Both the position numbers and the translations under genes were made by a program. The notes beneath the pieces were generated by a model. That model saw nothing but the letters and a program-made list of their open reading frames with translations. It had not been told where the DNA came from and made no database searches. Positions 1-64,000 of a DNA stretch of 64,000 nt are shown one piece after another. This DNA is from an uncultured Pelagibacteraceae bacterium (GTDB lineage Bacteria; Pseudomonadota; Alphaproteobacteria; Pelagibacterales; Pelagibacteraceae), in contig CACFYR010000001.1 of NCBI GenBank assembly GCA_902570505.1, positions 62,001 through 126,000 on the forward strand, written 5' to 3'. How positions within the stretch are numbered: the stretch's first letter is position 1; every line of letters starts with the position of its first letter.

Positions 1-460
1 GAGTGTCTATATTTCCTCTTATAAGTTTAAAATTCAAATCTTTTCTAATATTTCTAAGTTGAAATTCTCTTCTAAACGAAGAAGTACCTATTATAGATCC
101 AGGCACTAAATCTTTTAATTTTTTTTTTGAATTACTAATTAATACTTCATTTGAACTGTTTCTTTTTAAAAAACAATTTGTTTTTAAACCTTTAGTTTCA
201 AAAGATGGCAAATCTTTAAGTGCATGCACTGCAATATCTATATTTTTTTTTAGAAGCTCTTCCTCTATATTTTTAGAGAATAATCCTTTTCCTCCAATTT
301 CGCTAAGTCTTATGTCTATTTTAGTATCACCTTTTGTTGTTATTTTTTTTATGGTTATTTCCTGATTAAAGTACTTTGAAATTTCGTCTTTAACTCTGTT
401 AGCATAGATTAATGCTAATTTGCTTGCTCTAGACCCTATTATTAATTTTTTCCTTTTCAT
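1..460 (-). CDS. hemC: Porphobilinogen deaminase, N-terminal part (runs off the window edge)
   Basis: Reverse-strand translation MKRKKLIIGSRASKLALIYANRVKDEI...IDIAVHALKDLP...GTSSFRREFQLRNIR... matches HemC motifs (GSRASKLA, HALKD, GTSSxRR). Confidence 0.93.
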   Translation of the reverse strand, partial: MKRKKLIIGSRASKLALIYANRVKDEISKYFNQEITIKKITTKGDTKIDIRLSEIGGKGLFSKNIEEELLKKNIDIAVHALKDLPSFETKGLKTNCFLKRNSSNEVLISNSKKKLKDLVPGSIIGTSSFRREFQLRNIRKDLNFKLIRGNIDT

Positions 461-515
461 AAAATTTCTGTATATTGCATAATTATAGTTTAATCGTTTA
501 ATTAAAAATAAAATT

Positions 516-1589
516 ATGCAAAAAGAACCTTTAATACTAGGAATTGAGACAAGTTGCGACGAGACTGCTGCATCCATAATCCAAAATAATGGATCGGGTG
601 TTCCAAAAATACTATCAAATATTATATCCAGTCAATTTGATGTTCACAAAGAATTTGGAGGAGTAGTTCCAGATTTAGCTGCAAGAGCTCATGTTGAAAA
701 AATTGATTTAATTGTAAAAGAAGCACTTAAAAAAAGTGGAAAAAATTTTTCTGAAATTGATGCAGTTGCGGCAACTGCAGGCCCAGGTTTAATAGTATGT
801 CTGACGGTAGGGCTTAATTTTGCGAAAGGTTTATCTATCTCGCTAAATAAACCTTTTATAAGCGTGAATCATTTAGAGGGACACGCGTTAAGTCCAAAGC
901 TACATACCAATTTAGATTTTCCTTATCTACTTTTACTAATTTCAGGCGGTCATACTCAATTTTTAAGTGTAAATGGATTAGGAAATTATAAAAGACTGGG
1001 TACAACTATTGATGATGCTCTAGGTGAGGCTTTTGATAAGACAGCAAAACTTTTAGGTGTAGATTTTCCAGGAGGTCCACAAATTGAGATACTTGCTAAA
1101 AAAGGAAATCCCGATGAATATACTTTACCCAAACCTATAATCAACAAAGGTGGATGTAATTTGTCATTTGCAGGTCTCAAAACTGCTGTATTAAAAGTAA
1201 CAAAAAATATTAATTATGAAAAAGAAAAATATAATTTAGCAGCTTCGTTCCAAAAGACCATAAACGAAATTTTATATAAGAAAACTAAAATCGCATTCAA
1301 AGAATTTAAAAAAATCAATAAAACAAAAAAAAATGCTTTCGTAGTAGCAGGTGGAGTTGCCGCAAATAAAAGCATAAGAGATATTTTAACTGTTGCTTCT
1401 AGAGAGGAAAAATTTGAACCTATTTTTCCTTCATATGATCTATGTGGAGATAACGCTGCAATGATAGCTTTAGTAGGATTAGAAAAATTTAAGCTAAAGA
1501 AATTCGACAAATTAGATTGCCCTGCAAAACCTAGATGGCCTTTAGATAAAGATGCAAGTTTTCTAAAGGGCGCAGGAGTGCAATTATGA
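516..1589 (+). CDS. tsaD: tRNA N6-adenosine threonylcarbamoyltransferase
   Basis: ILGIETSCDETAASI, GGVVPDLAARAHVE, HLEGHALS, FPYLLLLISGGHTQ are characteristic TsaD motifs. Confidence 0.96.
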   Translation: MQKEPLILGIETSCDETAASIIQNNGSGVPKILSNIISSQFDVHKEFGGVVPDLAARAHVEKIDLIVKEALKKSGKNFSEIDAVAATAGPGLIVCLTVGLNFAKGLSISLNKPFISVNHLEGHALSPKLHTNLDFPYLLLLISGGHTQFLSVNGLGNYKRLGTTIDDALGEAFDKTAKLLGVDFPGGPQIEILAKKGNPDEYTLPKPIINKGGCNLSFAGLKTAVLKVTKNINYEKEKYNLAASFQKTINEILYKKTKIAFKEFKKINKTKKNAFVVAGGVAANKSIRDILTVASREEKFEPIFPSYDLCGDNAAMIALVGLEKFKLKKFDKLDCPAKPRWPLDKDASFLKGAGVQL

Positions 1590-1696
1590 TTAATCGTTGC
1601 TTAAGCCTATATATTAATTACATAAATAATATATTTCTTTTCAAAAATAAAAATTGAGACTATAAAATTATCTATAAGTAAATAGAAAAGTTATTA

Positions 1697-2323
1697 ATGA
1701 TTGATATAAGTGAATTAGAACCAATAGTTTTATTAATCGTAAGCAGTTTTTTGATTAGACAAACTTTAATTTATGCTAATCAAGGTTGGGCAAAATCTTA
1801 CTCTCAAACTATTTCTTTTTTCTTGCTTCCAATAATCACGTACGTAATTACAAAAACAATCTCAGGAAATATTGCTTTATCTTTAGGGATGATTGGGGCT
1901 TTATCGATTGTAAGATTTAGACATCCAGTGAAAAGTGCGCTTGAATTGATTATATATTTTGATCTTATAACTTTGGGTATAGCTACCTCTGTTAGAACTA
2001 AATGGTCAATACAGCTTGTTCTTGTAACTATTTTGGTAATATTATTTGTTAAATTTTTAGGTAATTACTTTAAAAGTAAAGGTAAGTCGTTTTATAATAT
2101 CTCTTTTAATGAGGGAATAGAACACCATGATCTAGAAATTTATGCAAGTGATTATGTTGAGGCTTTAGAGAACAGCAAATTTTTAAAAAATATGATTAAT
2201 GATAAAGAGAACAAAGAATTTATTTATAAACTTTCTTTTGAAAGAAAAGAAGATTTAATTGAGTTTAAAAAGAAAATCGAAAATGAGAAACCAATTAAAA
2301 AAATTGAAGCACAAATATTATAA
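1697..2323 (+). CDS. DUF4956-family membrane protein
   Basis: Membrane segments plus SLGMIGALSIVRFRHPVKSALELIIYFDLITLGIA, typical of DUF4956; adjacent to CotH-like and VTC genes. Confidence 0.8.
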   Translation: MIDISELEPIVLLIVSSFLIRQTLIYANQGWAKSYSQTISFFLLPIITYVITKTISGNIALSLGMIGALSIVRFRHPVKSALELIIYFDLITLGIATSVRTKWSIQLVLVTILVILFVKFLGNYFKSKGKSFYNISFNEGIEHHDLEIYASDYVEALENSKFLKNMINDKENKEFIYKLSFERKEDLIEFKKKIENEKPIKKIEAQIL

Positions 2324-4589
2324 TTTAGTCTCAAATTGCAAAGTTTTATCAATTTTATTTATTATAATTAATCTCATTACAGTTAACTCTTATGCAAATG
2401 AGTACAAATCTTGTGAAGTAAACGATAAATTTAAAATAAAAAGATTAGATATACATATTGATCAAAATAGGAAATGGGTTAAAAATAATACTAGAATTCT
2501 CGTAAGTAATACTAGAAATATTCCAAAAAAATTAAGAAAAAGATATAATGGAAAAATAATAGTAAACTATACAAATGGCTCAAAGTGTTCTTTGGAGGGA
2601 AGAATAAGACAAAGTGGAGATTTTAAGGATCATTTTGTTTATACAAATAACTCAATAAAACAATCTTTAGATATTAACCTATCGAATGGTAATATTGCTG
2701 GAATAGTAAGTTTTAAGTTATTGTTGGATGGCACGAGAGGTATCTCCAATGATGAAATATTTTTAACTGAATTGTTAAGGGAATTAAATTTTATATCACC
2801 TAGAACTCAAATGGTAGAAGCCACTATAAATGGCTTAAATACAAAAATGTTATTTCAAGAAAATTCTAAAAAGGAGTTGTTAGAATATAATGGAAAAATA
2901 GAAAGCGCAATTTACGAGTCGAATGAAAGTGATTACTTTAAAATATATGAAAAATTTGAGGATAATAATTTAACAAACGATGAAATAGGTTTAACTAAAG
3001 AGCTTGACCAGGCTTTGAAGGGTTTACTAGCAAGACAAACTAATTCAAAATGGGCACTGAAGGGTGCTATTCATTCAAAAATTTCTTTTGACGCTTTGTC
3101 AAATCTTAATTTAATTTACATTAATTCAGTAAAAGGTGTTTACAACGACAAATTTGATAATACTTTTTTAGGCAATCAAATTAAAAAAAATATAATTAAT
3201 TTAGATAAATACAATCTTATCCTTAAATCTGCTAACGCTGATCATGCTCTAATATCACACAACAGAAAATTCTATTGGAATAAATTAGAGGAATATTTCG
3301 AGCCTATTTATTACGATGGAAATCCGAATATTTACAAAAATGAAAACATCAAACTAGATTCTCCGGTGAGTTTATACATTAAAGAAGCTTTTAATGAATT
3401 AACTTACAATTTAACAAATATTGACTTAATTAATTTTAAAAAAAAAATGGATAATAACAATTTAAATTTTACCGACCAAGAAATAAGAGATAAAATATCA
3501 ATAATTTTAAATAATCTTTCAACATTAGAAAAAGAAATTAATAATTTTAAATTAGACACTAAACAAAAAAAAGATTTAGAGGTTAATGAAAATATTGTAA
3601 AAAAAGCAATTCAAAATAAAAAAAATAACAACTCCGAAGGTGTTTTTATTTTCAAAAAAAATGAATTTGATGAAAACTTTTTAAACTGCAGAGAATATGA
3701 AGAATGTAGTGTTATTAACTTAGATAATATTGATCAAGCTAAATTAATTGCTGGAGACTTAATTATAGAAAATAAAGAATATATTTACTTGGGATATTAT
3801 CCTAACTTGATAACAAACAATCAGGAGAGAAAATTTAATTACAAAAAGTTAGATTCTAGTGAAATTAATTTTTATTTTAATGATGGGATTGAATACAAAT
3901 TTGATGAAGAAAATAATGAATTAGAAATATCTCAAAAAATCCCTGAGGCAAGAGCATACTTTTTAGATAGCAATATAAACAATTTAAAAATTAAATTTAA
4001 AGGTTTTGGATCTTCTAAAGAACTTAAATCATTCCCATTTGATTTTAAAGGACTTACGGGATGTTTAACTTTTTATAATTCAAAACTAAAAGACATTAAT
4101 TTAGAATTCGAAAATTCAAATTGTGAAGACTCAATTAACATGGTTAATGTTAGTGGAGAAATAAATAGCATATTAGTCAAAAATTCATTATCCGACGCTC
4201 TTGATATGGACTTTTCTAAAATAACTGTAAATGAAGTTAAAATTGAAAATTCAAAGAACGATTGTCTAGATGTTTCATTCGGAGAATATGAATTTAAAAA
4301 TTTAGAGCTGGATATTTGTGGAGATAAAGGTTTATCAGTTGGAGAAACATCTAATATATTTGTTGAAAATATTAGTGTTAATAATTCTTCAATTGGTGTT
4401 GCATCAAAGGATGGCTCAATAACAAATATTTTAAATTCAAAATTTAATAATGTGGATACTTGTTTAGAGTCGTACAATAAAAAACAGGAATTTTCAGGTG
4501 GATATATTAAAGTTGATAAATTTAGTTGTTCTAATTTTACAAAAAAAATAGCTCTTGATTCTCAATCGGAAATTATAATTAAAAATTAA
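2283..4589 (+). CDS. Secreted CotH-kinase-like protein with C-terminal repetitive (beta-helix-like) region
   Basis: Likely start at the internal Met at 2283 (MRNQLKK...) followed by a signal-like hydrophobic segment; FKLLLDGTRGISNDEIFLTELLRELNFISPRTQMVEATING resembles the CotH core; the C-terminal half is N/S-rich and parallel-beta-helix-like; overlaps the DUF4956 gene. Confidence 0.6.
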   Translation: MRNQLKKLKHKYYNLVSNCKVLSILFIIINLITVNSYANEYKSCEVNDKFKIKRLDIHIDQNRKWVKNNTRILVSNTRNIPKKLRKRYNGKIIVNYTNGSKCSLEGRIRQSGDFKDHFVYTNNSIKQSLDINLSNGNIAGIVSFKLLLDGTRGISNDEIFLTELLRELNFISPRTQMVEATINGLNTKMLFQENSKKELLEYNGKIESAIYESNESDYFKIYEKFEDNNLTNDEIGLTKELDQALKGLLARQTNSKWALKGAIHSKISFDALSNLNLIYINSVKGVYNDKFDNTFLGNQIKKNIINLDKYNLILKSANADHALISHNRKFYWNKLEEYFEPIYYDGNPNIYKNENIKLDSPVSLYIKEAFNELTYNLTNIDLINFKKKMDNNNLNFTDQEIRDKISIILNNLSTLEKEINNFKLDTKQKKDLEVNENIVKKAIQNKKNNNSEGVFIFKKNEFDENFLNCREYEECSVINLDNIDQAKLIAGDLIIENKEYIYLGYYPNLITNNQERKFNYKKLDSSEINFYFNDGIEYKFDEENNELEISQKIPEARAYFLDSNINNLKIKFKGFGSSKELKSFPFDFKGLTGCLTFYNSKLKDINLEFENSNCEDSINMVNVSGEINSILVKNSLSDALDMDFSKITVNEVKIENSKNDCLDVSFGEYEFKNLELDICGDKGLSVGETSNIFVENISVNNSSIGVASKDGSITNILNSKFNNVDTCLESYNKKQEFSGGYIKVDKFSCSNFTKKIALDSQSEIIIKN

Positions 4590-4591
4590 AC

Positions 4592-5182
4592 ATGTCTTTT
4601 AGAATAGAGCAAAAAATTTTGATTGAAAAAAATCAAATAATTGAATTTAAAAAATTATATAAAGAAAAATCAATAAAAAAATTATATCCCTCAAGAATAA
4701 TTAGAAGTTTATATTTGGAGAACTTAAATAAAGATATGTATGCTAATTCTATAGAAGGTGTAGTCCCGAGAAAAAAAATAAGAATAAGAAATTACCCCAA
4801 TGAAAAAAATGGAAAGTTTTACCTAGAAAAAAAGATATCCAGTGTTGAGGGAAGATTTAAAGAGAAAAAGGAAATTGATATTTTAAAACTTGAGAAAATA
4901 TTAAAGACAGGAATTTATGATTATGACTATGGTCTTTGTAAACCATTACTATATGTAGAGTATCAGAGAAGTTATTATATTTTAGGTCAATCGCGAGTTA
5001 CCCATGATAACAAAATTAAATATTATAGATTTGGAAATAAATTAATTAAACATGATGAAAATGAAATCTTTGAAATTAAAACCAATTATCGAGCCGATTT
5101 AGATAAATTAAATCAAACATTTCCAATGGATAGAACAAGATTTTCAAAATATTGTAATGCATTTGAAAAACTTTTTGTTTAA
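4592..5182 (+). CDS. VTC-domain (polyphosphate polymerase-like) protein
   Basis: FRIEQKILI...RSLYLEN...RKKIRIRNYPN..KFYLEKKISSVEGRFKEKKEI...PLLYVEYQRSYYI...FEIKTNYRADL: TTM/VTC tunnel-domain pattern. Confidence 0.72.
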   Translation: MSFRIEQKILIEKNQIIEFKKLYKEKSIKKLYPSRIIRSLYLENLNKDMYANSIEGVVPRKKIRIRNYPNEKNGKFYLEKKISSVEGRFKEKKEIDILKLEKILKTGIYDYDYGLCKPLLYVEYQRSYYILGQSRVTHDNKIKYYRFGNKLIKHDENEIFEIKTNYRADLDKLNQTFPMDRTRFSKYCNAFEKLFV

Positions 5183-6069
5183 GAAGTTTCTTTCTTTAAT
5201 AAATCCCATAAACCGTCGGCTCTATCATCAATTGGTAAACAAAATTCAACAAGATTGTTAAGACGACCCAGTGTTTCTTTACATTCATGATTTATTATAT
5301 TTCCATCAATATCAAAAAAAATTGGTTCCAAGGTGTTTAAATTAACCACATTATTTGCCCAACCAGATCCAATACCAGAACAAATAAATGTGTTACTTTT
5401 GAAAATTGTTTTAGCATAAGAGAATCTATCTTTAAATGCACCACAATCTCCTGCTAAATATATATTATCTTTACCAAAATTAATTTTTTTGATTTCATTC
5501 CTTTCTATAATTTTTGAGTTATACATGCTGTTTGCAATAGGAATTTGTATTGAGTTAAAAAGTTTAATTTTATAATTAATTTTTTCAATCATTGTGCTAT
5601 TTGGTAAATTATGAGGAAGATCAGAAAATAATCTTAAATACCAAATATAATGTTGTACTATTATAGTATTACTCAATTTTATTAAATTTTTTTTTTCAAA
5701 AATCATATCTTCATTCATGTCAAGATTGTAAACAGAATAACCATTAATTTTTTTATACCGCCAAAAAGGAATTTTTTTAAAGAGCTCACCATCATGATTG
5801 CCTCTTACTGCAAGGTACCCAAAGTTTTTAAAATAATTTTTGAAAATCTCGAAATTTTCCTCCTTCTCTGTAAGATCTCCACCAAATATTATAAAGTTTG
5901 GATTATTTTTTTTTAAAAAATTCGACAACGACTTATCTGGTATATCTAAATTACCATGGTAACCATAAGCATGACCAATAAAATAAGAATTTTTTTCTAA
6001 TGAATAAGAATTATTTGTAATAACCAAAAAAAAGAAGGCTAATGTTAAAAAATTTATATAATTTTTCAT
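5179..6069 (-). CDS. Secreted metallophosphoesterase-like protein
   Basis: Signal peptide followed by FIIFGGDLTEKEENF, VRGNHDGE and YLAGDCGAF metallophosphoesterase motifs. Confidence 0.75.
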   Translation of the reverse strand: MKNYINFLTLAFFFLVITNNSYSLEKNSYFIGHAYGYHGNLDIPDKSLSNFLKKNNPNFIIFGGDLTEKEENFEIFKNYFKNFGYLAVRGNHDGELFKKIPFWRYKKINGYSVYNLDMNEDMIFEKKNLIKLSNTIIVQHYIWYLRLFSDLPHNLPNSTMIEKINYKIKLFNSIQIPIANSMYNSKIIERNEIKKINFGKDNIYLAGDCGAFKDRFSYAKTIFKSNTFICSGIGSGWANNVVNLNTLEPIFFDIDGNIINHECKETLGRLNNLVEFCLPIDDRADGLWDLLKKETS

Positions 6070-6256
6070 AAAAAATAATTTTAAATTATTAAAAGCTTTA
6101 GTATTAATTTAATAAAATAATATATCAAATGACAAATAAAAATTAAAACTAAATGCAGTATTGGTTAATGAAACCAACACTTGTGATACATCGTTAAGAC
6201 TCTACCGACTCCCACTAACCTTTGCCTTATCTTTTCAATTAGAAATGTTGATTAAA

Positions 6257-6272
6257 GCTGATTATAATCAGC
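6257..6272. repeat. Perfect 16-bp palindrome GCTGATTATAATCAGC
   Basis: Sequence equals its own reverse complement; lies just upstream of the left island repeat. Confidence 0.75.
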
Positions 6273-6275
6273 AAA

Positions 6276-6299
6276 TGCATAGTACGTTGCATAGTACGA
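6276..6299 (+). repeat. Left flanking direct repeat, tandem 12-mer: TGCATAGTACGT TGCATAGTACGA
   Basis: 21/24 identical to 8875-8898 (TGTATAGTGCTTTGCATAGTACGA). Confidence 0.8.
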
Positions 6300-6383
6300 A
6301 ACTTACTCAAATTTTCGCCATTATTAATTGTTATATTAATAATTGTTAAAGTTCGTATTCAGAATTTTAATAACTCCAAACAT

Positions 6384-6719
6384 ATGCAATTAGAACTATT
6401 CGATTATAGAAGGGATCGCCTTTTCGACTCTGAAAATCAAATTGCTCATTATTATGATGTATTGAGTGAAACTCACGACTCAATTAGTTATTCAGAGCAT
6501 ATTGATCCTAAAAAAGGATACGCAATTTGTGGAATGGAATATGAAGAATATGTGGATGTAAAAAAGGATAAATTGGGCGGATTAACCTATGACCAGATAC
6601 TCAGTTATTTAAAAGATGCTAAAAAAGAAGATAGACTAGAAAAATACAAGGCACTTTTAAAATTTAGAAATATACCTTTTGAAGCAGACCTCTTTACATG
6701 GAACAATGACGACTTGTAA
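6384..6719 (+). CDS. Hypothetical 111-aa protein, first ORF of the RM-like island
   Basis: ORF MQLELFDYRRDRLFDSENQIAHYYD...; same strand and just upstream of the methyltransferase; no recognised domain. Confidence 0.55.
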   Translation: MQLELFDYRRDRLFDSENQIAHYYDVLSETHDSISYSEHIDPKKGYAICGMEYEEYVDVKKDKLGGLTYDQILSYLKDAKKEDRLEKYKALLKFRNIPFEADLFTWNNDDL

Positions 6720-6772
6720 TAAGCTAATATTTTTTAGCTGCAAATTTTTTTGTTTAGTGTAATAAATACTTT

Positions 6773-7825
6773 ATGTTTCGATTCAAACTTGCAGAATTTT
6801 TTAGTGGGCCCGGTGGTATGGGCTACGGTGCAGGATTAAGTAAAGTAAAGGGTAGCTCAATAGAACATGCTTGGGCATCAGATTATGACCAGGACTCCTG
6901 TGATACCTATAAAAGAAACATTAAAACAAAAGCTGTTTTTTGTGAAAAAGTAGAAAATTTTTTTAATCTAGTCGATAATAAGAAAATTATTCTCCCAAAA
7001 TTTGATTGCTTTGCTTATGGTTTTCCTTGTAACGATTTTAGTAATGTTGGTGAGCACTTGGGCTTTAAGGGTAAATTTGGCCCTCTATACTCTTATGGTG
7101 TTGAATTAATTAATCGATATCATCCAAAGTGGTTTGTTGCAGAAAATGTTGGGGGAATTAAAAGTTCAAACGAAGGTAAAAGTTTTATAAAAATCTTAAA
7201 AGATCTAAAGGGTGCTGGGAAAGGTTACAATTTAACTGTTCACAAATATAAATTCGAAGAATATGGAATTCCACAAGCCCGTCATAGAATTATTATTGTT
7301 GGAATAAAAAAAGAACTAAATCTTATATTTAAAGTTCCAAAACCGAATTACAAAACAATGACAGCTAAAGAAGCTTTAAACAATATACCTACAAATGCTC
7401 ATAACAATGAATTAACTAAAAACTCAAAACAAGTAATTGAAAGATTAAAATATATCAAACCAGGTAAAAGTGCTTTTAATTCTAATATTCCAAAGAAATT
7501 AAGACTAAATGTAAAAGGAGCAAAGATAAGTCAAATCTATAGAAGATTAGATCCTAATAAACCTTCCTATACAGTTACTGGAAGTGGTGGTGGTGGAACC
7601 CATGTTTATCATTGGAAAGAAAATAGAGCATTAACCAATAGAGAAAGGGCAAGACTACAAACCTTTCCTGATAATTTTATATTTGAGGGCTCAAAAGAAA
7701 GTGTTCGAAAGCAAATTGGTATGGCAGTACCTGTAAATGGCGCTAGAATAATATTTGAAGCTATACTAAAAACCTTTGAAAATATTAGCTATTCAACGAT
7801 AGATACTAATTTAGAAGATATATAA
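6773..7825 (+). CDS. DNA (cytosine-5-)-methyltransferase
   Basis: FSGPGGMGYG (motif I), YGFPCNDFS (IV, catalytic PC), ENVGG (VI), IPQARHRIIIVG (VIII), RARLQTFPD (IX), QIGMAVPVNGA (X). Confidence 0.95.
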   Translation: MFRFKLAEFFSGPGGMGYGAGLSKVKGSSIEHAWASDYDQDSCDTYKRNIKTKAVFCEKVENFFNLVDNKKIILPKFDCFAYGFPCNDFSNVGEHLGFKGKFGPLYSYGVELINRYHPKWFVAENVGGIKSSNEGKSFIKILKDLKGAGKGYNLTVHKYKFEEYGIPQARHRIIIVGIKKELNLIFKVPKPNYKTMTAKEALNNIPTNAHNNELTKNSKQVIERLKYIKPGKSAFNSNIPKKLRLNVKGAKISQIYRRLDPNKPSYTVTGSGGGGTHVYHWKENRALTNRERARLQTFPDNFIFEGSKESVRKQIGMAVPVNGARIIFEAILKTFENISYSTIDTNLEDI

Positions 7826-7867
7826 AAAAACTACAGACTCCTGTTAATAAAGTTTTTATACTTTTTC

Positions 7868-8872
7868 ATGGCTATAAATAAAAAAGATAGAGAGCTATAT
7901 AAAAAATATTCCCCAAAATTGGCCGAAACATTAAAACTTCCAAACAACGAAAAATTTATAGATGATTATTTTTCAAAAATTATGATTGGATCAGAAATTG
8001 AAAGTCTAAATGATGATAGCTTTGAAGATTGGTTAGAAAATAGACTTAAACCTAATTTAATATTTTTGAACGAAAAAGATTATTTAGAAATGGCAATTGA
8101 AGCCTTAGAAACTACTGGAAATATTGCTAAAACAAATTTTGGCTCAGCTCAACAAAGAGATGAGATGGCCTTATGGATTAATAAAATAACTGGTTATCTT
8201 GGAGAGCTTGCTTTTAAAAAAAAATTAATCAAAGATTTTAATCTAGATTGTAAACTGCCTCACAGTGCCAGTACTGCAGAAGAAAATATGCCTTCTGATA
8301 TTCCATTAATAAAATATGTTAATGAAGAAAGTTTTAGAGAACCAAATCTTAAAATTAGTATTAAACAAACTAAGTGGAGTGGTGTTTGGTTAGATCTGGG
8401 AACTCAGCATGAGAAAAGTGATATTTATGTTCAAGTTAAAGTAAATACTGGAGCAAATCTTTTTATGTCTTATCTAAATCGCTTGGGTTTTTTTAAAGAT
8501 ATCTTTTTAAAAAAAGGTGTAGATGAAAAAATTATAACTGAAAAAAAAAAAGATATAATTTCAGCCACAATAAAGAAATTTGAAAATCATTCTTTATTTG
8601 CTTACGTGGCTGGTTTTACAAAAATAGAAGATACTACCTTTAATCATGAAGGAGAAAAAAAAACTGGAACAAAATGGAAAATATATCATATCAAAAAAGC
8701 TGAGGGCTTACTTACTCAAAAAATTTTAGACGATATAAAAAGCGAAAATGATGTTGATAAAATTAACATTGTTCCTATCGAGAAATTTAGTACTTACCCA
8801 AGATATATTGTAAGTATTTCAAAATTAAATTATAAAAAAGAAGATTGGGAAAAAATTATTAACCAACTTTAA
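7868..8872 (+). CDS. Putative type II restriction endonuclease partner
   Basis: Directly downstream of the m5C MTase on the same strand; GYLGELAFKKKL ... KSDIYVQVKV is compatible with a PD-(D/E)XK-like core; assignment is mostly contextual. Confidence 0.6.
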   Translation: MAINKKDRELYKKYSPKLAETLKLPNNEKFIDDYFSKIMIGSEIESLNDDSFEDWLENRLKPNLIFLNEKDYLEMAIEALETTGNIAKTNFGSAQQRDEMALWINKITGYLGELAFKKKLIKDFNLDCKLPHSASTAEENMPSDIPLIKYVNEESFREPNLKISIKQTKWSGVWLDLGTQHEKSDIYVQVKVNTGANLFMSYLNRLGFFKDIFLKKGVDEKIITEKKKDIISATIKKFENHSLFAYVAGFTKIEDTTFNHEGEKKTGTKWKIYHIKKAEGLLTQKILDDIKSENDVDKINIVPIEKFSTYPRYIVSISKLNYKKEDWEKIINQL

Positions 8873-8874
8873 AA

Positions 8875-8898
8875 TGTATAGTGCTTTGCATAGTACGA
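8875..8898 (+). repeat. Right flanking direct repeat of the island
   Basis: TGTATAGTGCTTTGCATAGTACGA, 21/24 match to 6276-6299 including an exact 13-mer TTGCATAGTACGA. Confidence 0.8.
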
Positions 8899-8969
8899 GT
8901 TAGAAAAAAACCAAGGAAAATGAAACACCGATGATTCGAAAATGGCGTAAACATTGGAGAAACAATTAG

Positions 8970-9389
8970 ATGAAGTACTGGTTACTTAAGTCAGAGCCGG
9001 ATGTATGGTCAATAGATGAACAAATCAAATCAGGTAAAAAAGGTACTACCTGGGATGGTGTAAGAAATTATCAAGCCAAAAATAATTTGCTTAAAATGAA
9101 AATTGGCGATTTATGTTTTTTTTATCACTCTAATATAGGAAAAGAAATTGTTGGAATTGTAAAGGTAATTAAAGAGGCTTTTATTGATCCAACAGACAAA
9201 CAAAAAAAATTTGTTGCTGTTAAAGTAAAGTTTGTAAAAAAACTAAATATACCTGTTACTCTGGAAAATATGAAGAAAATTAAAGCTTTAGGTGAGCTTT
9301 CTTTAATAAAACAAAGCAGATTATCCGTGATGCCTATTGATACTAAATGCTGGAAAATTATTTTGAAGATGGGTAAAATAAAATTATAA
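8970..9389 (+). CDS. EVE (PUA-like) domain protein
   Basis: [18 protein letters not shown]...[28 protein letters not shown]: canonical EVE-domain sequence. Confidence 0.93.
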
Positions 9390-9393
9390 AAAA

Positions 9394-11457
9394 ATGCCTA
9401 AAAAAAAAAAGAAAAAATCAAAAAGAAAAATTAAAACTAAAATTAAAAAAACTCGAAAAAGTATTAAAAGAAAAAAAAATAAAAGAGTTAAATTAAAGAA
9501 GAATACAAAATCAGAGGGACCTAAAGAACTAATTTATAAAGTAAAAGGTGATTGGATAAAAAAAGCTACCGTTAACAAGTCAGAATACGAGAAAAAATAT
9601 AAACAGTCATTAAAGGATAACGATAGTTTTTGGAAAAAAGAAGGTAAGAGAATAACTTGGATAAAACCTTATTCAAAAATTAAAGATGTTAAATACAGTA
9701 AGTCTGATGTTCACATAAAATGGTATTATGACGGAACTTTAAACGCTTCAGCAAATTGTATAGATAGACATTTAAAAAGAAACAAAGATAAGACTGCAAT
9801 TATTTGGGTAGGTGATGATCCTAAGATTCAAAAAAAGATTTCTTATAAACAATTACACCAAGAAGTTTCAAAAGCTGCAAATGGTTTAAAAGAATTGGGA
9901 GTTAAAAAGGGTGATAGGGTGACTATATATTTAACAATGATACCTGAGTTAGCTTACACTATGCTAGCTTGTGCAAGGATAGGTGCAATTCATTCTATTA
10001 TTTTTGGTGGCTTTTCTCCCGATAGTATTTCAGGAAGAATTAACGATTGTAAATCCGATTATGTAATTACTGCAGATGAGGGAATAAGAGGGGGTAAAAC
10101 TATTCATTTAAAATCAATAACTGATGAAGCTTTGGTTGATTGCCCAAATGTAAAAAAATGTATTGTTGTAAAAAGAACTGGAAATAGAATTAATTGGGAT
10201 GAAAGTAGAGATGTTTGGTATCACGAAATGACTAAAAATGTTTCGTCTATATGTGAACCAGAAGAGATGAATGCGGAAGACCCATTGTTTATCCTTTATA
10301 CCTCTGGATCAACAGGGAAACCAAAGGGAGTGCTTCACACTACGGGTGGTTATATGGTTTACGCTTCTATGACACATCAATATATTTTTAATTATAAGCC
10401 AAAAGATATTTATTGGTGTAGTGCTGACATTGGATGGGTGACAGGACATAGTTATATTATTTATGGACCTCTCTCAAATGGTGCAACTACTATAATGTTT
10501 GAGGGAATACCAACTTATCCTGATAGCTCTCGTTGGTGGCAAATAATCGATAAGCATAAAGTAAACATTTTTTATACTGCACCAACAGCAATAAGAGCAT
10601 TAATGAGGGAGGGTGATAAACCAGTAAAGAAAACTTCTAGAAAAAGTCTTAAATTACTTGGAACTGTTGGAGAGCCAATTAACCCAGAAGCTTGGCAATG
10701 GTATTACAAAACTGTTGGCGACTCTAGGTGTCCAATTGTAGACACATGGTGGCAAACTGAAACTGGTGGAATTTTAATTAGTCCACAAACAGGAGCCATT
10801 GATTTAAAACCTGGGTCAGCTACAAAACCTTTTTACGGAATAAAACCAGTTATAGTTGATAAAGAAGGAAAAGTCCTTAAAGGTGAGGCCCGAGGTAGAT
10901 TGTGTATTGCTCAATCTTGGCCAGGTCAAATGAGAACTGTCTACGGGGACCATCAAAGATTCATAGACACTTATTTCTCTCAATTTGATGGAAAATATTT
11001 TACGGGAGATGGATGTAGAAGGGATAAAGATGGATACTATTGGATTACTGGAAGAGTTGATGATGTTATAATTGTATCTGGTCATAATTTAGGTACGGCT
11101 GAGATCGAAAGTGCATTTGTTGCCCATCCTAAAGTTGCAGAGGCAGCTGTTGTAGGATATCCGCACGATATTAAAGGCAACGGATTATATTGCTATGTAA
11201 CTTTAAATGTTGGCGAGGAGCCAAATGGGGAGCTTGAAAGAGATTTAAAATTATGGGTAAGAAAACAAATAGGTCCTATAGCTACTCCTGATTTAATTCA
11301 TTTTTCACCTGGACTACCAAAAACAAGATCGGGAAAGATAATGAGAAGAATTTTGAGAAAAATTGCAGCAAATGAACACGATCAACTAGGTGATACAACA
11401 ACACTTGCTGATCCGTCTGTTGTGAAAAGTTTAGTAAATGAAAGAAAAAATATTTAA
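9394..11457 (+). CDS. acs: Acetyl-CoA synthetase with polybasic N-terminal extension
   Basis: [87 protein letters not shown]. Confidence 0.95.
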
Positions 11458-12080
11458 AAATTTATAATTTTTTCAAATTCTTCTTTAATATTGTCCCATT
11501 TTAAAATCATCGAATTTAAAACTATTTTTCTATCCAAGGTTTTTAATTCTTCGGCAATTGGTGCCCAGTCATACAAAGCAAGTGCACTTTTATTAAATGG
11601 TAAATTAATGAAATATTTTTCCCAATCAATATTGTCGTATCTTTCCTGAAAAATTATTTTCGCTGAATTAATAATATCTTCGGGCATTCCATTATTTTTT
11701 TCTTTATCAAGAATAGAATTATATATAATTTTTGATTTTTCAGTGTTTTGATAATTTTTTATTACTTTAAGATAAGATAGCGTATAAAATGTCAAATCTT
11801 GTAAAGCTATAGAATATATGTTCCACTTAGCTGTATTTATCGATCCCAAAAATTTCTCGTCATCGAAATGTAGAACATATTTAGTTCCCATCCTAGTTTT
11901 TAGATAGCCGTACAAAGTTACTTGGGATACCCAAGCTGATTTTTTTTGAATAAAATCCTCTAATTCAGATAAGTCTTTTATTTTTTTTTTTGGCAAAATG
12001 GATTTGAACATGGCAAGTAGATAAACTTTAAAATCCTCCAATTTAATGTCCTTTAGATTGAATCTATATTTTAGTGCCAT
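11454..12080 (-). CDS. Hypothetical protein
   Basis: 208-aa ORF filling the space between acs and the symporter pair; no recognised domain. Confidence 0.6.
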
Positions 12081-12200
12081 TTAACTACCTGTAGTTGTTT
12101 TATAAGACAAAAATTCATAATTTTATAGCATTTTTAGGGGTTCCATTAAATTTGATAATGGGTATGGTCATTTCTTTTAACCTATAGGGAGGGAAAAAAA

Positions 12201-12464
12201 ATGTCAAAACAAGAACAACATTGGGAAAAAACCAGAAATTTGCTTTTTGTAACATTAGCAATTTGGTTCGTTTTCTCGATTGGCATCTTTTTCTTCGCAA
12301 CTGAAATGAACGCTTCAGGCATTAAACCATTTGGATATCCTTTAACATATTGGTTTACTTGTCAGGGTTCACTTGGAATCTTTGTAATCTTAATTTTTTG
12401 GTTTGCAGGGAGACAAGAGAAAATCGATGAAGAGTTTGGTTTCACCGAAAGAGAGGATGATTAA
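12201..12464 (+). CDS. DUF4212 small subunit of sodium:solute (acetate-type) symporter
   Basis: Two-TM 87-aa protein preceded by AGGGAGGG; ..FATEMNASGIKPFGYPLTYWFTCQGSLGIFVILIFWFAGRQ; overlaps downstream SSS gene. Confidence 0.88.
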   Translation: MSKQEQHWEKTRNLLFVTLAIWFVFSIGIFFFATEMNASGIKPFGYPLTYWFTCQGSLGIFVILIFWFAGRQEKIDEEFGFTEREDD

Positions 12465-14284
12465 TGATAAAAGGTAAATTTATCGACAACTTGCCTAAAG
12501 TTTATGGAATATACACTGGGGGTTTCCTAGTATTCATTATACTTATGGCAATTGCTGAACAAGCTGGAATGTCTGCAAAGATGATAGGTATTTTCTTTGT
12601 TGCATTTACGGTCTTCATTTATGCGCTAATTGGTTATTTATCAAGAACACTTCAAGTTGATGCTTATTATGTAGCCGGAAGACAAGTTCCAACTGTATTT
12701 AATGGAATGGCGACCGCAGCAGACTGGATGTCTGGTGCATCGTTCGTTGCGATGGCAGGAGGAATTTACTTCAAAGGTTATGGATACATGGCACTTCTAG
12801 TTGGATGGACTGGTGGATATGTTTTAGTTGCATCTTTATTAGCACCATACCTCAGAAAATTTGGATGTTACACAGTGCCAGATTTTATAGGAACAAGATA
12901 TGGTGGAAACTTAGCAAGGTTATCTGCGGTAATCGTTTTAACGGTTGCTTCATTCACTTATGTAACAGCACAGATTAATGCTACAGGAACTATTGCATCA
13001 GTTGCACTAGATATTCCTTTTAATATTGCTGTATACGTTGGTTTAGCAAGTATATTGATGTGTTCAATGCTTGGTGGAATGAGAGCAGTTACTTGGACTC
13101 AAGTTGCTCAGTACATTGTATTAATTATTGCATATTTAATACCAGTGTTCTGGATTAGTAACAAAATAGGCGCTGGCTTCTTCCCGCACTTTATGTTGGC
13201 GGATGAGGTTGCTAGAATTGCTGAACTAGAAAATCAATTTGGTCTAGGAACTATCAAAAACTCAGCTGCTGATTTAGCTACGGTACCAAAAGGTTTAGCT
13301 GGTATAACTAAGGCTCACTCTGATGTAAACACAACCCCTTGGAAATTTATTTCATTAGCAGTTTGTATGATGGCTGGAACAGCTTCATTACCTCACGTGA
13401 TGATGAGATACTTTACAACTCCAAGTGTGAAAGCAGCTAGAAGATCAGTAGGTTGGTCTTTATTCTTTATATTCCTACTATACTCTTCTGCACCTATGTT
13501 AGCGACTTTATCAAAACTTTCGTTGATGGATCCAAATCTACCAACAGGAATTATTGGTAAATCAATATCGGATGTACAAGCTATAGACTGGTATCAAAAC
13601 TGGAACCAAGCTAATCTTATGTTTGTAAGTGACTTTAACGGAAATGGAACACTTGAATTAAACGAGTTTTTCATGGGTGGTAAAGCCGTTGTATTAGCGA
13701 CACCAGAGGTTGCTGGATTACCATATGTAATTTCAGGATTAGTTGCTGCTGGAGGTATGGCTGCTGCCATGTCAACTGCAGATGGATTAGTTCTTGCGAT
13801 TTCAAATGCTCTATCTCATGACATTTACTACAAAATAATTAATCCTAAAGCTGAGACAGCTAAAAGGCTGATCGTAGCTAGGGTTTTACTTGTAATAATT
13901 GGTTTTGCTGGAGCAACAATTGCAGCTCTTGAAATTCAAGGTATTCTTGGTTCGGTAATTTGGGCATTCGACTTTGCAATGTCTGGATTATTCTTCCCAT
14001 TAGTACTTGGAGTATGGTGGAAGAGAGCTAATGCACAAGGTGCTGTTGCTGGAATGTTGTTAGGTCTAATATCTGGAACTGCTTATCTAGTTTGGGTAAG
14101 AAATGGTGGAGCTGGCTTCTGGGGAGTTACACAATTAACTTTCGGTATAGTCGGATCACTTGTAAGTTTAGTTTCAATGATTGTAGTAAGCTTAATAACT
14201 AAAGCACCAGATTCTGCTACGCAGAAGATGGTTGACGAAGTACGTATACCAAGTGGTAAGACTGTACTTGGTAAACAACACTAA
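12464..14284 (+). CDS. Sodium:solute symporter (VC_2705/ActP-like, probable acetate)
   Basis: YYVAGRQVPTVFNGMATAADWMSGASFVAMAG, SLPHVMMRYFTTPSVKAARRSVGWSL; paired with DUF4212 and close to acs. Confidence 0.9.
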   Translation: MIKGKFIDNLPKVYGIYTGGFLVFIILMAIAEQAGMSAKMIGIFFVAFTVFIYALIGYLSRTLQVDAYYVAGRQVPTVFNGMATAADWMSGASFVAMAGGIYFKGYGYMALLVGWTGGYVLVASLLAPYLRKFGCYTVPDFIGTRYGGNLARLSAVIVLTVASFTYVTAQINATGTIASVALDIPFNIAVYVGLASILMCSMLGGMRAVTWTQVAQYIVLIIAYLIPVFWISNKIGAGFFPHFMLADEVARIAELENQFGLGTIKNSAADLATVPKGLAGITKAHSDVNTTPWKFISLAVCMMAGTASLPHVMMRYFTTPSVKAARRSVGWSLFFIFLLYSSAPMLATLSKLSLMDPNLPTGIIGKSISDVQAIDWYQNWNQANLMFVSDFNGNGTLELNEFFMGGKAVVLATPEVAGLPYVISGLVAAGGMAAAMSTADGLVLAISNALSHDIYYKIINPKAETAKRLIVARVLLVIIGFAGATIAALEIQGILGSVIWAFDFAMSGLFFPLVLGVWWKRANAQGAVAGMLLGLISGTAYLVWVRNGGAGFWGVTQLTFGIVGSLVSLVSMIVVSLITKAPDSATQKMVDEVRIPSGKTVLGKQH

Positions 14285-14298
14285 ATTAATTTAAATTT

Positions 14299-14320
14299 AG
14301 GGGCGAAATATTTCGCCCCT
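14299..14320. terminator. Perfect inverted repeat AGGGGCGAAATATTTCGCCCCT downstream of the symporter
   Basis: 22-bp perfect palindrome 15 nt after the symporter stop; no strong U-tract, so could also be an attenuating or RNA-stabilising hairpin. Confidence 0.6.
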
Positions 14321-14341
14321 ACTTAACAGTCACCTGATAAA

Positions 14342-14693
14342 ATGAGCGCAAATTTTCATCCTTTAGTTTATATAATTGATTATGTAATGGGTGTTATTAT
14401 GTGGACACTTATAGGTAGAGTTGCGATGAATATATTTCAAAGACAAGACTCAGAATTTTTCTTTATGAAGGTTTTTGTAAAAATGACTGATCCATTTATA
14501 AAAATGTTTAGATTTATTACTCCATCTTTTATAGTCACACCGTTAGTTCCACTCTATGTTGCATGGTTTTTTTTTTATGTTCAGATTTTACCTTATGCCT
14601 TATCTTTTAGGGTATTCCGTCATGGGAATGTTATCTTTTCCACTCGAAAGCGAGATAGCTTCACAAATATATCAAATATTTGGTAAAAATTAA
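14342..14693 (+). pseudogene. YggT-like membrane protein with apparent frameshift at a T10 run (14567-14576)
   Basis: Annotated frame ends RVFRHGNVIFSTRKRDSFTNISNIW*; removing one T gives ...VAWFFFMFRFYLMPYLLGYSVMGMLSFPLESEIASQIYQIFGKN* ending at 14693. Confidence 0.7.
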
Positions 14694-14736
14694 TTCAAAA
14701 TAAAAACAAAAATTGATACTAGTGTAAGTATCCAAA

Positions 14737-15396
14737 ATGAAAAAAATACAAATATCTCCATCAATTTTATCCGCAGACTTTAGCCAATTAGGAAATGAAA
14801 TCAAAAGATTAGAAGTGGGTGGGGCTGATTTGATTCATGTAGATGTAATGGATGGTCATTTTGTTCCAAACTTAACAATTGGTCCACCGGTAATAAAAGC
14901 TTTAAGAAAATATACAAATTTACCTTTTGATGTTCACTTAATGATCAATCCTGTCCATAAATACATAAAGGACTATGCCAAAGCAGGATCCGATATTATA
15001 ACAATTCATCCTGAATCTACACAAAACCTAAAGAACTCAATAAAAGAAATTAAAGATTTGGGAAAAATGGCTGGTGTCTCACTTAATCCAGATACGCCTA
15101 TTAAAACAATATTAAAGGATTTAAAAGATATAGATCTTGTTTTAGTAATGAGTGTATTTCCAGGTTTTGGAGGTCAAAAATTTATGCCTGAGGTTTTAAA
15201 AAAAATAGATGAATTGAATCAATTAAGAACAAAAAATAATTTCAATTATAAAATAGAAGTAGATGGAGGTATTGATTTTACAAATTCAAAGAAAACTATT
15301 GAAGCTGGTGCGGATATACTTGTTTCTGGAACTACAATATTTAAAGAAAATGATGGAGATTTAAAAAAAAATATTGAAATATTAAGAAATTCATAA
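14737..15396 (+). CDS. rpe: Ribulose-phosphate 3-epimerase
   Basis: ISPSILSADFSQLG, VDVMDGHFVPNLTIGPPV, VMSVFPGFGGQKF, EVDGGI. Confidence 0.96.
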   Translation: MKKIQISPSILSADFSQLGNEIKRLEVGGADLIHVDVMDGHFVPNLTIGPPVIKALRKYTNLPFDVHLMINPVHKYIKDYAKAGSDIITIHPESTQNLKNSIKEIKDLGKMAGVSLNPDTPIKTILKDLKDIDLVLVMSVFPGFGGQKFMPEVLKKIDELNQLRTKNNFNYKIEVDGGIDFTNSKKTIEAGADILVSGTTIFKENDGDLKKNIEILRNS

Positions 15397-17025
15397 ATGG
15401 CCTTAAAAAATGCAATTTTTTTAATTGATAAAATAAGATTAGGTCTTAATTCAAGACTGAGAAAGTTTTATCTCAATTCATCATATTACAATAAAAAAAT
15501 TTCTAAAATTGAAAATAAAAATTTAATATATAGGCCAAGTCCTAGTTTATTCGATTGTTTAGTAAAATATAATAAACAAAAAAATAATATTGATGATTTT
15601 GATCTTGAAACAATTTGGAAAATAGAAAATATGAATGATAAAAGCAAATTTAAATTAAATAGTTTTTTTTGGCTATTTACAATTGATTTAAAATCTTCAA
15701 GAAATAAAGTTCAGTCTATTTTAGAAAAGTGGATGGATAATAATATTAGATACAGCAACAAAGTATGGGATTTAAATGTTTTATCAAAAAGAATAATTTC
15801 CTGGATAAGTAACACTAAACTTACTTATGACGATGGAAAGGAAAGTTATAAGGAAAAGTTCAATTATTTAATAAGAAAACAGGTAAATCATTTAAAGTTT
15901 GAAATCGATAGATCAAGTATTATTGAAGATAAAGTAATTGGATGCGTAGCAATAATTCTTACTGGTCTGAGCTATAAAGATCAAAATTTTTTAGAATATG
16001 GATTTAAATTATTAAGTAAAATAATACAAATTTCATTTGATAGTGAAGGATTTCCAAAATCAAGGAGTTTTAGACAGCTCATATTTTATTTAAAATATTT
16101 TATACTTGTTAGAGAATTATTGAAAGAAACTAACAATGACATACCAGAATACTTGGATGAAACCATATACTATCTTGGTCAGGCATATAATTTATTTTGC
16201 CAAAACAAAAAAATCTCCAATTTATTTAATGGTAATCATGAAATTAAAAATGAGACTTTTGATAAATATTTAGAACTTTATGGATATAAATTTAATTCTA
16301 AACTAAATGAAATAGGAGGTTATGCTTTAATAAAAGACAACAAAAGCCAGATTATTATGGATGTAGGAAAACCACCTGAAAAAAAATTTTCACAAAATTA
16401 TCAATCTGGTGCATTATCATTTGAATTTTCATACCTAAATAAAAAAATAATAACAAATTCAGGATATTTTCAAAAAGAGAAACATCAGCTTAACTCTATG
16501 TCAAGATCCTCAGTTGCTCACTCAACCCTTGTTATAGACGATACTTCAATAGTCAAATTTAATAATGGAATTTACGGTGAGAAGTATGTGAAAAAATATT
16601 TTAATATAATAAGAAAAAAAGTAATTAAAGACAATGATAAATGGTTTTTACAAGCTGCGCATGACAGTTATAAAAAAAAATATAATATTATACATGAGCG
16701 GCAAATTGAATTTTTTTCAAAAAAATTTCTCTTAAAAGGAAAAGATATTTTAGAAAAAAAAGATAAAAATTTACATTGTAATTTTGAGATAAGATTTCAT
16801 CTCCACCCAAACATAAAAGCTACTAAAACTATTGATAATAAATCAATTTTACTAGAGTTAGAGGACTCTGGTTGGAAATTTGTATCGGAAAATAATACAA
16901 TTGATATTGAAACTGGATTATATTTTGGAAAAAAAAATTTTTATTCAGAAAATCAAAATATATTCATAGGTGGTAAAATAACAAATGAAATGCAAGTAAT
17001 TAATTGGGAACTAAAAAAAATATAA
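15397..17025 (+). CDS. Heparinase II/III-like protein
   Basis: Long ORF with GGYALIKDNKSQIIMDVG...SGALSFEFSYLNKKIITNSG...SMSRSSVAHSTLVIDD typical of heparinase II/III; located between rpe and purH as in other alphaproteobacteria. Confidence 0.8.
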   Translation: MALKNAIFLIDKIRLGLNSRLRKFYLNSSYYNKKISKIENKNLIYRPSPSLFDCLVKYNKQKNNIDDFDLETIWKIENMNDKSKFKLNSFFWLFTIDLKSSRNKVQSILEKWMDNNIRYSNKVWDLNVLSKRIISWISNTKLTYDDGKESYKEKFNYLIRKQVNHLKFEIDRSSIIEDKVIGCVAIILTGLSYKDQNFLEYGFKLLSKIIQISFDSEGFPKSRSFRQLIFYLKYFILVRELLKETNNDIPEYLDETIYYLGQAYNLFCQNKKISNLFNGNHEIKNETFDKYLELYGYKFNSKLNEIGGYALIKDNKSQIIMDVGKPPEKKFSQNYQSGALSFEFSYLNKKIITNSGYFQKEKHQLNSMSRSSVAHSTLVIDDTSIVKFNNGIYGEKYVKKYFNIIRKKVIKDNDKWFLQAAHDSYKKKYNIIHERQIEFFSKKFLLKGKDILEKKDKNLHCNFEIRFHLHPNIKATKTIDNKSILLELEDSGWKFVSENNTIDIETGLYFGKKNFYSENQNIFIGGKITNEMQVINWELKKI

Positions 17026-18584
17026 TGGCCAAAATCAAGACAGCACTCATTTCGGTCTATGATAAAGACAAACTTAAATCAATACTAAGAGTTTTTCAGG
17101 AATATAAAATTAAAATTATAAGTTCTGGTGGTACCTATAAAAAAATAAAAGAATTAGGTTATCAATGCATTGATCTTTCAGAATTCACAAATTACCCAGA
17201 ACTTTTGGATGGAAGGGTAAAGACGTTACATCCAAAAATACACGCAGGAATCTTAAGTAAAGGAAATAACATTAAACACAATAGAGAAATGGTAAAATTA
17301 GGTTTTCAAAAAATAGATTTAGTCATAGTAAATTTTTATCCATTTGAGCAAATAATTAAGAGAACGAATAATTTTAAGAAAATCATCGAGAATATTGATA
17401 TTGGTGGCCCTACGCTTGTCCGGGCATCTGCTAAGAATCATGAGAGAGTTACTGTTATTAATTCTAAGAATGATTACGAGGATCTTGTATCAGAATTAAA
17501 AAAAAATAACGGTTCTACGTCGCTTAAATTTAGGAGAGATATGGCTGAAAAAGCATTCTTAAACACTGCGTTTTACGACTCTGCAATTTCAAATTATTTT
17601 ACAAAATTATCGAAAAATTATTTTCCTGAAAAAAAAATAATAAGCGGAGAAAAAATAGACGATTTAAGATATGGTGAAAATCCCCATCAAAGAGCTGCTA
17701 TCTATTCATACTCAGGTAATATTTTGGACATAGCACAATTATCAGGAAAAAAACTTAGTTTTAATAACTTCAATGATATGTACTCAGCATTATCTATTTC
17801 AAACTTACTTCCAAAAAATACAGGAACTGTAATAGTTAAACATTCAAATCCATGCGGAGTTTCAGCTGTCAAGAATAAACTAGAAAGTTTTAATCGTGCC
17901 TTTAAGTGTGACCCCGTAAGTGCATTCGGGGGTATAGTCTCATGTAATTTCAAAATAAATGAAAAAATTGCCACTCAAATTAATAAGACTTTTTTTGAGA
18001 TTATAATAGCTAGGGGATTTGATAGTAAAGCTATGAAAATTTTAAAAAGAAAAAAAAACTTAAGATTAATAGACTCTAGAAATTTTAAAGCAAACGGGGT
18101 TTTAGATGTTAAATCAAATTTTAATAATTTTTTGTTACAAACTATTGATTTAAATCCATCGTTAAGTAAAGATTATAAAGTTGTATCTAAAATCAAACCA
18201 AGTAAAGACACTTTAAGAAACCTGATTTTTGCGTTTAATGTATGTAGGTTTGTAAAATCAAACGCGATAGTTCTATCTAAAAATTTTTCTACAGTTGGAA
18301 TAGGCTCAGGTCAGCCAAGCAGAATTGACAGTTGCGAGTTATCAATAGATAAAATGAAAAAAATTGAAAATATAGAAAAATTTTCGAAGACAAGACATTC
18401 AGAATTATGTGCAGCTTCAGATGCTTTTTTCCCTTTTGTTGATAATTTGGAAAAGCTTTCTCTAGCAGGTGTAACCGCAATAATTCAACCCTCTGGCTCA
18501 ATTAGAGATAAGGAAATTATAAAATTTGCAAATAAATTGGGTTTAGTATTAGTTTTTTCAAAAAAGAGATATTTTAAACACTAA
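17025..18584 (+). CDS. purH: Bifunctional AICAR formyltransferase/IMP cyclohydrolase
   Basis: MAKIKTALISVYDKDKL...ISSGGTYKKIKELG..LDGRVKTLHPKIHAGIL...LRYGENPHQRAAIY...VKHSNPCGVS; start at TAATG overlap (track start 17004 is upstream). Confidence 0.96.
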   Translation: MAKIKTALISVYDKDKLKSILRVFQEYKIKIISSGGTYKKIKELGYQCIDLSEFTNYPELLDGRVKTLHPKIHAGILSKGNNIKHNREMVKLGFQKIDLVIVNFYPFEQIIKRTNNFKKIIENIDIGGPTLVRASAKNHERVTVINSKNDYEDLVSELKKNNGSTSLKFRRDMAEKAFLNTAFYDSAISNYFTKLSKNYFPEKKIISGEKIDDLRYGENPHQRAAIYSYSGNILDIAQLSGKKLSFNNFNDMYSALSISNLLPKNTGTVIVKHSNPCGVSAVKNKLESFNRAFKCDPVSAFGGIVSCNFKINEKIATQINKTFFEIIIARGFDSKAMKILKRKKNLRLIDSRNFKANGVLDVKSNFNNFLLQTIDLNPSLSKDYKVVSKIKPSKDTLRNLIFAFNVCRFVKSNAIVLSKNFSTVGIGSGQPSRIDSCELSIDKMKKIENIEKFSKTRHSELCAASDAFFPFVDNLEKLSLAGVTAIIQPSGSIRDKEIIKFANKLGLVLVFSKKRYFKH

Positions 18585-18919
18585 GATAATTTGTCAATTT
18601 TTGCAGCTAAGACAAAATCACTTTCATGTAATCCATTAATTGCATGTGTGAATATCTTAATTTTCGCATAGCCCCATCCAAACCAAATATCTGGATGATG
18701 ACCCTCTGTTTCTGCGATATCACCAACTTTATTTATAAATTGAATGCTTTTTAGAAAATCATCAAATTTAAATTCTTTTATCAAATAATAAGTTTTTTGG
18801 TCATCTGACTTTACATCCCAGCCATCAACTTTTTTAAGATACTTATGTATCTCCTCAATATTAAAACTGGGAATACCTCCCTCACAGGGAATACATTTTT
18901 TATTAGCTAAATCTTCCAT
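18581..18919 (-). CDS. phhB: Pterin-4a-carbinolamine dehydratase
   Basis: CIPCEGGIPSF...VDGWDV...FINKVGDIAETEGHHPDIWFGWGYAKIKIFTHAINGLHESDFVLAAKID. Confidence 0.93.
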   Translation of the reverse strand: MEDLANKKCIPCEGGIPSFNIEEIHKYLKKVDGWDVKSDDQKTYYLIKEFKFDDFLKSIQFINKVGDIAETEGHHPDIWFGWGYAKIKIFTHAINGLHESDFVLAAKIDKLS

Positions 18920-18961
18920 TTAAATATCATACTATATATTTATATAATGTAAATTTTATAC

Positions 18962-19036
18962 TGGAGCGGGCAATGGGACTTGAACCCACGACCTTCTCGT
19001 TGGCAACGAGACGCTCTACCACTGAGCTATGCCCGC
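18962..19036 (-). tRNA. tRNA-Gly (anticodon GCC), CCA encoded
   Basis: Reverse complement GCGGGCATAGCTCAGTGGTAGAGCGTCTCGTTGCCAACGAGAAGGTCGTGGGTTCAAGTCCCATTGCCCGCTCCA folds as a cloverleaf; anticodon loop TTGCCAA. Confidence 0.95.
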
Positions 19037-19089
19037 ATTTATGATAATTATAATTAGCTGATATTGTAAATGCAAGTTATATTAATGTA

Positions 19090-19920
19090 ATGATTATTTG
19101 GATCGCATCTTACCCAAAAAGTGGAAACACATGGGTAAGGTCTTTGTTAAGTGCATATTTTTTTACTGAGGATGGAGAATTTAATTTTACTCTTCTGGAA
19201 AATATAAAAAAATTTCCCAGCGAGGACTTTATTAGTGAAAAATTACAAGATCCCTTAGAGGTCTCTAAATATTGGAGACCTGTTCAAGAAAAAATATTTA
19301 ACAGTAAAAGAATAAAATTTTTAAAAACCCACAATTGTCTAATGCAATTAAATAATAATAAATTTACGACAACTAAACACACTTTAGGTGTAATTTATAT
19401 TATTAGAGACCCAAGAAACATACTTACTTCATTTAAAAATCATATGGATCTCACCTATGAAGATGCGTTAAAGGTGATGTGTAAGGAGGATACTGTAATT
19501 TTTGACGAATTGACCAAAAACTATAACGCCTCACAATTTGTAGGCTCTTGGTCTAAAAATTATAAAACCTGGCTTCAAAATAATCCTTTTAAAAAACATT
19601 TAATTAAATATGAAGATTTAGAAAAGGATTCTTTTAGTACTTTTAAGGAGTTAATTACTTTTATAAATAATATTACTGGATCAAAAGACGAAGTGAACGA
19701 AGAAAAACTGAAAAATTCAATTAAATCAACCAGTTTTGAAAGTTTAGAAAATAAAGAGAAAATTGGAGAATTTAAAGAAAATGTTTTTTCGAGATCAAAT
19801 AAAAAAGTAAAATTTTTTTATCTTGGATCAAAAAATAAGTGGCAAAACCTTCTACCTGAAAGAATAAAAAAAGAAGCAAATAATTTATTTGAAAATGATT
19901 TAAAATTTTTTAATTATTAG
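19090..19920 (+). CDS. Sulfotransferase-domain protein
   Basis: IWIASYPKSGNTWVRSLLSAY (5'-PSB), VIYIIRDPRNILTSFKNH (3'-PB). Confidence 0.88.
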   Translation: MIIWIASYPKSGNTWVRSLLSAYFFTEDGEFNFTLLENIKKFPSEDFISEKLQDPLEVSKYWRPVQEKIFNSKRIKFLKTHNCLMQLNNNKFTTTKHTLGVIYIIRDPRNILTSFKNHMDLTYEDALKVMCKEDTVIFDELTKNYNASQFVGSWSKNYKTWLQNNPFKKHLIKYEDLEKDSFSTFKELITFINNITGSKDEVNEEKLKNSIKSTSFESLENKEKIGEFKENVFSRSNKKVKFFYLGSKNKWQNLLPERIKKEANNLFENDLKFFNY

Positions 19921-19934
19921 TATATAATATTTTT

Positions 19935-20576
19935 ATGGAAGAAAAAAAATTACCAGAAATAATTCCAGTTTTTCCACTATCCAATTTTATAATATTTCCA
20001 AACACAAATGTTCCACTTAACATTTTTGAACCGAGATATATTCAGATGGTAGATGATGCAATGAGAAATAATAAAATCATCGGCATGGTTCAACCAAAAA
20101 AAAGTGGTAATCCTGATAAACCCGATTTATTTGAAGTGGGATGCACAGGAAAAATCACGAGTTATAACGAAACAGATGATGGTAGGTATCTTATTGTTTT
20201 AAATGGTATTTCAAGATTTAGAATACTGAACGAAGTAATTGATAAAAAACTTTATAGAAGTGTAAAGGTTGACTACCAAGAATTTCAAAATGATTTAAAT
20301 TTAAATAAAGAAGACATAAAATTTTCGGATTTAGAGCTGATTTTCGTAAATTTAAAAAAATTATTTCAAAGACAAGGATATAGTATTAATTGGAAAGATT
20401 TAGAAAAACAAAGTTTAGACCAGACAATAAATACTCTTTCAATGGCTTCTCCATTTTCCTTAGAAGAAAAACAGATTCTTTTAGAAAGTAATGATATTAA
20501 TAGTAGAAGAAAGAAGTTAGAGGAAATTTTAAAAACATATATTCTAGATAATTTTAGCAATACAACTGTACAATAA
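19935..20576 (+). CDS. LON N-terminal substrate-binding domain protein
   Basis: EIIPVFPLSNFIIFPNTNVPLNIFEPRYIQMVDDAM...GCTGKITSYNETDDGRYLIVLNGISRFRI. Confidence 0.9.
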   Translation: MEEKKLPEIIPVFPLSNFIIFPNTNVPLNIFEPRYIQMVDDAMRNNKIIGMVQPKKSGNPDKPDLFEVGCTGKITSYNETDDGRYLIVLNGISRFRILNEVIDKKLYRSVKVDYQEFQNDLNLNKEDIKFSDLELIFVNLKKLFQRQGYSINWKDLEKQSLDQTINTLSMASPFSLEEKQILLESNDINSRRKKLEEILKTYILDNFSNTTVQ

Positions 20577-20577
20577 T

Positions 20578-21684
20578 CTAAATACCTTTGTCCGCTATAA
20601 TTGAGCCATATTTAGTTAATAGTTTTGAATTATTTAATAGTTTAAATAATTTTTTAGAAAAAATTTTTGGACTTCTACTTTCTAATTGAAAAAATTCGTA
20701 AATAAAATCTATTGCACCAGCAAATACAGTATTATTTGATTTTCTTCTATTTTCAAATTCTTTAAGGACAGTTTTGTCGATTAATAGTCCTAAACTAATT
20801 TTATTATCTATTTCATTCGATAGATATTTTATATCTCTAATATTCATGTTAAATCCCTGTCCTGCTAAAGGATGTATTTGATGTAGCTTGTCTCCAAAAG
20901 CTAATATATTTTTTGAATAGTATGACTTAAGTAATGAAAACTTTAGGTTGAAACTTTGAATATTTGAAAATTTTAATGTTTTATAAAACTTGTTATATTT
21001 AATAATTAATTTTTCTATATAGCTTCTATCTAGATCTTTAATTGACACCTTATGTGATATTACAATAGAGGTACTATCATTTGATATAGGCAAGAAAGCA
21101 ATAGGTCCCATTTTAGTAAAAACTTGTCTAGCAACTTTATTTTCAATTTTATCATGATACATTATGGTTACATATGCTTTACTAAAATAATCCTTTTTAA
21201 TTTTTTTATAAAAATTTTTTGTAGAAAATTTATTTTGTAAGTTAGTATCAATAATCAAATCATATTTTTTTGAAAGATTATTTAAATCTAAAGTTTTTAA
21301 TTTTTTTTTAATTTTATTTAAATTTTTAAAATTTTTAATATCTTTAAGTATATGATTATATATTTCATGATATTTAAACATATACATTTGATTCATATTT
21401 TTTGAACTAAAATTTAGCAAGGCATTATCCAAATCATTGTGATTAAAAACTTTAATTTCCTTAATTGAAAATGATCTATTTTTTATTTTTGGAAATAAAT
21501 CTTTTAGAAATTTGAAATTATCATTGGTTATGCCAATTGTACGCGCTGATGGGGATTCTTTGTGATGATGTTCATATATAATATCTACAAATATTTTTTT
21601 TTTTGCGAGGTTTTTTGCTAAAACTAGTGAGGTTAGACCGTTTCCAATGATACAAATTTTCATAAATATTATTAATTTTATCAA
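20578..21684 (-). CDS. UbiH/UbiF-family FAD-dependent monooxygenase
   Basis: IIGNGLTSLVLAKNLAKK (FAD), AFGDKLHQIHPLAGQGFNMNIRDIKYL (GD-x-AHxxxPxxGQG-like). Confidence 0.82.
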   Translation of the reverse strand: MIKLIIFMKICIIGNGLTSLVLAKNLAKKKIFVDIIYEHHHKESPSARTIGITNDNFKFLKDLFPKIKNRSFSIKEIKVFNHNDLDNALLNFSSKNMNQMYMFKYHEIYNHILKDIKNFKNLNKIKKKLKTLDLNNLSKKYDLIIDTNLQNKFSTKNFYKKIKKDYFSKAYVTIMYHDKIENKVARQVFTKMGPIAFLPISNDSTSIVISHKVSIKDLDRSYIEKLIIKYNKFYKTLKFSNIQSFNLKFSLLKSYYSKNILAFGDKLHQIHPLAGQGFNMNIRDIKYLSNEIDNKISLGLLIDKTVLKEFENRRKSNNTVFAGAIDFIYEFFQLESRSPKIFSKKLFKLLNNSKLLTKYGSIIADKGI

Positions 21685-21694
21685 TTTTAATTAG

Positions 21695-23809
21695 ATGATA
21701 CAAAGTGACAAATCAGAATCAATTATGGAAATTAAAAATTATTTAAATAAATCCTTAGATTTTGTAATCAGAAGATTATTTGAACTATTTGGCATGCTTT
21801 TAATAGTTTTGTCCTTGTGTTTATTGATTTCACTAGTTTCATATTCTCCTGAGGATCCTAATCTAATATTTAAAGATATTTCAAATGTTAATAATTTAAT
21901 GGGTAAAAATGGAAGTATAATTTCGGATTTTTTATTTCAGTCCTTTGGATTAATGTCATTTTTATTTTCGCTAACAATTTTATTTAACGGATTTTTTGCT
22001 TTTAAAAATAAAAACATTAGTTTTGTATTGGAAAGTCTCTTTTATACAATTTTATATCTGATTTTAGGTTCATTATTTTTAAGTTTTTATTATGAAAATT
22101 CGTTTTGGTTAATTATAAATGGAAACGGTGGCTTTGTTGGAAAATATTTAACTAATACATTTTTAGCAAGTATTATCACGATCAATACAGAAATCGTATA
22201 TTATGTTTTAATAATTTTGGTTTCATTACTCTTTTTTCTATCAACTAAAATAAAATTACAAAATATTATTTCGATTTTTAAATTAGTAAGTAAAAATAAA
22301 ATTTTTATTAAAGATAGAAGTAAAGATAAAATTGACATAATACGAGAGGAAGAAAATATTGATAATGTGGTAGAAAATAGAATACAGGTAGATTTGCCGT
22401 TTAATAAAAAAATAGATAAAAATAAAAGTAGCAACTATATTTTACCAAAAATAAATATCTTAAACAAAGCAGCACATGGTGAAAAAAAAAATTTTACAGA
22501 TAATAAAATAGATGCAGAATTCTTAGAAAAAATATTGCTTGATTTTGGTGTCCAAGGAAAAATAAAAAAGATAAATCACGGACCTGTAGTGACCTTAAAT
22601 GAATTTGAACCAGCAGCTGGTGTAAAAGTTTCTAAAATAATAAATCTTTCTGAAGATATAGCTAGAAATACCAGTTCAGAATCCGCTAGAATTTCTACTA
22701 TTCCAGGGAGTAATACTGTTGGTATAGAACTTCCCAATGAGATAAGAGAAAATGTTTATCTCAGTGAAATAATCTCCAATACAAATTTTTCTAGAAAGGA
22801 TAATAAATTGCCAATTTCACTTGGTAAAAGTATATCTGGCGTACCGATTGTAGGAGATTTAAGCACGATGCCTCATCTTTTAATTGCTGGAACAACTGGT
22901 TCTGGAAAATCAGTATGCATAAACACTATAATTTTATCTTTAATTTTTAAACACAATCCAGATAGATGTAAATTTATTTTGATTGATCCCAAAATGTTAG
23001 AACTCTCAACATACGAAGGAATACCACATTTATTATGTCCTGTTATTACAGAACCTAAAAAAGCGACATCAGTTTTAGGATGGGTAGTTAAAGAAATGGA
23101 AAATAGATATAAATTAATGACTAAAGAGGGAGTTCGTAACATTGATGGGTACAATTCTAAACATAAGTTACCTATGCCTTATATAGTAGTAATAGTTGAT
23201 GAAATGTCTGATTTAATGCATGTAGCTGGTAAAGAAATAGAGAGTTATATTCAAAAATTATCCCAAATGGCCAGGGCTTCAGGAATTCATATTATAATGG
23301 CTACACAGCGCCCAAGTGTAGATGTAATTACTGGTACTATTAAAGCAAACTTTCCTACAAGAATTTCATTTCAAGTAAGCTCAAAGATTGACAGTAGAAC
23401 CATACTTGGAGAGCAAGGTGCTGAACAGCTTTTAGGAAAAGGAGATATGTTGTACATGTCTTCTGCAAATCGTATAGTGAGAATTCATGCCCCTTTTGTT
23501 TCTGACCAAGAAATAGATAAGGTTAATAATTTTATAAGATCTCAAGCTGAGCCCGATTATATAGAAGAAATTTTAAATTTATCTGAGCACCAAAATGCCT
23601 CAGAAAAGGATAATGAAAGTGAGGATAGAGATGAGCTTTATGAAAGTGCTCTAAAAATGATAAGAATTGAGGGGAAAGCTTCTACATCTTTTTTACAAAG
23701 AAAATTACAAATTGGATATAACAGAGCTGCAAGAATTATAGATATGATGGAAGAAAATGGAGAAGTAAGTAAAGCTAACCATGTTGGAAAAAGAGAAGTT
23801 TTAAAATGA
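21695..23809 (+). CDS. ftsK: DNA translocase FtsK
   Basis: N-terminal TM segments, LLIAGTTGSGKSVCINTIILSL, ILIDPKMLELSTYEGIPHLL, IIMATQRPSVDVITGTIKANFPTRISF and C-terminal gamma domain. Confidence 0.96.
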   Translation: MIQSDKSESIMEIKNYLNKSLDFVIRRLFELFGMLLIVLSLCLLISLVSYSPEDPNLIFKDISNVNNLMGKNGSIISDFLFQSFGLMSFLFSLTILFNGFFAFKNKNISFVLESLFYTILYLILGSLFLSFYYENSFWLIINGNGGFVGKYLTNTFLASIITINTEIVYYVLIILVSLLFFLSTKIKLQNIISIFKLVSKNKIFIKDRSKDKIDIIREEENIDNVVENRIQVDLPFNKKIDKNKSSNYILPKINILNKAAHGEKKNFTDNKIDAEFLEKILLDFGVQGKIKKINHGPVVTLNEFEPAAGVKVSKIINLSEDIARNTSSESARISTIPGSNTVGIELPNEIRENVYLSEIISNTNFSRKDNKLPISLGKSISGVPIVGDLSTMPHLLIAGTTGSGKSVCINTIILSLIFKHNPDRCKFILIDPKMLELSTYEGIPHLLCPVITEPKKATSVLGWVVKEMENRYKLMTKEGVRNIDGYNSKHKLPMPYIVVIVDEMSDLMHVAGKEIESYIQKLSQMARASGIHIIMATQRPSVDVITGTIKANFPTRISFQVSSKIDSRTILGEQGAEQLLGKGDMLYMSSANRIVRIHAPFVSDQEIDKVNNFIRSQAEPDYIEEILNLSEHQNASEKDNESEDRDELYESALKMIRIEGKASTSFLQRKLQIGYNRAARIIDMMEENGEVSKANHVGKREVLK

Positions 23810-24357
23810 AAATTTTTTTTTATATATTAATTATTACATTTTTATTTTCAGATTCATATGCCTCTTCAGAAAAAGAGCTTTATAAAAAAATATCAGAAGT
23901 TAAAACCCTAGGATTTAAATTTAATCAAACTTTAAATGGTAAGGATGAAAAAGGAAAATGTATAATTAATTATCCAGGCAAAATTTATTGTAAGTATGAA
24001 ACCCGTTTTAATAAAATTGTAGTTTCAAATGGTAAATCCTTGGTTATTAGGAGTGATAAAAATAATCAATATTTTAGATATAATTTAGAAAGTACACCTC
24101 TATCAATCCTTCTAAATAAAGAACTAATTCTAAATCAAATTATTAATTTAAAATTAAAAGATGTTAATGATAAATATTATATGTTGTCCTTGAATGAAAA
24201 AGGACAAGAAATTAATATATTTTTTGGTAAAGAAAATTTAAATTTAATTGGTTGGCAAACAGAAGATATTTATCAAAATTTGACTGTAACTTATATTTAC
24301 GACATTGAAATAAATAAAAAAATAGACAACAAAATTTTTAATTTACCAAAATTATAA
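23806..24357 (+). CDS. lolA: Outer-membrane lipoprotein carrier LolA-like
   Basis: Signal peptide; LGFKFNQTLNGKDEKGKCIINYPGKIYCKYETRFNKIVVSNGKSLVI; downstream of ftsK as in other alphaproteobacteria. Confidence 0.82.
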   Translation: MKIFFYILIITFLFSDSYASSEKELYKKISEVKTLGFKFNQTLNGKDEKGKCIINYPGKIYCKYETRFNKIVVSNGKSLVIRSDKNNQYFRYNLESTPLSILLNKELILNQIINLKLKDVNDKYYMLSLNEKGQEINIFFGKENLNLIGWQTEDIYQNLTVTYIYDIEINKKIDNKIFNLPKL

Positions 24358-24358
24358 A

Positions 24359-24865
24359 TTAAGCAGATATATTTATTTTCTCTTCTTTGAAAATTTTCAT
24401 ACCTCGAGCTAAATAATTTTTAAGAGCATTCTTATGATCTAGAGTACATGTATGTACCCAAACTCTATTTATCTCTTTTTTAAAAGATATTTTAATAGCG
24501 TTTGAAAGCAAATATCCACCATAATTTTTTTCTCTATAATCTTTTAGAACTCCAAAATAAGCTATCTCAACATCGTTAGTTTCGGGGTGGAAAATTTTTT
24601 CAAAGTATCCTGCAACTTCATTTTTTACCTCTAAGATGTATGTTTCAACATCTTTATCATTTAAGTAATTTTGCCATGCTTGGTCACTCCAAGATAGCCT
24701 ATCTATCCATCGATGATCTTTGCCTATTTGTTTGTATAAAAATTTATTTAATTGAAAATCAGGTTTTTTAATGTGAACTATGTTACACTCTTCTCCAGAA
24801 TAATTAGTGTCCTTTAATTGTTTTATATTTTTAATTTCTAAGTATTGTCTTGATATTTCAATCAT
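24359..24865 (-). CDS. GNAT-family acetyltransferase
   Basis: VEIAYFGVLKDYREKNYGGYLLSNAIKISF...VWVHTCTLDHKNALKNYLARGMKIFKEE. Confidence 0.88.
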   Translation of the reverse strand: MIEISRQYLEIKNIKQLKDTNYSGEECNIVHIKKPDFQLNKFLYKQIGKDHRWIDRLSWSDQAWQNYLNDKDVETYILEVKNEVAGYFEKIFHPETNDVEIAYFGVLKDYREKNYGGYLLSNAIKISFKKEINRVWVHTCTLDHKNALKNYLARGMKIFKEEKINISA

Positions 24866-25229
24866 TTTTTACCATTTTTCCGATTTTTTCGCCCCCAAAT
24901 ATATGAAAGTGTAAATGCGGGACCTCCTGTCCTCCATCGGAACCTATATTGGATAATGTTCTGTATCCATTTCCATTATTTATAGATATTCCAAGTTTTT
25001 TTGCAACTAAAGTTACTCCTCTAAAAAATCCTAAAATTTCTTTTTCTGAGGCATTTTCGTTAAAATCGTCTAAATTTGTATATTTTCCTTTTGGTATCAC
25101 TAGAGCATGTATTTTTTTTTGAGGATTAACATCATAAAAAGACAAAACATATTCATCTTCATAAATTTTATCGCAAGGGACTTCTCCTCTTAGAATTTTT
25201 GCAAAAATGTTATTATTATCGTAGCTCAT
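24858..25229 (-). CDS. HIT-family hydrolase
   Basis: NIFAKILRGEVPCDKIYEDEYVLSFYDVNPQKKIHALVIPKG...GGQEVPHLHFHIFGG (HIT triad). Confidence 0.95.
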   Translation of the reverse strand: MSYDNNNIFAKILRGEVPCDKIYEDEYVLSFYDVNPQKKIHALVIPKGKYTNLDDFNENASEKEILGFFRGVTLVAKKLGISINNGNGYRTLSNIGSDGGQEVPHLHFHIFGGEKIGKMVKND

Positions 25230-25249
25230 AAATTAATTTATGAAAAAAT

Positions 25250-26134
25250 TTATTTAGATAAAACTTCTTTAACAGTTTCTCCCATTACTGAGGGATTTTT
25301 TGATATTGAAACACCAAATTCCCTTAATATTTCTACTTTTTCAACTGCACTCTCCCCGTACGCTGAAACGATAGCACCAGCGTGTCCCATAACTCTTCCT
25401 TTTGGAGCTGTAAGACCAGCAATATAGGCGATTACAGGTTTTTTCATATTATCTTTTGCAAATTGACCAGCTGCAACTTCTTGTGGTCCACCAATTTCAC
25501 CAATCATCAATATTGCATCTGTTTCATCATCTTCTTCAAATTTCCCTATAATATCTTTAAACGAACTTCCATTAATTGGATCACCGCCTATACCCACACT
25601 TGTTGATATACCAATATTTAAATCTTTAAGTTGTTGAGCTGCTTCATATCCTAATGTTCCTGACCTACTAATTATTCCAACACGTCCTTCTTTATAAATA
25701 TGTCCTGGCATAATTCCAAGCATTGATTTTCCAGGACTTATTATTCCAGCACAGTTAGGACCTACTAAACTCATCTTTTCAGATTTAGAATATCTTCTCA
25801 TATATCTTTTAATTCTAATCATGTCATGTGAAGGTATTCCGTCAACAATAGCAACACAGGTTCTAATACCAGCATCAGCTGCTTCCATAGCAGAGTCTGC
25901 TGCAAATGCAGGAGGAACAAATAATATGGATGCACTTGCCCCGGTATTTTCTACAGCTTCTTTGACTGTATTAAAAACTGGAAGATTAAGGTGTTTAGTC
26001 CCACCTTTACCAGGTGTAACACCTCCAACTACATTTGATCCATACTTAATCATTTCTTCAGCGTGGAAAGTTCCCATCTTTCCTGTAAAACCTTGAATAA
26101 TTATTTTAGTATCTTTATTTATTATAACAGCCAT
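25250..26134 (-). CDS. mtkB: Malate/succinate-CoA ligase alpha subunit (MtkB/SucD family)
   Basis: GFTGKMGTFHAEEMIKYGSNVVGGVTPGKGG, VGPNCAGIISPGKSMLGIMPGHIYKEGRVGIISRSGTLGYEA; wording resembles malate thiokinase and it is adjacent to a malyl-CoA lyase-like gene. Confidence 0.75.
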   Translation of the reverse strand: MAVIINKDTKIIIQGFTGKMGTFHAEEMIKYGSNVVGGVTPGKGGTKHLNLPVFNTVKEAVENTGASASILFVPPAFAADSAMEAADAGIRTCVAIVDGIPSHDMIRIKRYMRRYSKSEKMSLVGPNCAGIISPGKSMLGIMPGHIYKEGRVGIISRSGTLGYEAAQQLKDLNIGISTSVGIGGDPINGSSFKDIIGKFEEDDETDAILMIGEIGGPQEVAAGQFAKDNMKKPVIAYIAGLTAPKGRVMGHAGAIVSAYGESAVEKVEILREFGVSISKNPSVMGETVKEVLSK

Positions 26135-26135
26135 C

Positions 26136-27299
26136 TTATCCTTTTAATGTTTTAACAGCTTTGTTTGCCGCATCTTCTAAAGAATTTGCTTCAATATATT
26201 TTATTTTACTCTCTCTTAGAATTTTATTCCCTTTATCGACGTTTGTACCTGCAAGTCTTATTACGAGTGGAACATTAATTTCAATTTTTTCTAAAGCCTG
26301 AACTATACCCTCTGCTACCCAATCACACCTGTTTATCCCAGCAAAAATATTTACTAAAATAACTTTTACTTTTTCATCCATTGAAATTAGTTTAAATGCT
26401 TTAACAATTTTGTCAGGAGTTGCTCCACCCCCTACATCAAGAAAATTTGCAGGTTCACCACCAGCTAATTTGATCATATCCATTGATGCCATTGCTAATC
26501 CTGCTCCATTAATTATGTTTCCAATATTTCCGTCTAAGCTTACATAATTTAAACCTCTATCTGATGCATAAACCTCACTAGGATTTTCTTGTGTTTTATC
26601 TCTTAATTCAGATATTTGGTTCCTTCTAAATAGAGCATTATTGTCAAAACTCATTTTACAATCTAAGGCTAGTATTTGACCTTGTCCTGAAACAGCTAGA
26701 GGGTTAATTTCAACCATAGTTGCATCTAACTCGCTAAATGCTCTGTAACAACCAATGATAGTCTCGGCTGTTCTATTAATTAATTCAGGTGCAACCCCCA
26801 GACCAAACGCTATCTCTCTCGCTTGAAATTTTTGCATTCCCACAGCTACTTCTATTTTAGATCTTATAATGCTTTCAGGTTTTTCTTTTGAAATTTCTTC
26901 AACACTCATACCGCCCTCTGTGGATGCTACAACCATTATACTTTCTGAACTTCTGTCAAAAACTAATCCTAAATAAAATTCTTTTTTAATATCAGTGGCT
27001 TCCTCTACATATATTCTATTTACTATTTTTCCTTGGGGTCCTGTTTGATTTGTGACTAACTTTTTTCCTAATAGCTTATCGGTTGCTTGCGCGACTTCTA
27101 AGGGTGAATTGCATAATATAATTCCCCCTGCCTTTCCTCTGGCACCTGAGTGAATTTGTGCTTTTACAACCCATTTAGATCCCCCAATTTCTCTAGCTTT
27201 ATTTTCAGCATTTTCTGGACTATATGCAATTCCTCCTCTAGGAATAATTACTCCAAAATCTGCTAATAATTTTTTTGCTTGGTATTCGTGGATATCCAT
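26136..27299 (-). CDS. mtkA: Malate/succinate-CoA ligase beta subunit (MtkA/SucC family)
   Basis: MDIHEYQAKKLLADFGVIIPRGGIAYSP..VVKAQIHSGARGKAGGI, EINPLAVSG, NGAGLAMASMDMIKLAGGEPANFLDVGGGATPDKI. Confidence 0.75.
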   Translation of the reverse strand: MDIHEYQAKKLLADFGVIIPRGGIAYSPENAENKAREIGGSKWVVKAQIHSGARGKAGGIILCNSPLEVAQATDKLLGKKLVTNQTGPQGKIVNRIYVEEATDIKKEFYLGLVFDRSSESIMVVASTEGGMSVEEISKEKPESIIRSKIEVAVGMQKFQAREIAFGLGVAPELINRTAETIIGCYRAFSELDATMVEINPLAVSGQGQILALDCKMSFDNNALFRRNQISELRDKTQENPSEVYASDRGLNYVSLDGNIGNIINGAGLAMASMDMIKLAGGEPANFLDVGGGATPDKIVKAFKLISMDEKVKVILVNIFAGINRCDWVAEGIVQALEKIEINVPLVIRLAGTNVDKGNKILRESKIKYIEANSLEDAANKAVKTLKG

Positions 27300-27300
27300 T

Positions 27301-28239
27301 CTATTTTTTTTGAATAAGTTTATCTATATTAACAATATTTTCAGCCATACGAGCTGACGCAGCATCAATCATTCTTCCATCTAACTGGGCAGCCCCTTTA
27401 CCCTCTTTTGCAGCTTTATCGAGTTCATCTATAATTCTTTTTGCTTTTTTTACTTCTGTCTCTGGTGGAGTAAAGACTTGATTTGCTAATTCGATTTGAG
27501 ATGGATGTATTGCCCATTTACCCTCTATTCCTATCGCAGCTGCTCTTTTTGCAGAAAGAATGTATCCATCGGGGTCGTTAAAATCACCAAATGGTCCATC
27601 TATTGCTCTTAAACCATAAGCTCTACAAGTCATAACCATTTGTGATAAACCATGATGCCATTGATCTCCTGGATAATCGGGATTTAACCCACCTATTACA
27701 ACTGTTCTAGCCCTTAAGCTTGCAGCATAATCTGCAACACCAAAGTGTAATGCCTCTAATCTTTCACTTGATGTAGCAATTTCTTTTATATTTGACATTC
27801 CTAGTGCAGTTTCTATTAGGCACTCTAAACCAATTTTATTTTTAATTTTTTTACTTTCTTCAATCTGGGTTAGCAAACAGTCAACCATATATACATCACT
27901 TGCTGTTCCTGCTTTAGGAATTAGTATTGTATCTACTTTATCTCCTACTTGTTCTACAATATCTATTACATCACGATACATATAATGAGTATCTAACCCA
28001 TTTATCCTTACTGAAATCGTTTTTCCTTTTTCTCTCCAATTAATCTCTTTTAGCGCTTTGATTGTATTTTCTCTTGCAACTACTTTGTCATTTGGTGAAA
28101 CAGCATCCTCAAGATCTAAGAAAACATAATCTGCATCAGAATTAAGTGCTTTCTCAAACATTTTCGGCGCAGATCCAGGTACTGCTAATTCACTTCTATG
28201 TAATCTTGATTTTGCGGGTTTATAATATTTATGACTCAT
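27301..28239 (-). CDS. mcl: HpcH/HpaI / CitE-like CoA-ester lyase, probable malyl-CoA lyase
   Basis: RLHRSELAVPGSAPKMFEKALNSDADYVFLDLEDAVSPNDK...IHPSQIELANQVFTPPETEV. Confidence 0.82.
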   Translation of the reverse strand: MSHKYYKPAKSRLHRSELAVPGSAPKMFEKALNSDADYVFLDLEDAVSPNDKVVARENTIKALKEINWREKGKTISVRINGLDTHYMYRDVIDIVEQVGDKVDTILIPKAGTASDVYMVDCLLTQIEESKKIKNKIGLECLIETALGMSNIKEIATSSERLEALHFGVADYAASLRARTVVIGGLNPDYPGDQWHHGLSQMVMTCRAYGLRAIDGPFGDFNDPDGYILSAKRAAAIGIEGKWAIHPSQIELANQVFTPPETEVKKAKRIIDELDKAAKEGKGAAQLDGRMIDAASARMAENIVNIDKLIQKK

Positions 28240-28329
28240 AATTTTGTTTCTAGATTTATTTAATCAGGCAATCCGCAATAAACCTAATTTTTTTATAGAT
28301 TTGTAGCAAATAATATTAAATTAATGAAG

Positions 28330-28602
28330 TTATTTCTTACGTTTTTCCAGTTCTGCCATAACATCTTCTATATGTATGTTATTAGCCTCAAGATATACCG
28401 CTAAATGATATAAAACATCGGCAGCCTCATGAACTGTATTTGATTTGTTCTCTACCGCCTCGATGAGTTCGCCAATTTCCTCTTTGACCTTAGCCACACT
28501 TAGTTTTTTGTCATCTAATAATTTCTTAGTATATGAGTCTTCATTAGAGCTTTTTTTTCTGTCTCTTATTAAATTAATTAGTTCCTCTAAAGTATTAAGC
28601 AT
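28330..28602 (-). CDS. hisE: Phosphoribosyl-ATP pyrophosphatase
   Basis: SYTKKLLDDKKLSVAKVKEEIGELIEAV...VHEAADVLYHLAVYLE; terminal gene of the his cluster. Confidence 0.92.
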   Translation of the reverse strand: MLNTLEELINLIRDRKKSSNEDSYTKKLLDDKKLSVAKVKEEIGELIEAVENKSNTVHEAADVLYHLAVYLEANNIHIEDVMAELEKRKK

Positions 28603-29357
28603 TATATTCTTACCGGTATTCCTTTGCTATTTAAATATTCTTTTGCTTCTATAACAGAATGTTTTCCATAATGAAATATTGAAGCTGCTAAAACTGCACT
28701 AGCATTACCATCTTTTATACCTTCAGCCAAATGATCAAGATTACCTACTCCTCCTGATGCTATCAAAGGAATATTAACCATTGATGATATTTTTTTCATT
28801 AAGTCGATGTCATACCCAATTTGTGTGCCATCTCTATCCATAGAAGTAACTAATAGTTCTCCTGCCCCACTATCTTCCATTTTTTTAGAAAATTCTAAAG
28901 CATCCAATCCTGAATTATTTCTTCCACCATGAGTGTATACTTCCCATTTATCTCCATTTTTTTTAGCATCAATAGCAACAACAATACATTGTGATCCAAA
29001 TTTTTTTGAACTTTCTAATACTACATTTGAGTCTTTTACTGCTGCGGTATTTATAGATACCTTGTCTGCTCCACAGTTTAGTAGTTTATTTATATCCTCA
29101 ATACTTCTTACTCCGCCACCAACTGTTAATGGAACAAAACATTTTTTCGAAGTTTCTTTTACTACATTATAGATTGTATCTCGATTTTCATTTGAAGCGG
29201 TAATGTCTAAAAAACATATTTCGTCCGCACCGCCGTCGCTGTAAATTTTAGCTTGTTCCACAGGGTCACCGGCATCTTGCAAATCGACAAAATTTATTCC
29301 TTTGACAACTCTACCATTCTTTACATCTAAGCAAGGTATTATTCGATTTTTAAGCAT
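28602..29357 (-). CDS. hisF: Imidazole glycerol phosphate synthase subunit HisF
   Basis: [36 protein letters not shown]. Confidence 0.97.
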
Positions 29358-30075
29358 TAATCTCCTTTGCTAAATCTTCTAACTTTATATCGCCGTCGTA
29401 AATTGCTTTACCAACTATTATGCCTTCTATATTTTTGTTATTAAGCTCTTTTGCTCTTTTTATATCTTCTATTGAAGAAACGCCCCCTGAAATTATAACA
29501 GGAAAATTCGAGGTATTAGCAATTTTTTCTGTTCCTTCAAAATTTGGACTGGTTTTCATTCCATCTTTGTTAATATCTGTATAAATTAATCTCGATACTC
29601 CATAATCGTTTACTTCTTTTAAAAAATCTAAAGTTTTTAAATTAGAATTTTTTTTCCATCCAGACACAGCCAAATATCCATCTTTAGCATCTAAACCTAA
29701 AGCAATTTTATTAGGAAATTTTTTACATGCGTTCTCTAAAAATTCCTTATCATTTATTGCAGCACTCCCTAGTATAACCTTTTCAACACCTGCATCTGCA
29801 TATTTTTGAATGCTATCAAAGTTTCTAACACCACCACCTACTTCTATTTTAATATCAAATTTATTTACTATATCTTTAATAATTTCAAGATTTACTGTCT
29901 GGCCAGTTAAGGCCCCATCTAGATCGATAATGTGTAAATTTTTAAAACCATAATCTTTAAACTTATTAGCCTGTTCTACTGGAGACATTTCATACTCAGT
30001 TTTTTTATTAAAATCTCCTTTTACTAATCTTACACATTTTTTATCTTTAATATCTATTGCGGGAAATATTTTCAT
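29350..30075 (-). CDS. hisA: ProFAR isomerase HisA
   Basis: [45 protein letters not shown]. Confidence 0.97.
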
Positions 30076-30702
30076 TTACAAATTTATAAAATTATCAACT
30101 AATTTTAAACCAGTTTTATCACTTTTTTCAGGATGAAATTGTGTTCCAAATATATTTTCTTTCTCAACTGAACAAACTACTTTTGTTGAATAATCAGTAG
30201 TTGCTGAGATAACCTTATTATCGTTAGGTATAAACTCATAACTATGAACAAAGTACATATGAGAATTATTTTCTATACTTTTAAAAATTTTACTATCTTT
30301 AACAATATTTATTTCGTTCCACCCAATATGAGGAAGCTTATACTTTCCTCCTTGATTGTCGATTTTTGATACTTTACCAGATATCCAACCTAAACCTTTT
30401 GTCTCGGTTTCTTCATATCCAACATCAGCAAACATCTGTAAACCTACACAAATACCAAGTAATGGTTTTTTTTTAACATTCACAAATTCATTAAGTGTAT
30501 CGACTAGACCACTAATACTATTCAAAGCATCAATACAACTTTTAAAGGAACCTTGTCCTGGCAAAACTATTTTATCACTTGAATTTAATTTTTTTATATC
30601 AGCCGTAACTTCAATATTTACTTTATCTTTTTCAACTTTTTTAAATGAGTTAATAACAGAACTTATGTTACCTGACTTATAATCAACTATGGATAGTTTC
30701 AT
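30076..30702 (-). CDS. hisH: Imidazole glycerol phosphate synthase glutamine amidotransferase HisH
   Basis: IVDYKSGNISSV, VLPGQGSF, LLGICVGLQM, FGTQFHPEKS. Confidence 0.96.
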   Translation of the reverse strand: MKLSIVDYKSGNISSVINSFKKVEKDKVNIEVTADIKKLNSSDKIVLPGQGSFKSCIDALNSISGLVDTLNEFVNVKKKPLLGICVGLQMFADVGYEETETKGLGWISGKVSKIDNQGGKYKLPHIGWNEINIVKDSKIFKSIENNSHMYFVHSYEFIPNDNKVISATTDYSTKVVCSVEKENIFGTQFHPEKSDKTGLKLVDNFINL

Positions 30703-30715
30703 TAATTATTTAACT

Positions 30716-31306
30716 TTATAGAGAACCTTTAGTAGATGGAATAGCTTTTTTGTTTCTCGGATCTATTTCCATTGCAGCTCTTAAGGATCTGGCAAGTCCT
30801 TTAAAACATGATTCTATAATGTGATGACTATTATCGCCGTAAATATTTTCAACATGTAACGTAATACCTGCAGACTGAGAGAAAGCCTGAAACCATTCTT
30901 TAAAAAGTTCAGTATCCATTTCACCTAATTTCTCAACTTTTAATTTCACATTCCAAATTAAATAAGGTCTGTTTGAAACATCTATAACCACTCTTGTTAA
31001 TGCTTCGTCCATAGGAATTAAAGCATGCGCATATCTTCTAATTCCTTTAAATTTATTTGATGCTTTTTTTAAACATTCTCCTATTGCGATACCCGAGTCT
31101 TCTGTTGTGTGGTGAAGATCTATATGTGTATCACCTTTAGCTTTAATATTCATATCTATTGAGGAGTGTTTTGAGAGTTGCTCTAGCATGTGATTTAAAA
31201 AACCAATTCCAGTATCGATTTTATATTTTCCGTTACCATCAATATTCATATCTACGCTGATGCTAGTTTCTTTAGTTTTTCTATTTAATTTGGCTTTTCT
31301 CTTCAT
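30716..31306 (-). CDS. hisB: Imidazoleglycerol-phosphate dehydratase
   Basis: [61 protein letters not shown]. Confidence 0.97.
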
Positions 31307-31360
31307 TTTAAAACAACATATATAGAGATTATAACACTATATCAATAATAGTCTCACACC

Positions 31361-31388
31361 CTTGAAGTATTAAAAATAATATCCATTT
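31361..31388 (+). promoter_or_regulatory. Candidate sigma-32 (RpoH) promoter for hslVU
   Basis: CTTGAA (31361-31366), 16-nt spacer, CCATTT (31383-31388), immediately upstream of hslV ATG at 31396. Confidence 0.5.
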
Positions 31389-31395
31389 AAGATGT

Positions 31396-31911
31396 ATGAC
31401 AACAATAGTATTAGTAAGAAAAAATAATGACGTAGTTGTGGCAGGTGATGGTCAGGTTAGCATGGGAAATACAGTGATCAAAAGTACTGCGAATAAGGTT
31501 AGAAGAATTGATAAAAGAGATGTAGTTGCGGGATTTGCAGGCTCAACTGCTGATGCATTAACCTTATTTGAAAGATTAGAATCTAAATTAGAAAAACATG
31601 CGGGCAACTTATCAAGATCTGCAGTTGAATTGGCAAAAGATTGGAGAACAGACAAATACTTAAGAAGATTAGAAGCTTTGATGGCAGTAGCCGATAAAGA
31701 AAAAAGCTTTATAATTTCTGGTACAGGCGATGTTCTAGAGCCTGAGGGAGACGTAATTGGAATCGGTTCAGGCGGAAATTATGCTTTAGCAGCTGCTAAA
31801 GTTTTAATGGATACAGACTTATCAGCTGAGGAAGTTGCTAAAAAAGCAATACAAGTGGCATCTGATATATGTGTTTTTACAAATAACAATTTAAAAATAG
31901 AGAAAGTTTAA
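31396..31911 (+). CDS. hslV: ATP-dependent protease subunit HslV
   Basis: [37 protein letters not shown] (catalytic Thr after Met), [14 protein letters not shown]. Confidence 0.97.
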
Positions 31912-33278
31912 TGGAGAAATCAAACGTAACTACTTTTAAGCCTAAAGACAAACAGGATAGCAAAGAAAACCTTGCTACATCATTATCACCAAGAGAAATT
32001 GTATCAGAATTAGATAGGTTTGTAGTTGGTCAAAATAATGCGAAAAGAGCTGTGGCTATTGCATTAAGAAATAGATGGAGAAGACAGGCACTAACCGGAG
32101 ATATGAAAGACGAAGTTTTACCAAAAAATATTTTAATGATAGGGCCTACAGGAGTAGGAAAGACAGAAATTTCAAGAAGATTATCGAAACTCGCTGAAGC
32201 ACCATTTGTAAAAGTTGAAGCAACTAGATTTACAGAAGTTGGCTATGTTGGACGTGATGTAGAGCAAATAGTAAGAGACTTACTTGAGATAGCAATTTCA
32301 ATGGAGAAAGTAAAAAAAAGAAAAGAAGTGAGAGCGCAAGCCCAAAAATTAGCTGAGGATAGAGTACTAGATGCAATGGTTGGTGCTAAGGCTACAGTTG
32401 CAACTAGAGAAAGCTTTAGAAAAAGATTAAGAGATGGAGATCTTGATGATAATGAAATTGAAATCGCGATAAGTGAAACTGGTAATATGCCTTCATTTGA
32501 AATTCCTGGTATGCCCGGAGCAAATATTGGTATGATAAATATTTCTGATGTTCTTGGGAAGTCTATGGGCAAAAAATCTCAAAGAAAGAAAATGACAGTT
32601 AAGGAGTCTTACGAAATTTTAATGAACGAGGAATCTGATAAGCTTATAGAACAAGATAAAATAATTAAATCTGCTAAGAATACTACTGAAAACAACGGAA
32701 TTGTTTTTTTAGATGAAATAGATAAAATTTCTGCCAGAACTGACAGAGTTGGTGGAGACGTTTCAAGAGAAGGTGTTCAAAGAGATTTACTTCCGCTAAT
32801 TGAAGGAACTACAGTTAGTACTAAATATGGGCCTGTTAAAACTGATCATATTTTATTTATTGCGTCAGGAGCATTTCAATTGGCAAAGCCCTCAGATTTA
32901 TTGCCTGAATTGCAAGGTAGACTTCCAATAAGAGTTGAGCTTGATCCGTTAACTAGTGATGACTTTAAAAGAATATTAAAAGAACCAGATAACAGTTTAA
33001 TAAAACAGTACAAAGCTTTACTAAAAACAGAAAATGTAGAGTTAGAATTCACTGAAGATGGAATAAATACTATTGCTAATATTGCTACTGAAGTTAATTC
33101 ATCAGTGGAAAACATTGGGGCTCGAAGATTGCATACGATAATTGAGAGAGTTCTTGATGATATAAGCTTTACTGCAACAGATAAGTCTGGTGAAAAAGTA
33201 ATAGTGGACTCCAAGTATATAAAAGCTAATTTAGGCGAATTAACTAAAGATACAGATCTTTCAAAATTTATTTTATAA
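31911..33278 (+). CDS. hslU: ATP-dependent protease ATPase subunit HslU
   Basis: [58 protein letters not shown]. Confidence 0.97.
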
Positions 33279-33867
33279 CTTTGTACTCAAAGTTCTGAGT
33301 TTCTTCATTTACTTGCAACTCAACAGCGCCGTTTCTTAAATGAAATTTTCGTGCCATTTCAGTAAGAGGGGATAAAGTAACTAATCTGTTTAGATGATTT
33401 GATTTTTTAATCATTTTATAGACCTCTTTTACGATAAGTTTCCCACCACCTTTTTTTTTAGACCAAACAGTGTATGCTATAGCTATCTTACCAACATTTT
33501 GGTCTCTATTAGCGCTTTGCAAAAAGGCATCTTTGCTAAGATTATCAAGTTCGTTCACAGTTTTAGGAATTTCATTTGTAAATGCAAAACACATAACTGC
33601 GTGAATTTCACCTTGATACTTTACACCAAAAATTTTCCTACCATAACTAGTTCTGAAATCATTGGATAGTTCTGGCCTTACTGGGTCATCACTCGTATCA
33701 CATTTTTCTAGTTCAACTAACTCAGCACCTTTTACCCAATCAAAAAAATTCTTTAATTTTTTTTCAATATTTTTTTTTACCTTAAAAATATTATCCTTAT
33801 TTTTTTCAAAATTTTTTTTTATTTTCTCATTAATAGATCTAGTATTTGATTTAATATCTATTTTCAT
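33268..33867 (-). CDS. Conserved hypothetical, GNAT-like fold possible
   Basis: [56 protein letters not shown] resembles the acetyl-CoA-binding half of a GNAT; weak. Confidence 0.5.
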
Positions 33868-34276
33868 TTTTTTTTTTTAATCTTATTGAAAATTTACCTT
33901 TGTTCATGTTTTCAATTTCATTTATATTTATTTTTTGTATTTTATCCATTAATTCATCATTATTCTGAATATATTCTGGTACTGAAAATTTCAATATTCC
34001 CAATCTATTCGATCTGTATGGATCTTGATCGTTTTTCGATCTTAATCCTTTTCCTGTAATAATATTTATATCCCTAATACCCTTATTATATGAGTTAATT
34101 ATCAAGTTTTTAATTGCAATATTTGCATCCCTCAAATTAAATCCATGCAGATCTATAGTAATTTCGTTGGAATTTTCTATTTTTTTACTATTAAATTCTT
34201 TATCAAAAATTTTCTCTTTACTATTGATAAATTCTTCCCAGTCCTTTTTATCTTTCTCTGAAATTTTTTTTATCAA
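33851..34276 (-). CDS. Smr (MutS2 C-terminal-like) domain protein
   Basis: ITIDLHGFNLRDANIAIKNLI...INIITGKGLRS (LDLHG and TGKG motifs). Confidence 0.88.
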   Translation of the reverse strand: MIKKISEKDKKDWEEFINSKEKIFDKEFNSKKIENSNEITIDLHGFNLRDANIAIKNLIINSYNKGIRDINIITGKGLRSKNDQDPYRSNRLGILKFSVPEYIQNNDELMDKIQKININEIENMNKGKFSIRLKKKNENRY

Positions 34277-34906
34277 TTAAACGTTTGTTTCTACTAGTAG
34301 CCAGTTGGGGTTTTTAGATGTGGTATCTCTTGAAAACTTCCATGTATCGTAAACTTTTTTAATTTTGTCAGGGTTTCCAGAAATAATTTTTTTTTCTTTA
34401 TCTTTTATAGATGAAATTATTTCACTAACAAAATCTACCGTAACTTCTAAAATATTATTATTTTGTTTATGTTCTTTCACTTCTGAAGAATTGAGACCTA
34501 TAAATGTAGTCTCTGATATGTAACCTTTAGATTTGCGGTCAGTTATTGCTTGATTAAATTGTTCATAAACACTTTTATCAAGAAGATATTGTATCTTTGT
34601 AACATCGCCTTTTGCAAAACTTGTTATGATAGTTTCATAAGCAATATTAGCACCTTTTAAAAACTCTTTCTTCTCTTCATCATTAAAAGTGTATTTTTTT
34701 GAATCCTGTTTTATGGGATTTGCCGTAAAGTCATGAGGAAAGCTAGCTGAAATATCCTCTTCATAACCTGTTTTTTTTCCTAAAATCCCTCTTAATCTTA
34801 AGAAAATAAATCCAGCTATCATTGCTAAAAGTATGATATCTATATATTCAAAGCTATAACTCATATTATTATAATATTTACTATGTTGCTTAATTTCAAC
34901 TGACAA
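34277..34906 (-). CDS. Tim44/TimA-like protein
   Basis: N-terminal TM segment, FLKGANIAYETIITSFAKGDVTKIQYLLDKSVYEQFNQAITDRKSKG..., VYDTWKFSRDTTSKNPNWLLVET. Confidence 0.85.
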   Translation of the reverse strand: MSVEIKQHSKYYNNMSYSFEYIDIILLAMIAGFIFLRLRGILGKKTGYEEDISASFPHDFTANPIKQDSKKYTFNDEEKKEFLKGANIAYETIITSFAKGDVTKIQYLLDKSVYEQFNQAITDRKSKGYISETTFIGLNSSEVKEHKQNNNILEVTVDFVSEIISSIKDKEKKIISGNPDKIKKVYDTWKFSRDTTSKNPNWLLVETNV

Positions 34907-34922
34907 TTTACATTAAAGACAA

Positions 34923-35345
34923 ATGAACACAGCATTATTACTAATAATTTTAATACCTCTAGTGGAGATTTATCTTTTTATAAAAATTGGATCTCAAATT
35001 GGGGCATTTAATACAATTTCACTGATATTATTAACTGCTTTGCTTGGAATTTGGTATGCGCGATATGAAGGTTTCAACACCCTTAAATCTGGAATTTCGC
35101 AACTTATGAAAAATGAGGTTCCTTTATATGAGATGGTTTCAGGTGCAGCATTAGCCTTAGCAGCATTAATGTTAATTTTACCTGGGTTTGCGACTGATTT
35201 AATAGGGCTATTATTAATATTTCCATTATCGAGAAAATTAATATTGGGTAAATTTGCAAACAAATATTCTAAAAAAAATAAACAGCATAATAACGAATAT
35301 ATTGATGGAGAGTCTGAGGAAATAGATGATAAAAACAAAAAATGA
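34923..35345 (+). CDS. fxsA: FxsA family protein
   Basis: LLIILIPLVEIYLFIKIGSQIGAFNTISLILLTALLGIWYARYEGF...ALMLILPGFATDLIGLLLIFP. Confidence 0.9.
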   Translation: MNTALLLIILIPLVEIYLFIKIGSQIGAFNTISLILLTALLGIWYARYEGFNTLKSGISQLMKNEVPLYEMVSGAALALAALMLILPGFATDLIGLLLIFPLSRKLILGKFANKYSKKNKQHNNEYIDGESEEIDDKNKK

Positions 35346-35761
35346 AGAAATTTAAAATTTTACTTAACTTTATCAAAGATGTTTCAGTTGAAACTCCAGA
35401 TGCAGAAACACTAATTTTCGTAAGAGATAATATTGCTAAATATGTGCTAAATATTGATATTACTTCAAAACCACTAAAAAATAAAATGGTAGAAATAAAC
35501 ACTAAGTTAAACTTTGGAGATAAGCAGAATAATGATAAACAGTCAGTATTTGAAATTATTTATGCCTCAGTTGTTAGAATAGACGAGAGTGTGAAAGATA
35601 AGAAGGTTTTAGAAAAAATTATACTTTGTGATGTTCAAAAAGAAATTTATCCTAAATTAGAGGAAATTTTTACTAAATTGATTAACGATGCCGGTTTTCC
35701 TGGTTTAAAATTTGAAAAGAAAGTTGACTTTGAAAAATTATATAATGAAAGATTAAATTAA
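35342..35761 (+). CDS. secB: Protein-export chaperone SecB
   Basis: KDVSVETPDAETL...FEIIYASVVRID...IYPKLEEIFTKLINDAGFPGLKFEKKVDFEKLY. Confidence 0.88.
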   Translation: MKKFKILLNFIKDVSVETPDAETLIFVRDNIAKYVLNIDITSKPLKNKMVEINTKLNFGDKQNNDKQSVFEIIYASVVRIDESVKDKKVLEKIILCDVQKEIYPKLEEIFTKLINDAGFPGLKFEKKVDFEKLYNERLN

Positions 35762-36426
35762 AAATGGTTTTTCTTTAAACTAGATTTTAAAAATGATTTA
35801 TGAAGAGCAATTTCTTCATCAGTTATAACAACAATTTTTTTTGAGTATTTTCCTGATATATTTGTATTATCATTTTTTTTTAAACCCTCTTGATTTTTAA
35901 AATTTAATGACGGCTCTTTTTGATCTAATAAATTTATATATACTTTTGACAATAATTCACAGTCTAGTAAAGCGGTATGTTTATCTCTCTTTGAATTATC
36001 TATTCTGTATCTTTTGCAAAGAGCATCTAAACTTGCTGGAGAACCAGGAAATTTTTTTCTAGCTATATCGAGTGTATCTATAACGTTTTTTTTGTCAATT
36101 TTATCATATCCTGCTATAGATAATTCGTTATTAATATGAGAGATATCAAACTCAGCATTGTGAATTACAATTTTTTTTCCTTCGATAAATTTTAAAAAAT
36201 CATCTGCTACATCCTTAAAAATATTTTTATCTGACAAAAACTCATCTGTGTAACCGTGTACTTTAAGCGCACTTTCAGAAACTTTTCTTTGAGGATTTAA
36301 ATAGCAGTGAAATGTTTTTTTCGTAGGAATTAAATCATCTAGCTCGATACAACCAATTTCAACAATTCTATGTCCATCTTTTACATTAAGTCCTGTTGTT
36401 TCAGTATCTAAAATTACTTCAATCAT
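35758..36426 (-). CDS. dnaQ: DNA polymerase III epsilon subunit
   Basis: VILDTETTGLNVKDGHRIVEIGCIELDD, IVIHNAEFDISHINNEL, HTALLDCELLSKVYI. Confidence 0.96.
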   Translation of the reverse strand: MIEVILDTETTGLNVKDGHRIVEIGCIELDDLIPTKKTFHCYLNPQRKVSESALKVHGYTDEFLSDKNIFKDVADDFLKFIEGKKIVIHNAEFDISHINNELSIAGYDKIDKKNVIDTLDIARKKFPGSPASLDALCKRYRIDNSKRDKHTALLDCELLSKVYINLLDQKEPSLNFKNQEGLKKNDNTNISGKYSKKIVVITDEEIALHKSFLKSSLKKNHF

Positions 36427-37006
36427 ATTTATCTAATTTTTTCTTAATTTCAGAAATGCTCTTTTTTAAAGAAACTTTGTTAAAATCATTTTTTATCACA
36501 AATTTACATTTTTTTTTTTTTAATTTTGAAGCAATTTGATTTTTTTTAATTAAATTAAATAGTTTTTTATTAAAATTTGGTCTTTTTTCTAATCTTTTTA
36601 GTATTTCTTTTTTTTTAGTTTCTACAAATATTAATATTAAATTTTTAGTTGAAATTTTATTTTCTATTAAAAGCGGTATATCTAGTACTACATTTTTTTT
36701 ATTTTTATTTTTATTTAAAAATAATTTTAGATTTTTACTCACATATGGGTGTACAACTTTTCCTATCTTTTTTAAATTTGCGCCGTTTTTTAGTATAAGT
36801 TTTGATAATTCATTCTTGCTTATAGGAAATTTGGTTATTTGTTTTGGAAATTTTTTTTTTAATTTTAAAAAACACCTGTAATTTTTTTTATATATCTTTT
36901 TAATTTCTTTATCTGCATTAAAAACTGGGTAATTAAATTTTCTTGATATGTAAGTTTTTCCCGAACCTATATCTCCTACAATCCCTATTTCCATTTTATT
37001 TGACAA
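36419..37006 (-). CDS. coaE: Dephospho-CoA kinase
   Basis: MEIGIVGDIGSGKTYISRKF.., FNADKEIKKIY, VVLDIPLLIENK. Confidence 0.93.
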   Translation of the reverse strand: MSNKMEIGIVGDIGSGKTYISRKFNYPVFNADKEIKKIYKKNYRCFLKLKKKFPKQITKFPISKNELSKLILKNGANLKKIGKVVHPYVSKNLKLFLNKNKNKKNVVLDIPLLIENKISTKNLILIFVETKKKEILKRLEKRPNFNKKLFNLIKKNQIASKLKKKKCKFVIKNDFNKVSLKKSISEIKKKLDKYD

Positions 37007-37787
37007 TGTTTAATGTTTCTTCATCAATATCTGGCATAATTTCGTGCCAGAGAGTAAAAGATTGGTGAGCTTGGTAAATAAACATCATTTTTCCATTTAC
37101 AGTTCTGTGAAAATTTTTTTTTGCATTTTTAAGAAATTCTGTTTCTGGAGGATTATAAATAACATCATAAAAAAATTTTTCATTTTCAAGATTTTCAAAA
37201 TTTATATCAATGTTATCATTTTTATTTAAACCCAAGCTTGTAGCATTAACAATTATATCAAATTTACACTCGTCATTCCATTCTAGAACTTTAACATTTT
37301 TAAACTTATTTCTAATTAATTCGGCCTTTTTTTTTGTTCTATTTTTTAAATATATTTCTTTTATTTGAAGATTGTTTAATGCAAAAACTATCGATGGAAC
37401 TACACCACCAGATCCAAGTATTAAAGCAGTTTTTCCTTGAATGTCATAGTTTATTTTTCTTAGGGATAATTCAAAACCTGCAATATCTGTGTTATGGCCT
37501 ATAATTTTTTCCCCTTTTTTATAAACTGTATTTACAGACTCGGTTTGTTCCGCTTCTGGGCTTAAAAAGTCTAAATATTTAATTATTTCTTTTTTATAAG
37601 GGGTTGTAACATTTAAACCGAAAATTTTATTTTCTCTTACACTCTTAACAATTTGGGGCAGGTCATTTAATTCTACACTTTTCTTGTCATAATGAGCGGT
37701 AATTTTATTTTTTTTGATCCAATGGTTATGTAGCTCCGGTGATAAAGAGTGGTCTATCGGTTTTCCAATCACTAATAATTTTTTCAT
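36996..37787 (-). CDS. aroE: Shikimate dehydrogenase
   Basis: VIGKPIDHSLSPELHNHWI, GLNVTTPYKKEII, GHNTDIAGFE, LILGSGGVVPS. Confidence 0.95.
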   Translation of the reverse strand: MKKLLVIGKPIDHSLSPELHNHWIKKNKITAHYDKKSVELNDLPQIVKSVRENKIFGLNVTTPYKKEIIKYLDFLSPEAEQTESVNTVYKKGEKIIGHNTDIAGFELSLRKINYDIQGKTALILGSGGVVPSIVFALNNLQIKEIYLKNRTKKKAELIRNKFKNVKVLEWNDECKFDIIVNATSLGLNKNDNIDINFENLENEKFFYDVIYNPPETEFLKNAKKNFHRTVNGKMMFIYQAHQSFTLWHEIMPDIDEETLNIVK

Positions 37788-37933
37788 TTTCTTTTTCTTG
37801 ATAACTTATTGATTAAAAACAAAGCTATGCCTGTTAATAAAGCAAATACCTCTAAAGCATGTCCAGAATTTCCTAAAGTCATATGAATGATAAAAAAAAT
37901 TATACATACCACAAACCAAATTAAAATTAACAT
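37784..37933 (-). CDS. Small membrane protein (49 aa), not in supplied ORF track
   Basis: Translation MLILIWFVVCIIFFIIHMTLGNSGHALEVFALLTGIALFLINKLSRKRK*; overlaps maf stop and aroE start by a few nt. Confidence 0.65.
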   Translation of the reverse strand: MLILIWFVVCIIFFIIHMTLGNSGHALEVFALLTGIALFLINKLSRKRK

Positions 37934-38514
37934 TTAAAATCTCTTAAATAATTCTTTAACATTAATATTGGTAGACCCATAATAGTGCTTTTATCTCCCT
38001 CAATTTTTTCAAAAAGATTTCTTCCTGGCCCTTCAATTTGATAAACATTATAAGCATACAATTTCTCATCAGGAATTTCACTTAAATAGGATGAAAGTTG
38101 TTCTTCACTAAATTTTTTCATAGTTAATTGGGCTTTATCTGTGTAATTCCAAATCATAGCACCATTCATAGATAAACATATTGAGCTTATTAAGTAATGT
38201 TTATTACCATTTAATAATTTTAGAATTCTCAATGCATCCTTTCTATCAATAGGTTTTGATATAAGTTTACCATTTAAATCAATTACGCTATCAGCGCCCA
38301 ACACAAGCTGATTTTCTTTTATCTGGCTTACTTTATTTGCTTTAAGTTCTGCTAAATTTTTTGAAATTATTTCAGGGTTAGCTCCTCTTGCCAGAAGATT
38401 ATCTTTAACAGGATCCTCATCGATGTTAGAATGTACTACACTACATTTAATATCATTTTTTTCTAAAATAAATTTTCTTACCTTGCTTTTTGATGCTAAT
38501 ATTATTTTATACAT
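37927..38514 (-). CDS. maf: Maf-family nucleotide pyrophosphatase
   Basis: ILASKSKVRKFILEKNDI...LVLGADSVIDLNGKLISKPIDRKDALRIL. Confidence 0.93.
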   Translation of the reverse strand: MYKIILASKSKVRKFILEKNDIKCSVVHSNIDEDPVKDNLLARGANPEIISKNLAELKANKVSQIKENQLVLGADSVIDLNGKLISKPIDRKDALRILKLLNGNKHYLISSICLSMNGAMIWNYTDKAQLTMKKFSEEQLSSYLSEIPDEKLYAYNVYQIEGPGRNLFEKIEGDKSTIMGLPILMLKNYLRDFKC

Positions 38515-39328
38515 TTTTATTTTTTATTTCATGAATTTTAATTATTGATGCTGCGGTCTCCTCAACTGATTTCCTGGTGACATCAATTACTGGCCAGTTA
38601 TATTTTTTAAATGTTTTTTTTGCTTGTTTTACCTCTTCTGTTATTTTTTTTAAGTTTGTGTAATCATTTTTTTCGTTTTCTCTAAGAGACTTTAAACGAT
38701 TTTTACGTAAATCAATTAACCTCTCCGGATCTGTTGTTAAACCTACCACACACAATTTTTTATTATTTTTAAGTGATTTAGGTACTGAGTTTTCATTAAT
38801 AAGAGGTATGTTTGTAGTTTTGTAACCTCTGTTTGCAAGATATATAGATGTGGGGGTTTTGCTGGTCCGGCTTACACCTAAAATAACTATATCTGATTGC
38901 TCGATGTCATTAAGATCTTTCCCATCGTCATGTTTCATAGTGAACTGAATAGCTTCAACTCTATCATAATACTCATCATTTAATTTATGTTGTCTGCTTG
39001 GTATACTTAAAGATTTTTGATTAAGATCTTTGGAAAATTTTGCTATTAGTTCACCCAAAACACCGTAGCAGGGAATATTATTTTTCTTTGAACTATTAAC
39101 AAGTAATTTATTTAAATTATCATCTACAAGTGTGAATAATATCATTGGTTTACCATGAGTAGATGCGTCCTTAATAATCTGATTAATTTGGTTTTCTGTT
39201 CTTGTAAACGAGTAGTGATGAACTTTGTACTTAAACTTTGTAAACTGAGATCTTAAAGCTGTAAATATTCTGTCTATGGTTTCACCCGTTGAATCAGAAA
39301 CAAGGTATATTTGATAGGGTTCATTCAT
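38507..39328 (-). CDS. Pyruvate,phosphate dikinase / PEP synthase regulatory protein (DUF299)
   Basis: IYLVSDSTGETIDRIFTALRSQF, DIVILGVSRTSKTPTSIYLANRGYKTTNIPLI, IDVTRKSVEETAASI. Confidence 0.95.
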   Translation of the reverse strand: MNEPYQIYLVSDSTGETIDRIFTALRSQFTKFKYKVHHYSFTRTENQINQIIKDASTHGKPMILFTLVDDNLNKLLVNSSKKNNIPCYGVLGELIAKFSKDLNQKSLSIPSRQHKLNDEYYDRVEAIQFTMKHDDGKDLNDIEQSDIVILGVSRTSKTPTSIYLANRGYKTTNIPLINENSVPKSLKNNKKLCVVGLTTDPERLIDLRKNRLKSLRENEKNDYTNLKKITEEVKQAKKTFKKYNWPVIDVTRKSVEETAASIIKIHEIKNKNV

Positions 39329-39609
39329 GTATAAGTATGTATAAAAATGAGATTATACTTAGTTATATAACCTCAGGTTTAATTAATAAATAAATTTAGT
39401 CACATATTATATTTAATTAACAATTTTAATATCCAAGCAATATAATATTAACAAAGTTATAAGAATTTAATATTGTTAAAAAAGCTATGTTTTTTGACCT
39501 TTTAACCTATTTTTAAATATGAACAAAAAGTTTATAATTATGTATAAAATTTAATTAACGTTAATCACATAGCAATAAGAATATACAAAGATAATCTATA
39601 TATATATTT
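39329..39609. other. Probable chromosomal origin region (oriC candidate)
   Basis: ~280-bp very AT-rich gap between divergent PPSR/DUF299 and hemE, the context of the Caulobacter and Rickettsia origins; parS/parAB ~10 kb away; no strong canonical DnaA boxes recognised by eye. Confidence 0.6.
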
Positions 39610-40614
39610 ATGTTAGATAAAATTAGAAAGATAATTATTAATCAAGATTCAAAAATAAATGCAATTTGGTTGATGAGACAGGCTGGTAGATATTTACCAG
39701 AATTTAGAGAAATAAGAAAAAAAAATCCTAACTTTATTGAATTATGTTTAAATAAAAAATTAGTCCCTGAGATAACTTTACAACCACTTAAAAGATTTGA
39801 ATTGGATGGGGCAATAATATTCTCAGATATATTAATGGTACCATATGGAATGGGTCAAAAAGTTGAGTTTAAAAAAGATTTTGGACCAATTTTAGGTGAA
39901 CTCGATGATAAAAAGTTAAGAACTGAAAATAAATTTACTTTTGAAAATAATCTTAAACCTGTTTATGAGTCGATGAAACTTTTATCCAATCAACTAATTG
40001 GTAGCCCAAAATCTTTAATAGGTTTCGTTGGCGCACCATGGACTATCTTGGTTTATATGCTTAACAGACAGTCACCAAAAAAAAAGATTCCCAATGAAAT
40101 AATCTACGAATATAAAAATATAAATGATTTATTATCAATAGTAATTAAGTACATAAAACTTCATATTTCCCTACAAGTAAACTCTGGTGCTCAAATAATA
40201 CAAATTTTTGATAGTTGGGCCGGGTTAGTAGATGAAAAATATATTAATAAATTTATATATGAGCCAACAAAAGAATTGGTTCAATTTACACAGAATTTAG
40301 GTGTACCAGTTATATGCTTTCCTCGTGAAATCAAAGATTATAAAAAATATGTATCAGAAGTTAAACCTTCAGTAATAAATATAGATTATAATATTAATCC
40401 AAAAAATATTTCGAACACTATTAATATTCCAGTACAAGGAGGTTTAAACCCTTCAATTTTACTTTCCGATAAAGAAGAAATTAAAAAGGAAGCTGGAAAT
40501 TTACTTGAAATATTTAAAAACCATCCTTACATCTTTAATCTCGGTCATGGCGTGCTTCCACAAACAGATCCCAATATGGTAGAATATTTAGTAAAATTTG
40601 TAAAAGATAAATAA
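39610..40614 (+). CDS. hemE: Uroporphyrinogen decarboxylase
   Basis: AIWLMRQAGRYLPEFREIRK, IIFSDILMVPYGMG, FIFNLGHG-type motif (YIFNLGHGVLPQTDP). Confidence 0.97.
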   Translation: MLDKIRKIIINQDSKINAIWLMRQAGRYLPEFREIRKKNPNFIELCLNKKLVPEITLQPLKRFELDGAIIFSDILMVPYGMGQKVEFKKDFGPILGELDDKKLRTENKFTFENNLKPVYESMKLLSNQLIGSPKSLIGFVGAPWTILVYMLNRQSPKKKIPNEIIYEYKNINDLLSIVIKYIKLHISLQVNSGAQIIQIFDSWAGLVDEKYINKFIYEPTKELVQFTQNLGVPVICFPREIKDYKKYVSEVKPSVINIDYNINPKNISNTINIPVQGGLNPSILLSDKEEIKKEAGNLLEIFKNHPYIFNLGHGVLPQTDPNMVEYLVKFVKDK

Positions 40615-41609
40615 TGAAAAAAGATCATCCAGAAATAAGATTTGGAAAAACAGGAGTATTAATAATAAATCTAGGGACTCCAAACTCTACAAGTTGGTTA
40701 GATATAAGAAAATATTTAAAAGAATTTCTATCTGATAGAAGAGTAATAGAGGTAAATCCATTTTTGTGGCAAATAATTTTGAACTTATTTATTCTGACTT
40801 TCAGACCATCAAAAACCGCAAAAGCCTATAAAAAAATTTGGATGAAAGACAAAAACATGTCACCACTAAGATATTATACTGAGATGCAATCTATCAAATT
40901 AGATAAAAAAATTGGAAATGAAAAACTATTAGTAGATTATGCAATGAGGTATGGTCAACCTAGTATTAGAAGTAAGATAGCAGATTTAAAAGACAAAGGA
41001 TGTGAGAACCTTGTAATTTTACCTCTTTATCCGCAATATGCAGCAGCAACCACTGCAACTGTTTGTGATGAGGTATATAGATCACTATCTAATATGAGAT
41101 GGCAACCTAGTTTACAAATAATACCTCACTACGAGTCTGATCCGCTTTATATAAAAGCTATTAGTAATTCTATCGAATATAAATTAAAACAAATTAACTG
41201 GAAACCTGATTTAATAATAGCGTCATATCATGGTATACCTAAAAAATATTTTGAAAAAGGAGATCCATATCATTGCTATTGTCACAAGACTACCAGGTTA
41301 ATTAATGAAAACACGAGTTCAAACATACCTATAATGACAACTTTTCAATCTAGATTTGGTCCCCAAGAGTGGCTTCAACCTTATACTGACAAAACTTTAG
41401 AGAAACTACCTAAAGAAGGTAAAAAAAACATTTTAGTAATATGCCCAGGATTCGCATCAGATTGTGTTGAAACCTTAGAAGAGATATCAATGGAGGGGAA
41501 AACTACATTTATTGAAGAAGGAGGAGAAAATTTTGATTTCATTCCCTGTCTAAATGATAGCGAAGAACATATTGATTTATTCTCACATTTAGTGAAAAGA
41601 TACGTTTAA
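40614..41609 (+). CDS. hemH: Ferrochelatase
   Basis: GVLIINLGTPNSTSWLDIRKYLKEFLSDRRVIEV, ASYHGIPKKYFEKGDPYHCYCHKT, CPGFASDCVETLEEI. Confidence 0.97.
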   Translation: MKKDHPEIRFGKTGVLIINLGTPNSTSWLDIRKYLKEFLSDRRVIEVNPFLWQIILNLFILTFRPSKTAKAYKKIWMKDKNMSPLRYYTEMQSIKLDKKIGNEKLLVDYAMRYGQPSIRSKIADLKDKGCENLVILPLYPQYAAATTATVCDEVYRSLSNMRWQPSLQIIPHYESDPLYIKAISNSIEYKLKQINWKPDLIIASYHGIPKKYFEKGDPYHCYCHKTTRLINENTSSNIPIMTTFQSRFGPQEWLQPYTDKTLEKLPKEGKKNILVICPGFASDCVETLEEISMEGKTTFIEEGGENFDFIPCLNDSEEHIDLFSHLVKRYV

Positions 41610-41612
41610 TTT

Positions 41613-42044
41613 ATGGATTCATATTTAATTTATAAGTCATTGCATTTAATTTCAGTTATTTCTTGGATGGCTGGACTACTATATTTGCCAAGAATATTTG
41701 TTTATCATTCAGAAAATAACGAAACGCAATCTGTGTCTGAAATTTTTAAAACAATGGAGAGGAAACTTTATTTTTTCATTATGTATCCAGCAATGATACT
41801 ATCATGGATATTTGCTTTAATAATGTTACATAAAAATTCATCCTTATTATCAGCTGGATGGATGCATATGAAAATTTTTTTAGTAGTCTTTCTTACGATT
41901 TATCATTTTTATTTGGGGTCGTGTTTGAAACAATTTAAAAATGATAACAATTCTAAAAGTTCCAAATTTTTCAGGATAACTAATGAAATACCTACTATAT
42001 TACTAATTTTAATAGTTTTTTTAGCTATTTTAAAGCCGTTCTAG
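41613..42044 (+). CDS. hemJ: Protoporphyrinogen oxidase HemJ
   Basis: Four-TM protein with LHLISVISWMAGLLYLPRIFVYHSE, downstream of hemH. Confidence 0.9.
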   Translation: MDSYLIYKSLHLISVISWMAGLLYLPRIFVYHSENNETQSVSEIFKTMERKLYFFIMYPAMILSWIFALIMLHKNSSLLSAGWMHMKIFLVVFLTIYHFYLGSCLKQFKNDNNSKSSKFFRITNEIPTILLILIVFLAILKPF

Positions 42045-42102
42045 ACTTGAAATTATATTAACAGTATATATATTATAACAATCTAACAAATAATCCCACA
42101 TT

Positions 42103-43374
42103 ATGAACATACAAGAATTAAAAAGCAAAACATCTGAAAACCTTATATCGGAAGCTGAAAATCTGGGTATAGAAAACGCAAGTACTTTAAGAAGACAAGA
42201 AATATATTTTGCAATTTTAAAAAAGCTTGCTGAAAAAGGGGAGGAAATCACAGGAGGCGGAGTATTACAATTACTTCAAGATGGTTTTGGTTTTTTAAGG
42301 GCAATGGAGTCTAATTATCTCCCGGGAGCAGATGATATTTATGTTAGTCCAAGTCAAATCAGAAGATTTGGTTTAAGGACCGGGGATAGTGTTGAGGGAC
42401 CAATTAGAGCACCAAAAGAAGGTGAAAGGTATTTTGCATTATTACAAGTAAGTAAAATAAATTTTAGCGAACCGCAAAATACAAAGCACAAAATCGCTTT
42501 TGATAATTTAACCCCTTTGTATCCAAACAAACAATTGGTTATGGAAGTAGAAACAACTAAAATTGAGAAAAAACCTGATCTTACTCCAAGATTAATAGAC
42601 CTCGTAAGTCCAATTGGAAAAGGACAAAGATCATTGATTATATCTCCACCTAAAGCAGGAAAAACAATGATACTGCAAAGCATTGCAAATTCAATCACTG
42701 CTAATCACCCAGAGTGCTACTTAATGGTTCTACTAATTGATGAAAGACCTGAAGAAGTTACGGATATGCAAAGGACTGTTAAAGGAGAGGTTATAAGTTC
42801 AACTTTTGATGAACCTGCTCAGAGACACGTAGCTGTAGCAGAAATGGTTATTGAAAAAGCTAAAAGATTGACTGAACATAAGAAAGATGTTGTGATCTTG
42901 CTTGACTCAATTACAAGATTAGGCAGAGCTTATAATGCTGTTGTTCCAAGCTCAGGAAAAGTTTTAACTGGAGGTGTAGACGCTAATGCACTTCAAAGAC
43001 CTAAAAGATTTTTTGGTGCAGCAAGAAATATAGAGGAAGGTGGATCCTTAACCATAATAGCAACTGCACTGATAGACACTGGAAGTAGAATGGATGAGGT
43101 AATATTTGAGGAGTTTAAGGGAACTGGTAACAGTGAAACTATTTTAGATAGAAAGATATCAGAAAAAAGAATATTCCCAGCAATGGATATAACTAAATCT
43201 GGAACAAGGAGAGAGGAGTTAATTTTCGATAAAAATGACCTTCAAAAAATGAATGTATTAAGAAGAATAATTGCTCCAATGGGCCCAATGGATGCTATAG
43301 ACTTTGTTAATTCGAAGTTAAAGAATACTAAAAATAATGCAGAATTTTTCAATTCAATGAACAAGCCGTCATAG
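42103..43374 (+). CDS. rho: Transcription termination factor Rho
   Basis: [66 protein letters not shown]. Confidence 0.98.
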
Positions 43375-43399
43375 AAACTACATCCATCTAAAACTTAAA

Positions 43400-44950
43400 A
43401 TGGATTTACATAAAGAAATAGAAAAAGTTCATTACAATATTAAGGCCGGACACTTTCAAAATGCGCTTAAAAAATGTAATGCACTTATTAAAAATTTTCC
43501 TGAAAATACTTATTTATATAATTTAGGTGGATTGATATTACAGCAATTAAAGAGATTAAAGCCATCCATTGAGTATTTTCAAAAAGCCATAAGTTTGGAC
43601 TCAAAAAATATTTATGCAAAAAATAATCTTGCAAACTCCTTTAAATATGTTTCCAAATTTGACTTATCTGAAAAACTTTATTTAGAAGCGCTAGATGCTG
43701 ATCCAAATTATATTAAATGTCTTAACAACTACGGAAATTTAAAACAACAACTTTATGATTATAAATCTGCTGTTGAGTTATATAATAAAGCCATATCTTT
43801 AGAACCTAATAATATTGATTTACTTTTAAGTTTAGCTAGTTGTTATCAATATATGGGTAATGTTGAGGATATGAAAAAAACTATTTTCAAAGTATTAAAT
43901 CTAAATCCAGAAAATATGTCAGCACATAAAACTTTAAGTGGAATAATAAATTATGGTGAGGATAAAGAGCATCTTAATACAATGGAAAAACTCTCTGAAA
44001 AAAAAGATTTAAAAGATCCCCAAAAAATTGATCTTTATTTTGCGCTTGGAAAAGCCTATGAAGATTTAAAAGACTATGAGAAATCATTTAAATATCTAAA
44101 CGAAGCAAACAAAGTCCAAAAAAAAAAAATTGATTATCATTTTAAAAATGACAAGGATCAGTTTAATCAAATTCAAAGTGTATTTAACAAATTAGAATTT
44201 CCAATTATAAATTATCGAGAAGGTAACAAAAAAATAATATTTATAGTAGGGATGCCTAGATCTGGTACAACTTTAGTTGAGCAAATTATTGCTTCTCATA
44301 ACGAAGTAAGAGGTGCTGGAGAATTGGATTATTTATTAAGGTCAATAAAAGAAAATATATTTGAAAATAACACTTTAAGCAAAAGGAGAATTGAAGAGGA
44401 GATATTTCTAGAAAGCTCAAAGATCGCTGATGATTATAATAAACTTCTAGGATTTCATAAATTTGAGGAAAGAATTATTACAGATAAAGCTCCTCATAAT
44501 TTCAAATGGTTAGGTGTAATCAAACTTTTTTTCAAAGAGGCAAAAATTATTCATTGCACAAGAAACCCAAAGGATATTTGTCTATCAATTTTTAAGAATT
44601 TTTTTTCTTCACCAGAAATGGAATGGAGTTCTTCTCAAACGGATATAGCTAACTTTTATAATCTTTATAAACAAACAATGGAATTCTGGAATAAAATTAT
44701 GGGCAATTCTATTTATAATATTAAATATGAAAGTTTAATAAAAGATCAAGAAAAAGAAGTGCGTAGTCTATTAAAATTTTGTGATTTAGATTTTGATCCA
44801 CGATGCCTAAATCATCACAAATCAAAAAAAACTCCAATAAGAACTGTGAGTGTCAATCAAGCAAGAAAACCTATTTATTCAAGTTCAATAAATAAAAATC
44901 AATTTTATGAAAAAAATCTTAATGAAATGTTTAGTCTATTAGATAATTAA
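43400..44950 (+). CDS. TPR-repeat sulfotransferase (paralog 1)
   Basis: N-terminal TPRs plus IIFIVGMPRSGTTLVEQIIASHNEVRGAGEL and IIHCTRNPKDICLSIFKNFF. Confidence 0.92.
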   Translation: MDLHKEIEKVHYNIKAGHFQNALKKCNALIKNFPENTYLYNLGGLILQQLKRLKPSIEYFQKAISLDSKNIYAKNNLANSFKYVSKFDLSEKLYLEALDADPNYIKCLNNYGNLKQQLYDYKSAVELYNKAISLEPNNIDLLLSLASCYQYMGNVEDMKKTIFKVLNLNPENMSAHKTLSGIINYGEDKEHLNTMEKLSEKKDLKDPQKIDLYFALGKAYEDLKDYEKSFKYLNEANKVQKKKIDYHFKNDKDQFNQIQSVFNKLEFPIINYREGNKKIIFIVGMPRSGTTLVEQIIASHNEVRGAGELDYLLRSIKENIFENNTLSKRRIEEEIFLESSKIADDYNKLLGFHKFEERIITDKAPHNFKWLGVIKLFFKEAKIIHCTRNPKDICLSIFKNFFSSPEMEWSSSQTDIANFYNLYKQTMEFWNKIMGNSIYNIKYESLIKDQEKEVRSLLKFCDLDFDPRCLNHHKSKKTPIRTVSVNQARKPIYSSSINKNQFYEKNLNEMFSLLDN

Positions 44951-44964
44951 AAATATAAATATCT

Positions 44965-46509
44965 ATGGAATATAAAAAAGATCTAGAGATTGTAAATTTA
45001 GAGTTTAAAAAGAAAAATTTTATAAAAGCTAAAAAAATTTGTAAAGAAATACTATTAAAATACCCAGATAAATCTTATCCATACAACCTCTATGGTTTGA
45101 TACTTCAAAAACTTAGAGATTATAAAGAGTCACTATTTTATTTTAAAAAAGCTTTAGAAATAGATTCTCATCTAATATATACCAAACATAATTTAGCAAA
45201 CTCTTACAAAAATCTTTTCAAATATCATTTGGCGGAGAAACTTTATTTAGAGGTGCTAGCTGAAAAAAATGATTACCAAAAATGTTGGTATAACTATGCA
45301 TTACTTAAACAGATTTTAAATGATTATAGTAATAGTATAAAATTTTTTCAAAAATCCTTAGAATTTGAACCTAATCATGTTGGATCTCTTTTTGGTTTAG
45401 CAACCTGTTATCAACACCTGGGTGAAAAAAATAAATCTTTGGAAGTGACTAATAAAATTTTAAAAATTGACCCTAAATTGACCGGTGTTTATAGATTAAT
45501 CAGCTCAATGACTAGTTATAAAACTGATAGTAGTCTTATTTATAGAATTGAAGAACTTCTTGAAAATGGGACACTAGAGAACTGGCAAAAAGCTGACTTA
45601 TATTTTTCTTTAAGCAAAGGTTTTGATGATTTAGGTGATTACAAAAAGTCCTTTGAATATTCTCAAAAAGGTAACATGATTAAAAGATCAGATTTGGAAT
45701 ACAATATTTCAAAAGATAAAAAACTCTTTTCAAGTATTAAAAAATGTTTCGAAAATTTTGAGTTTAATAAAATTTCAAAGTCTAAACATGAAATAAAAAT
45801 TATCTTTATCGTTGGTTTACCAAGATCTGGGACTTCATTAGCAGAGCAAATTTTATCATCCCACAAAAACATTCATGGCTTGGGGGAATTGATTTACATT
45901 CGTAAATTAATTTTTGAAAACATTGTTACAAAAAACGAAATTAACAAAGAATTATTTTTAAATTCAGTAAAAGAAAGCAAAATTACTGAGGAGTATTTTA
46001 ATATTATCTCTAATTATAAATTAAAAAAAAAAGTAATAATAGATAAAGCCCCACTTAATTTTATATGGTTAGGTTTTATCAGAGTTTTTTTTCCAAATTC
46101 TAAAATAATACATTGCACAAGAAATATTTATGACACATCATTGTCTATTTATAAAAATATGTTTGAAGCAAAGCATTTAGGTTGGTCTTTTACCGAAGAG
46201 GAAATAGCATCTTTTATTAAAATTTATAGTGATTTGATGAATTTTTGGAAAAGTAAAATAGGAAACAATATTTATGAGTTGAATTATGAGAATATTATTA
46301 AAGACAAAAAAAACGAGATCAAAAAATTAATTAATTTTTGCGATGAAGAAATGGATGATGCTTGTTTAAATCATAAAAATAATAAAACTCCAATTAAAAC
46401 TTTAAGTTCATTTCAAGCCAGAAAAGACTTGTATGTGTCTTCAATTAACAAAAGCAAATATTATAAAGATAGTTTGCAAAAACTATTTAAAATTTTAGGT
46501 CAAAATTAA
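44965..46509 (+). CDS. TPR-repeat sulfotransferase (paralog 2)
   Basis: Same architecture; IIFIVGLPRSGTSLAEQILSSHKNIHGLGEL, IIHCTRNIYDTSLSIYKNMF. Confidence 0.92.
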   Translation: MEYKKDLEIVNLEFKKKNFIKAKKICKEILLKYPDKSYPYNLYGLILQKLRDYKESLFYFKKALEIDSHLIYTKHNLANSYKNLFKYHLAEKLYLEVLAEKNDYQKCWYNYALLKQILNDYSNSIKFFQKSLEFEPNHVGSLFGLATCYQHLGEKNKSLEVTNKILKIDPKLTGVYRLISSMTSYKTDSSLIYRIEELLENGTLENWQKADLYFSLSKGFDDLGDYKKSFEYSQKGNMIKRSDLEYNISKDKKLFSSIKKCFENFEFNKISKSKHEIKIIFIVGLPRSGTSLAEQILSSHKNIHGLGELIYIRKLIFENIVTKNEINKELFLNSVKESKITEEYFNIISNYKLKKKVIIDKAPLNFIWLGFIRVFFPNSKIIHCTRNIYDTSLSIYKNMFEAKHLGWSFTEEEIASFIKIYSDLMNFWKSKIGNNIYELNYENIIKDKKNEIKKLINFCDEEMDDACLNHKNNKTPIKTLSSFQARKDLYVSSINKSKYYKDSLQKLFKILGQN

Positions 46510-46547
46510 ATAAACTGATTTAATAAGTAGACTAAATATATATAATC

Positions 46548-47888
46548 TTGAGCATGACAATTTATGCACTTTCATCGGGACCAGGCTTATCAGGATTAGC
46601 AGTTATTAGAATTTCTGGCGATCAATGCATGAAAATATTAAAGGAGATTGCTAAAATTTCTAATCCTATACCAAGAACAGCAACATTAACTAACTTTTAT
46701 AAGCAAGAAAGTAATGAAGTCATTGATGAAGGTATAATTATTTGGTTTCCCTCACCAAAAAGCTATACAGGTGAAGATGTTTTAGAATTTCATGTTCATG
46801 GGAGCAGGGCTGTCATAAATTCTATTTTAGAAACTTTATCAAAAATAAATGGTTGCAGAATTGCTGAACCCGGTGAATTTACAAAAATTGCTTTTGAAAA
46901 TGGCAAAATAGATTTATTGAAAGCAGAAAGTATCGGAGATCTAATCGCAGCAGAAACTGAGATTCAAAGAAGGCAAGCAATTGATGTTATGTCAGGTAAT
47001 CACGGAAAAAAATATGCTAATTGGAGAGAAAAATTAATTAAAATTTTATCAAATATTGAAGCCAAAATAGACTTTCCTGAAGAAGATCTTCCAAAAAACA
47101 TATTAGAAGATATTAAGAAAAATTCCTCAAATGTAAAAAATGAGATGATTAAAACTCTAGATGATCAAAGAGTTGGAGAAAGAATTAGAGAGGGATTTAA
47201 AATTGCTATATTAGGTCCAGCTAACGCTGGTAAATCATCTTTACTAAATTATTTATCCAGAAGAGAAGTTGCAATTGTGTCTGAAGTAGCAGGAACAACT
47301 AGAGATGTTATCGAGACTCACCTGAATATCGATGGATATCCAGTTATTATGTCAGATACAGCCGGTATAAGAGATGCTAAAGATGAAATAGAGAAAAAGG
47401 GAATTAAATTAGCTTTAAAAAAGGCAGAAGATGCAGATTTAAATATAGTTGTTATTGAACCTAAAAATGGCTATTTTACTGGCGTTTTGAGAGGTTTGGT
47501 AAATTCAGATAAGACAATTCTCGTAGTAAATAAGTCGGATCTTGGAACAGATAAAATTGAAAATGAACTTGAAAGATTTAATCCAATTTATATTTCAATT
47601 AAAAATGAAACAAATTTAAATAATTTAATTTTTAATATTAGAGATAAGTTAAAAAATAAATTTCTTTCCACAGAGGATACAATAATTACAAGAGAGAGAC
47701 ACAGGCAACACTTAATAAAGTGTGTTGAGTATTTGGAAAATTTTGAAAATAAAAATGATACGGGAGATTTTGATAAAGCAGCTGAAGATCTCAGACTAGC
47801 TACTAGGCAGCTTGGTATGATTGTTGGCAAAGTCGATGTTGAGGAGATTTTAGGCTCAATTTTTAGCGACTTTTGTATAGGCAAATAA
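46548..47888 (+). CDS. mnmE: tRNA modification GTPase MnmE
   Basis: TIYALSSGPGLSGLAVIRISG, ILGPANAGKSSLLNYLSRREVAIVSEVAGTTRDVIE, C-terminal CIGK. Confidence 0.97.
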   Translation: MSMTIYALSSGPGLSGLAVIRISGDQCMKILKEIAKISNPIPRTATLTNFYKQESNEVIDEGIIIWFPSPKSYTGEDVLEFHVHGSRAVINSILETLSKINGCRIAEPGEFTKIAFENGKIDLLKAESIGDLIAAETEIQRRQAIDVMSGNHGKKYANWREKLIKILSNIEAKIDFPEEDLPKNILEDIKKNSSNVKNEMIKTLDDQRVGERIREGFKIAILGPANAGKSSLLNYLSRREVAIVSEVAGTTRDVIETHLNIDGYPVIMSDTAGIRDAKDEIEKKGIKLALKKAEDADLNIVVIEPKNGYFTGVLRGLVNSDKTILVVNKSDLGTDKIENELERFNPIYISIKNETNLNNLIFNIRDKLKNKFLSTEDTIITRERHRQHLIKCVEYLENFENKNDTGDFDKAAEDLRLATRQLGMIVGKVDVEEILGSIFSDFCIGK

Positions 47889-47960
47889 CCATAATCAGAT
47901 ATATTTCAAAAAAATTAAGTGTTTTCTTGTAAATTTTAATATCAATAATAAATTACAATT

Positions 47961-49832
47961 ATGAAAAACGAATTGTGCTTTGAAGTAGTTGTTATAGGAG
48001 GAGGTCATGCTGGTTGTGAGGCAGCGGCAGCATCTGCACGTCTAGGAATTAATACTGCATTGTTTACTCACAAATTTGAAACTATTGGAGAAATGTCCTG
48101 TAATCCTGCCATAGGTGGATTGGGTAAAGGGCACTTAGTTCGTGAAATAGATGCTCTAGATGGTCTAATGGCCGATGTTGCAGATAAGTCAGGTATACAA
48201 TTTAGATTATTAAATAGAAGTAGAGGACCAGCAGTTCGTGGACCCCGTACCCAAAGTGATAGATCTCTTTATAAAAAATATATGCAAGAAAAACTTCTAA
48301 ACTATTGTAATTTAAGCATTTTTTCTGATCCTGTAATTAAGTTTATTTTTGAAAATAATGCTATAAATGGTTTTATTACTCAATCTGGAAAAGAAATTAA
48401 ATCATCTAAGATAGTTCTGACAACAGGAACTTTTTTGAATGGTTTGATACATATTGGTGACAAACAGACACCAGCAGGTAGATATAATGAAAAACCATCA
48501 ACAGGTTTAAGTGAGCAACTAGAAAAATTTAAATTTAAAATGGGTAGATTAAAAACTGGCACACCTCCAAGATTAGATGGTCGTACAATTAATTTTAGTA
48601 TTTTAGAAGAACAAACTGCTGATAAAAATCCATACTTTTTTTCTTTTTTGACCAAGAGAAATTTAAACAAACAAATATCTTGTAGGATGACGTACACTAA
48701 TGAAAAAGTTCATAAAATTATTTCAAAAAATTTACATAGAAGTGCAATGTATTCTGGTAACATTCAAGGTGTTGGACCTAGGTATTGTCCATCAATAGAG
48801 GATAAGATAAAAAAATTTGCTGATAAGCAAAGACATCAAATTTTTTTAGAGCCTGAGGGATTAAATGATCATACAATATATCCTAACGGCATCTCCACCT
48901 CTTTACCAGCTGAAGTACAGCATGAAATATGCAATAATATCAATGGTTTAGAGAATGTTAAAATTATTAGGCCAGGTTATGCAATAGAGTATGATTATGT
49001 TGATCCAAGAGAACTATTTTTAACTTTAGAAGCTAAAAAGATTAAAAATTTATACTTAGCTGGACAAATAAACGGAACTACAGGTTACGAGGAAGCAGCT
49101 GCTCAAGGGCTTATAGCTGGAGTAAATGCTGCTTTATCAATAATGAAAAAAGAACCTTTTATACTAGATAGATCAGAAGCATATATTGGAGTAATGATTG
49201 ATGATCTTGTCACAAAAGGAGTAGCTGAACCATATAGAATGTTCACCTCGAGAGCTGAATATAGATTGTCACTCAGATCAGATAATGCTGATATACGATT
49301 AACTCAAAAGGGAATTGATTACGGTTTAGTCTCAGAATTTAGAGGTAAATTATTCAAGGAAAAGTTTGATAATTTGTCGAAAATTCAAGTTAAAATGGAT
49401 AAATTGCAGATTTCCCCAACAAAAGTATTAAAATACGGAATTATTATTGCAAAAGACGGGGTTAATAGGTCTGCAACCCAAATTCTAGGTCAAAATTCTG
49501 TTAATATGGAAAAAATACGTGAAATATGGCCTGAAATAGAGTTTTTTTCGCGTGAAATTGACGAGCAAATTGAGATTAACTCACATTACAAAGGATATTT
49601 AAAGAGACAAAAGGCAGATATATTAGCCTTTAAACGAGATGAAAATCTTCTTATCCCTGATAATTTAGATTATGATATGTTTTCTGGTTTATCAAATGAG
49701 GTAAAATCAAAATTCAAGAAAATTAAGCCTAAAACAATGGGACAAGCACTAAGAATTGACGGAATTACACCTGCAGCGGTATATATTTTGTTGTCTCATC
49801 TCAAAAGAAAGTCTATTAAGCATATAGCTTGA
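47961..49832 (+). CDS. mnmG: tRNA uridine carboxymethylaminomethyl modification enzyme MnmG (GidA)
   Basis: [61 protein letters not shown]. Confidence 0.98.
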
Positions 49833-50470
49833 TTGATTCGAACATTTTAAAAACTCAGAAAGATTTTTATTTAAATGTTTCACGTGAAACATTAATAGAG
49901 CTTGATAACTTCGAAAAAGAAATAATATCTAAAAATCGGGATATTAATTTAATATCAAAAAACACAGAAAAACTAATAAAAATAAGGCATATTATAGATA
50001 GTGCACAAACCATTGATTTTATTGATAAAAAAGATATAAAAACTTGCACTGATCTGGGTTCTGGTGCAGGCTTACCCGGTATTGTTTTGGCTATTATGAT
50101 GAAACCTAAAAAACCATATTTCAAAATGATTTTTTACGAAAAAAGTTACCACAAAAGCAATTTTTTAAAAAAAATGTCAAAAAAATTTAAATTAAATACT
50201 GAAATTAACCAAAGAAATATTTTTGAGGAAAAAAATTTAAATACAGATGTGATTGTCTGCAGAGCATTTAAGCCTTTGCCAGTTATATTTGAAATCGCAA
50301 AAAAAAATTTCAGAAATTATAAATATATAATTTTATATTTAGGAAGAAGTGGAAAAAAAATTTTAAAACAAGCACATAAGCTATGGCAATTCGACTATGA
50401 GGAAAAAAAAAGTTTAACCAACGATGAATCTATAATTGTAAAAATTTATAATTTAAAAAAAAATGAGTAA
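49829..50470 (+). CDS. rsmG: 16S rRNA G527 N7-methyltransferase RsmG (GidB), TTG start
   Basis: [40 protein letters not shown]; between mnmG and parA. Confidence 0.93.
49876..49891. promoter_or_regulatory. parS centromere-like site TGTTTCACGTGAAACA
   Basis: Perfect 16-bp palindrome identical to the consensus bacterial parS, in the rsmG coding sequence adjacent to parAB. Confidence 0.95.
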
Positions 50471-51263
50471 TAAAATTATTTCAATAATAAATCAAAAAGG
50501 TGGAGTAGGAAAAACCACAACAGTAATAAACCTTGCTGCAGGTTTAGCCTTGAAAGGAAAAAAAATTTTAGTAATAGATCTTGATCCACAAGGGAATGCA
50601 ACGACTGGGTTTGGTTTATCAAATACCGAAAGTTCTGAAAAAACTATTTATAGTGTTTTAAATGGAAATAAAAAAATTACAGAAGTTATACAGCCTACAA
50701 AATTTGAAAATCTAAGTTTAATATCCTCAAATGTAGATTTGTCAGGTCTGGAGGTTGAAACAGCCGGAGATAGCAGAAGAGCCTTTAAATTAAAAGACGA
50801 ATTAATGTCTCTAATACACGATTCTAGAGCATCTTATGAGTATGTCTTAATTGACTGTCCACCATCCTTAAGTCTACTAACAATCATGGCGCTTGTAGCT
50901 TCGAATGAGATTTTAGTTCCCTTGCAAACAGAATTCTTTGCATTGGAGGGTCTAACACAGCTTATAAAAACTATAGAAAGAATAAAATCTAACCTAAACC
51001 CCTCTCTTAACATTAGGGGCATACTTTTAACTATGTTTGACAAGCGAAATAACTTGTCTTCACAGGTTGAGAGTGAAGCTAGAAATTACTTTAAAGATAA
51101 AGTCTACTTATCTGTAGTGCCAAGAAATGTAAGATTATCCGAGGCTCCCTCCCATGGAATTCCCGTGCTTGTATACGATAAGTCCTGTCCCGGAAGTAAA
51201 GCCTATTTTAATTTAACAGATGAATTTTTAGACCAGGATAAACTAGAGGTTACGGCCGCATGA
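50463..51263 (+). CDS. parA: Chromosome partitioning ATPase ParA
   Basis: IISIINQKGGVGKTTTVINLAAGLALKGKKILVIDLDPQGNATTG. Confidence 0.97.
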   Translation: MSNKIISIINQKGGVGKTTTVINLAAGLALKGKKILVIDLDPQGNATTGFGLSNTESSEKTIYSVLNGNKKITEVIQPTKFENLSLISSNVDLSGLEVETAGDSRRAFKLKDELMSLIHDSRASYEYVLIDCPPSLSLLTIMALVASNEILVPLQTEFFALEGLTQLIKTIERIKSNLNPSLNIRGILLTMFDKRNNLSSQVESEARNYFKDKVYLSVVPRNVRLSEAPSHGIPVLVYDKSCPGSKAYFNLTDEFLDQDKLEVTAA

Positions 51264-52111
51264 TAAATCCATTTAATAAAAAGAAAGGACTTGGAAGAGG
51301 TTTATCCTCATTAATTGGTGATAATGATGTTACCACAAATAATAATCTTGTATCTATAAGCTCTATAATTCCAAATAAGTTTCAACCAAGAAAAAAATTC
51401 GACCATGATAGTCTTGAGGATTTAACAAAATCTATTAAAGAAAGAGGTGTAATTCAACCACTCATCGTAAGAAATTCAAAAAGAGATGAGTATAAATTTG
51501 AATTAATCGCTGGAGAAAGAAGATTACAAGCTGCACAAAAAGCCGGATTACACGAAGTACCGATTGTTGTAATAGAGGCTAATGATCTAAAATCATTAGA
51601 GCTTGCAATAATTGAGAATGTTCAAAGAAATGATCTAAATCCAATTGAGGAAGCTAATGGATATAAAAGGTTAATAGAAGAATTTTCATATGATCAAGAA
51701 CAAGTGTCAAAATTTATTGGAAAAAGTAGATCACATATATCTAACTCTTTGAGATTGCTAAATTTACCTAAGAATGTATTAAATTTAATTGAGGAAGGTA
51801 GAATTTCGCAGGGCCATGCAAAGGTGTTAGTTGGCTTAGAAAATTCTTATTTTATAGCAAGAAAAATTGTCGATAAAAATCTTTCTGTCAGACAGGCTGA
51901 AAGTTTAATTAAAGCTATTAAGAATCCTAAAAAAAATAAAAATAATATTAAAGATCCAAATATTATGAATTTAGAGAAATCCTTGGAAGATAAAACAGGT
52001 ATAAATGTGAACATTAAAAACTCTAAAAATAACTCTGGACAATTAACTTTTAATTACAAAGACCTAGATCAATTAAATAGATTAATAATGGTTATAAAGG
52101 CAAATTATTAG
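51260..52111 (+). CDS. parB: Chromosome partitioning protein ParB
   Basis: KGLGRGLSSLIGD, PNKFQPRKKFD, LIAGERRLQAAQKAGL, IIENVQRNDLNPIEEANGYKRL, GKSRSHISNSLRLLNLP. Confidence 0.97.
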   Translation: MINPFNKKKGLGRGLSSLIGDNDVTTNNNLVSISSIIPNKFQPRKKFDHDSLEDLTKSIKERGVIQPLIVRNSKRDEYKFELIAGERRLQAAQKAGLHEVPIVVIEANDLKSLELAIIENVQRNDLNPIEEANGYKRLIEEFSYDQEQVSKFIGKSRSHISNSLRLLNLPKNVLNLIEEGRISQGHAKVLVGLENSYFIARKIVDKNLSVRQAESLIKAIKNPKKNKNNIKDPNIMNLEKSLEDKTGINVNIKNSKNNSGQLTFNYKDLDQLNRLIMVIKANY

Positions 52112-53091
52112 TTTGCAGTAGATAATACAAAATCGTAAGTAATTCTTAACGAATTTTCTGTATTTTTTTTTATTATTTTTTCTAATTCATTTATTTCAAA
52201 AATTAGTTGGGAAGAGTTTTTTTTGTCCCATTTTAATAGTTGTTTTTTGACTACATCTTTATCTTTCCAAAAAATTGGGGGTCTAAAATTTGATACAGTC
52301 GTATCCAAATCGTTTGTTTCATCATAGTCATCTCTTAATTTAATTAGTCTTTTTGTTTTATTTAGCATTGTTCTCAATATCAGCATACAATCATCATTTG
52401 TATAAATATTTTCGTTTAATATCTTAGCAGTATCTTTGACATTTTTTGATAAGCAACTATCTACAAGCTCGGACACTGTATAATTTTCTGAAAGACTAAT
52501 TAATTTTAATATATCGGATACATTAACATTTGTGTTTCCACTAATAAACATTTCCACTTTCCCAAGTTCCTGATTGAGATTATTTCTGTCACCCTGACAC
52601 TTATCAACAATGATATTTAAAATCTCTCTTGATATTGGAACATTTATTTTTTTAAAAAAATTCCCACATAATTGTGTAAGTTTTTTATTGTCGTCAGCGT
52701 AAAAAGGAATGCACATTAAGTTAGAGTTTCTTTCAAAAAGATTTCTTAGCTTAGATTTTCTCTCTAAAATTTCAGAAATACAGATAATTTTTATATCTGA
52801 TACATTTTTTTCTAAAATTTTCTCAATAAAATTAACAATTTTATCACTAGTTCTTGATATTAAAATTATTTTTTCTTTTTCAAAAAGTGACTTATTAAAT
52901 ATTTTTGAGTGCATCTCATCTTGATTTTCAATAACCTCTTTTTCGTCGTATTTTTCTATAAGTCCCTTGAAATTTTTAATAAAACAACTTTCTAATACTT
53001 CTTTTTTAAGGCCCTCGTTTTGTCCATAAAATAAATATAGAGAAAAATTGCTTTTCTTTATTTTTTCTAATTCAAAATTCTTAATAATCAT
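52108..53091 (-). CDS. holA: DNA polymerase III delta subunit
   Basis: FSLYLFYGQNEGLKKEVLE..., IIVDKCQGDRNNLNQELGKVEMF; HolA pattern and location beside lptE/leuS. Confidence 0.88.
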   Translation of the reverse strand: MIIKNFELEKIKKSNFSLYLFYGQNEGLKKEVLESCFIKNFKGLIEKYDEKEVIENQDEMHSKIFNKSLFEKEKIILISRTSDKIVNFIEKILEKNVSDIKIICISEILERKSKLRNLFERNSNLMCIPFYADDNKKLTQLCGNFFKKINVPISREILNIIVDKCQGDRNNLNQELGKVEMFISGNTNVNVSDILKLISLSENYTVSELVDSCLSKNVKDTAKILNENIYTNDDCMLILRTMLNKTKRLIKLRDDYDETNDLDTTVSNFRPPIFWKDKDVVKKQLLKWDKKNSSQLIFEINELEKIIKKNTENSLRITYDFVLSTAN

Positions 53092-53094
53092 TTC

Positions 53095-53538
53095 TTATAG
53101 AGATTGAACATAAATATTTATATCTTGTAAAATTTTTTCTAATAAATTATTTTTTAGATTATTTTCGTAAGTTTTTAATTTAAATTTACTTTCATTATTA
53201 TTGTAGTTAACGACTTCTTTAAAAGAATTTTTTAGATCTTTATCATCTGATGCTATTGATAAATTGACAACAAGCTGCATCGAAAAAGTTTCTGGATTTC
53301 CTTTTTTATTTTTAGATGATATATCTCTTCTATAATTTGATTCTATAGTTACTGAATATATACCTTCACTTTTCTGATACTCTTGTAAATTTTTTGCAAT
53401 ATATCTTGAGGTTCTATCATCATTTAAAATTTTCAATTCTTTTATTGAGAAATTTGAAGTCTTATCAACCAAAATCGATTTATAACCACACGAGTTAAGT
53501 AGAAAGGAAATAAATATTATTGTTAAAATTTTTTTCAT
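53095..53538 (-). CDS. lptE: LPS-assembly lipoprotein LptE-like
   Basis: Lipobox [10 protein letters not shown], short protein between holA and leuS. Confidence 0.75.
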
Positions 53539-56081
53539 TTTACTAAAATGTTTACAAGTCTGTTCTTTACATAGAAAGTTTTATCTATCTTTTTTTTCAA
53601 TAAAGATTTGTTGATTTTGTCATCTTTTATAATTAATTCCATCAATTCTTTTTCATTCATATTCGGTTTTGCCTTTAAATTCCCTCTTTTTTTTCCATTT
53701 ATCTGAATCACATATTCAATGGTTTCTTTTTTAATTTTATTTCTATCTACTTTCGGCCACTCTAATTTTTCTGTTACACCAAGTTTGTATAAGCATTCGC
53801 TTGCATAATGAGGTATTATGGGTGACATGATTATCAATATCTTTTTATAGTTTTTTAATAAAATATCTCCGTTTATATTTTTGTCCATTAAATCAATCAA
53901 AAAATTATAAGTTTCGTATAAATTGGCAATTAAAACGTTGTAATTAAATTTTTCTAAGTTGTAATTAAATTTTTCTATTGTTTCATTGACAAATATTTCT
54001 AGATTTTTTTCATTAGTATTATCATTTCCTTTAATTTTTATTTTTTCTAAAATCAATTCATTTAGACCCCATAACTTTTGAATAAACTTATATGATGCTT
54101 GCATCCCTTGTTCTGACCACTGAACATCTTTTTCAGGTGGACTGTCAGACAGTATAAATAATCTAACTGCATCAGCACCATAATTATTAATTATCTCCTC
54201 CGGATCTATGGTATTTTTTTTTGATTTGGACATAGATTCTGATGGCCCAATAATGATTTTTTCATTTTTATTACCTTTTAAGAAATAGTCTTTTCCATTT
54301 TCAGTCTCGATATCATTAGGGTTTATCCAATTACCTTTGCTATCCTTATAAGTTTCATGGCATACCATCCCTTGAGTGAATAATCCGTCAAATGGTTCTA
54401 AAAATTTAAAATTTGTATTTTTGTAACCGATAGCTCTCATGAAAAATCTTGAATAAAGCAGATGTAATATTGCATGTTCAACACCTCCAATATATTGATC
54501 GACAGGCATCCAATAGTTAATGCTCTCTAAATCATAACCATACTCTTTTTCTTCAGGAGAACAAAACCTTAAAAAATACCACGACGAGTCAACAAATGTG
54601 TCAAGTGTATCGGTTTCCCTTATAAAATTTTTTCCATTAATCTTAATATGTTTCCAATCTTTATTCTGATCTAAGGGATTGCCTTTTGATTGTAAATTAA
54701 CACTACTAGGTAATTTTACTGGAAGATCCTCTTTTTTAACAGGATGAGGTTCTTCATTCTCATCATAAATAATTGGTATAGGACAACCCCAATATCTTTG
54801 TCTTGAAACACCCCAATCTTTAAGTCTAAAATTAATTTTCTTAACACCTAATTTCTTTTTTTCAAGAATTTCAATGGTTTTAATAACTGAGTCATTTGGA
54901 GCCTTTAAGCCATTTAAAAAATCAGAGTTTATAATGATACCTTCATCTGAAAAGGCTTTATCTTCAACTTTAAAACTCTCATCCTCATTGATAGGTCGCA
55001 CCACAGTTTTTATGTTTAAATTATATTTCAGTGCAAAATCCATATCTCTTTGATCATGCGCTGGACATCCGAAAACTGCACCAAATCCATAATCCATCAA
55101 AACAAAGTTTGCAAAAAATACAGGGACCTTTTTGTCTTTTTCAAAAGGACTGGTCGCTAGTAATTTTGTCTTGAAACCTATTTTTTCTCCTTGGGCAATC
55201 GACTCTTCTGTAGTTCCTGTTTTAGAACACTCATCTTTAAATTTTTTAAAATCTTGGTCATTTTCGTAGAGTTTTGACACAGGGTGGTCAATTGATAAAG
55301 CTAAAAAAGAAATACCAAATAAAGTATCTGGTCTTGTTGTGAAGCACTTAATAGTTTCAAAATCTTTACTACCATCTATTTTGAAGTCTATTTCACAACC
55401 AAAGGATTTGCCTATCCAATTTTTCTGCATTATTTTTACTTTATTTGGCCATTTATTTAAATTGTCTAATTCGTCAAGAAGTACATCTGAGAATTTTGAA
55501 ATGTTAAAAAACCACTGATTTAATTTTTTTCTTTGAACCACAGCCCCTGATCTCCATCCTTTGCCATCAATAACTTGTTCGTTTGCAAGTACTGTTTCGT
55601 CAATAGGATCCCAATTTACATAGTTTTCTTTACGATAAATTAGACCTTTGTTATACATTTCAAGAAAAAATAATTGTTGGTGTTTATAATAATCTTCAGA
55701 ACAAGTCGAAATTTCTCTGTTCCAGTCAATAGACAAACCTAATTTTTTTAGCTGGTTTTTCATTACATTTATGTTCTTTTCCGTCCATTCTTTTGGATTC
55801 AGATTATTCTCTCTGGCTGCGTTTTCAGCGGGCATGCCAAATGAATCCCAACCCATGGGGTGTAAAACATTAAAGTTTTGAAGCAATTTATGTCTGGATA
55901 AAACATCACCAATTGTATAATTTCTTACATGTCCCATATGAATTTTTCCAGAAGGATAAGGAAACATTTCTAAACAATAAAATTTTTTTTTGTTCGTATC
56001 TATTGTTGATTTAAAAATGTTTTTTTCTAACCAATAACTTTGCCATTTTTCTTCAACTTTTTTGAAATTATATCTATTCAC
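53535..56081 (-). CDS. leuS: Leucyl-tRNA synthetase
   Basis: [28 protein letters not shown] (HMGH), [14 protein letters not shown] (KMSKS-like), [14 protein letters not shown]. Confidence 0.98.
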
Positions 56082-56096
56082 GAAACTTAAATTATT

Positions 56097-56666
56097 TTAA
56101 AATATAGTAGTTCCACCGCTAACGCCTTCACCACCTGGACTATAAGGTTTTCGATTTTTTTTAATTTTTTCCTCTTTATAAAGTGCAGCTTTTTTTAAAA
56201 TACTTTTTTTAACTTGAAATGTAAGATCACCATCCTCTTGATAGATTGAACAATTATTTTCTGCGTTACAATCTTTCCTAAAAATTGTAACTTTAATTGC
56301 GTCCGATCTTACTTCACTTGTCAAAAATCTAATAGTAATCTTAATTGACTCGTTATCAGCAGAGTTATCGCTATACCAATCAGTAATAATTATTCCCCCA
56401 CTGTAGTTAGCAGACAGTAAAGGCATGAAATTTATAGTATCTAAACTAGCTCTCCATAGTGGGTTTGAGCTTGCAAAATCAAAAACACCACCTTCTTTTT
56501 TTTGAAATAATCTCATTCCCCTTCCTTCTTCGATATTTTTTTGAACTCTTTTGTCTGGTTCAGGTGGAAATTCTTTAGCATCTACTGGTCTATAAATTCC
56601 GCAAGAATTTAGGAACAAAAAAAGACCTAAAATCGATAAATTAAGCGAAAAGAATAAAATTTTCAT
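56097..56666 (-). CDS. DUF3576-like lipoprotein
   Basis: Lipobox LNSCGIYRPVDAKEFPP; NPLWRASLDTINFMPLLSANYSGGIIITDWYSD. Confidence 0.8.
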   Translation of the reverse strand: MKILFFSLNLSILGLFLFLNSCGIYRPVDAKEFPPEPDKRVQKNIEEGRGMRLFQKKEGGVFDFASSNPLWRASLDTINFMPLLSANYSGGIIITDWYSDNSADNESIKITIRFLTSEVRSDAIKVTIFRKDCNAENNCSIYQEDGDLTFQVKKSILKKAALYKEEKIKKNRKPYSPGGEGVSGGTTIF

Positions 56667-56883
56667 AATTTAATACTAATTTAATTATTAAGATAATTAG
56701 GGAATATTTATCAAATTTGACTAAAAAAACACGAAAAATGATCTAAATTTAAACTTAAAATGATGTATTTTTGCAACATAGTTTTAAAATATCGTTAAAA
56801 TTTGAAAAAAATGGACCAAAAAAACTAAGACTTTGTTAAAAAGTTCCTGTTTATAATTAATTATTAACATTAGGAGTAAATTT

Positions 56884-57780
56884 ATGAACAACTTAAAAAA
56901 ACTTGGACTTGCAGTAGCAGGTTCAACATTAGTTGCTTCATCTGCATATGCAGGAGCTTTAGATGTTAGCGGTAACGCTAAAATCTCTATGAAGTCTGCT
57001 GACGATGACGAAGTAACTGGTAACTCATTTTCTATGGACAAAGGAATTAAGTTTACGGGATCTGGTGATCTAGATAACGGAATGTCAGTTTCTTACCTAT
57101 ACAAAATGTCAGACTCTTCTCACACATCTTCAAATGTATTAATCGATATGGGTGATGCTGGTGTAGCTGGAGTTGGAAGAGGAAACAGTGGTGCTGGTAT
57201 CAGAACAGTAAGATACGCTTTACCAACAGCTGGTGAAGAAGTATGGGATGATGTTGACACTGACGACAATGGTATTGTTGGAACTGGTGATACAAACGCA
57301 CTTTACTACTCAAATACTTATGGTGGTGTAAGTTTTAGCGGATCATATCATAAAGATGATGATACTGAGAAATCATTTGCGTTAACTTACAGTGGTCTAA
57401 TGGACGGTTTAACAGTAGGTTATGGTGGTGCTGAAGTAGGTTCAACACAAGACCAAATGACTGTGTTTGTTAAATACACAATGGGTGGTTTAACTGTTGC
57501 TTACCAACAAGCTGAGTTAGACAACGCAGGTGCTACAGCTGACGAAGATGCAGATGGTATGGCTGTATCATTCGCAGTTAACGAAAGTTTATCTGTGTCA
57601 TACGGTGTCTGGGATGTAGATATGGGAACAGGTGTAGATGAAGAATCTTCAGGTGTTTCAGCTTCATACACATCAGGTGGAATGACAATTGGATTAGTAT
57701 CAAACGCAACAGATAATGTTGCTGGTGGTACATCTAATGAAGATACATTCAAAGAAGTATCTGTATCATTTGCATTCTAA
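56884..57780 (+). CDS. Outer-membrane porin
   Basis: Signal peptide MNNLKKLGLAVAGSTLVASSAYAGALDVSG, repeated amphipathic beta strands, terminal Phe (EVSVSFAF). Confidence 0.85.
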   Translation: MNNLKKLGLAVAGSTLVASSAYAGALDVSGNAKISMKSADDDEVTGNSFSMDKGIKFTGSGDLDNGMSVSYLYKMSDSSHTSSNVLIDMGDAGVAGVGRGNSGAGIRTVRYALPTAGEEVWDDVDTDDNGIVGTGDTNALYYSNTYGGVSFSGSYHKDDDTEKSFALTYSGLMDGLTVGYGGAEVGSTQDQMTVFVKYTMGGLTVAYQQAELDNAGATADEDADGMAVSFAVNESLSVSYGVWDVDMGTGVDEESSGVSASYTSGGMTIGLVSNATDNVAGGTSNEDTFKEVSVSFAF

Positions 57781-57802
57781 TTAAAAATATTTAGAATACT
57801 TA

Positions 57803-57834
57803 AAGGCCCCTCTTATGAGGGGCCTTTTTTTTTG
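57803..57834. terminator. Strong rho-independent terminator after the porin
   Basis: AAAGGCCCCTCTTATGAGGGGCCTTTTTTTTT: GC stem plus U-tract, with A-tract on the other side. Confidence 0.93.
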
Positions 57835-58361
57835 TCAAAAAGATTAATTGCTGCAAAACCATAACACTTTAATTTTTTTAATTTATTTAAATTTGAGTTA
57901 TCTACTCCACCCAGAACGATAGATTTTATATTGGTTGAATTTCTCAATTTAATAAATCCATAGATACCTAATGCATTTCTACTTTTTTTTTTGAAAACTG
58001 GAGAGATAAACACTTCACTAACTTTTTGTTTTTTTTTAATATTCAATTCAAATAAATTATGGGCAGATCCTATAATCTTAAAGTTGGTTTTAAGATTATA
58101 ACAATTGTGGACAAGAGATCTTTCAAAGGAGGGGAAATATACACCGTCAAGATCCATTTTAATTGCTAGTTTTATATTATTTGATAAATAAAACTTTCTT
58201 CCATTAGATTTACAAAATTTGTTAATCTTATTTATAGTTAAAATGTTATTATTTTTTGAGTAATTACGATAAATAATACCGATATTTTTGCTTAAATTGG
58301 TTAAATGACCTGGATTAAATTTATTTATAAAATAGTATTGCTTTAAAAAATTATGCATCAA
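57813..58361 (-). CDS. ThiE/TenI-like (thiamine phosphate synthase superfamily) protein
   Basis: MDLDGVYFPSFE...FKIIGSAHNLFE...VSEVFISPVFKKKSRNALG...SIVLGGVDNSNLNKLKKLKCYGFAAI. Confidence 0.75.
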   Translation of the reverse strand: MMHNFLKQYYFINKFNPGHLTNLSKNIGIIYRNYSKNNNILTINKINKFCKSNGRKFYLSNNIKLAIKMDLDGVYFPSFERSLVHNCYNLKTNFKIIGSAHNLFELNIKKKQKVSEVFISPVFKKKSRNALGIYGFIKLRNSTNIKSIVLGGVDNSNLNKLKKLKCYGFAAINLFDKKKGPS

Positions 58362-59015
58362 ACAATTAAAAACTTAATCGAAATTCAATCGGAAATAAAA
58401 CAAAATATTCAAAAATTAGGATTTATAAACTATGATCCAAATATCATAGCTGTATCGAAAACATTCAAGATAGAATACATATCAAATCTAATAGATTTTG
58501 GACACTTACATTTTGGTGAGAATAAAGTTCAGGAAGCTAATGACAAGTGGAAGATTATAAAAGAAAAAAATAATTCCATTAAACTACATATGATTGGAAA
58601 ACTACAAACAAATAAAGTAAAACAAGCAATTAAAACATTCGATTATATACATTCTGTTGATAGTAAAAAACTTGCTCAGAAAATATCTATTGAGCAGAAA
58701 AATTTAAATAAAAAGGTGCAAATTTTTATTCAGGTTAACTTAGCAAATGAAGTTCAGAAATCCGGTGTAAAGACTGATGAATTATTAGATCTGCTTGAAT
58801 TTTGTAAACTAAGCAGTTTGAAAGTTTTGGGATTGATGTGCTTACCACCTTTTGATGAGGACTCTGATAAGTATTTTTATGATTTAAAATCTTTAAACGA
58901 CAAATTTGACCTTAAAGATCTAAGCATGGGTATGTCACATGATTATTTGAAAGCTTTAAAATATAAAGCAACATTTTTAAGAATAGGTTCAAAAATTTTT
59001 GGAAATAGAAATTAA
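58353..59015 (+). CDS. YggS/PROSC-family PLP homeostasis protein
   Basis: IIAVSKTFKIEYI, HFGENKVQEANDKW, LHMIGKLQTNKVKQAIKTFDYIHSVDS, LSMGMSHDYLKALK, LRIGSKIFG. Confidence 0.95.
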   Translation: MHQTIKNLIEIQSEIKQNIQKLGFINYDPNIIAVSKTFKIEYISNLIDFGHLHFGENKVQEANDKWKIIKEKNNSIKLHMIGKLQTNKVKQAIKTFDYIHSVDSKKLAQKISIEQKNLNKKVQIFIQVNLANEVQKSGVKTDELLDLLEFCKLSSLKVLGLMCLPPFDEDSDKYFYDLKSLNDKFDLKDLSMGMSHDYLKALKYKATFLRIGSKIFGNRN

Positions 59016-59503
59016 GATATTTTTATTTTACTTTTTTTTTTTAATAATTTAACAATTATCAAAAAATCCTTTTGAGATACACCTATACATCCTGCGGTGC
59101 CTTTAAAATTGTTTGTTAAATGCAAAAAAATTGCACTACCTTTATTTTTTACAATTTTTTTTCTATTATAGTTAATTACCAATAAGTAGTCATACTTAGT
59201 ATCTTTTCGATACATCTTTTCTTTATTAGCATTTGATTTTATATCAATTAATTTATTATAAAATTTACTATTTGGATCGTCACACCAGCCCATATTTTTT
59301 TTTATTTTTATACAATTAAACTTTGTAATAGGTTTCGATACTCTGTCGCTTCTGTAATAAATGTTACCAAGTCCAAATGTACCGACTGGAGTTGTTCCAT
59401 CGCCTTCTTTTTTGAATTTATTCAATCCTTTTTTTCCAACGCAGCATTTAAATGAAAAACTATCTAAATTTAATGTGTCTTTATTTTTTAGCACTAATAA
59501 CAT
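59012..59503 (-). CDS. L,D-transpeptidase (YkuD) family protein
   Basis: CCVGKKGLNKFKKEGDGTTPVGTFGL, SAIFLHLTNNFKGTAGCIGVSQKDF (HxxxxxxGTxGCxG-type active site). Confidence 0.88.
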   Translation of the reverse strand: MLLVLKNKDTLNLDSFSFKCCVGKKGLNKFKKEGDGTTPVGTFGLGNIYYRSDRVSKPITKFNCIKIKKNMGWCDDPNSKFYNKLIDIKSNANKEKMYRKDTKYDYLLVINYNRKKIVKNKGSAIFLHLTNNFKGTAGCIGVSQKDFLIIVKLLKKKSKIKIS

Positions 59504-59517
59504 ATTATTAATTAAGT

Positions 59518-60087
59518 ATGCTTAAATCAAAATTGTTCTTTTATAATTTAAATACTTTATATGATATACTATACGAAATTAGAGAAAAAATTAATTATAA
59601 CTTAATAAAAATTTCAAAAATTGAAGAAATAAATAATATTATTGAAGTTGAAGATAACAACTATTTATTAATTTCAGATAAAAAAATTAAAAATTTACTT
59701 AAGATTAATCATCTTATTATTACAAATAAACCATTTAAAATAAATTCACTTTTCGAGAAAATAAATATATCTCTATTAAAAAATACTTACTCTGGTCAAT
59801 CTAAATTAAAAATTAATAATTATTTTTTAAACATAAATTCTAGAGTGTTGATTAAAAATGAAAGATCATTAAAGCTTACCCAAAAAGAGGTAGAAGTAAT
59901 AGTTTATTTAAATAACTCAGATAACAGCATGCCTATTTCTAGTCTTCAAAAAGAAGTTTGGGGACATAATTCAAGTCTGGAAACCCATACTGTTGAAACT
60001 CATATTTATAGATTGAGGAGAAAAATATCTCAAAAATTTGGTGATGATCAATTCATAAAAAGTGATAATGATGGTTACAAAATCTAA
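59518..60087 (+). CDS. Response-regulator-like protein with winged-helix output and degenerate N-terminal domain
   Basis: LKLTQKEVEVIVYLNNS...VWGHNSSLETHTVETHIYRLRRKISQKFGDDQFIKSDNDGYKI is an OmpR-type wHTH; N-terminal half lacks a clear phospho-acceptor motif. Confidence 0.82.
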   Translation: MLKSKLFFYNLNTLYDILYEIREKINYNLIKISKIEEINNIIEVEDNNYLLISDKKIKNLLKINHLIITNKPFKINSLFEKINISLLKNTYSGQSKLKINNYFLNINSRVLIKNERSLKLTQKEVEVIVYLNNSDNSMPISSLQKEVWGHNSSLETHTVETHIYRLRRKISQKFGDDQFIKSDNDGYKI

Positions 60088-60199
60088 AAAGAAAAAAAAT
60101 ATAATAGCAAAAAGTTTATTCACTACGAAATTTAAACCAAGAATTGTAAAACCAAAAAAGGGGAAAGGTAGTTTCAAAAGAAAAAAATTTATAATCTAG
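60071..60199 (+). CDS. arfA: ArfA-like alternative ribosome-rescue factor (42 aa), not in supplied ORF track
   Basis: MVTKSKKKKNIIAKSLFTTKFKPRIVKPKKGKGSFKRKKFII*; matches the ArfA core pattern (N-I--L---F--R-V-K-KKGKGSY-RK). Confidence 0.65.
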   Translation: MVTKSKKKKNIIAKSLFTTKFKPRIVKPKKGKGSFKRKKFII

Positions 60200-61118
60200 C
60201 CCCAATTTGCTGAATAACCTTTGAAGACATTTCTGTACCTTTTTCTAAACTTTCTCTTAACGACATATCGTTAACAAATCCATGAAGAAATCCAGCTGCA
60301 AAAAGGTCTCCTGCTCCAGTTAGATCTACAATATTTAAGCCCTGTTTAATTCCACATTCACTTACTTCTGAACTATTTATAGCTACAGCTCCTTTTTCTC
60401 CTCTTGTTATAACAAGAAGTTTCCCCAAACTCTTTGCAAAATCAATCACTTCATTAAAATCCCTTGCACCTATAAGTGACATAATCTCTTGTTCATTTGC
60501 AAAAGTGATATCCAATTTATTTTTTACTAATTCTAAAAAGTGAGGTTTATGTCTATCCACACAAAATTGATCTGAGAGTGACATTGCTACTTTATTTGCA
60601 TTAGTTATAGCTTTTTCAAATGCTTTTTTTGGATCGCCTTCATCCCATAAATATCCCTCTAAAAATATTATTTCACTTTTATTAATTGCATCTATATCAA
60701 CATCATTTTCATTAATTTTTCCTGCTGTACCTAAAAAAGTACACATTGTTCTCTCAGAGTCCGGAGTGACTAAAATTAGACATGTGCCTGTTGGAAGTTC
60801 CTCTTTTTTTTTTGAGTAAAAATAACTTACTTTTTCTTTCAAAAGCCCCTCCTCATATTTTTTACCAAGTTCATCATTGTTAACTTTCCCAATAAAACCT
60901 ACTTTATTACCAAGTTGAGAAAGTCCTACAATAGAATTTGCTACTGATCCACCTGATACAGTTTTTTCAATTTTTAAATTTGATAACAAATTTTCAAACT
61001 CATTATTATCAAAAATTAATTTCATTGTACTTTTTGTTAAATTATTTTTTGAAATAAATTCATCATCTACTTTACAAATAACATCTACAATTGCATTCCC
61101 TATTCCTAAAATTTTCAT
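60189..61118 (-). CDS. PfkB-family carbohydrate/adenosine kinase
   Basis: GIGNAIVDVICKVDDEF, KTVSGGSVANSIVGLSQLGNKVGFIGKV, VDLTGAGDLFAAGFLHG. Confidence 0.95.
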   Translation of the reverse strand: MKILGIGNAIVDVICKVDDEFISKNNLTKSTMKLIFDNNEFENLLSNLKIEKTVSGGSVANSIVGLSQLGNKVGFIGKVNNDELGKKYEEGLLKEKVSYFYSKKKEELPTGTCLILVTPDSERTMCTFLGTAGKINENDVDIDAINKSEIIFLEGYLWDEGDPKKAFEKAITNANKVAMSLSDQFCVDRHKPHFLELVKNKLDITFANEQEIMSLIGARDFNEVIDFAKSLGKLLVITRGEKGAVAINSSEVSECGIKQGLNIVDLTGAGDLFAAGFLHGFVNDMSLRESLEKGTEMSSKVIQQIGARL

Positions 61119-61119
61119 A

Positions 61120-61773
61120 TTATGCTTTCTTGGTTTTAATTGGTTTTATTCTGTTAGGATAACAACTCGTACAGATTTTACAAGAAATACCGTAACAATC
61201 TCTAGCTTTACAATATTCTCTTCCGTAATAAATTATTTGAAGATGTAATTTATTCCATGACTTTTTTGGAAATAATCTTTTTAAATCCTTTTCAGTTTGA
61301 ATTACATTTTTTCCTGAGGTAAGCCCCCATCTTTGAGCCAGTCGGTGAATGTGGGTATCTACAGGGAAAGCTGGGAAACCAAAACCTTGAGACATTACCA
61401 CACTTGCAGTTTTATGCCCAACCCCGGGAAGTTTTTCTAGTTGTTCGAAGGTTTTAGGTACTTTTCCTCTATATTCCTTTAACAAAGTTTTTGAAAGAAA
61501 ATAAATACTTTTGGCCTTTACTCTAAATATTCCAATTCTTTTTATGAGGCTCTCAATTTTTTTTCTACCAAGTTTTACAAAATGTTCTGGTTTATTATAT
61601 TTTGGGTAAATATTTTTTGTAACATTATTAACATTTAAATCCGTACATTGTGCTGAGAGTAAAACCGATATTAGAAGTGTAAATATATTTCTGTGTTTTA
61701 ATGGAACAGGAGTTTTTGGATATATTTTGTTAAGAGTTTTTAATATTATTTTTGCTCTCTGAACTTCGTTCAT
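61120..61773 (-). CDS. nth: Endonuclease III
   Basis: LISVLLSAQCTDLNVNNVT, LEKLPGVGHKTASVVMSQGFGFPAFPVDTHIHRLAQRWGL, C-terminal CX6CX2CX5C cluster. Confidence 0.97.
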   Translation of the reverse strand: MNEVQRAKIILKTLNKIYPKTPVPLKHRNIFTLLISVLLSAQCTDLNVNNVTKNIYPKYNKPEHFVKLGRKKIESLIKRIGIFRVKAKSIYFLSKTLLKEYRGKVPKTFEQLEKLPGVGHKTASVVMSQGFGFPAFPVDTHIHRLAQRWGLTSGKNVIQTEKDLKRLFPKKSWNKLHLQIIYYGREYCKARDCYGISCKICTSCYPNRIKPIKTKKA

Positions 61774-62549
61774 TATTTAAAGTTCAATAAATTTCTCATT
61801 GAATATAAACCAGGTTTTTTTGTGATCAGCCATTTTGCAGCCTCTAGAGCCCCTTCAGAGTATAAAGCTCTATCGAATGCTTCATGATTAAGAGTAATTA
61901 TCTCTTTCCCGCTTGAAAATTTAACTTCGTGTTCACCAACTACCTCACCTTTTCTAATTGAATTGAAATTAATATTTTTACCATAGGGAAATGATTTTTT
62001 ATTGAGATATTTTTTACCTATTATCTTGTAAAGATCTTTACCTCTTCCTAATGCAATTCCTTTACCCAACATCAATGCTGTACCTGATGGATGGTCTTTC
62101 TTATGTCTGTGATGTATTTCAAAAACTTTACTTAAATATTTTTTACCCAATGATTTGGACGCAATTTCTGTAATATACATTAGTAAATTTATACCAACAC
62201 TCATGTTTCCAGCTTTTAAAATTGGTATTTTTTTGGAATATTTTTTTATTAAATCTTCCTCTTTTTTTGTAAAACCAGTAGTCCCGATGACTACCCTTTT
62301 TTTCAATTTACTAGCTATTTTTAATACTTCTAATGTACATTTAGGTACAGTAAAATCGACAATAACATTTGCGTTTTTAAAAGCTATTTCTGAATTTTTT
62401 TGAGGTTTAACACCAATAAATTTCTTATTAACCAGATAATTTTCTGTTAATGAGCTTATTTTTACAGCTTTATCTTTATTTGCTGATTTTATCAATTGTT
62501 GTCCCATTCGACCCATACATCCAGTAATTGTTAAATTTATTTTTCTCAT
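61773..62549 (-). CDS. dapB: 4-hydroxy-tetrahydrodipicolinate reductase
   Basis: MRKINLTITGCMGRMGQQLIKS..., VVIGTTGFTKKEE, EIHHRHKKDHPSGTALMLG; true start probably at 62549, not 62600. Confidence 0.96.
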   Translation of the reverse strand: MRKINLTITGCMGRMGQQLIKSANKDKAVKISSLTENYLVNKKFIGVKPQKNSEIAFKNANVIVDFTVPKCTLEVLKIASKLKKRVVIGTTGFTKKEEDLIKKYSKKIPILKAGNMSVGINLLMYITEIASKSLGKKYLSKVFEIHHRHKKDHPSGTALMLGKGIALGRGKDLYKIIGKKYLNKKSFPYGKNINFNSIRKGEVVGEHEVKFSSGKEIITLNHEAFDRALYSEGALEAAKWLITKKPGLYSMRNLLNFK

Positions 62550-62716
62550 TTGTTGATTAATGTTAGAAATATCATAACTGCAAAAATAATAATAGCCCAA
62601 ATACTTAAGTTTTTAAAAAATAATTTTTTTTTAGAATTAGAGTTTATGAAACTAGGTAATACTAATATTAAAACAGCAATTAAACCCATTGCTGGAACAA
62701 TTTTTTCTAGTTCCAT
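62546..62716 (-). CDS. Small membrane protein (56 aa), not in supplied ORF track
   Basis: MELEKIVPAMGLIAVLILVLPSFINSNSKKKLFFKNLSIWAIIIFAVMIFLTLINK*; ATGA overlap with dapB start. Confidence 0.65.
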   Translation of the reverse strand: MELEKIVPAMGLIAVLILVLPSFINSNSKKKLFFKNLSIWAIIIFAVMIFLTLINK

Positions 62717-62719
62717 TTA

Positions 62720-63847
62720 TTAGTTTTTCCAAAAATTTTTTGCTTTTTGAAAAAATTTTTTAATACTTGGATTTGATTTTTCATTTTCGATTTCACGAAA
62801 TTTTTCTAACAATTCTTTTTGCTCTTTATTTAAAGAAATTGGAACTTCTGTATTTACTTGTACATATAAATCACCAACACCGTTGCCTCTCATATGTGGC
62901 ATTCCTTTTTCTCTTAGTCTAAACTGTTTACCACTTTGAGTACCGGGAGGAATTTTAATCTTTGCTTTGCCACCATCAATAGTTGGTATTTCTATTGAAG
63001 ATCCCAAAGCTGCATCCGCTATGGATATTGGACACTCAAAAAATAAATGCTCATCCTGCCTTTTAAATAAATCATGGGCATTCACATTTATAAATAAGTA
63101 TAAATCACCATTACCCGCACCCCTAGACCCTGCTTCGCCTTTTCCTGCTAGTCTAATTCTTGTTCCATCATCAACTCCCTTAGGAATTGTAACAGACAAT
63201 CTTTTAGATGCTTGTTTTTTCCCTTGACCACTACATGAATTACATGGGTTAGTAATTTCTTCCCCTGATCCAGAACACTGTGGACATGTCTGTTGTACTG
63301 TGAAAAATCCTTGACTAGACCTTACTTGACCATGGCCAGAACACATAGAACATCTCCCAACGTCATAACCAGGTTTTGATCCACTACCACTGCAGGTTTC
63401 ACATTTTTCTGAAGTGGTGAATTTAATATCTTCTTTTTTTCCGCTATAAGCATCTTCAAGATCTATAGTTAAATCATATCTTAAGTCAGATCCTCTATAA
63501 TTTGACTTTCTTGAACGCCTGTTTCCTCCTCCAAAACCTTCGCCAAAAAAATCTTCAAAAATATCAGAAAAACTACTTGAGAAATCAAAGTTACCAAAAC
63601 CACCTCTTCCTCCTCCACCATTTTCAAATGCCGCATGTCCAAAGTTATCATAGTTCTGTTTTCTCTCATTATTAGACAAAACGTGGTACGCCTCAGATGC
63701 TTCTTTAAATCTTTCTTCAGCAGCTTTATCACCTTTATTTTTATCAGGATGATATTTTACTGCTAACTTTCTATATGCTGATTTTATTTGATCTGAACTC
63801 GAATTTTTATTAACACCCAAGACATCGTAATAATCTCTTTTTGCCAT
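62720..63847 (-). CDS. dnaJ: Chaperone DnaJ
   Basis: J-domain with HPDKN, G/F region, four CxxCxGxG zinc motifs. Confidence 0.98.
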   Translation of the reverse strand: MAKRDYYDVLGVNKNSSSDQIKSAYRKLAVKYHPDKNKGDKAAEERFKEASEAYHVLSNNERKQNYDNFGHAAFENGGGGRGGFGNFDFSSSFSDIFEDFFGEGFGGGNRRSRKSNYRGSDLRYDLTIDLEDAYSGKKEDIKFTTSEKCETCSGSGSKPGYDVGRCSMCSGHGQVRSSQGFFTVQQTCPQCSGSGEEITNPCNSCSGQGKKQASKRLSVTIPKGVDDGTRIRLAGKGEAGSRGAGNGDLYLFINVNAHDLFKRQDEHLFFECPISIADAALGSSIEIPTIDGGKAKIKIPPGTQSGKQFRLREKGMPHMRGNGVGDLYVQVNTEVPISLNKEQKELLEKFREIENEKSNPSIKKFFQKAKNFWKN

Positions 63848-63875
63848 AACTAATTAAGAGACAAATAGTTGAAGC

Positions 63876-64000
63876 TTAGGCGCTTTTTTCTTTATTATCG
63901 TCTTTTACTTCTTCAAAGTCTGCGTCAACAACGTTGTCGTCTTTTTTGTCCTCTTTTTTTGCCTCTTTTGGTGCATCTTCAGGCTTTGCGTTTTGTTGTG
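63876..64000 (-). CDS. dnaK: Chaperone DnaK, C-terminal end (runs off the window)
   Basis: Reverse-strand ...QQNAKPEDAPKEAKKEDKKDDNVVDADFEEVKDDNKEKSA*; upstream of dnaJ. Confidence 0.9.
   Translation of the reverse strand, partial: QQNAKPEDAPKEAKKEDKKDDNVVDADFEEVKDDNKEKSA

What the first reader, a model, noticed from the sequence alone, without database searches (positions are those of the whole stretch)
6257..8898. Repeat-bounded restriction-modification-like island in a streamlined genome
Seen directly: a 24-nt sequence at 6276-6299 (TGCATAGTACGTTGCATAGTACGA, itself two 12-mer copies) recurs with 3 mismatches at 8875-8898, exactly bracketing three co-directional genes (unknown 111-aa protein, m5C methyltransferase, putative endonuclease). 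The right copy starts 3 nt after the last stop codon. No integrase or transposase is present. Inference: the cassette moved by recombination between, or insertion at, these short repeats. RM systems are uncommon in SAR11-type genomes (established general knowledge).
Basis: partly seen in the sequence, partly recalled or inferred. Interest (0 to 1): 0.72.

Follow-up and report, generated by a model that had tools for sequence, protein, structure and literature searches.

The report
Integrase-less defence islands in SAR11
The three genes are a DNA restriction-modification system carried by a small mobile DNA element that, in SAR11 ocean bacteria, inserts at the very start of one particular gene (an EVE-domain gene) without carrying any enzyme for its own movement; its relatives at the same spot in other SAR11 cells carry different defence or cell-surface genes.

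Summary
The repeat pair is real, and the three genes are an island carrying a Type II restriction-modification pair plus an unknown 111-aa gene. But the 24-mers are not the island's ends. The ends are two 21-nt copies of the start of the downstream EVE-domain gene (6153-6173 and 8970-8990). The island was inserted into the 5' end of that gene and restored it; relatives with an empty site have the EVE start directly after tsaD. The 24-mers (two 12-mers each) lie inside conserved left and right ends, 71-102 nt from the att copies. The same ends flank different cargo (other RM systems, GmrSD, type ISP, unknown genes) in dozens of Pelagibacteraceae genomes. They occur as tandem arrays, as a cargo-less form and once at another locus. 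The block shared with one relative is 92% identical in DNA although flanking host proteins are only ~72% identical: recent transfer. No element was found to carry an integrase. Best explanation: a family of integrase-less (CIME-like) integrative elements moved by a site-specific recombinase supplied in trans, with the 24-mers probably its subterminal binding sites (inferred). Mobility and site specificity are well supported; the recombinase is unidentified.

The parts
6153..6173 (+). attL: truncated copy of the first 21 nt of the EVE gene (ATGCAGTATTGGTTAATGAAA)
   Evidence: In G150, G240 and G277 the same copy overlaps the tsaD stop codon, the native EVE position; all 16 left ends found in the genus follow such a copy
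6157..6181 (.). Inverted repeat across the attL junction: AGTATTGGTT-AATGA-AACCAACACT (9 of 10 pairs); candidate recombinase core site
   Evidence: Stem listed; 5-nt spacer is best in all element types tested, shuffle P from 0.001 to 0.38. Role inferred
6174..6299 (+). Left end (LE) of the element, including the left 24-mer
   Evidence: The 117-nt block up to the 24-mer has mean column identity 92% over 10 genomes; found in 13 of 399 genus genomes
6276..6299 (+). Left 24-mer: two tandem 12-mers, subterminal repeat
   Evidence: left/right types agree within an element
6384..6719 (+). ORF1, 111 aa, family unknown; first cargo gene also in islands with other RM systems
6773..7825 (+). C5-cytosine DNA methyltransferase, Type II
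   Evidence: PF00145 E 1.3e-72; PADLOC MTase_II E 2e-110
7868..8872 (+). Putative Type II restriction endonuclease
   Evidence: PADLOC REase_II E 2.6e-42; homologues beside m5C MTases in G042 and on a Thermus plasmid
8875..8898 (+). Right 24-mer, subterminal repeat
8875..8969 (+). Right end (RE) of the element, ending GGAGAAACAATTAG; gives EVE a new ribosome-binding site
   Evidence: alignment of 14 genomes; found in 23 of 399 genus genomes
8970..8990 (+). attR: start of the intact EVE gene (ATGAAGTACTGGTTACTTAAG)
8970..9389 (+). EVE-domain gene, the insertion target
   Evidence: PF01878 E 9.7e-45

Best explanation
The island is one member of a family of small integrase-less integrative elements of Pelagibacteraceae. 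Shown: the element (6174-8990, one att copy included) sits in the 5' end of the EVE-domain gene, flanked by two copies of about 21 nt of that gene, and supplies a new ribosome-binding site and gene start. Family members share a left end, a right end and a pair of tandem 12-mers near each end but differ in cargo; they form tandem arrays at the same site and have moved between species. The cargo here is a Type II restriction-modification pair plus ORF1. Inferred: insertion and loss occur by site-specific recombination at the EVE-start att; the recombinase, most likely a tyrosine recombinase, is supplied in trans by another element; the 24-mers are its subterminal (arm-type-like) binding sites; the RM system restricts phage DNA.
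For: Empty sites: tsaD stop directly joined to the EVE start, no 24-mer, LE or RE, in G037, G112, G122, L018, L031, L032. Occupied sites: truncated EVE start + LE on the left, RE + intact EVE on the right. Same ends, different cargo, in dozens of genomes. Tandem element-att-element arrays (G106/L118, L111+L093, L090, G237). One insertion at another locus, with a related element-free intergenic region in L125. 1,631 bp 92% identical to G150 while tsaD and EVE are about 72% identical as proteins. Left/right 24-mer types agree within elements (4 of 100,000 shuffles). Inverted repeat across attL. RM families.
Against: No recombinase acting on this att was found: none in elements, none beside EVE in 121 genomes, no phage or viral contig with these ends. 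The att inverted repeat is weak in empty sites and in some diverged ends. A cargo-less form with a single core (L100) also fits recombination between the 24-mers. G277 and L106 have unmatched left/right types. Elements are related, so the shuffle test overstates independence.
Confidence: 0.72

Rival explanations
1. The 24-mers are the recombination sites: LE and RE are a fixed platform at EVE, and cargo cassettes enter and leave by recombination between 24-mers.
For: Cargo differs immediately inside the 24-mers while the sequence outside is conserved; L100 has LE, one core and RE without cargo; left and right cores agree within an element.
Against: LE and RE are not fixed: they repeat with an att copy in tandem arrays and occur at a second locus; empty sites lack LE, RE and 24-mer; no arrays with internal cores.
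Confidence: 0.15
2. After an old insertion, cargo is exchanged only by homologous recombination through the conserved ends and flanking genes.
For: Window and G150 are alike from attL into the MTase and then carry different endonucleases; window and G240 part after ORF1. Homologous recombination has been proposed for replacement genomic islands in aquatic prokaryotes (title and abstract of PMC4033161; paper not read).
Against: Does not make tandem element-att-element arrays, precise empty sites or the insertion at another locus. Probably acts in addition, reshuffling cargo.
Confidence: 0.12
3. The resident SAR11 Xer/Cre-like recombinase moves the elements (Xer hitchhiking).
For: It is the only PF00589 protein in most genomes.
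Against: It has its own 33-bp palindromic site, one copy in each of 11 of 12 genomes searched; neither att nor 24-mer resembles that site more than shuffled sequence does (P about 0.5).
Confidence: 0.06
4. The 24-mers are not mobility sites but operators or promoters for the cargo and EVE.
For: Left copy lies about 84 nt before ORF1 and right copy 71 nt before EVE; a promoter-like pair ending in TATAAT lies just before the left copy (6240-6268).
Against: Promoter-like matches are at background (11 found, 14.9 expected); empty-site EVE genes have no 24-mer; left/right types agree within elements. This concerns only the role of the 24-mers, not the island's mobility.
Confidence: 0.25

Closest known systems
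Integration-module-less ssrA genomic islands of Dehalococcoides, called cis-mobilizable elements (PMC3146451)
   Same: Tandem islands at one gene, bounded by ~20-bp copies of the target, some without any integration gene.
   Different: There the target is the 3' end of ssrA and many sister islands carry a serine recombinase module; here the target is the 5' end of a protein gene, no sister with a recombinase was found, and both ends carry paired 12-mers.
Tycheposons of Prochlorococcus and similar marine integrative elements (from memory; mentioned in papers)
   Same: Small cargo islands at fixed sites in streamlined marine bacteria.
   Different: From general knowledge, tycheposons use tRNA genes and include members with tyrosine recombinases; here the site is EVE and no recombinase is carried.
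Integron gene cassettes
   Same: Exchangeable cargo next to short repeated sites.
   Different: No integron integrase at the site; each unit has two complete ends and its own att copy; no multi-cassette arrays on single sites.
Type II restriction-modification systems with an m5C methyltransferase
   Same: Adjacent m5C MTase and REase_II-family protein.
   Different: Extra ORF1 that is also found with other RM systems; recognition site unknown.

Membership tests
Type II restriction-modification system | DNA methyltransferase gene | tested here: met
   PF00145 E 1.3e-72, TIGR00675 above cut-off, PADLOC MTase_II
Type II restriction-modification system | Adjacent cognate restriction endonuclease | tested here: inconclusive
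   PADLOC REase_II E 2.6e-42 and pairing with m5C MTases elsewhere; no Pfam domain, no usable fold
Type II restriction-modification system | Cleavage and protection at the same sequence | not testable with these tools
   Needs an enzyme or methylome assay
Cis-mobilizable element (CIME) | Flanked by direct copies of a specific chromosomal target (attL, attR) | tested here: met
   EVE-start copies at both ends; empty sites with one copy
Cis-mobilizable element (CIME) | No recombination or transfer genes of its own | tested here: met
   No such family recognised in the cargo; the pooled Pfam scan of other elements listed 25 of 39 families, none an integrase, resolvase or transposase; no PF00589 beside EVE. 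Serine recombinases were not searched genome-wide
Cis-mobilizable element (CIME) | Found in tandem with elements of the same site (accretion) | tested here: met
   G106/L118, L111+L093, L090, G237
Cis-mobilizable element (CIME) | Mobilised by an identified related element with a recombinase | tested here: not met
   No helper found in the collections searched; filed as CIME-like, not as a proven CIME
DDE transposon | Terminal inverted repeats, short target duplication and transposase | tested here: not met
   LE start (ACCAACACTTG) and RE end (AACAATTAG) are not inverted repeats; duplication is about 21 nt at one site; no transposase
Element using host Xer recombinases (IMEX) | Integration at the resident recombinase's dif-like site | tested here: not met
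   The lone recombinase has a different single-copy site
Integron cassette array | Several cassettes separated by single recombination sites next to an integron integrase | tested here: not met
   No internal cores, no integrase at the site

The most novel reading that the evidence does not exclude
SAR11 has a dedicated exchange site for defence genes: a class of recombinase-free cassettes with conserved ends, sorted into compatibility types by their 12-mer repeats, that share one attachment site in the EVE gene and are mobilised only by recombinases of visiting phages or other elements, so that infection itself would drive exchange of defence systems.
Probability: 0.18. Interest if true: 0.82.

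Novelty: new variant of a known kind. Interest (0 to 1): 0.66.

Why it matters
SAR11 is among the most abundant groups of bacteria and has streamlined genomes in which restriction systems are considered uncommon. A specific chromosomal address where RM and surface-sugar cassettes are swapped, with recognisable ends, gives a direct way to find its defence genes and to measure their turnover in metagenomes. It also poses a testable question: which recombinase moves cassettes that carry none.

Tried and rejected
Viral contig scans for LE, attP-LE, RE-att and the 12-mer pair gave no true relative: L085/L086 are chance coding matches, L138-L140 are unrelated. Phage BLAST with the two ends gave nothing; plasmid BLAST with the whole island gave only distant m5C methyltransferases among the rows shown. 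ORF1 has no relative in viral contigs by this method; the REase has none in phages. Rfam: no hit in 6070-9000. A scan with a classical dif consensus was inconclusive. A Cre-like inverted repeat searched within attR alone was not significant (P 0.33); the one across attL is stronger. AlphaFold models of the REase (pLDDT 35) and ORF1 (pLDDT 54) were too poor to use. The perfect palindrome GCTGATTATAATCAGC at 6258-6273 is not kept in many other left ends and was dropped.

Full report
OBSERVATION. The 24-mer at 6276-6299 and its copy with 3 mismatches at 8875-8898 are real and not expected by chance. The 12-mer is not dispersed: the held assembly (906 kb, 77% complete) has it only here. Between the copies lie ORF1 (111 aa, no family), a C5-cytosine methyltransferase (PF00145, PADLOC MTase_II) and a protein without a Pfam match but with a strong PADLOC REase_II match. 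Homologues of that protein lie next to m5C methyltransferases in another genome of the genus, G042, in a convergent arrangement at a different locus, and on a Thermus plasmid. A Type II RM pair is therefore well supported by homology; activity and recognition site are untested.

WHERE THE ISLAND ENDS. Searching relatives for the EVE gene and the 12-mer showed the same 24-mer pair at the same place in two other genomes, around partly or wholly different genes. Comparing flanks showed that conserved sequence continues outward from both 24-mers and ends at two copies of the start of the EVE gene. On the left is a truncated copy, ATGCAGTATTGGTTAATGAAA (6153-6173), then the left end (LE). On the right, the right end (RE) runs into the intact EVE gene at 8970. 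In G150, G240 and G277 the left copy overlaps the stop codon of tsaD. Relatives without the element have tsaD directly joined to EVE (G037, G112, G122, L018, L031, L032), with no 24-mer, LE or RE. The element therefore sits in the first codons of EVE, and restores the gene with its own start and a GGAG ribosome-binding site. In the window a separate module (1697-6069) lies between tsaD and attL.

A FAMILY. An exact scan of one genome per species for the RE-att junction gave 37 stretches, all from SAR11/Pelagibacteraceae records except one titled only Alphaproteobacteria; nearly all carry the right end in front of EVE. In the genus, sequence models found LE in 13 and RE in 23 of 399 genomes, and every LE copy follows an EVE-start copy. 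The cargo includes other m5C RM systems, an EcoRI-type methylase with a GmrSD-type protein, NgoFVII, Eco57I and N6-methylase genes, AlwI-type RM, a type ISP enzyme, HsdR/HsdS-like parts, a PIF1 helicase and unknown proteins. Sites with diverged or unrecognised left ends carry surface-sugar genes (for example L101, L110, L116).

EVIDENCE OF MOBILITY. Tandem arrays: element-att-element in G106 (L118) and in AG-343-O17 (L111 with L093), three left ends in G237, and one array in L090. L100 has LE, one core and RE without cargo, 216 bp from attL to attR. L089 carries the element at another locus, before a proC-like gene: its junctions read AAGTAGTTTATTA-TTAAAACCAAC and ACTGGTTA-TAAAAACTTAC, and the related element-free intergenic region in L125 reads GTAGTTTGTTAAAAGGAC. 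From attL into the MTase, 1,631 bp are 92% identical in DNA to G150, while tsaD and EVE are only 71-73% identical as proteins. This is recent transfer between well separated species.

ROLE OF THE 24-MERS. They occur only near the two ends, as tandem 12-mers close to TTGnnnnGTACG, and the variable letters agree between left and right ends of the same element (18 elements: identity 0.83 against 0.74 shuffled; 4 of 100,000 shuffles). In G106 two neighbouring elements have different types, each matched left to right. This fits binding sites of recombinases whose specificity differs between element types, comparable to arm-type sites of phage integrases (general knowledge). Across the attL junction lies an inverted repeat, AGTATTGGTT-AATGA-AACCAACACT, as expected of a tyrosine-recombinase core site; it is weaker in some other elements. 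These roles are inference. The rival that the 24-mers themselves recombine is kept, because of the cargo-less form with a single core.

THE MISSING RECOMBINASE. No integrase was recognised in any element. In 121 genomes of the genus the PF00589 proteins are a lone 307-326 aa Xer/Cre-like protein and, in about a dozen genomes, larger phage-type integrases, none beside EVE (positions). The lone recombinase has its own 33-bp palindromic site, one per genome, unlike the EVE att or the 24-mer. The mover is therefore probably supplied in trans by an element that is not in the collections searched.

COMPARISON. The closest described case is the Dehalococcoides ssrA islands (PMC3146451): tandem islands with 20-bp target repeats, 15 of them without an integration module and proposed to be cis-mobilizable elements. 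The present family works like those. It differs in its target (5' end of a protein gene), in its paired 12-mers at both ends, and in that no sister with a recombinase was found. I found no description of this SAR11 site in the paper searches made or in the SAR11 papers looked into; the library lacks most subscription journals.

LIMITS. Many genomes are incomplete single-cell or metagenome assemblies. The elements are related, so the shuffle test overstates independence. Serine recombinases were not searched genome-wide, and the pooled Pfam scan printed 25 of 39 families. No function was assayed.

Noticed in passing
Own genome G000:C29:3153-4140 (locus L191); also G012:C1:617602-617634 and others: A lone Xer/Cre-like tyrosine recombinase (~317 aa) in the glycan-gene region, with a 33-bp palindromic site TTACTAATGATAA-TTAATTG-TTATCAATAGTAA just upstream, one copy in each of 11 of 12 genomes searched. 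PMC2731167 states that Pelagibacter ubique has no dif/Xer system; this could be a single-recombinase dif-like system.
   Followed up: partly
window 1697-6069: A module of DUF4956, an unknown 776-aa protein, a VTC-domain protein and a calcineurin-like phosphoesterase lies between tsaD and attL; it is not bounded by LE/RE and was not traced in relatives.
   Followed up: no
window 6384-6719; L064, L082, L081, L120, L123: ORF1 family: an unknown ~111-aa protein that is the first gene of islands with different RM systems (97 to 51% identity). It may be an RM-associated accessory or regulator.
   Followed up: partly
window 8931-8969 and the same position in relatives: The right end can encode a short peptide (here MIRKWRKHWRNN) whose stop codon touches the EVE start; several relatives keep a similar ending, KHWRNN. 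Coding or only a conserved DNA site is unknown.
   Followed up: no
L083 (G237) 8699-8992: A left end is joined directly to the first ~55 codons of a broken m5C methyltransferase related to the window's MTase, as if one element had cut into another.
   Followed up: no
L101, L110, L116: Diverged left ends begin exactly after the same 21-nt EVE start; these sites carry surface-sugar genes, including sialic-acid-type NeuB/NeuC-like proteins in L101 by eye.
   Followed up: partly
L118 2346-5156 (G106): An island whose three proteins (323, 457 and 131 aa) were not individually matched to any family; a candidate unknown defence system.
   Followed up: no
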